Shown here piece after piece: positions 1-44,988 of a stretch of 44,988 nucleotides of DNA. A program made the position numbers and the translations under genes. How positions within the stretch are numbered: position 1 is the first letter of the stretch; every line of letters begins with the position of its first letter. The notes beneath the pieces are model-generated. The model ran no database searches and was not told the origin of the DNA. It saw only the letters and a program-made list of their open reading frames with translations. The stretch is from an uncultured Rhodospirillales bacterium (GTDB lineage Bacteria; Pseudomonadota; Alphaproteobacteria; Azospirillales; Azospirillaceae), in assembly GCA_903931735.1 (NCBI GenBank), contig CAIZDL010000088.1, forward strand, positions 1 to 44,988, in the 5' to 3' direction.

Positions 1-104
1 CCACTTGGACAAAAAAGAGAAACGCAGAAAACACCAAAGCAGATTGGCACTTCACCACCGCAGACGCCCGGATCAAGCTGAAACACCTCTACCCATCAAT
101 TTAG
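1..104 (+). mobile_element. 3' end of an IS630-like transposase (cut by window edge)
   Basis: An open frame enters from the left edge and stops at TAG 102-104. Its last residues read WHFTTADARIKLKHLYPSI. This resembles the C-terminal tail I recall for IS630-superfamily (DDE) transposases, which often end in FT-x-DAR-x-KL-x-x-LYP. Only about 33 codons are visible, so the DDE triad is out of view and it cannot be said whether the element is intact. The next gene starts 26 bp after this stop, so the element's right end must lie in or immediately before that gene's upstream region. The family call is from memory of the tail motif, not from a search. Confidence 0.45.
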
Positions 105-130
105 GAGATTCGGGCCACTAGTCGGAGGCT

Positions 131-1201
131 GTGCGCTTGCCAAGTCGGGATAAAGACGGGTGGCGGCGGGGCATTCGCTCCCGGTTCAGCGTTGGCTTGG
201 TCGTGGCGATGTTTGGGGGCGTGTTGTCGCTGGCGGTTATCGACTCGTCGTTGCAGCAAGATGCGCAATCCCGCCTTGAGCACGACGCCAGTTTGGTGAT
301 TGGCGTCCTCGGGGTGGCGATATGGGGCGGGCGGCGATGGAATCGCCGTTGCCTCGATTCGGAGGCCCAGGCTAGCCGGCGCACGGAGGCGCGGCTGCAA
401 ACGGTCTTTGAGACCGTAGGCGACGGCATAATCATTTTCGATAGTTTGGGGGTGATCGAGACCGCCAACCCTGCGGCCTGCCGGCTGTTTGGGTATCAGG
501 CCGGCGAAATGGTCGGTCGCAGCGTTACCATGTTGATGCCCGAGTCGGTGCGCGGTTCCCAGGATAGCTGTATCCGGCGCCATATTGTAACGGGAGCGGG
601 ACGGCCAAGGGCGCCCGGCCGCGACGTGGTGGGCTTGCGCCGGACCGGTGGGGAGTTTCCGGCTCAATTGGCGGTGGGGGTGCTGTGTCCCGGCGAAGAC
701 GAGGTTTTGTTCGTCGGCGTCATCCGCGATCTCACGGAACTGAGGGGCGCGCAAGACGCGCTGGCAGCGGCCGCCGCGCAACTGGCGTCACAGGGCGAGA
801 GGGCCGGGGCGGGCGAGGGCGATGCCCCGCGCGCTCAGACGGCGGCAGTGATGATTTCGGGCACGTTGAGCGCCCTGCTCGATGATATTCCCGCCGGGGC
901 GTTAGACCATATTGTCGAGAGTTATATTGTCGATGCCCGCGCCCGGCTGATTCGCATTGGCGAAGCCATCATGCTGCGTGATTGCGATGCACTTGAGCGC
1001 GAGGCTCACTCGATTAAGAGCAGCTCGCGAACCTTTGGCCTCGAAGCGCTGGGCGCCTTGGCCGAGCGAATTGAAACCGCGAGCCGGGCCGCTCAGGAGG
1101 ATCAGGCCGTCACCGCCAGCCGGGACTTGATCGCCAGCAGCGAAGCCGCCTTTGCCACCCTGAGGGCCGAGTTGGCAAGAATCGGCGCCGCCGCTTCTTA
1201 G
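131..1201 (+). CDS. Membrane PAS-Hpt protein (phosphotransfer, no kinase domain)
   Basis: 356 residues from a GTG start. Two hydrophobic stretches (about residues 20-40 and 53-66) suggest a membrane anchor with almost no periplasmic loop. A PAS sensory domain follows (about 85-210; TVFETVGDGIIIFDSLG opens it, VGVIRDLTEL closes it). The C-terminal 110 residues form an Hpt phosphotransfer domain with the phospho-accepting histidine in AHSIKSSS (about residue 296). No HATPase or receiver domain is present, so it would need a partner kinase, and none is adjacent. The gene begins just after the IS630-like transposase end. The short N-terminal part may therefore be what remains of a longer sensor, or the insertion may have replaced the promoter. 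The start is uncertain; the domain calls are firm. Confidence 0.75.
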   Translation: MRLPSRDKDGWRRGIRSRFSVGLVVAMFGGVLSLAVIDSSLQQDAQSRLEHDASLVIGVLGVAIWGGRRWNRRCLDSEAQASRRTEARLQTVFETVGDGIIIFDSLGVIETANPAACRLFGYQAGEMVGRSVTMLMPESVRGSQDSCIRRHIVTGAGRPRAPGRDVVGLRRTGGEFPAQLAVGVLCPGEDEVLFVGVIRDLTELRGAQDALAAAAAQLASQGERAGAGEGDAPRAQTAAVMISGTLSALLDDIPAGALDHIVESYIVDARARLIRIGEAIMLRDCDALEREAHSIKSSSRTFGLEALGALAERIETASRAAQEDQAVTASRDLIASSEAAFATLRAELARIGAAAS

Positions 1202-1250
1202 AGCGGGTCGCGAAGGAGCCGATTCACCCCGGAGCGTGAAACGGCTCTAA
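1198..1250. repeat. 53-bp dispersed repeat, copy 1
   Basis: A 53-bp block opening TTAGAGCGGGTCGCGAAG and closing CGGCTCTAA. It matches a second block at 31681-31733 at 41 of 53 positions, with the first 18 bases identical and TCACCCCG conserved in the middle. The ends are imperfect inverted repeats (TTAGAGCGG against TTAGAGCCG), so the transcript could fold. It lies at the 3' end of the PAS-Hpt gene, and its second to fourth bases (TAG) are that gene's stop codon. It looks like a small palindromic intergenic element, possibly serving as a transcript end. Confidence 0.65.
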
Positions 1251-1389
1251 TCATCATGACGAGGCTTTCCTCGTCGAGTTTGCCCAAAACTTTATCGGCC
1301 TAAGGCGAACATGCGCTATTCCAAAATGCCGCTATGTTTAGTAGTGTTTGGTTTCCAAATATATAGACTATTCGTTTCCTATGAGTTCC

Positions 1390-1429
1390 GTAATATATAT
1401 TACTAAGTTTGGTAATGTATATTACTAAG
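1390..1429. promoter_or_regulatory. Tandem AT-rich operator pair upstream of the Rrf2 gene
   Basis: Two 18-bp copies lie 22 bp apart, about two helical turns: GTAATATATATTACTAAG at 1390-1407 and GTAATGTATATTACTAAG at 1412-1429, differing at one base. The core GTAATATATATTAC is a perfect 14-bp palindrome. The pair sits 34 bp before the start of the Rrf2-family gene, in a markedly AT-rich patch of an otherwise GC-rich window. Rrf2 regulators bind AT-rich dyads and often control themselves, so autoregulation is the natural reading. That is inference; no site elsewhere in the window was found to match. Confidence 0.6.
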
Positions 1430-1463
1430 ATGTCGAGAGTGAGGCCTTTGGCGGGGGGGATCG

Positions 1464-1907
1464 ATGCGACTAACCCGATATACCGATTATTGTTTTCGAG
1501 TATTGATTCATACCGGGTTGAAAAATACGGGCCTTTCAACAACTCGAGAGATCAGTGATCGCTATGGAATATCGAGCAATCATCTGATGAAAGTCGTCTA
1601 CGATCTTAATATTAAAGGTTACCTTGAAACCGTTCGTGGAAAGAATGGTGGCATCCGGCTGGGCCGACCTCCGGGGGAGATCAATCTCGGCGCCTTGATC
1701 CGTCATGTTGAAGATGATTTGGCGCTGGTTGAGTGCCACGGCAGCAGCGATCGGTGTCGGATCGGTTCCGCCTGCGTGTTCCGTGGCATTGTCGCCGAGG
1801 CTATGGGCGCTTTTCTCGCGGTTTTAGATCATTACACCCTGGCTGACCTGCTGGCGCCAGGGGCGGAACTTGGGCGGTTATTGGGTCTTGGCACAGAACG
1901 CTCATAG
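1464..1907 (+). CDS. Rrf2-family regulator, NsrR-like
   Basis: 147 residues. The N-terminal winged helix opens MRLTRYTDYCFRVLIHTG and continues with the recognition-helix region ISSNHLMKVVYDLNIKGYLETVRGKNGGIRL, written here only to show family type. Three cysteines with spacing C-x6-C-x5-C (about residues 92-105, in VECHGSSDRCRIGSACVF) match the iron-sulfur cluster ligands of NsrR, the nitric-oxide-sensing repressor. DLALVEC and the C-terminal FLAVLDHYTLADL are also NsrR-like. The ATG follows a GGGGGGGA ribosome-binding stretch. The first half is less GC-rich than its neighbours. IscR or RsrR-type sensing cannot be excluded. It is probably autoregulated through the tandem site at 1390-1429. 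Confidence 0.82.
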   Translation: MRLTRYTDYCFRVLIHTGLKNTGLSTTREISDRYGISSNHLMKVVYDLNIKGYLETVRGKNGGIRLGRPPGEINLGALIRHVEDDLALVECHGSSDRCRIGSACVFRGIVAEAMGAFLAVLDHYTLADLLAPGAELGRLLGLGTERS

Positions 1908-1926
1908 CGGGTGTGGCAAACGGCGT

Positions 1927-2838
1927 TTACTCCAAGCCGGCCTTTTTGCGCACATCATAGGAGCGAGTGTGCGCCCATTTCTCAACGAACTGGGTCAATT
2001 CCGGGTCGGGCGGGTCGGGCAGCATAACTTTCAGCGTCACTAAAAGATTCCCCGGCGTATGCCCTTTGGGGTCTGGGACGCCTTTGTTTTTTAGCCGTAG
2101 CGTCGCTCCCGAGTTGGAGAATTTGGGGATTTTAAGGGCCACCGTGCCGTCGAGCGTCGGAACTTTGATGGTGGCGCCAAGCAGGGCTTCGGGCAGCGTT
2201 ACCGGCACCTCGATATGAATGTCGAGTCCCTTGCGGGTAAAAAACGGGTGTGGGTCAACCAGAAGCTCAACGATGGCGTCTCCCGCCGGACCGCCGCCCG
2301 CGCCGGCCATGCCTTGGCCCTTGAGGCGCAGCTTTTGTTCCGATTCGGAACCGGGCGGCACGGTAAGATCGATGCTCTTGCCGTTCGAGAGGTTGATCCG
2401 TCGTTTGGCGCCGAGCGCCGCTTCGACGAAAGATACGGTTACCGAATATTCAATATCGCTGCCCCGCGCCTTGGTTTCGCGCCGGCCTCCCGCGCCTTTG
2501 CCAAAGAATTCGGCGAAGATGTCCTCGGTATTCAGCCCGGCAAAGGGATCGGCACCCGACCGGCCGTGAGCGCTGCGGCCAGCATGGGCGCGGTTTAAGC
2601 CAAAATCGTGGCGTTCGGCACCGTTCGCGTCGATTTCGCCTTGATCGAAGCGCCGTCGCTTGGCCGGGTCCGAGAGCAGGGTATAGGCCGCCGACACCTC
2701 TTTGAACTTATGCTCAATGTCTCCCCGCCCGGGGTTGAGGTCGGGGTGGTACTGCTTGGCGAGCCTGCGGTAGGCCGCTTTGATGTCCTCGGGGGATGCC
2801 GTGCGGCCAACCCCGAGAACCTGATACGGATCGCGCAT
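1927..2838 (-). CDS. cbpA: CbpA-type DnaJ co-chaperone
   Basis: 303 residues from the ATG at 2838. A J domain (residues 1-65, with HPD in YHPDLNPG) stimulates DnaK ATPase. A Gly/Phe-containing linker and two C-terminal substrate-binding beta domains follow (about 120-300; SIDLTVPPGSESEQKLRLKG and the LPEALLGATIKVPTLDG region). There is no CxxCxGxG zinc-finger region, which makes it a CbpA/DjlA-like class II protein rather than DnaJ itself. The frame stays open upstream to 3033, but that part overlaps the lipoprotein gene and looks non-coding. An in-frame GTG at 2847 is an alternative start nearer a GGGAGGGA sequence. It converges with the Rrf2 gene. Confidence 0.88.
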   Translation of the reverse strand: MRDPYQVLGVGRTASPEDIKAAYRRLAKQYHPDLNPGRGDIEHKFKEVSAAYTLLSDPAKRRRFDQGEIDANGAERHDFGLNRAHAGRSAHGRSGADPFAGLNTEDIFAEFFGKGAGGRRETKARGSDIEYSVTVSFVEAALGAKRRINLSNGKSIDLTVPPGSESEQKLRLKGQGMAGAGGGPAGDAIVELLVDPHPFFTRKGLDIHIEVPVTLPEALLGATIKVPTLDGTVALKIPKFSNSGATLRLKNKGVPDPKGHTPGNLLVTLKVMLPDPPDPELTQFVEKWAHTRSYDVRKKAGLE

Positions 2839-2927
2839 GTGGGCCACGATCTGTTGCTTCCCTCCCTCTCTCGCGTTGCCGTTCGCGCCCGCCCCCGTTT
2901 GTGGGGGGAGCGGAGCCTCTGCAACCC

Positions 2928-3389
2928 TTATTCGGATACCAATTTCCACGAGCCATCGGTTTGGCGGCAGGCCGTACCATAGCCGCGCTTCCGCGTCCCG
3001 CCAACTGTGATCGTCTCCTGGAACTCCCGGCAATAGGTGCGATCGCCCAAATAGCCGTCTTTTGTTGGGGTGACCGAGCCGAGACTGCCGCTCTTGGGGT
3101 TATTCCACGTGATGGTTTCGCCGATTGGGGCAGCGTAAGCGCGCAGGGCTGCGCCTTGGGCCGCTGCGCGATCGGCGGAGTCGAGGGCTGCGGTGAGGGC
3201 GCCGCCGGTCAGGGTGCCCGCGAGGGGGCCTAGCCCGGCCGCACTGGCTTTGCCGGTGCCATGGCCAAACTGGGTGGCCAGCAAGTTGGCGCCGCCATCG
3301 GTGCCGGTCGTTTGTTTGGGTCCGCTCGTGTCGCAGGCGCCGAGCGCCAGGACAAGGACGAGAGCAAAGGCCGGTCTGCTGAGTGACAT
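2928..3389 (-). CDS. 17 kDa surface-antigen-like lipoprotein
   Basis: 153 residues from ATG 3389. The N-terminus is a lipoprotein signal peptide (MSLSRPAFALVLVLALGAC) with lipobox LGAC, so Cys19 should be lipidated and the protein membrane-anchored in the periplasm. A Gly/Ala-rich middle (GLGPLAGTLTGGALTAALD) resembles a glycine-zipper segment. The C-terminal 50 residues, with TYCREFQETITVGG and YGTACRQTDGSWKLV, match the conserved tail of the RT0821/Lpp0805 (17 kDa antigen) surface-protein family. Its molecular role is not established. It ends 89 bp before the CbpA-type gene and may share a transcript; pdxH diverges from it. Confidence 0.8.
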   Translation of the reverse strand: MSLSRPAFALVLVLALGACDTSGPKQTTGTDGGANLLATQFGHGTGKASAAGLGPLAGTLTGGALTAALDSADRAAAQGAALRAYAAPIGETITWNNPKSGSLGSVTPTKDGYLGDRTYCREFQETITVGGTRKRGYGTACRQTDGSWKLVSE

Positions 3390-3562
3390 CGGGATAAACC
3401 TCGACTGTGAAATCATCCCCCCAAAAGGGGGGCTTGTGGGGTCACGATCCCGTGCGGCGGTAAAAAATGCTTGCCGCGCTGGCACCGCGCTGGTGAACAT
3501 TGATATAAGCCATCATATGCTGGCTTGTGAATTGGCACATGAGCGCTGAGGGGATTTCCCCC

Positions 3563-4162
3563 ATGACGAAAGACACGAACACTGATCCGATCAAGGTGTT
3601 TCATCGTTGGCTTGCCGAAGCCGAGCGAGCGGAACCCAATGATCCCAACGCGATGGCCCTGGCCACCGTGGACGCCGAGGGGCGCCCTTCGGTTCGTATG
3701 GTGCTGCTGAAGGGGGTGGATGAGCGCGGCTTTGTCTTTTATACCAATCTTGAGAGCCATAAGGGGCAAGATCTTGCCATCAATGCCGACGTTGGCTTGT
3801 GTTTCCACTGGAAGTCGTTACGTCGGCAGGTGCGGATTGATGGTCCGGTCGAGCGGGTGTCCGAGGCGGAGGCCGACGCTTACTTTCAGAGCCGGGCGCG
3901 CGGCAGCCAAATCGGGGCCTGGGCCTCGGAGCAATCGCGGCCGATGGAGGGACATTGGGTGCTGGAGCGCCGAGTCGCCGAGTATGCCCTCAAGTTTGGG
4001 GTTGGCGCCGTGCCCCGTCCGGCGCATTGGTCGGGCTTTCGGGTGTTGCCACGGGTCATCGAGTTTTGGCGCGATCGGCCGTTTCGTCTTCATGAGCGCA
4101 TTGTTTATCAAGCATCGGACGCCCCCACCAACGGCTGGAGCGTGCAACGCCTGTTTCCCTGA
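3563..4162 (+). CDS. pdxH: Pyridoxamine/pyridoxine 5'-phosphate oxidase
   Basis: 199 residues. PdxH is the FMN enzyme that oxidises pyridoxine or pyridoxamine 5'-phosphate to pyridoxal 5'-phosphate, the last step of vitamin B6 synthesis and salvage. The family landmarks are present: [23 protein letters not shown] and [13 protein letters not shown] near the FMN site, then [16 protein letters not shown], and the C-terminal RLHERIVYQ with the WSVQRLFP end typical of the family. The start at 3563 was chosen because GAGGGG lies 9 bp upstream; in-frame ATGs at 3539 and 3527 lack this. The gene diverges from the lipoprotein gene and converges with the quinone oxidoreductase gene. Confidence 0.95.
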
Positions 4163-4185
4163 TCGGGGCTTTTGTGGGGTTAACG

Positions 4186-5187
4186 TTAGCGGACGTTCAG
4201 CATAATTTTGCCGATATGGGCGCTGGTTTCCATCAGGCGGTGGGCATCTGCTGCTTGGGCCAGCGGGAAGCACCGGTCGATGACCACCTTGACCGCGCCG
4301 CTTTCCAGCAGCGGCCAAACCTTTTCGCGGAGCGCATTGGCGATTCGGGATTTTTCCGCCACCGGGCGGGGGCGCAGGGTCGAGCCGGTCAGCGTTTGGC
4401 GTTTCAGCATCACCGGCATCAGGTTGAGGGTCACCTTTGGCCCCTTGAGGAAGGCGATGCTGACGTGACGGCCATCGGCCGCCAAAACTTCCAGGTTGCG
4501 GGCCAGATAATCGCCGCCCACCATATCGAGCACGACGTCGACGCCCTTCTTGCCGGTGGCCTCCTTTATAACAGCCACAAAGTCCTCGCGAGTATAATCG
4601 ATGGCGCGGAAGGCCCCTAACTCCTCGCAGATTCGGCATTTTTCGGCGTTGCCAGCGGTCGTGAAGACCCGGGCGCCAAACGCCTTTCCGAGCTGAATAG
4701 CGGTGGTCCCGATGCCGCTGGAGCCACCGTGAACCAAGAGCGACTCGCCGGGGCATAGCGCGCCGCGCTCAAAAACATTGTGCCAGACGGTATAAAAAGT
4801 TTCAGGCACGGCTGCCGCCTGGATCAGGTCAAGCCCCGCCGGAATCGGCAGGCACAAGGCGGCGGGCGCGGTGCAATATTCGGCATAGCCGCCCCCGGTC
4901 AGCAACGCGCACACCGGATCGCCCACCGCAAGGCCCGATACCCCGGAGCCGAGCAGGACAACTTTGCCCGAAACCTCAAGCCCGGGAATGTCGGAGGCGC
5001 CCGGCGGCGGCGCATAATGTCCTTGGCGCTGGATGATGTCGGGGCGGTTCACCCCGGCCGCGGCCACTTCGATCAGCACCTCGCCCGGCCCTGGAGCCGG
5101 CAATGGCCGGGTTCGAGCGCGAAGCTGCTCGGGGCCGCCGGGTTCGGCGATCTCGATGGCCGTCATCGTCGCGGGCAGGGTGCTCAT
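4186..5187 (-). CDS. NAD(P)H quinone oxidoreductase, PIG3 type (MDR family)
   Basis: 333 residues, zinc-free medium-chain dehydrogenase/reductase. An N-terminal GroES-like domain (AAGVNRPDIIQRQGHY is the diagnostic PIG3/quinone-reductase stretch) is followed by a Rossmann domain with the nucleotide-binding motif VHGGSSGIGTTAIQLGKAFG (about residues 144-163). The zinc ligands of alcohol dehydrogenases are absent. Members reduce quinones or other small electrophiles with NADPH, probably for detoxification. The substrate here cannot be read from sequence. The gene converges with pdxH, leaving only 23 bp between stops, and diverges from the DUF1192 gene. Confidence 0.9.
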   Translation of the reverse strand: MSTLPATMTAIEIAEPGGPEQLRARTRPLPAPGPGEVLIEVAAAGVNRPDIIQRQGHYAPPPGASDIPGLEVSGKVVLLGSGVSGLAVGDPVCALLTGGGYAEYCTAPAALCLPIPAGLDLIQAAAVPETFYTVWHNVFERGALCPGESLLVHGGSSGIGTTAIQLGKAFGARVFTTAGNAEKCRICEELGAFRAIDYTREDFVAVIKEATGKKGVDVVLDMVGGDYLARNLEVLAADGRHVSIAFLKGPKVTLNLMPVMLKRQTLTGSTLRPRPVAEKSRIANALREKVWPLLESGAVKVVIDRCFPLAQAADAHRLMETSAHIGKIMLNVR

Positions 5188-5281
5188 GGGGAAAACCTCT
5201 TTTCGGCTATGGTTGTTCCAAGGTAAAATACCAAGGTGCGGGTTAGCAAGCCGCGATCAACGCCGAGAGAGCCCCCCGACC

Positions 5282-5473
5282 ATGGCCATGGACACCGACG
5301 AGTTGGAGCCACGCAAGAAGAAGCCGGTGCTAAAGGATCTCACCGTGCTTTCCATTGCTGACCTCGAAGACTATATCGCCGATATGAATGCCGAAATCGA
5401 TCGCGCCCGCGCCATGATCACGACAAAAAAGGCCGCGCTCAGCGGAGCTGCGGCCTTTTTCAAAATGCGGTAG
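5282..5473 (+). CDS. DUF1192 small protein
   Basis: 63 residues from ATG 5282 (a second ATG at 5288). The core LKDLTVLSIADLEDYIADMN followed by EIDRARAMITTKKAAL and the AAAFFKMR end match DUF1192, a short helical family common in alphaproteobacteria with no established function. The sequence predicts one long amphipathic helix, probably a coiled coil. It stands alone, diverging from the quinone oxidoreductase and converging with the LprI-domain gene. Its last 15 codons also form a terminator-like hairpin (5426-5460). Confidence 0.85.
   Translation: MAMDTDELEPRKKKPVLKDLTVLSIADLEDYIADMNAEIDRARAMITTKKAALSGAAAFFKMR
5426..5460 (+). terminator. Terminator-like hairpin inside the end of the DUF1192 gene
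   Basis: A perfect 11-bp inverted repeat, AAAAAGGCCGC (5426-5436) and GCGGCCTTTTT (5450-5460), flanks a 13-nt loop. The loop can extend the stem through GCTC/GAGC. A GC-rich stem ending in a run of five T is the shape of a Rho-independent terminator, and the A-run on the other side makes it bidirectional. It lies wholly within the coding frame, 13 bp before the end of the stop codon, and codes for the conserved KAALSGAAAFF tail. Confidence 0.65.
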
Positions 5474-5509
5474 AATTAAACTTGGTTCTTTAGGCGATTT
5501 CGGAGCCGC

Positions 5510-5884
5510 TTATTGTGCCATTCCTTTTGCAAACTCGATCAGTTCTTTGTTGCGCTTTTCGGTCATGTCGGCTTGGCACCCAAGGTTGAGCAGGGGGGAT
5601 AGGGTGCCGCCGCGCGCCATATCTGCCGCGACGGCGCAGTTGGTGTCGCGGAACTTCAGCCACGCGCGCTGGGACTCCAGCAGCAACTTGGCGCCTTCGG
5701 CATCGAGGGTCTTTTTGAACGCGCTGTATGACTGGTTCAGGCGTTTGTCCGCGGCCTGATAGTCCCTGTCGGCGCATTGCAGCATGTCTATGGTGCTCAT
5801 GGCGTTGGCGCAATCAAGCGCCGACGCCGGCCTGCTCACCAGCGCGAGCGTGGCGAGGATCAGGACTAAAGAACAGCGGCTCAT
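5510..5884 (-). CDS. LprI-domain (lysozyme-inhibitor-like) periplasmic protein
   Basis: 124 residues with an N-terminal signal peptide (MSRCSLVLILATLALVSRPASA) and a mature part that fits the LprI domain (PF07007, formerly DUF1311). Landmarks are four cysteines, ADKRLNQSY, SQRAWLKFRDTNC and the GGTLSPLL region. Members of this family in other bacteria inhibit lysozyme or sit in the envelope with unknown roles. Its ATG overlaps the stop of the lytic transglycosylase gene by 4 bp (ATGA), which indicates translational coupling. A role in restraining or guiding that peptidoglycan-cleaving enzyme is a reasonable inference but unproven. Confidence 0.82.
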   Translation of the reverse strand: MSRCSLVLILATLALVSRPASALDCANAMSTIDMLQCADRDYQAADKRLNQSYSAFKKTLDAEGAKLLLESQRAWLKFRDTNCAVAADMARGGTLSPLLNLGCQADMTEKRNKELIEFAKGMAQ

Positions 5885-7185
5885 GCGTGACCCCCGGTTT
5901 GGGCGCGCAGCTTGCTCAGCAGGCGCTTGGTTGCGAAGCCGTCGGGAACGTCGCCGATGGTCTTCTGAAAGCCGCGAATCGCGGTGCGGGTGTTGGGGCC
6001 GATCAGCGCGTCGGTTTTTCCCGAATTCAGTCCGAGGGTGGCAAGGCGCTCTTGCAACTCGATGCGCTCGGAGCGGCTGAGCGCCTCTTCCTGGCGTGGC
6101 CATGGCGCAACGATCTGGCCATGCCCGGCCATGCGGTCGGCGAGCAGGGCCACGGCCAGGGCATAGCTGGTCGAGGGGTTGTAGCGCATAATCGCCCGGA
6201 AGTTTTCGCGCAGCAAGAACACCGGCCCGTTATGTCCGCCGGGCGCCAAAACCGAGGCGAGGCCAGTGTCGGCCAGCGGCGCGCCTGAGATGGAGCGCAG
6301 GCCAAGCGCCACCCACTCGGCAACCGGCTTTTGAATGGTGTATTCGGCTTGGTCCCAGGCAAAGCCGGCGGGCACCCGCACTTCTTCGCCCCAGGATTCG
6401 CCGGTGCGCCAGCCATTGCCATTTTTTACGAAATGAGCGGTCGAGGCGAAAACGTCGGGCAAGCTGTTCCAGATATCGCGCCGGCCATTGCCATCGTAGT
6501 CCACCGCGTGCTTGAGAAAGATGGTTGGGATGAACTGGGTTTGGCCCATCGCCCCGGCCCACGAACCGCGCAACTGTTCCAGCGGTATGTCGCCATTATC
6601 GAGGATGCGCAGCGCCGCCAGCAATTCACCGCGAAAGAACGCCGGCCGCCGGCTTTTATAGGCCAGCGTCACCAGGGCATCGATGACCGACCAATTGCCG
6701 TAATCATGTCCGTAATCGCTCTCGACTCCCCAGAAGGCGACCAGGATTTCCGCTGGCACGCCGTACTCGTTTGAAACCCGGGTCAGCAACTCGCGGGAGG
6801 CGGCAATCCGCGCCCTTCCTTGCTGGACCCGATCGTCCGACACTGCGCTGTCGAGATAGTTCCAAACTTGGCGTGAAAATTCGGGCTGGCTCGAGTCAAG
6901 TTCCAGCACCCGGTCGAGGATGCGAACATTGGCAAAGGCGGTGTCGATGGTCTGGCCCCGAATGCCCAGGTGGAGCGCTTCGGCCCGCACCTCGCCTAGC
7001 CACTCGGCGAGGCTGAGAACGCGGGCGGGGTTTTCTGCGCCGCCCGTGCTGTCGGCTGAAAGAGTATCGGGCGGAGTGGCGCTGCCGCTGGAGGCGCAGG
7101 CCCCCAATAACAACAAGCTCAACCCGGCGCCGGCCAGCCGGGCACTCCAGCGGTCGCGTCTACCTTGCCGGGGGCTGTTGCTCAT
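5881..7185 (-). CDS. Lytic murein transglycosylase, MltB-type lipoprotein
   Basis: 434 residues. It begins with a lipoprotein signal peptide (lipobox LLGAC, about residues 26-30). The catalytic SLT_2/MltB domain spans about 55-355, with the presumed acid Glu in FWGVESDYG (about residue 152), followed by GSWAGAMGQTQFIPT and DYDGNGRRDIWNS, both hallmark motifs. The last 60 residues form a PG_binding_1 domain (ERLATLGLNSGKTDALIGPN). It cleaves the MurNAc-GlcNAc bond in peptidoglycan, making 1,6-anhydro muropeptides, and acts at the outer membrane facing the periplasm. It is the first gene of a two-gene operon with the LprI-domain gene. An ampG-like permease 12 kb away would recycle its products. 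Confidence 0.93.
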   Translation of the reverse strand: MSNSPRQGRRDRWSARLAGAGLSLLLLGACASSGSATPPDTLSADSTGGAENPARVLSLAEWLGEVRAEALHLGIRGQTIDTAFANVRILDRVLELDSSQPEFSRQVWNYLDSAVSDDRVQQGRARIAASRELLTRVSNEYGVPAEILVAFWGVESDYGHDYGNWSVIDALVTLAYKSRRPAFFRGELLAALRILDNGDIPLEQLRGSWAGAMGQTQFIPTIFLKHAVDYDGNGRRDIWNSLPDVFASTAHFVKNGNGWRTGESWGEEVRVPAGFAWDQAEYTIQKPVAEWVALGLRSISGAPLADTGLASVLAPGGHNGPVFLLRENFRAIMRYNPSTSYALAVALLADRMAGHGQIVAPWPRQEEALSRSERIELQERLATLGLNSGKTDALIGPNTRTAIRGFQKTIGDVPDGFATKRLLSKLRAQTGGHA

Positions 7186-7242
7186 GGTTCATTTCCTTTT
7201 TGGTTCGCCGTGCGAATCTTCTCGCCTCTTGCTGCCCCGATG

Positions 7243-7893
7243 TCAATCCTTGCCGGCCTCCCAGGCTTCGTAGCCGCCACGGTCCGCAAGCGGTATGTGT
7301 GGCGCTGCGGTGAGGGGCAGCACCCCGGTCAGGCGCGGATCGAGGAAGGTCCGCTCGACCAACTCATCAAACACGAATCCGGCGCGTAAATACATCGGCA
7401 GCGCTGCTGGATGATCGAAGCTACAGGTGTTGACCAAGAGCCGAAGCGGCTGGCTTTTCCAGGCCCGGCCAAGCACGCGGGAGAGGAACCACGGGCCAAT
7501 GCCCCGGCCCATGTGGCCCGGCAGCAGCCCAAAATAAGCAAGGCGGCTGTTGGGGGCAAACCTGTGGTCAAGCTCGGCAAAGCCGGCGGCCCGTCCGCCA
7601 GCGGTCAGCACCAGAATTTCAAGGTTGGGATCGCTGATAAGGGCGTGAAGCTCGGCGTCGTCCAATCGGCGCCGTTCGTTCCATAGCCATGGCTCGCCGA
7701 CGCTCTCATAAAGAAAGCGGTAGGCCCGGGCGCTGGGCCGGCTGAGCCGGTGAATGGCGAGGCCGGGGTCCGGCGGTGGCTTTAAACGCCCCTTTGGAGC
7801 GGCGCGCATTTCAAGATAGGTGACCACAACACGCAGCATCCCGGGCGGCGGCTTTTCCCCAGGACTGGGTGCCGCCCGGTTTGGCTGGACCAT
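7243..7893 (-). CDS. GNAT-family N-acetyltransferase
   Basis: 216 residues from ATG 7893, which lies 11 bp after the stop of the sulfurtransferase gene, so the two are probably co-transcribed. The GNAT fold is visible in ILVLTAGGRAAGFAELD (strand 4), AYFGLLPGHMGRGIGPWFL (acetyl-CoA loop, R/Q-x-x-G-x-G/A type) and FDHPAALPMYLRAGFV (C-terminal motif). It should transfer an acetyl group from acetyl-CoA to an amine. The substrate is not predictable. The frame extends upstream to 7974, but that overlaps the neighbouring gene, so the shorter form is preferred. Confidence 0.82.
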   Translation of the reverse strand: MVQPNRAAPSPGEKPPPGMLRVVVTYLEMRAAPKGRLKPPPDPGLAIHRLSRPSARAYRFLYESVGEPWLWNERRRLDDAELHALISDPNLEILVLTAGGRAAGFAELDHRFAPNSRLAYFGLLPGHMGRGIGPWFLSRVLGRAWKSQPLRLLVNTCSFDHPAALPMYLRAGFVFDELVERTFLDPRLTGVLPLTAAPHIPLADRGGYEAWEAGKD

Positions 7894-7903
7894 AAACGCA
7901 CCC

Positions 7904-8761
7904 TTAGGCGCCGACGGCCACCGGAAGGTCTTGGCGTTGTCCCCATTCCGCCCAAGAGCCATCGTAGACCGCAACGTCGTCTTTGCCGATCAGGTAGAGC
8001 CCGAGGGCGACAACGCAGGCCGTGACGCCGCTGCCGCAACTGGCCACCACCGGCCGGGCAAGATCGATGCCAGCGGCGGAGATGCGCGCACGAAGCTGTT
8101 CTGCCGGCAACACTGTTTTGGTCTCCGGGTCGAGCAGTTCGGTGTAGGGCAGGTTGAGCGCGCCGGGGATGTGGCCGGGCCGGCGGCCGGGCCATGGGTC
8201 GGGCGCCTCGCCCTTGAAGCGCGCCGCGCCGCGCGCGTCCACCAACTGTTCGTGCTTGGAGACGACGTTCGCCAACACCTGATCAACCTCACGCACCAGG
8301 GTGTGGTTGTAGGTGGCGGTGAAATGGCGCTGACGGGGCGCGGGCGGAAGATCTTCGATCGGTCGTTTTTCTGCGAGCCACTTGGGCAGGCCGCCATCGA
8401 GAATCGCAACGTCGCGGTGGCCAAACACCCGCAGCATCCACCACACCCGTGCCGCCGACATCAGACCATGGGCGTCGTAAACCACAATGCGGTTGCCATC
8501 GCCGAGCCCGAGCGCGCGCAAACGCGACGAAACTTTCTCGGGAGGAGGCAGCATGTGGGGCAGATCGTTGCCGGAGTCGGCGATCTCATCAATGTCGAAG
8601 AAGACGGCGCCGGGGATGTGACAGGCTTGATATTCGGCCTTGGCGCTACGGCCACTCTCGGGAGTGAAGTAGGTGCCGTCGACGATTCTCACGTCGGGTG
8701 CCGTCAAGTGGTTGCCCAACCAGTCGGTGCTGACCAGCGCGTCGGGACGAGAATAAGGCAT
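7904..8761 (-). CDS. sseA: 3-mercaptopyruvate/thiosulfate sulfurtransferase
   Basis: 285 residues made of two rhodanese domains. The first (about 10-135) carries the inactive fold with VRIVDGTYF and YQACHIPGAVFFDIDEI. The second (about 165-280) has the active-site loop CGSGVTA at about residue 240; this loop composition, rather than CRxGxR/T, is typical of 3-mercaptopyruvate sulfurtransferases. It moves a sulfur atom from 3-mercaptopyruvate to a thiol or cyanide acceptor in the cytoplasm. It heads a probable two-gene unit with the GNAT gene. The thiosulfate-specific alternative is less likely given the loop. Confidence 0.9.
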   Translation of the reverse strand: MPYSRPDALVSTDWLGNHLTAPDVRIVDGTYFTPESGRSAKAEYQACHIPGAVFFDIDEIADSGNDLPHMLPPPEKVSSRLRALGLGDGNRIVVYDAHGLMSAARVWWMLRVFGHRDVAILDGGLPKWLAEKRPIEDLPPAPRQRHFTATYNHTLVREVDQVLANVVSKHEQLVDARGAARFKGEAPDPWPGRRPGHIPGALNLPYTELLDPETKTVLPAEQLRARISAAGIDLARPVVASCGSGVTACVVALGLYLIGKDDVAVYDGSWAEWGQRQDLPVAVGA

Positions 8762-8900
8762 CGGGTCGAATCCTCCTCTGGGTCCTTAAATGTCGATCTT
8801 TGTTATTCTTGTCGCGCCCGAGCCCAGGATGGTGGCGTGAGGCGGCGGTAGGGCCTGGGCCAGTCTAAACCGGAACGTTGAGCGGGAAAAGTGGGAAGCT

Positions 8901-9515
8901 TCATGCGCCCGCGTTATGGCACCACTCTTTGCGCACCCGGTCCCGGTTGCGGGCGAGCCAGCCAATGGCGATGATCGTCGCCGAATTATCAAGCTCGCCG
9001 TGGTCAAGGTGGGCGATGGCTTGGTCAGCGCTCATGATAACCGTGCGGATATCTTCGTTTTCGTGGGCAAGGCCGTGGATGCCGCCGGCCGTTTGGGCGT
9101 CCACGCGGGCGCAGAACAGGGTTACGGATTCGCTGCTGCCGCCGGGGCTCGACAAATAATCGCCGATCGTGATCAAGTCCGATGGCGAGCACCCGGTCTC
9201 CTCCCGCGTTTCCCTGTGGGCAACATCTTCCAGGCGTTCGTCTTTGCCGATTATTCCGGCGACCACTTCCAGCAACCAAGCTTTGCGCCCGGCGGCGTGA
9301 GCACCGATTCGGAATTGCTCGATCAGCACCACCTGATCAAGGTCGGGGTCGTAAAGCAGCACCGCCACCGCATGACCGCGCTCGAAGACTTCCAGCACCA
9401 CGTCGCCGGTCCAACCGCCGGCGAAGGTGCGGTGACGCAGGCGGTAACGGTCGATGCGGAAATAGCCGCGAAAGACGGTTTGGCGCTCCAGGATCTCGAT
9501 ATCGTCAGGGGTCAT
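8901..9515 (-). CDS. Nudix hydrolase, ADP-ribose pyrophosphatase type
   Basis: 204 residues from ATG 9515 (an in-frame TTG at 9533 is possible). The full Nudix box G-x5-E-x7-RE-x2-EE-x-G is present at about residues 90-112 (AGIIGKDERLEDVAHRETRE followed by ETGC) and binds the catalytic Mg2+. The surrounding HAVAVLLYDPDLDQVVLIEQFRIGA and the downstream YLSSPGGSSE are characteristic of the NudF/TrgB ADP-ribose pyrophosphatases, which hydrolyse ADP-ribose to AMP and ribose 5-phosphate. It stands alone, 139 bp from the sulfurtransferase gene on the same strand. Substrate choice within the subfamily is inferred. Confidence 0.88.
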   Translation of the reverse strand: MTPDDIEILERQTVFRGYFRIDRYRLRHRTFAGGWTGDVVLEVFERGHAVAVLLYDPDLDQVVLIEQFRIGAHAAGRKAWLLEVVAGIIGKDERLEDVAHRETREETGCSPSDLITIGDYLSSPGGSSESVTLFCARVDAQTAGGIHGLAHENEDIRTVIMSADQAIAHLDHGELDNSATIIAIGWLARNRDRVRKEWCHNAGA

Positions 9516-9633
9516 TGCGCGAAATTTCGCCAAACGGGAAGCTTTCGCTAAGTTTAGCCGATCCTCAGCCCTTGCGCCAGCGCGGGCGCGGGGCTAGAGA
9601 CTGTGGGGCAACAAAAGGAAAGGGAGCGGCATT

Positions 9634-9864
9634 ATGGCGATCAGACGCTCAGACACCTGCTATTATTGCAAGTTCTGGATCGGCCAGGGCGTGCGCGAGC
9701 GCGGACCGAAGGGGTCGTGCCGACGCTACCCCCCCGTGGTGACCGGGCGTTACCCGGACGGGGCCTTTCCGACCACCCTCTCCACCGACTGGTGCGGCGA
9801 GTGGCAACGCGAGCAGGGCGGCCCGATTGACCCGGGCGAGTGGCAGTCTTCAGACGAGGCGTGA
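9634..9864 (+). CDS. Small Cys-rich protein of unknown function
   Basis: 76 residues. An N-terminal CYYC pair, a third Cys in GSCRRYPP and a fourth in DWCGEW form a four-cysteine set suited to binding zinc or an iron-sulfur cluster. Similar short proteins with CxxC-CxRYPP-WCGE spacing occur in alphaproteobacteria as conserved hypotheticals, as far as I recall. There is no signal peptide or membrane segment. The gene sits alone between the divergent Nudix gene and the convergent bacteriohemerythrin gene. An AAGGGAGCGG stretch at 9619-9628 is a good ribosome-binding site for the ATG. Confidence 0.75.
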   Translation: MAIRRSDTCYYCKFWIGQGVRERGPKGSCRRYPPVVTGRYPDGAFPTTLSTDWCGEWQREQGGPIDPGEWQSSDEA

Positions 9865-9875
9865 CGTGCCGAAGC

Positions 9876-10262
9876 TTAGGGCTTGGTATTCAGAAAGCTA
9901 GCCAGATCATTGTCGTGACGAATGATGTGGGCATCGAGCGTTGCCTTGAGGTGCGGCCATATGTCGTTGGTGGTCGCTTCCCGCCCCGAGACAAACGCGG
10001 AGATAAACACCGAGATCTCGTTGGCAATGTAATTGTGGCTGCGCCGATGGTGGAACAGGTTGGGGTAGTTGGCCTCTTTCATCAGCGCTTCTTCGTGGGC
10101 GAAGTGCAGCAACGCCGATGCTTTCAGCAGGCTGAGTGACTGGGCGATCAGGATGCGGTCGGGGGCGTCTTCGGCCATCAGCGCGGCGAGGTGCGCGCCG
10201 ACGGTTTCCATATCCAGGTGCTCGTCGTGATTGTCTGAAGTGTAAGCGTGCGCGGCAGGCAT
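9876..10262 (-). CDS. Bacteriohemerythrin-like protein
   Basis: 128 residues from ATG 10262, with GGGAG about 10 bp upstream. It has the di-iron hemerythrin ligand pattern: an N-terminal His (DEHLDMETVGAH), HFAHEEALM (H-x3-E type), LFHHRRSHNYI and a C-terminal AHIIRHDNDL (H-x4-D). It is a four-helix bundle binding O2 or NO at a di-iron site, used for oxygen delivery, sensing or nitrosative stress protection. The frame stays open to 10454, but the added residues are not hemerythrin-like. A dyad at 10307-10331 precedes it. An NsrR-like regulator is encoded 8 kb away, but no shared operator was seen. Confidence 0.82.
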   Translation of the reverse strand: MPAAHAYTSDNHDEHLDMETVGAHLAALMAEDAPDRILIAQSLSLLKASALLHFAHEEALMKEANYPNLFHHRRSHNYIANEISVFISAFVSGREATTNDIWPHLKATLDAHIIRHDNDLASFLNTKP

Positions 10263-10306
10263 GATGGTGGTCTCCCTATCCTTAAAGCCTCTCCAACCTG
10301 AGCGAC

Positions 10307-10331
10307 AAACCTGGGGCGTAAATCCAGGTTT
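10307..10331. promoter_or_regulatory. Inverted repeat upstream of the hemerythrin gene
   Basis: AAACCTGG (10307-10314) and CCAGGTTT (10324-10331) form a perfect 8-bp inverted repeat around a 9-nt centre, about 45 bp before the hemerythrin start codon. The position and symmetry fit a dimeric regulator's operator, or a hairpin in the 5' leader. No known consensus is matched. A weaker dyad, CACTTGAAATCAAAGTG (10415-10431), lies further upstream. Confidence 0.4.
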
Positions 10332-10495
10332 GGCAAGGGCATGGCTCCCATTCGCAACAGACACGGATGGTAAAGTTAATCGTTGTGGGATGGAAGGGCC
10401 GATCGGATGACTCTCACTTGAAATCAAAGTGTTGTGACATTTATTCAATCGCATTTGATAGGAATCGACCCAAGGGCCGCCGCCCCCCGGGGCGA

Positions 10496-12877
10496 CTAAC
10501 GCTTGGGTTTGGATGCCTGGGCGCGGGCGAAGGCTTCCGCAAAGGCGTTGGCGCCTTCAAAGGGTGGGGTCACCGTTTTGGGCGCCTGGGCCGCAGGGCG
10601 GTTTTGGCTGGTGGGGGAGGCCTTGCGCTGGCCACCCTCGCCCCGGCCGCCTTCGCCTCGGGATGGTGCCGAGGTTTGGGCTTGTTGAGACGAGCCGCCG
10701 GAGCGGCGGGCGGGGGCCTCATCCATGCGCATGGTGAGAGCGATGCGTTTGCGCGGCAGGTCGATTTCCACCACCTTGACCCGCACGACATCGCCGGCCT
10801 TGACCACGCTGTGCGGGTCTTTCACAAATTTGTCGGCCAGTTGCGAGATATGGACCAAGCCATCTTGATGGACGCCAATGTCGACGAAGGCACCAAAGGC
10901 GGTGACGTTGGTTACGACTCCTTCGAGCGTCATGCCCGGTTGGAGGTCTTTCATTTGTTCGACGCCATCGCGGAAAGTGGCGGTCTTAAATTCCGGGCGG
11001 GGGTCGCGGCCGGGTTTTTCCAGCTCCGATAAAATATCAACCACGGTTGGGCGGCCAAAGCGATCATCGGTAAAATCGTCGGGATCGAGACCGCGCAAAA
11101 ATCCGGAGTCGCCGATCACGGCATCAAGGTTTCTGCGGCTGTGCTTGAGAATACGCTCGACCACCGGATAGGCTTCCGGGTGGACCGCCGAGCAATCGAG
11201 CGGCGTGTCGCCGTTGCGGATACGCAGGAAGCCCGCCGCCTGCTCAAAGGTTTTGGGGCCGAGTCGTGCCACGTCAAGCAACTGGGCGCGCGAGCGGAAG
11301 GCGCCGTTTTTATCCCGGAATTCAACAATATTGCGGGCAACGGTGTCGGAAAGCCCGGATACCCGCGCAAGCAGCGGGATCGATGCGGTGTTAAGATCGA
11401 CCCCGACCGCGTTCACGCAGTCCTCAACCACGGCGTCGAGGGCGGTGGCGAGGCGCTGGGGCGCGACATCGTGCTGATATTGGCCGACACCAATGGATTT
11501 CGGCTCGATCTTGACCAGTTCGGCCAGCGGGTCTTGAAGCCGGCGGGCAATGGAGACCGCGCCGCGCAACGACACATCCAACTGGGGAAATTCGAGCGCC
11601 GCAAACTCCGACGCCGAATAGACCGAAGCGCCGGCCTCGCTGACCACCGCCTTGGTCAACCTCAGCTCAGGGTGCTGCTTAAAGAGATCGGCGACCAGCT
11701 TGTCGGTCTCCCGCGAGGCGGTGCCGTTGCCGATGCTGATCAATTCGGCGTGATGGCGGTGGGCGAGGGCGGCCAGAACCGCGATCGAGCCGTCCCAATC
11801 GTTGCGGGGCTGGTGCGGGTAGATGGTGGCGGTGTCGACCAATTTGCCGGTGCGGTCGACCACCGCAACCTTGACCCCGGTGCGAATGCCGGGATCAAGC
11901 CCGAGCACTGCTTTGGGGCCGGCGGGGGCGGCGAGTAGCAAGTCGTGGAGGTTGCGGGCGAAAACCTTGATCGCCTCTTCTTCGGCCCGTTCGCGCAGTT
12001 CGCCCAGCAGTTCGGTTTCGAGATGGGGGCCGACTCGGAGTTTCCAGGTCCAGCGCACGGTATCGGCCAGCCACTTATCCGCTGGGCGGCCTTGATCGCC
12101 GATGCCGGTGTGGTGGGCGATCACGGCCTCGCACGGGTGGGGCGTGGTGCCCGGCTCGGCGGTTTCCAGCCGAACATCGAGCACACCTGCGGCCCGGCCC
12201 CGGAACAGCGCCAACGCCCGGTGCGACGGCACCTTGGCCCACACTTCGGAAAATTCGAAATAATCGGAGAATTTGGCGCCCTCGGCGCGTTTTTCCTCGA
12301 TCACCGCCGACACCACCCGTCCCGAGTCGACGACGTGGCGGCGCAGCCTGCCGACCAGCTCGGCATCTTCACCAAACCGCTCGATCAGGATGTGGCGGGC
12401 GCCTTCCAGTGCGGCTTTGGTATCCGCAACGCCCTTTTCGGCGTTCACAAACGCAGCGGCTTCCGCATCGGGCTGGCGGCCGGGGTCTGCCAACAGCAAG
12501 TCGGCCAGCGGCTCCAACCCGGCTTCGCGGGCGATTTGGGCTTTGGTCCGGCGTTTGATTTTGTAGGGCAGATAGAGGTCTTCAAGCCGCACCTTGGTCT
12601 CGGCCAATGCGAGCTGGCGAGCCAGTTCCTCGGTCATTTTGCCTTGATCGGTGATGCTGCCGACGATTTGGGCGCGCCGGTCTTCCAGCTCGCGCAAATA
12701 TATCAGGCGCTCGGCCAGGGTGCGAAGCTGGGTGTCGTCGAGCCCGCCGGTGGCTTCCTTGCGGTAGCGGGCGATGAAGGGCACGGTCGAGCCTTCATCG
12801 AGCAGGCGGACGGTTGCCGCGACCTGAGCTTCTTGGCAGCCCACATCTTGGGCGATACGGTGACTGATGCTGATCAT
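10496..12877 (-). CDS. tex: Tex, transcription accessory / S1 RNA-binding protein
   Basis: 793 residues, the usual length for Tex. In order: a helical Tex N-terminal domain (about 1-320, opening [20 protein letters not shown]), a YqgF/RNase H-like domain (about 325-450; [18 protein letters not shown]), helix-hairpin-helix repeats (about 490-560; [17 protein letters not shown]) and an S1 RNA-binding domain (about 645-720; [20 protein letters not shown]). The last 70 residues are a low-complexity Ser/Gly/Ala/Pro tail. Tex is a conserved cytoplasmic nucleic-acid-binding factor linked to transcription and stress fitness. It is a single gene, diverging from the ROK kinase. Confidence 0.96.
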
Positions 12878-12983
12878 GAACCCTGGGCCGCTACCGGAAT
12901 GAGAGGTTCGGTTCTATACTCCCCGAGGCGGGTGCGGCCAACCGTCTTATGAGGGACGGACGAAAAGATGCTATCAGGCATCG

Positions 12984-13988
12984 GTGAAACGAGCCATTAA
13001 CCCGAGCGCGGAAGTTTTGCCGAGCGCGAAAGTTTTGGGAGTGCCAGCCTTGTATATCGGTATCGACATGGGCGGGACCAAGGTTTCGGCGCTGGTTCTC
13101 GATCGCATGGGGCGGGAATGTCTGCGTATGCGTCGGCCGACGCCCGTGAGCTATGCTGAAACCGTGGCCCTGCTGACCGCGATGGTCGCAGAATTGGAAG
13201 AGGCGTGCGGGCGGCGTTGTCTTCCGGTTGGACTGGGGTTGCCGGGGGTTGTCGACCCGGCGGCGGGAACCGTGCGGGCGGTCAACTTGCCGTGGCTGCT
13301 CGGCCGCCCTTTTGGCGGCGACCTTGCCGAAGCGCTCGGCCGGACCGTGCCGATGGCCAACGACGCCAATTGTTTCGTGTTATCCGAGGCGGTGGATGGT
13401 GCCGGGGCGCGCACGGCGGTGGTGTTCGGCGCCGTGCTGGGCACGGGCGTTGGCGGCGGCATCGCCGTTCATGGCCGCGGGCTGAGTGGCGTGCACGGTA
13501 TCGCCGGCGAATGGGGGCACACGCCCTTGCCCTGGCGCACCAGCGACGATGGCCCGGAATTGCCATGCCCGTGCGGCCGGATTGGCTGTATCGAAACCAT
13601 CTTGTGTGGATCAGGCTTGGTAAACACCTCCAATCTCTTGGGCGGCTCCGGCGAGACCGCCCAAGAGATTGGAAAAAGAGCGCAGGCCGGGGAGGTTATC
13701 GCGCAAAAGGCATTGGAATCTTACTATCATTCTCTCGCCAGAGCCTTGGCTTGTGTAATAAATTTCCTCGATCCCGATACGATTGTTTTGGGGGGTGGGC
13801 TCTCGGACTTGCCAAACCTGCTAGAGCGGGTGTCTTTGTGCTGGCGGGGCTTAAGCTTGGTTGCCGAGCCCCGCACCCGCTTGGTAAGAGCCATTCATGG
13901 CGCCGACAGCGGGGTGAGGGGCGCCGCCTGGTTGGCACGCCAGGGAGCCACGGGAATCGGGCCGGCATGGGCGGTGCCGGTCGGTTGA
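12984..13988 (+). CDS. ROK-family sugar kinase
   Basis: 334 residues from GTG 12984. An ASKHA fold with the phosphate loop YIGIDMGGTKVSALVLD (about residues 24-40), the ROK signature around GTGVGGGIAVHGRGLSG and the zinc site GHTPL plus CPCGRIGCIE (about 178-203). It should phosphorylate a hexose (glucose, fructose, N-acetylglucosamine or N-acetylmannosamine) with ATP in the cytoplasm. The lack of an N-terminal helix-turn-helix makes it a kinase rather than a repressor. The true start is doubtful: the first 19 codons contain an 18-bp tandem duplication and are not family-like. GTG 13041, a few codons before YIGID, is the alternative. Confidence 0.87.
   Translation: MKRAINPSAEVLPSAKVLGVPALYIGIDMGGTKVSALVLDRMGRECLRMRRPTPVSYAETVALLTAMVAELEEACGRRCLPVGLGLPGVVDPAAGTVRAVNLPWLLGRPFGGDLAEALGRTVPMANDANCFVLSEAVDGAGARTAVVFGAVLGTGVGGGIAVHGRGLSGVHGIAGEWGHTPLPWRTSDDGPELPCPCGRIGCIETILCGSGLVNTSNLLGGSGETAQEIGKRAQAGEVIAQKALESYYHSLARALACVINFLDPDTIVLGGGLSDLPNLLERVSLCWRGLSLVAEPRTRLVRAIHGADSGVRGAAWLARQGATGIGPAWAVPVG
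13002..13037 (+). repeat. 18-bp tandem duplication at the 5' end of the ROK gene
   Basis: CCGAGCGCGGAAGTTTTG (13002-13019) is followed directly by CCGAGCGCGAAAGTTTTG (13020-13037), one mismatch. If translated it gives the repeated PSAEVL/PSAKVL just before the conserved kinase fold. It may be a recent slippage event in a non-essential N-terminal extension or in the leader. Confidence 0.7.
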
Positions 13989-14023
13989 TAGGCATCGGCT
14001 GGCAGCGCCGCGCGCTGACAGGT

Positions 14024-14052
14024 TTGACAGGTTTGATTTCTGACAGTATACC
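14024..14052 (+). promoter_or_regulatory. Strong sigma-70-type promoter ahead of atpE
   Basis: TTGACA at 14024-14029, a 17-bp spacer, then TATACC at 14047-14052. The -35 hexamer is a perfect consensus and the spacing is optimal. Transcription should start near 14059, leaving a leader of about 215 nt before the atpE ATG. The only gene downstream on this strand within reach is atpE. Confidence 0.55.
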
Positions 14053-14275
14053 TTCACCGGGCTTCTGGCTTACTGACCGAGTTTGAACGCAGCCGAGACC
14101 CCAGGGGCGGTGTCTGTCGCCTCGGCGATTTCGGATGCGGGGGTGAATACGACGATACGAGAGCCAAGTTTGAAGACCCTAGAGTTACTACCGAACCACC
14201 ACGCCCGGGCTTATGGAACAACCAAAAGCTCAAGGGCGTGTTAAAAAAACCAAGCAAAATGAAGGAAATGGTACG

Positions 14276-14542
14276 ATGGACGCAGAAACTGCCAAGATTA
14301 TCGCCGGCGGCCTGATGCTGATTGGCACTAACCTGAAGTTTGTCGGCGCTGGTGCTGCCGCGATCGGTCTGGCTGGTGCCGGTGTCGGTATTGGTAACTT
14401 GTTTGCATCGCACGTCGCCTCGGTGACCCGTAACCCCGCGATCGAGCAGAAGATTTTCCCAATCACGATGTTGGGCTTCGCTTTGACTGAAGCGGCCGGA
14501 TTGTTTGCGTTGTTGGTCGCGTTCCTGATTCTCTTCACCTGA
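14276..14542 (+). CDS. atpE: ATP synthase F0 subunit c (solitary gene)
   Basis: 88 residues from ATG 14276, with GAAGGAAA about 8 bp upstream. Subunit c forms the rotating membrane ring of F0. Two membrane helices flank a polar loop (TRNPAIEQK); the second carries the proton-binding Glu in [20 protein letters not shown]. The central part ([20 protein letters not shown]) resembles mitochondrial subunit 9. The protein is about 13 residues longer than the usual 75, because a hydrophobic segment ([14 protein letters not shown]) precedes the first helix. An internal ATG at 14315 would give exactly 75. No atpB, atpF or other F0 gene is nearby, which is unusual. H+ rather than Na+ specificity is likely. 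Confidence 0.88.
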
Positions 14543-14913
14543 TCGATCGTAAGGTCGGCGGGAAGCCCCACACCAGGCGGCTCTCCTTCGCGCACCTGCG
14601 GCAAGCGTCTCTTCGTAATGGCTTTTAGCCCGCACGATTGGTGATGTTTGTTCGTATGGGCAGAGGGCGGGCCGCCGGGGTGTTCTTGCGTGTCTGCATC
14701 ATGCGTAGCTTTGTTGCCGTAACACGGGGCGCGCCGGAGGATCGTTAGCGCGGCTCGAGTCTTTAGCGGAGCTGGGTGAAGGCAGGCCTTTGAGTTTTTT
14801 AGTGTTCAACGAAAGGCGCGGCCTCTCGTTCGCACATCATTAGCTCCGCGATCGATTATGATCCGGGAATGATATCGGCGTTTTGCGGAGTCGGAGCCTT
14901 TTTCGGCCCGTGG
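14543..14913. other. Gene-free stretch between atpE and the GH17 gene
   Basis: This 371-bp gap lies between the converging atpE and GH17 genes. It holds only short frames, such as a basic 34-codon one starting near 14643, with nothing family-like. An AAGGCAGGCCTT stretch followed within a few bases by TTTTTT (about 14779-14800) is a weak candidate terminator for atpE, because its loop would be too small. I see no RNA gene. Confidence 0.4.
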
Positions 14914-16638
14914 TCAGAGCTGGCGGACTGGGGGCAGGGGTTCCGTGCCATGCCGGGCGGCCACCACGGTTGCCAGCCACGGCACCGCCAACACCAGCAA
15001 CAGGCCAGCCCACACCATCGCCTCTTGATTGATGGTGCCCTCGACCCCGACAATGCCGAGCGCGCCGAGCGGCAGCGTGATGGCGAACACCCCTGCCATC
15101 GGCACGGTGGCAAAGGCGCCGAAAAACGAGCGGTGCACGGTTGAAGGCGCGGCGGTTTGGGCAAAGGTCCCAAGCAGGTGAGAGGCGGAGAGGGCGGCAG
15201 CAAGGTCGCTCCCGGCGGGGCGGCGAATCGCCCGGCAGACTGCGAGCCCCAAGGTGCCCAGCGCGGGAACCAGAAAAGCCGCCACCGGAAAATCACGATA
15301 ACGGCCATCGGCGATCAGCAATATCGTCCACACCACCGCGATGGTAGTCAGCACGGTCATTGCCTTTCCAGCCCAAAACACCAGCGCGGCGCCTTCGGGC
15401 GGCTCGGGTTCGGTCGCGTCGTGAAGGATGGTCGTGCGGCTCCACAAGGTGGCGATACTCACCAAGATAGCCGCGCTCAGCACCGCTTGGAGCGCGAGCA
15501 GCAGCCCGGCAAGGGCAAGGTCCTGGATGTAATAATGCCATGATAGCCCGATATCGGCGGCATGAACCAACGCAGCGGCAAGGCCTTGGCAAAACAGTGC
15601 CAAGACCGCAAAGCCGATCACCGGCAATTTTGGCCGCCGTAGCACCAGCCGCGCCATAAAACCGAGCATCAAAAACGCACTCAGCCCGGCTTTCTGTGGC
15701 CAGGACGGGTCTTCGATTACCGGGTCTCCAACGAGATATTTCGGTTTACGGTCGGCGGTATAAAGCCCCCACTTGCCGCCAACCGTGCCCTCTTGCTTGA
15801 TTTTCCAGCGTTGGTCAAAGGCTTCGATCAGGTTGTAATCAAAGCCCCGTTCGGCAGCGAGGCGCATGAAGGCGGCATCGAAGCGCGCCTTGTTGGTCAC
15901 GCTGGGCACAGCGGGACCACGGCTGCGGCCTGCGGTCGGCCACCCTGCCTCGCCAACGAAAATGGGCGTGCCGGGAAACCGGGCGGAAATTTGTTGGTAG
16001 GCGTCCACCACCCTGGCTGCGGCGGCGTCAATTCCGGCGGGCTCATTTTCCCAGTATGGCAATAGGTGAATGGTGATAAAGTCCACCTGTTGCGCCATAT
16101 CAGGATAGTGTAACCAATATTCCCAAACGTCGGCGGTGCTAACGGGTTGTTTGATCGAGCGCTTGACCCGGCCAATATAGCCAAAGAGCTGTGCCGGAGT
16201 AAGGTCGTTCCGCAAAAGGACTTCGTTGCCAACAATGACGCGCTTAATGACATCGGGATATTGGTTGGCAAGCTTGATCCCAGAGGTAACTTCCAGCTCA
16301 TTGATAAGAGGCTTTCCGCCAAGCCAGATCCCGAGGGTCACCGTGAGGCCGTATTTGCGGGCGAGGGCGGGCACAGCCTCCATGCCTTCAAGGCTGGTGT
16401 AGGTGCGCACCCCCGCAACCTGACCCGCGATCACCCGGATATCCTGTTCAATTTCGTCGGTGGTGGGGAAGGTTTGGGTCAGCGGACTTTGGCCGTCACG
16501 GAACGGAGCAAAGGAAATGCTGAGCAGCTTGCCACCCAGAGGCGACTCGACAATAACCGGCCGGTTGGGCACAGCCCAGACGGCGAAATTGGCGAGGACG
16601 GTTGCGATCAAAATCGCGGTCAGGAGATAACGGCGCAT
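14914..16638 (-). CDS. GH17-domain membrane protein (beta-glucan synthase/transglycosylase type)
   Basis: 574 residues from ATG 16638 (open frame to 16674). One N-terminal membrane helix (YLLTAILIATVLANFAVWAV) is followed by a GH17 TIM barrel (about 35-310) with the acid/base Glu in IVGNEVLLRND (about residue 133) and the nucleophile Glu in FVGEAGWPTA (about 225). The C-terminal 250 residues hold seven or eight membrane helices. This architecture is that of bacterial proteins annotated as beta-(1,6)-glucan synthases, related to NdvC and Pseudomonas glucan branching proteins, which act on periplasmic or exported beta-glucans. It may use UDP-glucose-derived glucans, linking it to galU and ugd 8-10 kb away. 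The activity is inferred. Confidence 0.82.
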   Translation of the reverse strand: MRRYLLTAILIATVLANFAVWAVPNRPVIVESPLGGKLLSISFAPFRDGQSPLTQTFPTTDEIEQDIRVIAGQVAGVRTYTSLEGMEAVPALARKYGLTVTLGIWLGGKPLINELEVTSGIKLANQYPDVIKRVIVGNEVLLRNDLTPAQLFGYIGRVKRSIKQPVSTADVWEYWLHYPDMAQQVDFITIHLLPYWENEPAGIDAAAARVVDAYQQISARFPGTPIFVGEAGWPTAGRSRGPAVPSVTNKARFDAAFMRLAAERGFDYNLIEAFDQRWKIKQEGTVGGKWGLYTADRKPKYLVGDPVIEDPSWPQKAGLSAFLMLGFMARLVLRRPKLPVIGFAVLALFCQGLAAALVHAADIGLSWHYYIQDLALAGLLLALQAVLSAAILVSIATLWSRTTILHDATEPEPPEGAALVFWAGKAMTVLTTIAVVWTILLIADGRYRDFPVAAFLVPALGTLGLAVCRAIRRPAGSDLAAALSASHLLGTFAQTAAPSTVHRSFFGAFATVPMAGVFAITLPLGALGIVGVEGTINQEAMVWAGLLLVLAVPWLATVVAARHGTEPLPPVRQL

Positions 16639-16958
16639 ACCCAGTTCTTTACACCAATCCGGCCTTGGCCCCAACCCGTCTCTGACTTTTGCACCTTAAT
16701 TCTCGGGCGGCCCTCTGGGAGCGTTGGCTTCGAACTATCATAAATTAGTTTTAAATTTCCGACAAACAAAACGAACAATCAATACAAAATACTCATGAGA
16801 GTTGGCGCGCCGAGAGCGCAATTAACCAAGCGTATCGGGTAATCATTAGTAAAAATATGCAATTATGTCGCAGCCTGTATTTGATGATCGGCTTGATTCT
16901 TAGTGAGGAAGGCATATTCTAAGATGGTGACGCCGTGTAACTGAGCGGGTTATTTGTC
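16639..16958. other. AT-rich intergenic region upstream of the PAS_5 gene
   Basis: This 320-bp stretch separates the GH17 gene from the divergent PAS_5 gene. From about 16738 to 16900 it is strikingly AT-rich for this chromosome. It presumably holds promoters for both genes, but no convincing -35/-10 pair or operator could be fixed. There is no coding frame of note. Confidence 0.5.
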
Positions 16959-17507
16959 ATGGCTGCAATTCGGTTTTTGGACGTGAAAACAAACATTATC
17001 GAGGTGGGCGGGGAACAGCTCAGTGGGTATCCTGAGCTTTGTGCCTTGTTCAGGCTGTGGGATGGCGCGCGCAATGGGCGGTCCATGCCCGCGCGGCGAG
17101 ATTTCACGCCGGAGTCGTTGCGGCCCTGGCTGGGCAATTTAGCCTTGATCGATGTTTGCCATAATCCAGTTCGGCTTCAGTACCGCCTCGCCGGAATACA
17201 TATTGTTGAAAATTTGAAGTGCGACCCTACGGGCAAGAATTTCAACGATGTTGTGCCCGATTCTGGTGATAATCCCAGCGCCCGAGGGCCATATCAGTGC
17301 CTTACTTTCGGCGAGCCGGTCTTTGAAATTGTTTTTCCGCACCGGAAGGGCCGCTTTTCCTTCGACTTTGCCCGGTTATCACTGCCATTGGCCGCGGATG
17401 GTCAGGCCATCAACATGATTCTAGTCGGTGAATATGTCATCCCTCGGGTGGATGAGCGCACCTGGGGCGCCTTTAAGGCCGCCAGTGTCGTCAAAGTCTT
17501 GAACTAG
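16959..17507 (+). CDS. PAS_5-family sensory protein
   Basis: 182 residues. It matches the PAS_5 family (PF07310): an N-terminal ELCALFRLWDGARNGRSMPA followed by RRDFTPESLRPWLGNLALID, then a PAS-like core with LQYRLAGIHIVENL. No output domain is attached, as is usual for the family, which is widespread in Rhodospirillales and of unknown role, often called a sensory or stress PAS protein. The start ATG follows GAGCGGG by 9 bp. The upstream region and the first codons are AT-rich relative to surrounding genes, hinting at different ancestry or a regulated promoter. Confidence 0.78.
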   Translation: MAAIRFLDVKTNIIEVGGEQLSGYPELCALFRLWDGARNGRSMPARRDFTPESLRPWLGNLALIDVCHNPVRLQYRLAGIHIVENLKCDPTGKNFNDVVPDSGDNPSARGPYQCLTFGEPVFEIVFPHRKGRFSFDFARLSLPLAADGQAINMILVGEYVIPRVDERTWGAFKAASVVKVLN

Positions 17508-17543
17508 TGGGCCGCAGCAGTTAAATTGCATGGCAAAAGTCCG

Positions 17544-17647
17544 GGTTTCCAAAGGCCGCCGGCCTTTGGTCGCCGAAGGCAATCCGGATGGTTTGTAGGG
17601 GCTTTTGCCCCTACGACCCCACCAAAGGCCGCCGGCCTTTGGAAACC
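17544..17647. repeat. Three-hairpin palindromic element between convergent genes
   Basis: Two outer palindromes with arms CCAAAGGCC/GGCCTTTGG (17549-17569 and 17623-17643) are arranged as mirror copies: GGTTT precedes the first and AAACC follows the second, so 17544-17569 and 17622-17647 are inverted copies of each other. Between them GTAGGGGC-TTTT-GCCCCTAC (17595-17614) forms a perfect 8-bp stem with a 4-nt loop. The element fills the gap between the convergent PAS_5 and ampG genes. It looks like a BIME-like repeat or a bidirectional transcript end. No second copy exists in this window. Confidence 0.7.
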
Positions 17648-17678
17648 GTTAACCCAGCAAGTTAACTGACGCACCCCA

Positions 17679-19022
17679 CTAGTCTCCCACCACGGGCGCC
17701 GTCACCGATATCCGGGGCGGTGTGTCGGCGAGCCAGCGGAGCAAAATCAGGCCGGGCAGGCAGAGCGCCGTGGCCAGCAGGAAAAACGACACCCAGCCCA
17801 AACGCTCGGCCGCAAAACCGCTGCTCGCGGCAAACACGTCGCGGCCGATGCCGGTGAGCGAGGTGAGTAAAGCGTACTGGGTCGCGGTGTACGCGACCGA
17901 ACACAGGCCCGAGAGGTACGCGACAAAGGCGGCGGTCGCCATGCCGGCGCAAACATTTTCGGCGGCAACCGAGGCCATGAGCATAACGATATCGTGGCCG
18001 GTGTACGCGAGGGCGATGTACGCGAGATTGGACAGCATTTGGAGTGTACCGGTTATCATCAACCCGCGCGCGATGCCCAGTTTGGCGACCAGTATACCCC
18101 CGACCAAGCCGCCGATGATGGTGGCGCCGAGCCCAAAGACCTTGGTGACGCTGGCGATTTCAACCTTGCTGAAGCCCAGTTCCAGGTAAAACGGGTTGAC
18201 CATTCCCGCCGCGAACACTTCGCCGAGCTTGAAGACCGTGATGAACAGTAAAATGGCGAGCCAGCCCGGATGCAGCATAAAATCGCGCAAGGGGGCGGCA
18301 ACCGCGCCGTAAAACCACGCCGCCACATGTGCCCGGCGGCCGGTTAGGCCCCGGCGGTGAGCGAGGGCTGTGGCCGCTGCGTGTTCGTGTTCGAGTTGGG
18401 CTTTCGTGGCAGCGTCGCCGGGCTCGGGGGAGGCCAGAATGGTGGCCATTCCCACCAACACCGCTGCTGCCATCACCATGTAGACTTCGGGCCACGAGAG
18501 GACGCTGGCAAGGTAAAGGGCGCCCGCGCCGGAGATCAGCATTCCGAGTCGGTAACCGAGAACATAGGTTGCGGCGCCCGCGCCAAACTGGGATTGATCG
18601 AGCGATTCCACCCGGTACGCATCGACCACCACATCTTGGCTGGCCGACGTAAAGGCGACCAGACACGCCATCGCCGCCATGCTCCAGGGCGCCGACGCGG
18701 GATCGCTGCCGGAAAGCGCGAGCAGCGCCCCGATCAGCGCCCCCTGGGTCAGGAGCGTCCATCCCCGCCGCCGACCAAAACGGCGGGTCAGCCAGGGCAG
18801 GCGGGCGCGGTCGATCAGCGGAGCCCACAGAAATTTGAGGCTGTAAGGCAGCCGGGCGAGCAGAAATAACCCAATCACCGCCACCGGCAGCCGCGCCTCG
18901 GTCAGCCAGACCGTGAGCGTCGCCCCGGTTAACGCCAAGGGCAGGCCGCTGGAAAATCCAAGCAGCAGGATGGTGAGCATTCGGCGGTCTTGATAGACCG
19001 CAAGAAACGATGGAAGGCGCAT
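17679..19022 (-). CDS. ampG: AmpG-type muropeptide permease (MFS)
   Basis: 447 residues with about 12-14 membrane helices. The N-terminus (LLLGFSSGLPLALTGATLTVWL), then LPYSLKFLWAPLIDR and the FTSASQDVVVDAYRVE segment are signature AmpG motifs. It imports GlcNAc-1,6-anhydroMurNAc peptides from the periplasm for cell-wall recycling, using the proton gradient. These are the products of lytic transglycosylases such as the one at 5881-7185. It is a single gene on the minus strand, ending against the three-hairpin element. Confidence 0.9.
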   Translation of the reverse strand: MRLPSFLAVYQDRRMLTILLLGFSSGLPLALTGATLTVWLTEARLPVAVIGLFLLARLPYSLKFLWAPLIDRARLPWLTRRFGRRRGWTLLTQGALIGALLALSGSDPASAPWSMAAMACLVAFTSASQDVVVDAYRVESLDQSQFGAGAATYVLGYRLGMLISGAGALYLASVLSWPEVYMVMAAAVLVGMATILASPEPGDAATKAQLEHEHAAATALAHRRGLTGRRAHVAAWFYGAVAAPLRDFMLHPGWLAILLFITVFKLGEVFAAGMVNPFYLELGFSKVEIASVTKVFGLGATIIGGLVGGILVAKLGIARGLMITGTLQMLSNLAYIALAYTGHDIVMLMASVAAENVCAGMATAAFVAYLSGLCSVAYTATQYALLTSLTGIGRDVFAASSGFAAERLGWVSFFLLATALCLPGLILLRWLADTPPRISVTAPVVGD

Positions 19023-19456
19023 GGCCTGATCTTATACCGCCTCTTTACGCTCCAGGCGATGGCCGATTGCGGGCCGCCCTTGTTTTGTGGAAAATTGTGC
19101 GGAAATCGGCCATTTTGGGCTGGTTTTGCCATGTATGTCAGGTGAAAACGCACGTACGTCGACGGGAAAATGCCAAATTCAGGCTGTTTTTTGCGCAATT
19201 TTTGGACCCTTACGGCCAAGAACCGCTGGTTAGGGGGCGAAACTTCTCGGAGTACGTCCCAAAATCCGCTGTTTTGCCGCCGAGTTCGCCGTTCAGAGCA
19301 AAATTGCCGGGGCGGGCCGGGGCGGGGATATCACGAACGCGCTGGCATCTTGACGGATAATTGATTATAGGCAGGGATAGCCGATTATAGGCTGCGATTT
19401 CGCGTTTTCCATCATCCCGCTGTCGCCGGGAACCAGCTTAGGGAAGTGAGACGGTC
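19023..19456. other. Intergenic region upstream of the DAHP synthase gene
   Basis: This 434-bp gap lies between divergent ampG and DAHP synthase genes. A 117-codon frame (19010-19360, plus) has no recognisable protein features. Near the DAHP synthase start, GATTATAGGC occurs twice exactly 20 bp apart (19363-19372 and 19383-19392), about two helical turns. That fits a tandem operator or overlapping promoter elements: TTGATT at 19361 with a 17-bp spacer to ATTATA is possible. No attenuator-like Trp/Phe/Tyr leader peptide was found. Confidence 0.35.
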
Positions 19457-20845
19457 ATGGTTGAGCATTGGAGCCCCGATAGTTGGCGCGGCAAGCCGAT
19501 CTGTCAGGTCCCCACCTATCCGGACGGGCAAAAGCTGGCGGCGGTGACCACTCAGCTCGGGCGCCTGCCGCCGTTGGTGTTCGCGGGCGAGGCCCGGCGG
19601 TTGAAGGATTTGCTGGCGCGGGCCGCTGCTGGCAAGGCCTTTGTGCTTCAAGGCGGCGATTGCGCCGAGAGCTTTGCGGAGTTTGAGACCAATACCATCC
19701 GCGATACCTTCCGCGTTTTGTTGCAGATGGCGGCGGTGCTGACATACGGCTGTGGGGTCCCTGTGATTCGCATTGGGCGGATCGCCGGGCAGTTCGCCAA
19801 GCCTCGCTCCAGCGATACCGAGACCGTGGACGGCGTGACGTTGCCGTCTTATCGGGGCGATATTATCAATGGTGCCCCGTTTACCGCCGCCGCTCGTGTC
19901 CCCGATCCGGAACGGATGTTTCAGGCCTATTTTCAGGCGGCAGCGACCCTGAATTTGCTGCGCGCTTTCGCCCAGGGCGGGTATGCCGATTTGCACCGGG
20001 TCCATAAATGGACGCTGGATTTTGTTGGGAAAAGCCCGGCGGGGGAGAAGTTCCAGGCGCTGGCCGATAATCTGACCCAGGCGCTGGAGTTTATGGCCGC
20101 TTATGGCATTACCGCCGAAAACGCCCGCCAAATTCGCGAGGTGGAGTTCTTCACCTCTCACGAGGCCTTGCTGCTGGAATATGAGCAGGCGTTGACCCGG
20201 CGCGACAGCACCTCCGACGAATATCCGTGGGTGGCCACCTCGGCGCACATGCTGTGGATCGGCGACCGTACGCGCCAGCCCGATGGGGCACATGTCGAGT
20301 ATCTGCGCGGCGTACCCAATCCGGTTGGCGTCAAGTGCGGCCCAAGTCTCACCGCCGATGATCTGCTGCGTCTCGCCGACGGGCTCAATCCCACCAACGA
20401 GCCCGGGCGATTGGTGCTCATTGCCCGGATGGGGGCCGACAAGATTGAAGCCAAGCTGGCGCCTCTGGTTCGTGCCGTTAAGGCCGCCGGGCGCAGTGTG
20501 GTTTGGATCAGCGATCCCATGCACGGCAATACCGTCAAAACAACCACCGGCTATAAGACCCGGCCGTTTGACGCCGTTAGCGCCGAACTCAAGGGCTTTT
20601 TCTGGGTTTGCCGGGCCGAAGGCGTACATGCGGGGGGCGTACACTTTGAGATGACCGGGCGCAATGTTACCGAGTGCATTGGCGGCGCCGAGAACCTCAC
20701 CGACCACGATTTGGCCGAATGTTACGATACTGCCTGCGACCCCCGGTTGAACGCCAGCCAGTCGTTGGAATTAGCGTTTCTGATCGCCGAAGAGTTGCGG
20801 GAGGAAAAGAAGCGTCGCGCGGTTATCGACGAGTGCAGTTATTAG
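19457..20845 (+). CDS. Class II 3-deoxy-7-phosphoheptulonate (DAHP) synthase
   Basis: 462 residues, the length of class II (plant-type) DAHP synthases. It condenses phosphoenolpyruvate and erythrose 4-phosphate, the first step of the shikimate pathway to aromatic amino acids. Family motifs run throughout: [15 protein letters not shown] near the start, [12 protein letters not shown] (about 65-76, metal-binding Cys), [50 protein letters not shown] and [10 protein letters not shown]. The short N-terminal part argues against fused regulatory domains. Nicotinate phosphoribosyltransferase follows 30 bp downstream and may be co-transcribed. Confidence 0.95.
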
Positions 20846-20875
20846 AGTAACGCTGAGAATCGGGGGGAGGGCGTG

Positions 20876-22027
20876 ATGGATAACTGGCGTCAACTTCCCG
20901 GTTCCCAATGGCCAATGGGCGAGGCGATTGACGCCTGGACCGATGTTTATTTCAAGCGTACAAAGGCAACGGTTGGACGCTTTGGCGATTGCCTCGTAAC
21001 CTACGCGGTATTTATGCGGCGGCCGGTGATTTCTGCGCCGCGCTTGGCTGTTCAATGGTTGGAAGCGGTGGCGTCGGAACGGGGCGTTGAGGTTCGCGTT
21101 GATCTCCGCCATGCCGAAGGCAAGTGGGTTGGGGCGGGCGATCCGATTCTTTATTACACTGGCTCGCTCCATCATCTGGTTGATCTTGAGACGATCTTGT
21201 TGATGAAGCTGGGGCCGGCGTGCGTTGCGGCGTACAATGCGTACACCATGTGTTCGGATTTGCCCAAGGTGGCCTTTCTGGCCATGGATGCCCGCCATTG
21301 CGCCGGCACCGAGATGGCCGAGATCATGGCGTACGCCTGTTCGGTCGGCTCGGTGCGGGCGAAGCGCAAGGTGGGTGCGGTTGGCTTTATTGGCAACGCT
21401 ACCGATGCCACCGCAGGCTATTTCGGCCCCGAACCGGGCCGCGGCACTATGCCTCACGCCCTGATCGGCTATGCTGGCTCGACTGTACGTGCGGCCGAAA
21501 TGGTCCACGAGACCTTTCCCGAGAGCCCGCTCACAGTGCTGGTGGATTATTTCGGCAAAGAGGTCAGCGACAGCATTGCGTGCGCCAGCCGGTTTCCCGC
21601 GTTGGCGGCATCGGGCCGGTTGGCGGTTCGACTCGATACCGCCGGCAGCCGGTTCGTCGAGGGGCTTGACCCTTCGGCATCTTACGCCGCGCTGGAGCGT
21701 CACGCGCCTGAGGCGGTCCGTGGCTATCGCGATGAAACTCAGTTGCGCTATTTGATTGGCGCCGGGGTTTCGGCCGCGGCGGTTTATCATGTTCGCGATG
21801 CCCTTGATCAAGCGGGCTTCCCCGGCGTCAAGATCGTCGCCTCCAGTGGGTTCGGGCCTGCCAAGTGCCGGGTGATGGCCGAGGCGGCGGCCCCAATCGA
21901 CGTTATCGGCACCGGCTCCTACCTCCCCGAAAAATGGGGCGAGACGTACGCGACCGCCGATATTGTCGAGTATGACGGTGTACGTCGCGTGAAGCTCGGG
22001 CGCGAATTCCTTTTTCCACGGGCTTGA
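20876..22027 (+). CDS. Nicotinate phosphoribosyltransferase
   Basis: 383 residues from ATG 20876, preceded by GGGGGAGG; GTG 20873 is equally in frame. It converts nicotinate plus PRPP to nicotinate mononucleotide, the salvage entry to NAD (Preiss-Handler route). Family features include the N-terminal DAWTDVYFKRTKAT (Asp and Tyr of the substrate site), ETILLMKLGPACVAAYNAY, FLAMDARHCAG and the C-terminal IVASSGFGPAKC with the phosphate-binding IDVIGTGSYLP. It is of the short, archaeal-like type. It complements the de novo nadA-nadB-nadC genes at the other end of the window. Confidence 0.87.
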   Translation: MDNWRQLPGSQWPMGEAIDAWTDVYFKRTKATVGRFGDCLVTYAVFMRRPVISAPRLAVQWLEAVASERGVEVRVDLRHAEGKWVGAGDPILYYTGSLHHLVDLETILLMKLGPACVAAYNAYTMCSDLPKVAFLAMDARHCAGTEMAEIMAYACSVGSVRAKRKVGAVGFIGNATDATAGYFGPEPGRGTMPHALIGYAGSTVRAAEMVHETFPESPLTVLVDYFGKEVSDSIACASRFPALAASGRLAVRLDTAGSRFVEGLDPSASYAALERHAPEAVRGYRDETQLRYLIGAGVSAAAVYHVRDALDQAGFPGVKIVASSGFGPAKCRVMAEAAAPIDVIGTGSYLPEKWGETYATADIVEYDGVRRVKLGREFLFPRA

Positions 22028-22065
22028 GGGACTGGCCCTCTCTGTTTTCCGTAAGGTGACCCTTG

Positions 22066-22095
22066 TCGACAAAAGGGGCCGATGCGCGCTATACT
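22066..22095 (+). promoter_or_regulatory. Putative sigma-70 promoter for the coiled-coil/VWA/J-domain genes
   Basis: TCGACA (22066-22071), an 18-bp spacer, then TATACT (22090-22095), giving a predicted start near 22102, about 30 bp before the ATG at 22133. The hexamers are each one mismatch from consensus. It would drive the three-gene run 22133-23914. Confidence 0.42.
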
Positions 22096-22132
22096 CAGTG
22101 GTTGGTAAGTGGGCACCGGGAAGGCAGCCACG

Positions 22133-22459
22133 ATGGATGATGAACTGAAGGGGCTCTTGGGCCAAGTGCTGACGAAGCTGGGTGCGATCCAGGCCGGCCA
22201 GGACGGAATGCGCGGTGATATCTCGGCACTTCAGGCTGGCCAGGACGGAATGCGCGGTGATATCTCGGCACTTCAGGCTGGGCAGGATGCCTTGCGGGAG
22301 GATGTCTCGGTGGTGCAATCGGGGTTGGAGGAATTGCGGCGAGTCACCAGCGTCAATCATTTTCGGGTTATGGGGCGAATTGAACAGCTTTCGGTGCAAT
22401 TGGACCGGCACTTGGCCTCTCCTCATGGGGCGCCAAATGAGGGCCGCAAGAGCGCCTGA
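22133..22459 (+). CDS. Repeat-containing coiled-coil protein, unknown function
   Basis: 108 residues from ATG 22133, with GGGAAGG 8 bp upstream. The centre holds three tandem 14-residue units: QAGQDGMRGDISAL twice, then the diverged QAGQDALREDVSVV. Fourteen residues are two heptads, and hydrophobic positions recur at heptad spacing from VLTKLGAIQ through GLEELRRV, so a continuous coiled coil is likely. No signal peptide or membrane segment is present. It is the first gene of a run with a VWA-domain gene (13 bp gap) and a J-domain gene, suggesting a shared complex or process. I do not recognise a named family. Confidence 0.75.
   Translation: MDDELKGLLGQVLTKLGAIQAGQDGMRGDISALQAGQDGMRGDISALQAGQDALREDVSVVQSGLEELRRVTSVNHFRVMGRIEQLSVQLDRHLASPHGAPNEGRKSA
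22190..22315 (+). repeat. Three 42-bp tandem repeats inside the coiled-coil gene
   Basis: Units at 22190-22231 and 22232-22273 differ only at one base (GCCGGCCAG against GCTGGCCAG). The third, 22274-22315, is diverged. The near identity of the first two points to recent duplication. Unit length is a multiple of three, so copy-number change would lengthen or shorten the coiled coil without a frameshift. Confidence 0.85.
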
Positions 22460-22472
22460 CTCCGGGTGAGCC

Positions 22473-23192
22473 ATGACGGACACCGGCAAAAATCTCTATA
22501 CGGGTGCCGTCTCCCGGGTGGTGATGGACGCTTTTTTGCGACGGGTGGTGGCAAGCCCGGTGCCCGCGCGTGCGGGGGGCAAGCGAGGGCGGTTGATCTT
22601 TGCCATTGATGCCACGGCCAGCCGTCAGCCGAGCTGGAACCGGGCCTGTAAGCTTCAAAAAGAGATGTTCGAAGCGACCGTGGCGTTGGGCGGGCTCGAT
22701 ATTCAGTTGGTTTATTTTCGTGGTCCGGGGGAATGCAAGGCCGGGCCGTGGGTTTCTGGCGCCTCGGATTTGGCCGGCTGCATGGCCGCAGTCGAGTGCC
22801 TCGCTGGACACACTCAATGGTGCCGGGTGCTCGGCCACGCCGTGAGCGAGACCAAGCGGGCCAGGGTCAATGCCTTGGTTTGCGTCGGTGATGCGTTTGA
22901 AGAAGAAATCGACCATCTTGGTCATGTTGCCGGGCAATTGGGTTTGCTTGGCGTCCCGGTGTTTTGTTTCCAAGAGGGGCAGGACGGTCATACCCGCTTG
23001 GCTTTCCGAGAAGTCGCCAAATTAACCCGGGGCGTTTATTGTCCCTTTGATGCCTCCAGCGCTGCTCAATTGCGGGACTTGCTGTCGGCGGTCGCGGTCT
23101 ATGCGGCCGGCGGCCTTGCTGCGCTCACCGATTTCAGTAAATCACGCGGGGGTGCCGCCCTGTTGCTGACCGACCAGATGGCAAAGCGATAA
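22473..23192 (+). CDS. VWA-like (von Willebrand factor A) domain protein
   Basis: 239 residues, cytoplasmic (no signal or membrane segment). The fold opens with RLIFAIDATASRQPSWNRAC; IDATAS fits the MIDAS metal-site pattern D-x-S/T-x-S. Later strands read LDIQLVYFRGPGECKAG and VNALVCVGDAFEEE, and ARVNALVCVGDA would carry the third MIDAS acidic residue. VWA proteins usually bind partner proteins through a divalent metal. It lies between the coiled-coil gene and a membrane J-domain gene on one strand with gaps of 13 and 17 bp. I know no assigned function; the trio may form one assembly factor or chaperone unit. Confidence 0.75.
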   Translation: MTDTGKNLYTGAVSRVVMDAFLRRVVASPVPARAGGKRGRLIFAIDATASRQPSWNRACKLQKEMFEATVALGGLDIQLVYFRGPGECKAGPWVSGASDLAGCMAAVECLAGHTQWCRVLGHAVSETKRARVNALVCVGDAFEEEIDHLGHVAGQLGLLGVPVFCFQEGQDGHTRLAFREVAKLTRGVYCPFDASSAAQLRDLLSAVAVYAAGGLAALTDFSKSRGGAALLLTDQMAKR

Positions 23193-23209
23193 GTCAGGGG
23201 GAGGGGGGA

Positions 23210-23914
23210 GTGCCGGTCGTCCTGTTTGGGGTTGCGCTGGTGATTGGCGGTGTGTTGCTGGCTCGCGGCTTCCTCAGCCTTGAGCCGCATGATTTGGCGA
23301 AGATTCTGCGCGCAACGGGGGCTGCGGCGGCCATTTTGGTCGGGGTGCTGCTGGTCCTTTCCGGTCGGGAAGGCTTGCTGCTGACCGGGTTGATCCTTGG
23401 GGTGCCGTGGCTGATGCGCCGGGGGTGGTGGCGTGGCCCGAGGGGCGGGGCCTCGCCCGGCCGGGAATCGCGGATCGAGACCAAGCTCCTGCGCATGACC
23501 CTCGACCACGATAGTGGCCAGTTCGCCGGGGAGGTGGTGGCCGGCCGGTTTCAAGGGCGGCGGCTTGACCTGTTGAGCCCCGAGGAGCTTGATGCGTTGC
23601 TGGTCGAGTGCCGGAGCGAAGACCCGGAAGCGTTGCCGGTGCTTGAAGCGTGGCTTGATCGTAGGTTTGGCCCCGAGTGGCGCGAGCGGGCCGAAAAGGG
23701 TGCCGAGGGCGGTGCCGGCCCGGGCCTCGGCCGGGGAGCGTCGATGACCGAGGAGGAGGCGTTGCGGGTTCTTGGCCTTGCCCATGGCGCGAGCCCGGAG
23801 GATATCCGCGACGCGCATCGGCGGCTGATGCTGCGGGTTCATCCCGATCATGGCGGCTCGACGTGGCTTGCGGCCAAGCTCAATCAGGCCCGCGACCTGC
23901 TCTTGAAATCCTAG
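23210..23914 (+). CDS. Membrane-anchored J-domain protein (TIM14/Pam18-like)
   Basis: 234 residues from GTG 23210, behind a strong GGGGAGGGGGG ribosome-binding stretch. Two or three N-terminal hydrophobic segments (about 1-20, 38-70) anchor it in the inner membrane. A mid region (LRMTLDHDSGQFAGEVVAG) is typical of alphaproteobacterial DnaJ-like proteins. The C-terminal J domain (about 180-234) has EEALRVLGLAHGASPEDIRD and the HPD in RVHPDHGGS. The HPDHGGS form and C-terminal placement match TIM14/Pam18, the mitochondrial import motor J protein. It should recruit DnaK to the membrane. It probably belongs with the VWA gene upstream. galU follows after 148 bp. Confidence 0.86.
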   Translation: MPVVLFGVALVIGGVLLARGFLSLEPHDLAKILRATGAAAAILVGVLLVLSGREGLLLTGLILGVPWLMRRGWWRGPRGGASPGRESRIETKLLRMTLDHDSGQFAGEVVAGRFQGRRLDLLSPEELDALLVECRSEDPEALPVLEAWLDRRFGPEWRERAEKGAEGGAGPGLGRGASMTEEEALRVLGLAHGASPEDIRDAHRRLMLRVHPDHGGSTWLAAKLNQARDLLLKS

Positions 23915-23941
23915 GGGAATAATCGGCATTTCTGGTTGTTA

Positions 23942-23980
23942 TTGTGGCAAGGGTTGCACATGCGCCGTTGGTTGTGGCAA
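23942..23980. promoter_or_regulatory. Direct repeat upstream of galU
   Basis: TTGTGGCAA occurs at 23942-23950 and 23972-23980, 30 bp apart (about three helical turns). The outer flanks also offer GTTATTG/CAATAAC in inverted orientation. The pair lies roughly 85-120 bp before the galU start in a 148-bp gap and could be a regulator site for the galU-ugd-phosphohexomutase run. No known consensus is matched. Confidence 0.3.
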
Positions 23981-24062
23981 TAACCCCTTGGGATAAGTCC
24001 CCCCATCGACCATGGCGCCGGTAGCTTCCTGCTCCTTCCCGCTTCATCCTGAAGAGACCTCC

Positions 24063-24935
24063 ATGAGAAAACCTGTACGCAAGGCGGTGTTTCCGGTAGC
24101 TGGGCTCGGAACACGTTTTTTGCCCGCGACCAAAGCAATTCCAAAGGAAATGCTGCCGTTGGTCGACAAGCCCCTGCTTCAGCACGCGGTTGATGAGGCG
24201 CGCGAGGCCGGGATCGAGGAATTTGTTTTCGTCACCGGCGGGGGCAAGCGGGCGATTGAAGACCATTTTGACGCCGATAACGAGTTGAATGGCTTTCTTG
24301 AGGCTCGCGGCAACACCGAGGGGCTGGCTGCGGTTCGGCAGACCGAGATTTCGCCGGGCAAGCTCTTTTACACCCGTCAGCAGCAGCCGTTGGGGCTGGG
24401 CCATGCGGTGTGGTGCGCGCGGGCCGTGATCGGCAATGATCCGTTCGCGATCATTCTGCCCGATGATTATGTGCTGGCGGAAAAGCCATGCCTCAAGCAG
24501 ATGGTTGAGGCCTATCAGGAGGTTGGTGGCAACATCGTTGCGGTGGAGGATGTGCCGCGCGAACAGACCAACCGGTATGGCATTCTCAAGGTCGGTCACG
24601 ATGATGGCCGGCTGGTGGTGGTTGATGGGATGGTTGAAAAGCCAAAATCCGAGGAGGCGCCGTCTACCTTGTCAATCATCGGGCGCTATATTCTTCAGCC
24701 CGAGGTCATGGATATCCTGTCGCTCCGCGAACGCGGTGCGGGCGGTGAGATTCAGTTGACGGACTCTATGGCGAAGTTGATCGGCCGGCAGCCGTTTCAC
24801 GGTTTGCGCTTCGAGGGCATTCGATATGATTGCGGCGGCAAGGTTGGTTTTCTTGAGGCCACCATTGCCCACGCCTTGACTCGGCCCGACATGGCCGACA
24901 AGGTGCGCGAGCTTTTGAAAAAGTATGCGTCCTAA
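24063..24935 (+). CDS. galU: UTP-glucose-1-phosphate uridylyltransferase
   Basis: 290 residues from ATG 24063. GalU makes UDP-glucose from glucose 1-phosphate and UTP. The nucleotidyltransferase signature AVFPVAGLGTRFLPATKAIP followed by KEMLPLVDKPLLQ starts at residue 7. FVFVTGGGKRAIEDHFD, QQQPLGLGHAVWCA and FAIILPDDYVL are typical of GalU. It begins a three-gene run: ugd starts 27 bp downstream and the phosphohexomutase overlaps ugd. Together they convert glucose 6-phosphate to UDP-glucose and UDP-glucuronate for envelope polysaccharides. Confidence 0.96.
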   Translation: MRKPVRKAVFPVAGLGTRFLPATKAIPKEMLPLVDKPLLQHAVDEAREAGIEEFVFVTGGGKRAIEDHFDADNELNGFLEARGNTEGLAAVRQTEISPGKLFYTRQQQPLGLGHAVWCARAVIGNDPFAIILPDDYVLAEKPCLKQMVEAYQEVGGNIVAVEDVPREQTNRYGILKVGHDDGRLVVVDGMVEKPKSEEAPSTLSIIGRYILQPEVMDILSLRERGAGGEIQLTDSMAKLIGRQPFHGLRFEGIRYDCGGKVGFLEATIAHALTRPDMADKVRELLKKYAS

Positions 24936-24962
24936 CCGGGGTCGCTCTGGCAAGGGGGAAAA

Positions 24963-26303
24963 ATGCGCATCGCAGTGATCGGAACCGGGTATGTCGGGCT
25001 GGTGTCTGGCGCTTGTTTTTCCGAATTTGGCGTCACCACCGTGTGCGTCGACAAGGATGCCGAGAAGATCGCGCGCTTGAAAGACGGCAAAATGCCGATC
25101 TATGAGCCCGGGCTGGATGACTTGGTGTTGAAGAATGTCAACGCGGACCGGTTGTCCTTTACCACGAACCTCGCGGGTGCGGTGGCGGGGGCCGATGCGG
25201 TGTTTATCGCCGTTGGCACCCCAACCCGGCCGGAAGATGGGGCGGCCGATTTGCGCTATGTTTATGGCGTCGCCGAGGAATTGGCCCGTGGGCTGGACGG
25301 CTACACCGTGGTGGTGACCAAATCGACGGTGCCGGTGGGCACCGGGCGGGAGGTGGAAGCCATCGTCCGCCGCACCCGGCCCGACGTAGATTTCGATATC
25401 GCCTCCAACCCCGAGTTCTTGCGTGAGGGGTCGGCGATCAACGACTTCATGCGCCCGGACCGGGTGGTGATCGGCGCTGAGTCCGAGCGGGCGCGGGAGA
25501 CCATGCGGCGGCTTTACCGGCCGCTTTACCTGATCGAGACGCCGATTGTCATGACCTCGGTTGAAACAGCGGAGTTGACCAAGTACGCCGCCAACGCTTT
25601 TCTTGCCACCAAGATCACGTTTATTAACGAGATCGCCGACTTGTGCGAGAAGGTCGGCGCCGACGTTCACGATGTTGCGCGCGGCATTGGTCTCGATGGT
25701 CGCATCGGCAAAAAATTTCTCCATCCCGGCCCGGGCTATGGCGGTTCGTGCTTCCCCAAAGACACCATGGCGCTGGTGCAAACCGCGCGCAAGGCCGGGG
25801 CGCCGGCCCGGATCGTCGAGGCGGTCGTCGAAGTGAACGACCGACGCAAGAAGCAGATGGCCGAGCGTATCATCACCGCTTGCGGTGGCTCGGTGGCGGG
25901 CAAAACCATCGGTGTGCTCGGGGTGACCTTCAAGCCAAACACCGACGACATGCGGGATGCCCCGGCGCTGGAAATCGTGCCCGCGCTTCAGGCCGCCGGG
26001 GCGCGAATTCGGGCCTACGACCCGGAAGGTATGGAGGAGGCCCGCAAGCTGTTGACCGGCATCGAGTGGTGTCGGGATGCGTATGACGCGCTGTCTGGCG
26101 CCGATGCCGCCACCGTGCTCACCGAGTGGAACGAGTTCCGCGCCCTCGATTTCGGGCGGATGCGCAAGGCGATGAAGGGGCTGGTGGTTGTCGATTTGCG
26201 CAATGTCTATAACCCCGATGAAGTCGCCGCCGCCGGGTTCCATTATTCGTCGATCGGACGGCCGCGCAAGGGCCATCTGCCGGCGGAGGAGGCCGATCAG
26301 TGA
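24963..26303 (+). CDS. ugd: UDP-glucose 6-dehydrogenase
   Basis: 446 residues. It oxidises UDP-glucose twice with NAD to UDP-glucuronate. The N-terminal NAD-binding motif [17 protein letters not shown] is at residues 3-19, the central dimer helix includes [20 protein letters not shown], and the catalytic cysteine sits in [12 protein letters not shown] (about residue 262). The C-terminal UDP-binding domain has [17 protein letters not shown]. Its stop overlaps the GTG start of the phosphohexomutase gene by 4 bp, so the two are translationally coupled. Confidence 0.96.
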
Positions 26304-27712
26304 GCGCTTGCCCGCCTGGGGGTGATCATCGTCACCGGTTTCACCCCACCGTTTTGCGTGAGTATGACATTCGCGGCATTGTGGGCGAGACGCTGACCGA
26401 GGCCGATCTTCGTGCCGTCGGGCGGGCTTTTGGCACGGTGGTGGTGCGGGATGGCGGCAGTCTGGTGTGTGTCGGGTATGACGGGCGGCTCAGTTCCCCG
26501 GCGTTGGAAGCGGCTTTGGTCGAGGGGCTGGTCAGTTGCGGCCTTGCGGTCGAGCGGATTGGGCTGGGGCCGACCCCGATGCTCTATTATGCCGCCTGCG
26601 AGCGCGGCGCCGATGGCGGCGTGATGATCACCGGCTCGCACAATCCGCCCAGCTACAACGGCATTAAAATGGTGCTGGGCAAGCGACCATTTTATGGGCA
26701 GGACATTCAGGATTTGGGGCGGATTGCCGGGGCCGGCGATTATGCCACCGGCGTTGGCAGTGCCTTGGATATCGACCTTCGGGCTGTGTATGTCGACCGT
26801 CTGGCGCGCGACTTCGCCGGGGTGAAGCCGCTCAAGGTGGCGTGGGATGCCGGCAACGGGGCGACAGGCGAAATCATGCGTCGTCTGACTGCGCGGTTGC
26901 CGGGGGAGCATTTTTTGCTGTTCGACACCATCGACGGTAGCTTTCCCAACCATCACCCCGACCCGACGGTGCCGGAAAATCTGGTGGATTTACAGCGGGT
27001 GGTGGCCGAACAGGGCTGTGATTTCGGGGTTGGATTCGATGGCGACGGCGACCGTATCGGCGCGATTGACCACCTTGGCCGGATTGTTTGGGGCGACCAA
27101 TTGCTGGCGCTTTATGCGGCTGAGGTGCTCACGCGCTACCCGGGCGGCACCATCATCGCCGATGTGAAATCCAGCGAGACCCTGTTCGACGAGGTGGCCC
27201 GCTTGGGGGGGCGGCCATTGATGTGGAAGACCGGGCACTCGCTGCTGAAGGCTAAAATGGCCGAAACCGGCTCGCCTTTGGCGGGTGAGATGAGTGGCCA
27301 TATCTTTTTCGCCGACCGGTGGTATGGCTTCGACGACGCTCTTTATTGCGCTCTGCGTTTGCTATCGTTGGTTTCGGATGCGGGGGTGTCGCTCGCGACG
27401 CTGCGGGATCGTCTGCCTGCGGTGATCAACACGCCGGAAATTCGCTTTCAGGTCAGCGAGGAGCGAAAGTTTGCCGTGGTCGGCGAGGTTCGGGCGCGGC
27501 TGGATGCCGAGGGCGCCAACGTTACCGATATCGATGGTGTTCGGGTTAAAACGGCCGATGGCTGGTGGTTGCTGCGCGCTTCCAACACCCAGGATGTTTT
27601 GGTGGCCCGCGCCGAAGCGGCGAACCAAGAGGGGCTGGATCGGCTGCTGGATTTGTTACTGGGCCAGCTTCGCCAAAGCGGCATCGATGCGCCGTGCGGG
27701 ATGGCTAACTGA
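26300..27712 (+). CDS. Phosphomannomutase/phosphoglucomutase
   Basis: 470 residues from GTG 26300. It is an alpha-D-phosphohexomutase of the AlgC/ManB type, interconverting hexose 1- and 6-phosphates. It opens [21 protein letters not shown]. The phosphoserine loop is [12 protein letters not shown] (about residue 110), the metal loop FDGDGDRIG (about 246-254), the sugar-binding loop GEMSGHIFF and the C-terminal phosphate loop LLRASNTQD. It supplies glucose 1-phosphate to GalU, mannose 1-phosphate to other pathways, or both. It is coupled to ugd; its last 8 bp overlap the end of the convergent STAS gene. Confidence 0.94.
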
Positions 27713-28010
27713 TCTTCATTATTTGGCTGGTGTGGATGCGCTCGCCAAGCTCCTTGAATTGGGCCGAGGCATGGCGGATGCGAAACTCGCCACCATTTTT
27801 GGTGGTGACCTCCTGAGCCACGATCAGCATTCCAAAGCCCGATGCATCGATGTATGTCAGGTGACCAACATCGAGTATGACATGGCGGTCTCCGCCATGG
27901 GCGATTTCGGTAATAATTTTGGCAAAGGTCGCATGGTCGGGGTGGGACAGGCTCCCGCTGAGATAGAGGACGGTAAACGCCTTGGTGGTGGTGATTTTGT
28001 AGTCAACCAT
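27705..28010 (-). CDS. STAS-domain protein (anti-sigma factor antagonist type)
   Basis: 101 residues, a single STAS domain. The strand-helix [20 protein letters not shown] contains DASG, where the Ser is the phosphorylation site of SpoIIAA/RsbV-type antagonists. Such proteins bind or release an anti-sigma kinase, switching a stress sigma factor. No kinase or phosphatase partner is adjacent. It shares the strand with the large mechanosensitive channel gene but lies downstream of it, with a 53-bp gap, so a common transcript is possible. Its end overlaps the phosphohexomutase end by 8 bp. Confidence 0.85.
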
Positions 28011-28063
28011 GCGTCGGTCTTTATGGTTAGCAAACGGTTGGGGGGTAACGAACGCGGGGGGCG

Positions 28064-30598
28064 TTAGGGCGCAGGTGGCAACTTGGCGCTGGGCATTTCG
28101 ATCCCGGCCTCGCGGAACGCTTTGAGGATGGCGAAGCGCAGGTCGGTGGCGATGGCGTGGTAGGTGTTGACCTCGGCGACGAAACAGCGCAGCTCCAGGG
28201 CCAGATAGCCGGGAGCGAAGGCGCGGAATTCGACTCGGGGCGGTGGCTGGAGCGTGACGCGGGGAACAGCGTGGGCGCAGGCGATCAAAAGCTCCCGCAC
28301 CCGGTCGAGGTCGGCCTCATAGGCGACACCGACGGGTATGTCGATGCGGCCCACCTTGTCTTTGTAGGTCCAGTTCTTGACCGCTTTGGAGATCAGCTCG
28401 GAATTGGGGATGATCACCGACGCGAACTGGAAGGTTTGAACCTCGGTCGCGCGCACTGAAATGCGTTTGACCACGCCTTCAAAGTCGCCGATCACGATCC
28501 AGTCGCCAACCTTGATCGGCCGCTCGACCAGCAGGATTAACCCCGCGACGAAGTTGGAGACGATGGCCTGGAGGCCAAAGCCGATGCCAACGGAAAGGGC
28601 GCCCGCGATCAGCGCCAAGTTGGAAAGGCTGAGCCCCAGGGCGCCAACCCCGGTGATGATTGCCGCGAGCGCCCCGACATACCCAATTCCGGTGCGGATC
28701 GAATGGCGTACGCCTCGGTCCACCGGCAAATGCTCCAGCACCCGGTCGTCGAGCGTACGCTGGAAAAAGCGGGTGGCCGCCATGATGCCAACCACCAGCA
28801 GGGCTGCGGTGGCGATGTCGGCCGGCGAAAGGGTCACGTCGCCAATCTTGACCCCGCGCATGATCAGGTTCGCCAGCGCGACCAGCTCGGTCCAGGCGAT
28901 GCCGCTGATTGGGAGCAGCAGCGTGAGACCAACCACCACCAGTGTCAGGTCGACCAGCCCCGCCGCGACCCACAGAAAAATCTTTATGTCCTGTTCGGTG
29001 GGCAGCAGCGTCCGCCGCACCCGTGCCAGCCCGCCGACGGGGTAGGTGGCCATGAGCGTTACCAGCTCATGGCCGATGCCCCGCAGCAGCAGCAGCAGGC
29101 CCGCGATTGCCACCGTTGCCAGCATCATTTCGGCGATGTAAAGCCCAAGATTGTGGAAGCGCAACAGCGCCAGCGCCGCCACGGCCACCGCCAGTAGCCC
29201 GGTCAAGATTCGCAGGCGTGGAGCAAGGAAAGGCCGGGGCTCGACCCCAGACTCGGCCCCGCCCCCGCCCTCGCCGCCGTTATCGTTCGAGTTTTCACCA
29301 CGGCTTGCGGCAGCCTCGGCCCGGCAGGCCCAGACCCGGTTGGGGAGCAGCACGGCCAGCAGCACCAGGGCGCCTAACAGTTTGGCGCCTGTGCTGGTTA
29401 CGGCGTGAAGCTCCGGCGCCACCAGGGCGGTTTCGAGAAAGGCAAGAGTGGCCTCGGAGATCGCGAGTGCCCCCGCACAGAATAGCAACCGTCGCGCGAG
29501 GCTCCGCGCCGCGCCGTCGTCGATGCTGAGCAGGCGCCAAGCGGGGCGCTTTGGGGCCAGCAGCGCCCACCCAAGATTGGCGGTGATGAAAAAGAACACC
29601 AGCCCGCCGGCCACCGATTGGGTGATCGCCCGGAGCGCTCCCGCCTCATAAATCGGGCTGAGCGCGCTGAACAATACATAAGCAGCGGCGGCGACGAGCA
29701 GGGACGGGGTGAGTGCGCCGCCCAGCGCCTCCACCGCCGCCGCCGATGCGCGCTGGCGAAACGTGGGGGCGGAAATATCCAGGCGTTGCCCGAAGCGGCG
29801 GACCACATTGCGCCGCGCGAGCCAGCCGGTAAGCAGCGCCAGCACCGAAAGCGCGCCAAGCGGGATGGCCTGGTCGCGGCCGGGCACGCCGGCCTTGGCG
29901 GCGGCGCTGAGCCCATCGGCCACCCGGTCGCGCACGAACTGGGTTTGAACCGGTAATTGGGCGAAGGTTTCTGGCGCTATGGGCGAAACGCCGCGCAAGA
30001 ACAGGGTGTTGGCAAACTGGGTAATCCGGCGGTCGTTGGCGGTGCGCAGCAGAATATCGGCTCGGATCGCGACCAGATCGGCTTGACGCATTCGGCCATC
30101 GATGCGAACGACCAGCGCGTCGAGGCGCTCACGCTCGGCGGCAACGGCGGGGGATTCGGCGGGGCCATCGTCGGCCGGGGCCTTGCCCAGCGCTTCCAGC
30201 AGATGTTGCGTGGTGCTGACCATCTCGGCCGCCTCCGCGCTGGCTTTGTGGGCTTGGTTGAACGCAAGCCCAAGCGCGGTGTGCAACGCCTCGTAATCGG
30301 CCTCAGAGAGGTTGGTGCGCAGCAGCGACGAGGCGGCCTTATCGAGCACCCGGCGCCACGAGCTGACCTGTGCCGCGTAGCTCTCCTCGCTTAGCTCCTG
30401 AGCCTGGGCCGGCGGCGGGGCAGCGATCACCGAAAACACGAGCCAACACGCAAGCGCCAGTGCTTGAAGCGGCCGGAAGCGGGGCCTAGCGGGGCAGTTG
30501 TTGCTGGGTGGTGGTGGTGAGGGGCACTGTGGGCGGCGGGCTCCGTTCAAACAGGGGAGAGCGCTCTTTTGGTCCCAATACCATGTCGATGCCCGCAT
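28064..30598 (-). CDS. Large MscS-family mechanosensitive channel (DUF3772 type)
   Basis: 844 residues at maximum. After a secretion signal (QALALACWLVFSVIAAPPPA, unusually preceded by about 45 residues) comes a periplasmic helical domain of the DUF3772 type (about 70-225), many membrane helices (about 245-640), then the MscS pore helix and beta domain. The pore region reads LIAGALSVGIGFGLQAIVSN followed by FVAGLILLVERPIKVGDW (about 655-705). It opens under membrane tension to release solutes in hypo-osmotic shock, as KefA/MscK homologues do. The only in-frame ATG near the front, 30598, overlaps the upstream GNAT gene by 113 bp. No other ATG/GTG precedes the signal peptide, so the true start is unresolved. 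Confidence 0.87.
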   Translation of the reverse strand: MRASTWYWDQKSALPCLNGARRPQCPSPPPPSNNCPARPRFRPLQALALACWLVFSVIAAPPPAQAQELSEESYAAQVSSWRRVLDKAASSLLRTNLSEADYEALHTALGLAFNQAHKASAEAAEMVSTTQHLLEALGKAPADDGPAESPAVAAERERLDALVVRIDGRMRQADLVAIRADILLRTANDRRITQFANTLFLRGVSPIAPETFAQLPVQTQFVRDRVADGLSAAAKAGVPGRDQAIPLGALSVLALLTGWLARRNVVRRFGQRLDISAPTFRQRASAAAVEALGGALTPSLLVAAAAYVLFSALSPIYEAGALRAITQSVAGGLVFFFITANLGWALLAPKRPAWRLLSIDDGAARSLARRLLFCAGALAISEATLAFLETALVAPELHAVTSTGAKLLGALVLLAVLLPNRVWACRAEAAASRGENSNDNGGEGGGGAESGVEPRPFLAPRLRILTGLLAVAVAALALLRFHNLGLYIAEMMLATVAIAGLLLLLRGIGHELVTLMATYPVGGLARVRRTLLPTEQDIKIFLWVAAGLVDLTLVVVGLTLLLPISGIAWTELVALANLIMRGVKIGDVTLSPADIATAALLVVGIMAATRFFQRTLDDRVLEHLPVDRGVRHSIRTGIGYVGALAAIITGVGALGLSLSNLALIAGALSVGIGFGLQAIVSNFVAGLILLVERPIKVGDWIVIGDFEGVVKRISVRATEVQTFQFASVIIPNSELISKAVKNWTYKDKVGRIDIPVGVAYEADLDRVRELLIACAHAVPRVTLQPPPRVEFRAFAPGYLALELRCFVAEVNTYHAIATDLRFAILKAFREAGIEMPSAKLPPAP

Positions 30599-31121
30599 TC
30601 ATCCACCCCAGATACCCGTCGACCAATTCGGCCAGCAGGCTGGAAATGTCGCCGTAAGGGACATCGATCGTCAAGAAAACATCGCCCAGATGGGCCTTGA
30701 AATTAGCCCGATATCGGAGCGCCAGCTTTTGCATCCGCCTATTGCCGAGCAGGCAAACGATGTGCGCCTTACTCACGGCACGGTTGCGCAAGGTGAGGAG
30801 CGCCCGGACCATGAGGCTGGTGCCGACCCGGCTATTTTGAAAATCCTTTTCGACGCTGAAGGCTAACTCGGCCTGATCGGGCAAAGGCCGCAGATCGTAG
30901 CGAATTTCCGCCGCCCCGCGCAGGACGCCATCATGGAAAAATCCAATAATTTTGGATGTGCGCCAATCGATATTTTGGCAGTAACGGCCAATAACCTCAT
31001 CGCTGGTTATAGCGGAAAAACGGGCGTAGCTGGATTCGCTGTCCAGGCGCAGCAGGTGCTCCTGATAGCGGGGCCCTTCTGTATTGAGTAGCTGGCGATA
31101 CGTGCCCATAACACCCATCAT
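30486..31121 (-). CDS. GNAT-like acetyltransferase
   Basis: 211 residues; ATGs at 31121, 31118 and 31109 are all possible. The acetyl-CoA fold is recognisable in LRGAAEIRYDLRPLPDQAEL, then FQNSRVGTSLMVRALLTLRN (V-x-x-x-L binding helix) and the AHIVCLLGNRRMQKLALRY strand-helix. A C-terminal Pro/Thr-rich tail (SPPPTVPLTTTTQQQLPR) is atypical and coincides with the overlap into the MscS-type gene. The substrate is unknown. It is probably in an operon with the channel gene, given the overlap. Similar stand-alone proteins occur in magnetospirilla and relatives, as far as I recall. Confidence 0.72.
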   Translation of the reverse strand: MMGVMGTYRQLLNTEGPRYQEHLLRLDSESSYARFSAITSDEVIGRYCQNIDWRTSKIIGFFHDGVLRGAAEIRYDLRPLPDQAELAFSVEKDFQNSRVGTSLMVRALLTLRNRAVSKAHIVCLLGNRRMQKLALRYRANFKAHLGDVFLTIDVPYGDISSLLAELVDGYLGWMNAGIDMVLGPKERSPLFERSPPPTVPLTTTTQQQLPR

Positions 31122-31471
31122 CCCGTAGAAACGTTGATAAGCAGATATGCGCTGTTGCGCTCAACGTCAATATTGCATTGCGGCAACTGTTGGATAGGCA
31201 AAGTTTTGTTCTGCACGGCTTTCGCCCCGACCTGTGATATGAAAGCCTCAATGGAGGCATGGCGGAGAGCCCCTTCAGGGGGGAGGGGGCTGAGTTCAGC
31301 GAAGGCTATGTTGCGCTGCACAAATTTAGGCTCAGTGGCGGCGACTAGAGGCCGCACATTATATCGTTGGGGATGATTGACAATGGGACGGGGCATGGCG
31401 AAGATCAAGCCGCAAACGCCGGGGAAAAACACTGGCGGTGTGGGAGAAACGCCATAGGTGGCGCAGCAGGT
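31122..31471. other. Gene-free stretch between the GNAT gene and the small gene at 31472
   Basis: This 350-bp region between divergent genes holds an 80-codon frame (31134-31376, plus) whose residues look like chance reading and match nothing I know. It probably contains the promoters for both flanking genes, but no pair of hexamers stood out. There is no hairpin or repeat of note. Confidence 0.35.
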
Positions 31472-31684
31472 ATGGGCAACGGAATGGCCGCAACGCAGGC
31501 GTTCGCTATCGAGGTTCGGGGCAAGTCTGCCGGAATTGTTGTGGCTGAGCCGGGCGGCTTTGTGTTTTTCGCGGCCGATGGTGATTTCCGGGCCCTCGAT
31601 CGCCGGGTGTTCAAGCATGTTGGACAGGCCGAGCATGCAGCGACCCTGCTCGCCGATAACCATGGCAAGCGCTTGCGGCGTTAG
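31472..31684 (+). CDS. Small protein of unknown function
   Basis: About 70 residues from ATG 31472 (ATG 31484 also possible; the frame is open from 31367). The part AFAIEVRGKSAGIVVAEPGG followed by FVFFAADGDFRAL looks like a compact beta fold, and the C-terminal half is helical (FKHVGQAEHAATLL). Short alphaproteobacterial proteins with this layout exist as conserved hypotheticals, as far as I recall. No cysteine, signal or membrane segment is present. Its stop codon TAG is the second to fourth base of the 53-bp repeat copy at 31681-31733. Confidence 0.55.
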   Translation: MGNGMAATQAFAIEVRGKSAGIVVAEPGGFVFFAADGDFRALDRRVFKHVGQAEHAATLLADNHGKRLRR

Positions 31685-31733
31685 AGCGGGTCGCGAAGAG
31701 GTGGGCTCACCCCGTAGCGTTGATCCGTTCTAA
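31681..31733. repeat. 53-bp dispersed repeat, copy 2
   Basis: It opens TTAGAGCGGGTCGCGAAG and closes CCGTTCTAA, with 41 of 53 positions identical to the copy at 1198-1250. The termini are imperfect inverted repeats. As in copy 1, the element begins one base before the TAG stop of the upstream plus-strand gene and therefore supplies that stop. The minus-strand gene at 31755 ends 21 bp beyond, so the repeat sits between convergent genes. Confidence 0.65.
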
Positions 31734-31754
31734 AAACAAAGGCGAGAGGTCGGT

Positions 31755-32228
31755 TCAGCTTGCGCTGGGCGCTTCGATGGCCAGGGGCTTGGGCTCGGGC
31801 CGCCCTTTCCAGGATTTCCAGCCGGCATCGATCCAGCGCACGAAGTTTCGTGCCATTGAGGCGACAGCGCCACCCAACCCGCCATAGATGCAGCCGAATC
31901 CGGCGCGCATGATCATGGTGCCAAAGCCGCCAGCCCAAACCCCGGCCGCAACCCAGGCCGATGTTGGTGGCAGCACCAGCGACACGGTGCCAACGGCAAA
32001 CCCGGCCATGCAGCCAAGGAGCACCAGCCCCCGGTCAACCCCCGCCCGGTCACCTCCTGATTGCGATTTTGCGGCGCTGGATGACGCTGGCTCGGCGCCG
32101 TAAGCGGCGGGTGGGGCGGTTAGGGGCCCCAGCGCCAAGCCCGCAGCCATCCACATCACCAGCGCGATGCGACGAACGCGGGCGGTGCTGGGAGGGTCGG
32201 GGGCGGGGCGTGGTGCGGGGCTTGGCAT
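31755..32228 (-). CDS. Small membrane protein of unknown function
   Basis: 157 residues from ATG 32228. An N-terminal signal-like segment follows a Pro-rich start (LVMWMAAGLALGPLTAPPAA then YGAEP). Two Gly/Ala-rich hydrophobic stretches (GLVLLGCMAGFAVGTVSLVL; GGFGTMIMRAGFGCIYGGLG) should cross the membrane. The C-terminal tail (FVRWIDAGWKSWKGRPEPKP) is basic and probably cytoplasmic. I recognise no family. It starts 11 bp after the stop of the TMEM43-family gene and is almost certainly co-transcribed with it, which suggests a membrane partner of that protein. Confidence 0.68.
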   Translation of the reverse strand: MPSPAPRPAPDPPSTARVRRIALVMWMAAGLALGPLTAPPAAYGAEPASSSAAKSQSGGDRAGVDRGLVLLGCMAGFAVGTVSLVLPPTSAWVAAGVWAGGFGTMIMRAGFGCIYGGLGGAVASMARNFVRWIDAGWKSWKGRPEPKPLAIEAPSAS

Positions 32229-32239
32229 GGGAGGGGGCT

Positions 32240-33433
32240 CTAGGCACGCCGGAGGTAGAAGAAGCCGCCGCCGATCAGGAGCGCCAGCACAATCATCATG
32301 ATCGAATAGAGCGGGTGGACCATCAGCCACGCGATGGCGATGGTGAGCATTCCCACGATCAGGGCGAGCAAAAAGCTGGCGGCGGCGGTCACCCCTTCGG
32401 CCAGGGTTCCAAGGACCGGCACAATGCTGACCAGTGCCGAAAGCGGCCCCAAAAGCAGCATGAAGCCGATCCACATCAGCAAAACGCCGCCCAGGCGCAT
32501 GAGCCAGGTGAGCAGCGACTCGCGCGCCGCCTGATCATCGAGCAGCGATTCGGCGCTGTGTTCGCCCACTCCGGCCAACTGGATGGTGTAGCCCCGCGCG
32601 ACCGGATAATCGGTGAAGCCTTCACCACTTTGTTTGGCGACGATGGTGAGTGTTTTGCCGGCCGGAACGCCGACATAGGACACGCGCACGTCGCCCACCG
32701 CCGGGTCGCGCGGATTATCGCCGCGATAGAGGCCGCCATCGGCGCCGGTGCGATACCCGGGCGGCGTGCGTTCCGGCCGGATATGCTGGAATCCGTCGGG
32801 CATCCAGCTATCGCCAAACTCGAAAGCGGTCGAGTCGCCGTCGTGCAGCAGGGTGGTGCGGGTGAGCGCGGCCAAGGTGGTCGGCCCGAGCCGGAAGGCG
32901 CCGAGTTTGGCGTCGTCCGCCGGAATCAGCGCCGAAGTGAGCAGCATCGGCGGGTTGGTGTGGCCCTTCGGGATCTTGAAATAGCGCGAATCCTGGCCCG
33001 ACGAACTCCAGACCTTTTCGTAATCGTAGGAGGTGGTAACGGTTTGGCTGCCTCCCCAATTGTCTTTTGTCCTCTGGCTCTTTTTCTCGCGCCACTGGTA
33101 CATTTCAACCAAGCGCTCAACCAGCAAAAAGCTGGGGAGGGTTGCTCCCATGGCGTTATCGGTGACCCCGGACGCCGTGGCGGTGCCAATGACGTGGACC
33201 AGTTTGCCTTCGTTGCCGGGTGATAGCGGGGCGGGCGGCACGGTAACCACGCGGGCGATCGCGATATCGATGGCCTGCTGAGTCTCGACGTTGCGCCCCT
33301 CGTTCCACCACAGCAGCGAGATCGGGAAGAAGATCAGCAAGATGCCAATCGGGATTCCGATCAGCGAGCCGCCGACCCGCTCAAAAAAGCCGATTTCCTG
33401 GGTTTGGGTATAGCTGGTCGGATCATAGGTCAA
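32240..33433 (-). CDS. TMEM43-family (LUMA, DUF1625) membrane protein
   Basis: 397 residues. An N-terminal membrane helix (GGSLIGIPIGILLIFFPISL followed by LWWNEGR) precedes a large extra-cytoplasmic domain (about 45-290), and three or four closely spaced C-terminal helices follow (about 300-395). WWNEGRNVET and the C-terminal GFMLLLGPLSALVSIVPVLG are the hallmark segments of the TMEM43/LUMA family, known from human nuclear-envelope and ER membrane protein TMEM43 and present in scattered bacteria. The bacterial function is unknown. The tandem small membrane gene downstream is the obvious candidate partner. Confidence 0.88.
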   Translation of the reverse strand: MTYDPTSYTQTQEIGFFERVGGSLIGIPIGILLIFFPISLLWWNEGRNVETQQAIDIAIARVVTVPPAPLSPGNEGKLVHVIGTATASGVTDNAMGATLPSFLLVERLVEMYQWREKKSQRTKDNWGGSQTVTTSYDYEKVWSSSGQDSRYFKIPKGHTNPPMLLTSALIPADDAKLGAFRLGPTTLAALTRTTLLHDGDSTAFEFGDSWMPDGFQHIRPERTPPGYRTGADGGLYRGDNPRDPAVGDVRVSYVGVPAGKTLTIVAKQSGEGFTDYPVARGYTIQLAGVGEHSAESLLDDQAARESLLTWLMRLGGVLLMWIGFMLLLGPLSALVSIVPVLGTLAEGVTAAASFLLALIVGMLTIAIAWLMVHPLYSIMMIVLALLIGGGFFYLRRA

Positions 33434-33549
33434 CGCGGCGAACTCCAGTGCCGGTCGCAGGCAGGGATCAGGTGCCGCGAACCAAGCGCTTCTGTCAAGT
33501 CCATTGCGCTAAATTATGGGGGAAATTCCCTATACCGCCCGGCGCCTGA

Positions 33550-36500
33550 TCACACGATGATGCGTTTGAACGCTGCCCGGTTGAGGCAATGCTCGATCCA
33601 TTGGGCGGTGAGTTTTTCGTGGGTGCCGTTTTGGCCCAGCCGCTCGCGCAGATTGCGGAAATCCACCACGTCCAGCGGTTGGTCCTGGTTGTAGCAGGTA
33701 AAAACCACGGTTTCCTGGCCGTCGATCGGGTCGCGGTGAAGCTGGAGGCACTGGGCGCAAATTTCCTTCATCATGCACTGCATTGGCGAATTGATCGAGC
33801 CAATCGCTTGATGATCGGGGTTGAGGAACGGCCGGAGCAGGCTGTGCCGGGCCTCGCCCACCGCAGCCATCATGCGGTCGGAGCCAATGGCGATCACCCG
33901 TTCCACGTCGGCCAGCGGAATTTCGGGCTCGCCCAGCGCGCCGCTGGCATAGGCATGAATCGCTTGCACGATGTTGCCGACATAGCTGCGGTCGCCCGGC
34001 CGGCCGGGGGTGAAGCCGGGCGCCTCGTCGCAGCACCAAACCACCAGATCGGCGGCGGCCTCGATTTGGGCAACCTTGAAGCGGTCGACCAAGCCCTTGT
34101 AGCCGGCAAAATAGATCACCCGGCAGCCCCGCGCCCGCATCGCCTGCCCGATGGAGAACAGCACGGCGTTCCCCAGTCCGCCGCCAACCAGGCACACCGT
34201 TTCCCCCTCGGGAATTTCGGTCTGGGTGCCGGTTGGCCCCATCAGCACCACCGGCTCGCCCTGTTTCAGCAGCGCGCAGAGGTTGGATGAACCGCCCATT
34301 TCCAGCACGATGGTCGAGAGCAGGCCTCTTTCCTTATCGACCCAGGCGCCGGTAAGGGCGAGGCCCTCCATGGCGAGCGTGGTCGCTTCAAACACCGGCC
34401 CTTCGACCAGCGGCGCCAGCGCCTCGAAATTTTGCAACCGGTAGAACTGGCCGGGTTGGAAGGCGAGGGCTGCGCGCGGCGCCCGCACCACCACCTCGAT
34501 AATGTTCGGGGTCAGACGGTTCACCTCGTGGACCACGGGTCGAAGCTCGCGGTTGAGCGCGGTGACCAACTCGGTGGGCGGAACCGGCGTCGGCTCGCGC
34601 CGGGCCAGCGTTCGGCAGACCACCGGAAAGCCCTTGCGGGCCCCGGCCATGGCGCGCACGACGTTACCGGCAAACGAGGGGTGCAAATCGCCAAAAAACG
34701 AAATGCAGCGGCCGTCGGTGGTTTCAGTGGTCAGCACCGCGACTTTGGACGGCTTTGGCGAGGCATCGGGGCGGACGTGATTGCCGTTTTCATCGAGCGC
34801 CCGATAATATTTGCCGTCGAGCTGAAGGACGCCGGGCGTTTCGCGTGCCAGCACGGTGTTGGGCTGGGTTCCCGCAGCCACCAGCACGGTGCGGGCGGGG
34901 AGGGTGATTTCGCGGCCATCGGTGGCTTTGAGGCGTAATGCTTCGGCATGGCCGTAACGGTCGGTTACCACTTCGGTCGGCGTCACCAACTCGACGAAGC
35001 GGATCCCTTCCTCCATGGCCAGGGCCACTTCTTCGTGGTTGAGGGTATAGCTTGGCGAGTCGATCAGGCGGCGCCGGTAGGCGACAGTCGAGCCGCCCCA
35101 CCCATCAAGGAGCGCCTGAATCCGGGGGGCGCGGTTTTCGGCAGCGGCGGCGGCGCGTTCGGCCCGAATGGTGCGGGCATGGTCCATGAACTCGGCGGCG
35201 ACGGTGCGTTCTTCTTCGGTCCAGCGGGCGCCCACGGCGTCTTTGCCGAGTTCGGCCACCAGGATATCGTAGCGGCTGAGGAATTTTTCGACCTGGATCG
35301 GATAGTAGGCCAGCGACTCGGTGGCGGTATCGATGGCGGTCAGCCCGCCGCCAACCACCACGATCGGCAGCCGCACCGTGAGGTTGGCCAGCGACTCGGC
35401 CTTTGCGGCGCCGGTGAGTTGCAGGGCCATCAAAAAGTCGGATGCTTGGCGCACGCCCCGGGCGAGGCCGTTCTTCATCGGGATGACGGTCGGCCGTCCG
35501 GCCCCGGCGCAGAGCGCGATGTGGTCGAAGCCGGCGGCAAAGGCGTCTTCGATGGTCATGGTGCCGCCGAAGCGGACGCCGCCGACAATGTTCATGGTGG
35601 CCCGCCGTTCCAGCAGCAGGCGGATGATTTTGAGGAAGTTTTTGTTCCAGCGCACGGTGATGCCATATTCGGCGACGCCGCCAAAGCCGGCCATTACCCG
35701 CTCATCGAGCCGGTCGTAAAGGTCTTCGATTTTGCGGATCGGGCGGAACTGGACCCGCTCGCCCGAGGGCAGCACCCCGGAAAGATCGGCCGGCAGCGGC
35801 TCGATCTTGAGCCCGTCCACGCCAACCACGGTATGGCCTTCGTTGAGCAGGTAGTGAGAGAGCGTGTAGCCGGCTGGCCCCAGCCCGACCACCAGCACCT
35901 TGTAGTTGGTGGTGCTGCGGGCGAGCGGGCGGCGCAGGTTGAGCGGGTTCCAGCGGCTAAGCAGGCTGTAGATCTCAAAGCCCCAGGGCAGGTGCAGGAT
36001 TTCTTTGAGATTTCGGGTCTCGGCCTGGGGGATGTCGACCGGTTGCTGCTTTTGAAAGATGCACGCCTTCATGCAATCGTTGCAAATCCGGTGACCGGTG
36101 CCGGCGACCAGCGGATTATCGATCATCGCGATCGCAAGCGCAGCCAGCGGTTGGCCCGCGACCATCGCCGAATGCATCTCGGAAATTTTTTCTTCAAGCG
36201 GGCAGCCATTGAGCGGCACGCCAAACGGGCTTTTCTGGAAAGCTCCGGTCTTGCGGTCGGCCAGCCCCTTCGAGCAACTGTCTTTGCCCTGATGGTGGCA
36301 CCAGATGCAGTAATTGGCCTGATCGAGCGCGCCTGCAAGGTCGGTGCCCTGGTCGGTGAGGTCGAAGCCTGCCCGCGCGCGCTGGTGGTGTTCGGGCAGG
36401 CGCATGGCGGCGGCGCCGTCGACCTCGATGGTTTCCACCGGGACCAGCCGTGCCGGGTCGGGCTTTGCCGGCAGGCGGAACAAAATGCCCCGGCCGTGGC

Positions 36501-37035
36501 GGGCGCGGCCCGCAGGCGCGTGGAGCGCCCAGGCGGCGTAGCGTTCGGCCAGGGCGAGCGGTTCGGCGTTGGCGGCTTCGTCGGCGCCCCAGGCGGTTAC
36601 CGCGCGGGCAAACTCCAGCTCGGTGAAGGTTTCGCCGATCAGGGCGCGGAGGGAGGCGCCCAGGCTGTCGCCATCAAGAGCCGTTGCCTGCTCGGGCTTG
36701 AAGGCTTTGGCGACGCGGCGCTGCACAAAGAGGCGTTTGCAGGCGTAAAGCGGCGCCAGATCGTGATAGCGGCCGGCGAGGGCCGCGATATCGGCGCCGA
36801 CGCCAAACAGCAGGCCGACGAAATCTTCGAGATGGGCGGCAAGATCGAGGAGCAACTGGCTTTCGGCCTTGGTGTCGAGGCCATCGGGAAAGCAGCGGCC
36901 CGCCAATAGGCGCCCGGCCAGGGCGTTGTCGGCCTCGGACAGATGGGCGACAAACGCGCGGTCGAGGCGGGCGAGACCGGCCGGCTCGTGGATATCCGCG
37001 AATCCGAGGCCAAAATTGAGGGTAAGAGTGCTCAT
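33550..37035 (-). CDS. NfnB-NfnA-like single-chain flavin/iron-sulfur oxidoreductase
   Basis: 1161 residues from ATG 37035. An N-terminal region of about 235 residues is unassigned. Next comes a GltD/NfnB-like part: Fe-S ligand cysteines in YCIWCHHQGKDSC (about 241), NGCPLEEKI and ICNDCMKAC (about 315), FAD site VLVVGLGPAGYTLSHYLL (about 377) and NAD(P) site IVVVGGGLTAIDTATESL (about 558). The last third is PyrK/NfnA-like: flavin-binding FQPGQFYRLQN (about 860), NAD motif CLVGGGLGNAV (about 946) and a C-terminal [2Fe-2S] set QCMMKEICAQC plus VFTC (about 1086-1113). NfnAB couples NADH, NADPH and ferredoxin, and similar electron transfer is inferred. Dihydroorotate or glutamate synthase activity is unlikely because no matching catalytic subunit is adjacent. 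Confidence 0.82.
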   Translation of the reverse strand: MSTLTLNFGLGFADIHEPAGLARLDRAFVAHLSEADNALAGRLLAGRCFPDGLDTKAESQLLLDLAAHLEDFVGLLFGVGADIAALAGRYHDLAPLYACKRLFVQRRVAKAFKPEQATALDGDSLGASLRALIGETFTELEFARAVTAWGADEAANAEPLALAERYAAWALHAPAGRARHGRGILFRLPAKPDPARLVPVETIEVDGAAAMRLPEHHQRARAGFDLTDQGTDLAGALDQANYCIWCHHQGKDSCSKGLADRKTGAFQKSPFGVPLNGCPLEEKISEMHSAMVAGQPLAALAIAMIDNPLVAGTGHRICNDCMKACIFQKQQPVDIPQAETRNLKEILHLPWGFEIYSLLSRWNPLNLRRPLARSTTNYKVLVVGLGPAGYTLSHYLLNEGHTVVGVDGLKIEPLPADLSGVLPSGERVQFRPIRKIEDLYDRLDERVMAGFGGVAEYGITVRWNKNFLKIIRLLLERRATMNIVGGVRFGGTMTIEDAFAAGFDHIALCAGAGRPTVIPMKNGLARGVRQASDFLMALQLTGAAKAESLANLTVRLPIVVVGGGLTAIDTATESLAYYPIQVEKFLSRYDILVAELGKDAVGARWTEEERTVAAEFMDHARTIRAERAAAAAENRAPRIQALLDGWGGSTVAYRRRLIDSPSYTLNHEEVALAMEEGIRFVELVTPTEVVTDRYGHAEALRLKATDGREITLPARTVLVAAGTQPNTVLARETPGVLQLDGKYYRALDENGNHVRPDASPKPSKVAVLTTETTDGRCISFFGDLHPSFAGNVVRAMAGARKGFPVVCRTLARREPTPVPPTELVTALNRELRPVVHEVNRLTPNIIEVVVRAPRAALAFQPGQFYRLQNFEALAPLVEGPVFEATTLAMEGLALTGAWVDKERGLLSTIVLEMGGSSNLCALLKQGEPVVLMGPTGTQTEIPEGETVCLVGGGLGNAVLFSIGQAMRARGCRVIYFAGYKGLVDRFKVAQIEAAADLVVWCCDEAPGFTPGRPGDRSYVGNIVQAIHAYASGALGEPEIPLADVERVIAIGSDRMMAAVGEARHSLLRPFLNPDHQAIGSINSPMQCMMKEICAQCLQLHRDPIDGQETVVFTCYNQDQPLDVVDFRNLRERLGQNGTHEKLTAQWIEHCLNRAAFKRIIV

Positions 37036-37135
37036 CGCCGCATCCATGCTAGCCATTGGACCGGCGCTGTCATAGCATGTGACCATGCTCTCATAGCAAG
37101 GTCGCATGGGGGCCTATCGCGGCTGATGGCGAATT

Positions 37136-37786
37136 TTACTCGGAAAAACCTTCCGGCGAGGGTCCCGGGGGTGGTCCGGGCGGAAAAACGGGGCGGCCGT
37201 CCCGGCCGATCACCCCCCGCTGGTGAAGCTCATCGAGGCTGGTCGTGAAAAACGCCAGGGTTGAGGGGCGTTCCGGGCCTTCCAGCCAGTTTTGCTCCAA
37301 AAAGGCCAGGATGGCGGGCTGGCCCAGCTCGGCTTCCCATAAAATGCCCAGCAGCGAGGTGAGCACCTCTTCATGTTCCAGTTGCTCGGAGCTGACCGCA
37401 AGGGCGGCATCGGCGATGTCTTTCAGCCCCGACTCCGGGCCGGCGCCAAGGCCAAAATCGGGCAGGGCGCGCCGCTCGGGGGCGCAGAGCTGCCAGTGCG
37501 CAACCTCGTGCACCGTGACCGAGGCCTCGGTGCGCCAGCGGATAACCGCGCCATCCCAACTGAAGGCGCGCTCAGGTTCCTCGTCGAGGGTGCCGATGCC
37601 AAAGGCCTCCGCCAGACGCATGGCGCTGATGCGCTGAGCCGGGGTGTCGACGGAGCCCGGCATCACCGGCCATGTTGCCCGGATGCGCGCAAACGCTGCG
37701 GCTGCGCGGGGGTGGCCGTCGAGCCGGCGGGCGAACTCCGCCAAAATTCGGCCAAGGTCGGTGGGCGTGATCGGGGACATGATCAT
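37136..37786 (-). CDS. EpmC-like / HExxH metalloenzyme-like protein
   Basis: 216 residues (ATG 37786, or 37780). The central VHEVAHWQLCAPERRALPDF segment resembles E. coli EpmC (YfcM), which has HEISHW with a downstream RR and DFG. EpmC hydroxylates the modified lysine of translation factor EF-P. HEVAH also fits the HExxH zinc-protease motif, so a metallopeptidase is the alternative. The acidic EQLEHEEVLTSLLGILWEAE would follow as in EpmC's FEDVEVKPQALDWLF. No efp, epmA or epmB gene is in the window. The Pro-rich C-terminus (FPPGPPPGPSPEGF) is not family-like. Identification is by recalled motif only. Confidence 0.55.
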   Translation of the reverse strand: MIMSPITPTDLGRILAEFARRLDGHPRAAAAFARIRATWPVMPGSVDTPAQRISAMRLAEAFGIGTLDEEPERAFSWDGAVIRWRTEASVTVHEVAHWQLCAPERRALPDFGLGAGPESGLKDIADAALAVSSEQLEHEEVLTSLLGILWEAELGQPAILAFLEQNWLEGPERPSTLAFFTTSLDELHQRGVIGRDGRPVFPPGPPPGPSPEGFSE

Positions 37787-37850
37787 GGTTGGGCGCTGGA
37801 GTCCGGGCGAGGTGGGGCTGAGGCTGGCCGGTGAGTTATACCATCTTATT

Positions 37851-37972
37851 GAAGTCCTGACTCATCAGGACTTCCGCGCCACGTGGCGCGCCGCCGCGGT
37901 CGCGGCGGGATACCAGCGCACCGATGTGTCAATCTTTTTGCGCGCTGGTATTACTCCTTCCTGAAATCAGGA
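37851..37972. repeat. Cluster of five consecutive inverted repeats
   Basis: In order: GAAGTCCTGA-CTCA-TCAGGACTTC (37851-37874, 10-bp stem); CGCGCCACGTGGCGCG (37875-37890, perfect palindrome); CCGCCGCG-GT-CGCGGCGG (37891-37908); TACCAGCGC ... GCGCTGGTA (37911-37919 with 37942-37950); TCCTGA-AA-TCAGGA (37959-37972), which repeats the core of the first. They abut or nearly so. The rest of the 321-bp gap 37787-38107 between the divergent EpmC-like and GT2 genes shows nothing else. A 59-codon frame (37785-37964, plus) runs through the cluster but looks unlike a known protein. The element could be a structured RNA, an attenuator or a mobile palindromic element. Confidence 0.7.
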
Positions 37973-38107
37973 CGCAATCGTTAATAGCGGGTGTTGCCCG
38001 GCGGTGAGGTGTGTTGTAAACGATCCTAATCGGGATGTCCCGAATGGACGTATCTTTGATGCCATCACCGCCGGGGCCCGCCCGGTGCTGGCCGGCGTCT
38101 TCACCGG

Positions 38108-39169
38108 ATGACCTGCTTCATGTCTTTTCCCGATCCCTACCGGCCGTTTTCCCTGGCGCCTCATCGGCAGGACGCGGCTTCCTGCGCGCCGGGGCCGTTG
38201 TTGTCGGTGGTGATTCCGTTTTTTAACGAAGGGGCCAGCGTCGGGGCGTTGTTTGAGCGTTTGATCCCGGTGCTCGACGGGCTGGAAATTGCCTGGGAGG
38301 TGGTCTGCGTCAACGACGGCAGCCGCGACGACACCATGGCCCGCCTGCTGGCCGTGCGGGAGCGCGATGCGCGGGTGCGGGTGGTTGAGCTTTCCCGCAA
38401 TTTCGGCAAGGAATTGGCGCTGTCGGCCGGGCTGGCTTACGTCCAGGGCGATGCCGTGGTGCCGATGGACGCCGATCTTCAGCACCCGCCCGAACTCATT
38501 GGCGAGTTGCTCGCCAAGTGGCTGGAGGGGTTTGACGTTGTGATCGCGGTGCGCGACTGCCGCACCGGCCAGAGTTTCGGTCACCGGATTTCGGCCAAAG
38601 TTTTCTATTGGCTGTTTGATCATATGTCGGATGTAAAATTGCCGCGCGAGGCCGGCGATTTTCGGCTGATGGACCGGCGGGTGGTCGATATCATCAACCG
38701 GATGCCCGAGCGGACCCGCTTCATGAAGGGCATTTTTGCCTGGATCGGCTTCCGCCAGACCTCGATTCCCTATCACCAGGGCGAGCGGGTGGCCGGGGAT
38801 AGCCGCTGGGGGTTTGTTAAGCTGCTGCGCCTGTCGCTGGATGGGCTGACCGCGTTTTCCACCTTTCCGTTGCGGGTGGGCGGGCTGATTGGCCTTGCGG
38901 TATCGCTGCTGGCCTTTTTTTACGGCATATACCGGGTGGTGCGGACGCTGATTTGGGGCGCCGACATTCCTGGCTACGAGTCGCTGCTCGTGACCATCCT
39001 CTTTCTTGGCGGTATCCAGTTGTTGGCGCTGGGGGTGATCGGCGATTATCTCGGCCGGGTGTTTGCCGAGGTCAAGGGCCGGCCCCTGTTCATCGTCCGC
39101 GCCGCCTATGGTTGGGACGAGGAACCAAGCCCGAGGGATCGCGCGCCGCCGCCTTTGGTAACCCCCTGA
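38108..39169 (+). CDS. GT2 polyprenyl-phosphate glycosyltransferase (GtrB/DPM type)
   Basis: 353 residues (ATG 38108; 38120 also possible). The GT-A domain starts LLSVVIPFFNEGASVGALFE (about residue 31). EVVCVNDGSRDDTM and VVPMDADLQHPPELIGEL carry the nucleotide-sugar and metal (DAD) sites. Two C-terminal membrane helices (GLIGLAVSLLAFFYGIYRVV; LVTILFLGGIQLLALGVIGD) end with YLGRVFAEVKGRPLFIV, as in GtrB, ArnC and dolichol-phosphate mannose synthases. It transfers a sugar to a polyprenyl phosphate on the cytoplasmic face for later use by a GT-C enzyme. Its last 64 bp overlap the 3' end of the convergent polytopic membrane gene. Confidence 0.9.
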   Translation: MTCFMSFPDPYRPFSLAPHRQDAASCAPGPLLSVVIPFFNEGASVGALFERLIPVLDGLEIAWEVVCVNDGSRDDTMARLLAVRERDARVRVVELSRNFGKELALSAGLAYVQGDAVVPMDADLQHPPELIGELLAKWLEGFDVVIAVRDCRTGQSFGHRISAKVFYWLFDHMSDVKLPREAGDFRLMDRRVVDIINRMPERTRFMKGIFAWIGFRQTSIPYHQGERVAGDSRWGFVKLLRLSLDGLTAFSTFPLRVGGLIGLAVSLLAFFYGIYRVVRTLIWGADIPGYESLLVTILFLGGIQLLALGVIGDYLGRVFAEVKGRPLFIVRAAYGWDEEPSPRDRAPPPLVTP

Positions 39170-40548
39170 TCTCGGCGTAACCGGGCGGCGCCAAGGCCGG
39201 CGACCACCAGGCAGGTCCAGGCGATACGGGCCTGATAGCGGTTGTTGGGGTTGGAGAGCGCGCCGCAGACAAAGGCGTTGCCGAGCACGGCGAGCACGGT
39301 GGTGATGGCCAGCCCGGCGGCGAGACGGTCGTGGCGGCGCAGTGCCCAGACCAAGAGGCCGATGACGGCAAGGTAACCGGCCAGCACCAGCGGAACCTGA
39401 ATGCGGTTGAGGGGCTCAAAATCAATCGTCGTGCGCTGGCGGCTTTGCCAATAGGCCGGCAACGATTGCGGGTAATGGGCGCCAAGAATTTTCGGGATGA
39501 ACGGGTTCTTTTCGACCGACTCGTTGAGGTAGATGGTATCGAGTCGAATCACGCCATCCCCGGTTTTCACCTCGAACAGTTGGGCCAAGGCCAGCGCGGC
39601 GGCGTTTTTCAGGTGCTCCCCCGGAAACATGGCGAGCGAGCCGGCGACGATTCGGTTCGACTCGGCCTGGACTTCGGGCGTCCAGCCGCCGATGTCGTAA
39701 AATGGCCCGGGAAGCCAGAGAAACGCATTGGCCGAGTCGGGCAGATGGTCCCGGTAGGGGCAAAGGCGGAGCAGGGTTCCGGTCGGGCATACCGCATCGA
39801 GGTATTTTTTGGCGATGCCGTCCTGGACCAACCGTGCCAAGAGCAAATTGCCGGTCGGCTGGTTGATGAAGGTGTGTCCGGTGACCCACCAGTTGGCCCC
39901 TGTCGCCAGGGCCGTTCCCAGGGCCACCACGAGCGCGGGGCGGGCGACCCTGGCGGTGAGCCAGCTCCGCGTGCCCCGAAGCCTGGCAGCCCCGGAGAGG
40001 GCCAGGAACACCATAACCAATCCCAGTCCCAGCGCGATGTGGGAGGTATGCACGGCGGTTGCCACCGTGAGGGCCGCAATCAGCGCGATTTGCCGGGCCG
40101 GCGCCGTGCCCGGGGGAGCGAACGCCAGCACGCCGAAGCCGAGCGTCAGGATGCCGGTGAAGGCGTCGGGCATGATCTGGCCGGTGAACCAGGGCAGGGC
40201 GGTGAGCAGGGTTAACAGCCCGGTCAGCGGCACCAGCGCGACCCGTGCTTTTCCCGGGATGCAGGCATCGACCACCTCGTGCAGCACCCAGGCGACAATC
40301 AGGCTTTGCAGCGCCACGACGGCCCAGAGTGTGCCGGTGAGTTTGCCAAAGGCGGTTATCGTCACGTAGGTCGCGGTGCGAAAAGGCGGCATGGTCAGCG
40401 TGAAGGGCATCGCGATGTAGTCGGCGCTGTCCCAGTACAGCAGCGGAAACCCATTCCAGAGCGCGGGGGTGGCCAGCAGCAGTGCGGCCCCCAGAACCGC
40501 CCCGGCCGACCATGCCGGTGCTGGAATAGGCCGGGTGAGGGGCGCCAT
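39106..40548 (-). CDS. Polytopic membrane protein, GT-C glycosyltransferase-like
   Basis: 480 residues with about 10-12 membrane helices. Between the first helices lies FPLLYWDSADYIAMPFTLTM, whose acidic pair in the first periplasmic loop, together with PWFTGQIMPDAFTGILTL, resembles the catalytic loops of GT-C enzymes that use polyprenyl-phosphate sugars. This is a fold-level resemblance, not a named family. Its ATG overlaps the nadC stop by one base, so it is the last gene of the nad operon, although the functional link to NAD synthesis is obscure. The convergent GT2 gene, overlapping it by 64 bp, could make its donor lipid. Confidence 0.7.
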   Translation of the reverse strand: MAPLTRPIPAPAWSAGAVLGAALLLATPALWNGFPLLYWDSADYIAMPFTLTMPPFRTATYVTITAFGKLTGTLWAVVALQSLIVAWVLHEVVDACIPGKARVALVPLTGLLTLLTALPWFTGQIMPDAFTGILTLGFGVLAFAPPGTAPARQIALIAALTVATAVHTSHIALGLGLVMVFLALSGAARLRGTRSWLTARVARPALVVALGTALATGANWWVTGHTFINQPTGNLLLARLVQDGIAKKYLDAVCPTGTLLRLCPYRDHLPDSANAFLWLPGPFYDIGGWTPEVQAESNRIVAGSLAMFPGEHLKNAAALALAQLFEVKTGDGVIRLDTIYLNESVEKNPFIPKILGAHYPQSLPAYWQSRQRTTIDFEPLNRIQVPLVLAGYLAVIGLLVWALRRHDRLAAGLAITTVLAVLGNAFVCGALSNPNNRYQARIAWTCLVVAGLGAARLRRDQGVTKGGGARSLGLGSSSQP

Positions 40549-41435
40549 CAGATCGCCTCGAAATCCAGTGCCACGTCGAAATTTTTCACCGAGTGGGTGA
40601 GCCAGCCGAGCGAGATCATGTCCACCCCGGCTTCGGCAACGGCGCGCACGGTTTCGGGGGTGACGCCGCCCGAGGCTTCGGTGATCATTCGGCCATCAAC
40701 CAGGGCCACCGCCTCGCGCAGCATCAAAGGGGGCATGTTGTCGAGCAGCACGGCGTCGACCTTGAGATCGATCAGCTCGCGCAGTTGGGCCAGGGTATCG
40801 ACCTCGACTTCGATTTTGACCATGTGGCCGACATGGGCGCGGGCGCGCTCCACAGCGGGCCGGATGCCACCCGCGACCACCAGATGGTTGTCTTTGATCA
40901 GCACCGCGTCGTCGAGTCCGAAGCGGTGATTGCTGCCGCCACCCAGGCGCACCGCGTGTTTTTCCAGCGCGCGCAGGCCGGGAGTGGTCTTGCGGGTGCA
41001 GACGATTTGGGTGGGAAGGCCCTGGAGCCGTGCGACAATTTCGGCCGTGGCGGTGGCGATGCCTGAAAGTCGGCCGAGGTAGTTGAGGGCGGTGCGTTCG
41101 GCGGTGAGGATCGAGCGCGCCGAGCCCTCGATCAGCGCGAGGGTGGTGCCGCCGTCCACGCTATCGCCGCAGCTCCGGGCGGGGGTGAGGCGCAAGCCGG
41201 GGTCGAGCAGCCTGAAGGTTGCGAGCGCCACTGCGAGCCCGGCGATGCAGCCCGGGCCGCGCGCCACCAGCCGGGCGCGGGCGCGGGCATCGGCCGGGAC
41301 GACGGCATCGGTGGTCAGGTCCCCCGCCCGGCCCAAATCTTCCGCAAGAGCGCTGCGGATCAGCGGTTCGTAAAGCAGCGGATAGAGCGGCGGCACCGGC
41401 ATGGGCGAGCGGAGGGGCATGGTAACGTCTCTCAT
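40548..41435 (-). CDS. nadC: Nicotinate-nucleotide pyrophosphorylase (carboxylating)
   Basis: 295 residues from ATG 41435; TTG 41459 and ATGs 41420 and 41402 are alternatives. NadC turns quinolinate and PRPP into nicotinate mononucleotide and CO2. Landmarks are LAEDLGRAGDLTTDAVVPAD near the start, LTAERTALNYLGRLSGIATA, CTRKTTPGLRALEKHAVRLG with GGSNHRFGL next, DAVLIKDNH, KIEVEVDTLAQL and the phosphate-binding EASGGVTPETVRAVAEAGVD. The start region consists of 17-bp repeats, one of which creates a six-codon upstream frame ending in ATGA over this start. The operon order is nadA, a 41-codon gene, nadB, nadC, then the membrane gene. Confidence 0.95.
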   Translation of the reverse strand: MRDVTMPLRSPMPVPPLYPLLYEPLIRSALAEDLGRAGDLTTDAVVPADARARARLVARGPGCIAGLAVALATFRLLDPGLRLTPARSCGDSVDGGTTLALIEGSARSILTAERTALNYLGRLSGIATATAEIVARLQGLPTQIVCTRKTTPGLRALEKHAVRLGGGSNHRFGLDDAVLIKDNHLVVAGGIRPAVERARAHVGHMVKIEVEVDTLAQLRELIDLKVDAVLLDNMPPLMLREAVALVDGRMITEASGGVTPETVRAVAEAGVDMISLGWLTHSVKNFDVALDFEAI

Positions 41436-41470
41436 GGGGCAACGTCTCTCATGGGGCAACGTCTCTTATG
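41420..41470 (-). repeat. Three 17-bp tandem repeats over the nadC start
   Basis: On the minus strand the unit is CATGAGAGACGTTGCCC: 41470-41454 (CATAAG variant), 41453-41437 (exact) and 41436-41420 (GTTACCA variant). Because 17 is not a multiple of three, each unit's ATG falls in a new frame. The ATG at 41435 starts nadC. The ATG at 41452 opens a six-codon frame (MRDVAP) whose TGA overlaps the nadC ATG as ATGA, which could couple or meter translation. Repeat loss or gain would change this arrangement. Confidence 0.75.
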
Positions 41471-41479
41471 GGCGGTAGG

Positions 41480-43099
41480 TCAGGGCTGGGGGGGTGCGAG
41501 ATCGTCGGAGATCGGTATAGGGAGATCGGAGATGGTTAAAAACCGGCGCGGCAGGGGCGGTTCGGAGGGGGTGGGGAAATCGGCGCGGAAATGGGCGCCC
41601 CGGCTTTCCTGGCGCAACAGCGCGGCGTGGGTGACCAATCGGCCAGCCAGCAGCAGGTTGCGGGTCTCGCCCCAACATTCGATGGTGGCGTGATCGGCGT
41701 TGGCGGCCAGCCCCAGCGCGCTCAATTGGCGGGCGAGGGCGTCGATCCGGGCGACGGCGCGACCAAGCCCGGCGCCATCGCGCCAGAGCGCGACGTGATC
41801 GTACATGGCCTGGCGCAGCGCGCGGGCAATGGCGTGAAACTGGGCGGTGCAGCCGGTTCCGGTGTGGCTTTGAGCGTCGGGCGCCTGCCCACCCAATGTG
41901 GCTGGGGCGGGGTAGTGGGCCAAGTCGTCGGCAACCCGGCGGGCAAAGACGATGGCTTCGAGCAGTGAATTGCTGGCTAGCCGGTTGGCGCCATGAACGC
42001 CGGTACAGGCGACCTCGCCGCAGGCCCACAGGCCGGGCACCGAGGTGCGGCCATCGGCATCGGTTGCGATGCCGCCCATGTGATAATGGGCGGCGGGCGC
42101 GATTGGCACCGGGGTGGTGGTGGCGTCGTATCCGGCGTCTTTGCAAAAGGCGAGTACGGTCGGAAAGCGCCCGTGCCCGGCCTTTGCCAGCGCCGGGCGC
42201 AGGTCGAGGGAGACGGTATCGCCAGCCTGGAGCCGCCGCCACACCGCGCGGGCCAAGATGTCGCGCGGGGCCAGTTCGGCCAGCGGATGTTCGGCGGGCA
42301 TAAAGCGGTGGCCCCGGCTATCGAGCAGGGTTGCGCCTTCGCCGCGCAGTGCCTCGGTCATCAGTGGCATCGGCTTGTCGGTGCCGGGCACCGCGAGCGC
42401 GGTTGGATGAAACTGCATGAACTCCAGGTCGCCGAGCCGGGCGCCGGCCCGTGCCGCAATGGCGAGGCCGTCGGCGGTGGCTTCGAGCGGGTTGGTGGTG
42501 CGCAGATAAATGCCGCCGATGCCGCCGGTGGCCAGCACCACCCGAGCGCAGCGATGAAACACCATGCCTTGGTCTTCGTGGCTGGCAAACAGCCCGGTGA
42601 CCCGGCCGTTTTCAAGGGCCAGGTCCAGTGCGAACGCGCGCCCGAACACTTGTATCGATGGCGTGGCGCGGACCTTTTCGACCAATGCCTGGACCAGCGT
42701 ATGACCGGTGGCGTCGCCGCCGGCATGAAGAATGCGTGGCCGCCGGTGGGCGCCCTCACGACCGAGCAGGGGGACGCCGGTGCTGTCCAGATCGAAGGGC
42801 AGGCCCTCGGCGATCAGGGCTTTGGCCTCGCGTGCTCCTTCTTCGGCCAGCAGGCGCACCATGGCCTCGCAGCACAGCCCGGCGCCGGCCTCGAGGGTGT
42901 CTTCGGTATGATCGGCGGGCAGGTCATCCGCGCCGACCGCAGCGGCGATGCCGCCTTGGGCAAGGTCGCTGGAGCCGCTGGCCAGACCCGGTGTTTTGGT
43001 CAGGAGCGTCACCGGCCGGGGCGCGAGCCGTAAGGCGGTAAGGAGTCCGGCCAATCCCGATCCGACCACGACGATTTCAGCATCGCGGACGCAAGTCAT
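41480..43099 (-). CDS. nadB: L-aspartate oxidase
   Basis: 539 residues, a full-length FAD enzyme of the succinate dehydrogenase flavoprotein family. It oxidises L-aspartate to iminoaspartate, which NadA uses at once. Motifs: FAD dinucleotide fold EIVVVGSGLAGLLTALRL (about 8-25), SGSSDLAQGGIAAAVGADD, HRRPRILHAGGDATGHTL, VVLATGGIGGIYLRTTNP and the active-site PAAHYHMGGIATDADGRTSV. The C-terminal helical domain is complete. The start codon lies 3 bp after the stop of the DUF29-like mini-gene. The stop is 9 bp before the nadC repeat array. Confidence 0.96.
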   Translation of the reverse strand: MTCVRDAEIVVVGSGLAGLLTALRLAPRPVTLLTKTPGLASGSSDLAQGGIAAAVGADDLPADHTEDTLEAGAGLCCEAMVRLLAEEGAREAKALIAEGLPFDLDSTGVPLLGREGAHRRPRILHAGGDATGHTLVQALVEKVRATPSIQVFGRAFALDLALENGRVTGLFASHEDQGMVFHRCARVVLATGGIGGIYLRTTNPLEATADGLAIAARAGARLGDLEFMQFHPTALAVPGTDKPMPLMTEALRGEGATLLDSRGHRFMPAEHPLAELAPRDILARAVWRRLQAGDTVSLDLRPALAKAGHGRFPTVLAFCKDAGYDATTTPVPIAPAAHYHMGGIATDADGRTSVPGLWACGEVACTGVHGANRLASNSLLEAIVFARRVADDLAHYPAPATLGGQAPDAQSHTGTGCTAQFHAIARALRQAMYDHVALWRDGAGLGRAVARIDALARQLSALGLAANADHATIECWGETRNLLLAGRLVTHAALLRQESRGAHFRADFPTPSEPPLPRRFLTISDLPIPISDDLAPPQP

Positions 43100-43102
43100 T
43101 AT

Positions 43103-43228
43103 TTACCCTTTATGGGGGTCAGAGGCGGGGGGGCCAGAGACGGTGACGGGCCAGAAATTCCCGGCTTTGAGCAGCGCCGCTTGCTGCTCTGCCCAAAGTG
43201 GGAAATCCTGGTCGTGGAGGGCGCTCAT
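43103..43228 (-). pseudogene. 41-codon DUF29-like mini-gene between nadA and nadB
   Basis: An ATG at 43228 opens a 41-residue frame ending in TAA 43103-43105. Its first 25 residues (MSALHDQDFPLWAEQQAALL then KAGNF) closely resemble the N-terminus of DUF29 proteins, which typically open with an acidic DxDFYAW-x-x-QQAALLR segment. Full DUF29 proteins have about 140 residues. The remaining residues (WPVTVSGPPASDPHKG) are not DUF29-like, so this is a truncated remnant. It has its own ribosome-binding site: the nadA stop TAG leads into AGGAA, 8 bp before the ATG. nadB starts 3 bp after its stop. It may thus still be translated and serve to couple nadA and nadB. Confidence 0.6.
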
Positions 43229-43239
43229 CGCCGATGTTC

Positions 43240-44256
43240 CTACTTGCCAACCGCGATCATCCGCTCGACCGCCCGGCGCGCCGGCTCGGCGATCGCCGGA
43301 TCGATTTCCACCGCCGGGGAGAGTGTGCGCAGAGAATCGCGGATTTTGGCCAGCGTGATGCGTTTCATGTGCGGACAGAGGTTGCAGGGCCGGATGAACT
43401 CAACGTTCGGGCATTCCACCGCGACATTATCGCTCATCGAGCACTCGGTGACCATCAACACTTTTTTGGGTTGGCGTTGATGGACGTAATCGACCATGCG
43501 CGCGGTCGAGCCCACAAAGTCGGCGACGTTCAGCACATCGGGTGGGCACTCGGGGTGGGCGAGCACCACCAAGCCGGCATGATGGCTGACGTAATCCATG
43601 ATCTCGGCGGCGGTGAAGCGCTCGTGAACCTCGCATTGCCCGGCCCAGGGGATGATTTCCACCTTGGTCTGGGTCGCGACATAGGCTGCGAGGTAGCGGT
43701 CGGGCAGGAAGATCACCCGGGGCACCCCGAGCGACTCCACGACCTCCACGGCGTTGCCCGAGGTGCAGCAAATGTCGGTCTCGGCCTTTACGTCGGCCGA
43801 GGTGTTGACATAGGCCACCACCGGCACGCCGGGATATTTTTCCCGGAGTGCGCGAACGTCGGCCCCGGTGATCGAGGAGGCCAGCGAGCACCCGGCTTCA
43901 AGATCGGGGATCAGCACCGTCTTTTCCGGGTTCAGCAGCTTGGCGGTTTCGGCCATGAAGTGGACGCCGGCCAGCACGATGACCTTGGCGCTGGTCGTCG
44001 CGGCCTTGCGAGCGAGAGCCAGCGAGTCGCCAACGATGTCGGAGACGCAGTGGTAGATCTCGGGCGTCATGTAGTTGTGGGCCAGCACCACCGCATCCCG
44101 CTCTTGCTTGAGCAGGTTGATCTCGTGGATCAGCGGCGCGTGGAACTGCCACTCCATGGGCGGAATCACACGTTTCACCCGCTCGTAGAGCGGCTGGGTG
44201 GCCAGAAGAACGTCGGGCGTCGGTTCCGGCTCGACTGAAGCAAAACAAACTGTCAT
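43240..44256 (-). CDS. nadA: Quinolinate synthase
   Basis: 338 residues from ATG 44256 (TTG 44268 also in frame). NadA condenses iminoaspartate with dihydroxyacetone phosphate to quinolinate on a [4Fe-4S] cluster. The three cluster cysteines are visible in [11 protein letters not shown] (about 67), [12 protein letters not shown] (about 162) and [13 protein letters not shown] (about 289). [31 protein letters not shown] and ECSMSDNVA are further family motifs. It is the first gene of the nad operon on the minus strand. The next coding start lies 11 bp after its stop. It diverges from the partial sensor kinase gene across 255 bp. Confidence 0.95.
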
Positions 44257-44511
44257 GGCGCGGGCCAAATATGAGGACGAACAGCGGCGTCCCGGAGGTT
44301 ACGGACAACTGGCGTTAGGCGTCGAATCACCAAGGGCTCATCGTCATGATTCGCCCGTGGAGCAAACCAAAACGACGAACGCTGCCCTAAAGTCAACACG
44401 GTTTTGTCGTTGGCGGTAAAACTGGCACGCCGGGGAGCTATGTAAACCCGGAAATGGCGGTTTTTTTGATCGGGTTGCTCATCGCCGCAGGTTGGGGGAT
44501 AAGGGGGAAAG

Positions 44512-44988
44512 GTGCCGTCGCTGGGACGATGGCCGGGGGTTCATGTGCAAGCAGTGACCGGGCTGATTCTGATTTTCACGTTGGCGGTATTTTTGGCGGC
44601 GGGGCCGGTGTGGTGGCTTTGGCGGCGCCTTGCCTGCGAGCGCGCGCTCTCCCACGAGCTGGGTCTGCGGCTTGCCGCGGTGCTGGCGACCGCGCCGGCG
44701 TCGGCGAGTGCTTGGGTCGCGGGGGCCGAGGGGCGGGGGCCGGCGATGGTTGCGGACGATTTTGCGCCGACGCTGGGCGTGACCGGAATCGATCGTCCCG
44801 AGGCGGTTGCGAGCGCCTTCGCGCCGGCCGACGCCGCCCGGTTTCGCGCGGCGTTTGAGGCATTGCACCGCGATGGCCGGGGCTTTCAGCTTGATGTCAC
44901 GGTGGCTTTGGTCGGCCGGCACTTGACCGTGAGCGGCCAGCGTCACGGCCGGTTCGATGTTTTGTGGCTGGAGGATGCCTCGGAGCGG
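44512..44988 (+). CDS. N-terminus of a PAS sensor protein, probably histidine kinase (cut by window end)
   Basis: An open frame from GTG 44512 runs off the window at 159 codons. An AAGGGGG stretch lies about 5 bp upstream, which favours this start over GTG 44545. One membrane helix (GLILIFTLAVFLAAGPVWWL, about residues 17-36) anchors it. A linker follows (ALSHELGLRLAAVLATAPAS), then a PAS-like segment (about 60-155) with FAPADAARFRAAFEALHRDG and ends FDVLWLEDASER. The arrangement matches the front of alphaproteobacterial cytoplasm-facing PAS sensor kinases related to DivL. The kinase domain itself is beyond the window, so the class is inferred. Confidence 0.6.
   Translation, partial: MPSLGRWPGVHVQAVTGLILIFTLAVFLAAGPVWWLWRRLACERALSHELGLRLAAVLATAPASASAWVAGAEGRGPAMVADDFAPTLGVTGIDRPEAVASAFAPADAARFRAAFEALHRDGRGFQLDVTVALVGRHLTVSGQRHGRFDVLWLEDASER

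Follow-up and report, generated by a model that had tools for sequence, protein, structure and literature searches.

Across many alphaproteobacteria two adjacent genes, encoding a soluble VWA-domain protein and a J protein with a predicted membrane anchor, are retained or lost jointly, a pattern indicative of an undescribed two-protein chaperone module. The pair lies in the window, by which we mean the whole stretch of 44,988 nucleotides from an uncultured Rhodospirillales bacterium that was analysed here. We give roughly even chances to the reading that the two proteins form an inner-membrane, two-component DnaK co-chaperone module in which the J protein is tethered and the VWA protein acts as an adaptor docked on its middle domain, with clients in the envelope or in cell division. 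The preliminary description had tentatively assigned three genes to an undescribed membrane-linked chaperone or quality-control system; the VWA and J genes uphold the idea of a module, as a conserved pair that is lost and duplicated jointly, while the coiled-coil protein drops out as a member.

No description of the VWA–J pair was found in the open-licence literature that was searched, and an earlier account may exist elsewhere. The pair is widespread among alphaproteobacteria, a large share of which carry it (Azospirillum brasilense among them), but annotations do not go beyond ‘VWA domain-containing protein’ or ‘hypothetical protein’ for the first protein and ‘DnaJ domain-containing protein’ for the second. 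Bacterial J proteins of the Tim14 type gain a specific and testable partner as well as a genomic home.

Locus layout and conserved neighbourhood

Three open reading frames follow each other on the forward strand at positions 22133–22459 (108 aa, coiled-coil repeat protein), 22473–23192 (239 aa, VWA protein) and 23210–23914 (234 aa, J protein). The frames are real and the gaps between them measure 13 and 17 nt, as the initial claim of three closely spaced genes had it. They are preceded by genes for a class-II DAHP synthase and a nicotinate-phosphoribosyltransferase-like protein and followed by three conserved downstream neighbours on the same strand, namely galU (24063–24935; UTP-glucose-1-phosphate uridylyltransferase, PF00483), ugd (24963–26303; UDP-glucose dehydrogenase, PF03721/PF00984/PF03720) and a phosphoglucomutase/phosphomannomutase gene (26300–27712; PF02878–PF02880 and PF00408). 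No RNA elements reached Rfam thresholds.

The usual gene order in relatives is (mipZ)–VWA–J–galU–ugd–pgm, then dacC on the opposite strand, often with clpS–clpA. Of 70 VWA loci 50 have galU downstream on the same strand, 45 have ugd and 42 have pgm, and mipZ lies upstream of the VWA gene in 23. The ATPase encoded upstream of the VWA gene in another genome is a true MipZ (365 bits); the source genome, a draft of 291 contigs, contains no true MipZ and its best match to the family scores 53 bits, so that this genome seems to have lost mipZ from the ancestral locus. The genes around the pair suggest a link to division and to the metabolism of envelope sugars, although a neighbour is not the same as a client. 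At one locus (L042) a gene for a DjlA-like protein (1460–2197, reverse strand) is situated a few kb from the VWA–J pair.

A membrane J protein with a Tim14-type J domain

The third gene (23210–23914, forward strand) starts with GTG and encodes a protein whose AlphaFold2 model (pLDDT 86.1, pTM 0.51) consists of three helices, an alpha/beta middle domain and a J domain. The three hydrophobic helices are N-terminal (residues 2–23, 26–50 and 54–73 in the secondary structure of the model; 23210–23428), and hydropathy and positive-inside charges across 73 family members fit an N-out/C-in topology. The prediction is thus an inner-membrane anchor and a cytoplasmic J domain. The middle domain (residues 85–168; 23462–23713) carries the motif LDHDSG and is modelled with confidence; it has no Pfam match, and the matches obtained in fold searches with the J protein were drawn by the J domain only. 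That C-terminal domain (23741–23908) is a J domain, with the fold of the family and with HPD (codons 23840–23848) between helices II and III, and HPD is kept in about 72 of the 73 J proteins. PF00226 is matched with an E value of 1.1e-5; the copy in the window scores 25.9 bits, just under the Pfam cut-off of 27.8, over the first half of the Pfam model only.

The closest solved structure to the J domain is yeast Tim14 (2guz_A), with a phmmer E value of 7.3e-10 compared to 5.9e-5 for the next match, 40% identity over 62 residues and a VIA-align Z score of 10.6 as opposed to 8.6 for the next J domain. The J-domain tree, which draws on about 60 sites, places Tim14 inside the J family and apart from DjlA and CbpA with a support of 98 that concerns this grouping and not the position of Tim14 within the family. 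The protein had been introduced as a TIM14-like inner-membrane J protein, a designation that the three helices, the HPD-bearing J domain and the nearest structure sustain, with the membrane placement being predicted.

Could the J protein then work as Tim14 does, beside a membrane translocase or insertase, bringing DnaK to emerging or inserting chains, with the VWA protein as a docking factor at that site? The kinship of the J domain with Tim14 in both sequence and structure, in one family set against DjlA and CbpA, the predicted membrane anchor and the listing of Pam18 among proteins of alphaproteobacterial affiliation in a 2026 study (PMC13428257) all speak for such a motor-type co-chaperone. 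However, the conserved neighbourhood contains no translocase gene, the Tim44-family protein of the source genome is encoded on another contig and half of the source's order lacks the pair. On balance we consider this role rather unlikely.

Joint retention and loss of the VWA and J genes

Of 82 genomes of the source's order 41 carry the VWA gene together with the J gene and the other 41 carry neither of them; the pair-less genomes include one (G074) with a 44-residue VWA fragment. Wherever contigs allow, the J gene begins shortly 3' of the VWA gene, and in one genome (G047) it is cut by the contig end. The conservation across the order that the preliminary description had proposed to check for all three genes is therefore a property of the pair, kept or lost jointly, and not of the coiled-coil gene. 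In a congener of the source that is 98% complete (G048) both the VWA and the J gene are gone, a natural loss that is useful for comparison.

The pattern extends through the class. The VWA gene occurs in 101 of 289 alphaproteobacteria, the long form of the J gene in 108 and both in 100, and 97 of 103 VWA copies stand directly upstream of a J gene. The association of VWA and long J has a Fisher p value of 8e-67, which ignores kinship and overstates independence because the genomes are related. Eight genomes have a long J without a VWA gene. The reverse case, VWA without a long J, was met once, and there the VWA copy is interrupted by an internal stop and the genome is 10% contaminated. Since the VWA gene is never found intact without J, while J exists without VWA, the VWA protein would be the accessory partner. 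In G180 (locus L191) the VWA gene has an internal stop and the Pam18-type match of the genome covers the J-domain end only; this VWA copy is possibly a product of decay or part of a contaminant contig.

Pairs have been duplicated as units in four genomes (G055, G056, G263 and G365), and five genomes have kept both genes even though these are no longer adjacent. In two of these five, G146 and G358, the block is split, with the VWA gene near mipZ and the J gene with galU. Azospirillum brasilense and Microvirga carry plasmid-borne pairs. Beyond the class a single genus has the pair, in three genomes, and in the two that were read more widely neither galU nor mipZ is nearby. One of the duplicated loci (L169 in G056) reads VWA–J–VWA–J in tandem, followed by galU–ugd–pgm.

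These observations bear on the argument that VWA and J do not interact and merely cohabit an operon, their ancestral order being preserved by galU–ugd–pgm. The whole block from mipZ to pgm is indeed syntenic, and the J gene of VWA-less genomes often still sits beside galU. Against this, the loss and duplication of both genes as one and the existence of pairs remote from galU, together with the confinement of intact VWA genes to genomes with a long J, make mere cohabitation unlikely in our estimation.

The middle domain follows the VWA protein

The preferred reading of a docked VWA adaptor draws on the distribution of the middle domain. Five VWA-less genomes were inspected, and all have a short J protein, with open frames of 157–184 aa that comprise the three helices and the J domain only. 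Among the genomes whose best Pam18-type match was listed, long J proteins occur with and without VWA in 100 and 8 genomes, respectively, and matches confined to the J-domain end in 1 and 32, where short-J status was mostly read from match extents rather than from inspected proteins. The LDHDSG motif is mostly altered in the long J proteins that lack a VWA partner. The absence of the middle domain where VWA is absent suggests that this domain is the site on which the VWA protein docks. A mirror-tree test of VWA rates against those of the membrane part, the middle domain and the J domain gave partial r values of 0.35, 0.41 and 0.46, respectively; correlations so nearly equal over the J protein express no preference for the middle domain and are no evidence for docking.

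A soluble VWA protein with an invariant MIDAS set

The VWA protein (22473–23192, forward strand) is soluble and its AlphaFold2 model has a pLDDT of 86.6. Compared with the PDB, the model gives Foldseek E values down to 3e-8 and VIA Z scores up to 18.7 (171 residues, rmsd 2.4), its closest folds being the VWA domains of TFIIH p44, Rpn10, ArnB and others (Z 16–19). PF13519 (VWA_2) matches 12 of 21 family members, at best with 3.6e-5, and does not match the copy in the window. MIDAS loop 1 has the form DxTxS (D46-A-T48-A-S50; 22608–22622), with T in place of the first S, and the distal residues are T114 (codon 22812–22814) and D140 (codon 22890–22892). None of the five residues of the set (D46, T48, S50, T114 and D140) varies among the 73 relatives that were aligned. 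By its modelled Rossmann-type fold and its sequence motif this is a VWA protein with a putative metal site, and the initial assignment to the MIDAS type is confirmed by the fold and the complete, invariant set.

MoxR ATPases are common partners of VWA proteins (PMC9976466), and the one described here might likewise serve a MoxR-type AAA+ ATPase encoded elsewhere, comparable to NorD/NorQ and ViaA/RavA, with the J protein only helping that complex to fold. Weak matches to PF05762 (VWA_CoxE) in 5 of the 21 family members would agree with such a partnership. Yet no such AAA+ gene, and hence no adjacent MoxR-type partner, is among the recurrent neighbours of the approximately 70 loci, and we judge this arrangement to be very unlikely.

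The coiled-coil gene is a local insertion

The first of the three genes (22133–22459, forward strand) lies outside the conserved unit. It contains three copies of a 42-nt repeat (22190–22315), of which the first two are 98% identical, indicating a recent internal duplication. Two congeners (G049 and G050) have the VWA gene directly after the nicotinate-phosphoribosyltransferase-like gene with no coiled-coil gene in between. Of 81 genomes of the source's order 14 encode relatives of the coiled-coil protein, either at a great distance from the VWA gene or on a different contig, and three copies in the source genome match it. The coiled-coil gene is a local insertion particular to the source genome and is unrelated to the VWA–J pair. 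The neighbourhood in relatives, on which the preliminary description had made its single unit of three genes depend, thus retains the pair and discards the coiled-coil gene. Conservation instead continues on the downstream side, as far as galU–ugd–pgm.

Within the source genome the coiled-coil gene is probably co-transcribed with the VWA and J genes. A promoter-like site, TCGACA-N18-TATACT (22066–22095, forward strand), marks a possible local transcript start and is preceded by a terminator-like hairpin (22026–22042), both of them identified by consensus scan only. An assembly of all three proteins, for which the start of the VWA gene 13 nt past the coiled-coil stop and the single promoter-like site upstream might be invoked, is extremely improbable, the gene being missing from the congeners' locus and its relatives unlinked and multi-copy, which rules it out as a member of the module. 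No PADLOC model matches any of the three proteins, and a reading as anti-phage defence was rejected.

Proposed mechanism

The two-component module that we favour is built on features observed by computation, namely the gene pairing, the folds and motifs, the topology signals and the co-loss of the middle domain with VWA. From these we infer that the two proteins dock physically, what the middle domain does, that DnaK is stimulated and what the clients are. The three N-terminal helices would hold the J protein in the membrane such that the middle domain and the Tim14-type J domain face the cytoplasm, where the latter would recruit DnaK. The soluble VWA protein would dock on the middle domain, and its MIDAS metal site may either select clients or toggle the J protein on and off. 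The outcome would be DnaK action confined to a defined site at the membrane. Judging from the locus with its mipZ, galU–ugd–pgm and dacC genes, proteins of division or of envelope biogenesis are the probable clients.

Comparison with known chaperone systems

Canonical DnaJ and CbpA share the HPD-containing J domain with the membrane J protein, which has no DnaJ_C and possesses membrane helices instead. The window also encodes a CbpA-type J protein (DnaJ and DnaJ_C, no membrane part) at approximately 1930–2838 on the reverse strand, some 20 kb away from the gene for the membrane J protein. DjlA resembles the J protein in having a C-terminal J domain behind an intervening domain. The DjlA model matches all 21 family members weakly (20.5 bits for the copy in the window against a cut-off of 162), and identity with DjlA was rejected because the match is restricted to residues 179–214 and the J domain groups apart. 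The DjlA of Caulobacter, which is without a membrane anchor (PMC10754441), is a different J protein.

With the MoxR AAA+/VWA pairs, NorQ–NorD and RavA–ViaA, the VWA–J pair shares the logic of a VWA/MIDAS protein operating with an ATP-driven machine (PMC9976466, PMC9489729), but the partner is an Hsp70 co-chaperone rather than an AAA+ ATPase. The VWA–J pair thereby suggests a new pairing, of a VWA/MIDAS protein with an Hsp70 co-chaperone, besides those already known.

Tim14/Pam18 of the mitochondrial TIM23 import motor has Pam16 as its partner and works at the import channel. In common with the J protein described here it has a membrane anchor and a short C-terminal J domain that ends soon after the signature HPDxGGS...A.K.N.A. 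In contrast, Tim14/Pam18 has one transmembrane anchor and no domain between it and the J domain, whereas the bacterial protein has three predicted helices followed by a middle domain of some 84 residues. Its gene is paired with a VWA gene, and nothing in the analysis indicated a part in protein import. Short J proteins from VWA-less genomes resemble Tim14 more than the long J does. We tentatively suggest, as an idea that is rather unlikely, that the bacterial family ancestral to Tim14/Pam18 formed the membrane component of a DnaK module guided by VWA, encoded next to the division regulator gene mipZ and envelope-sugar genes, and that joint loss of VWA and the middle domain, as in the present-day short J proteins, would have yielded the Tim14-like architecture that mitochondria used for import. 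The pair touches on the role of Tim14-type J proteins before mitochondria.
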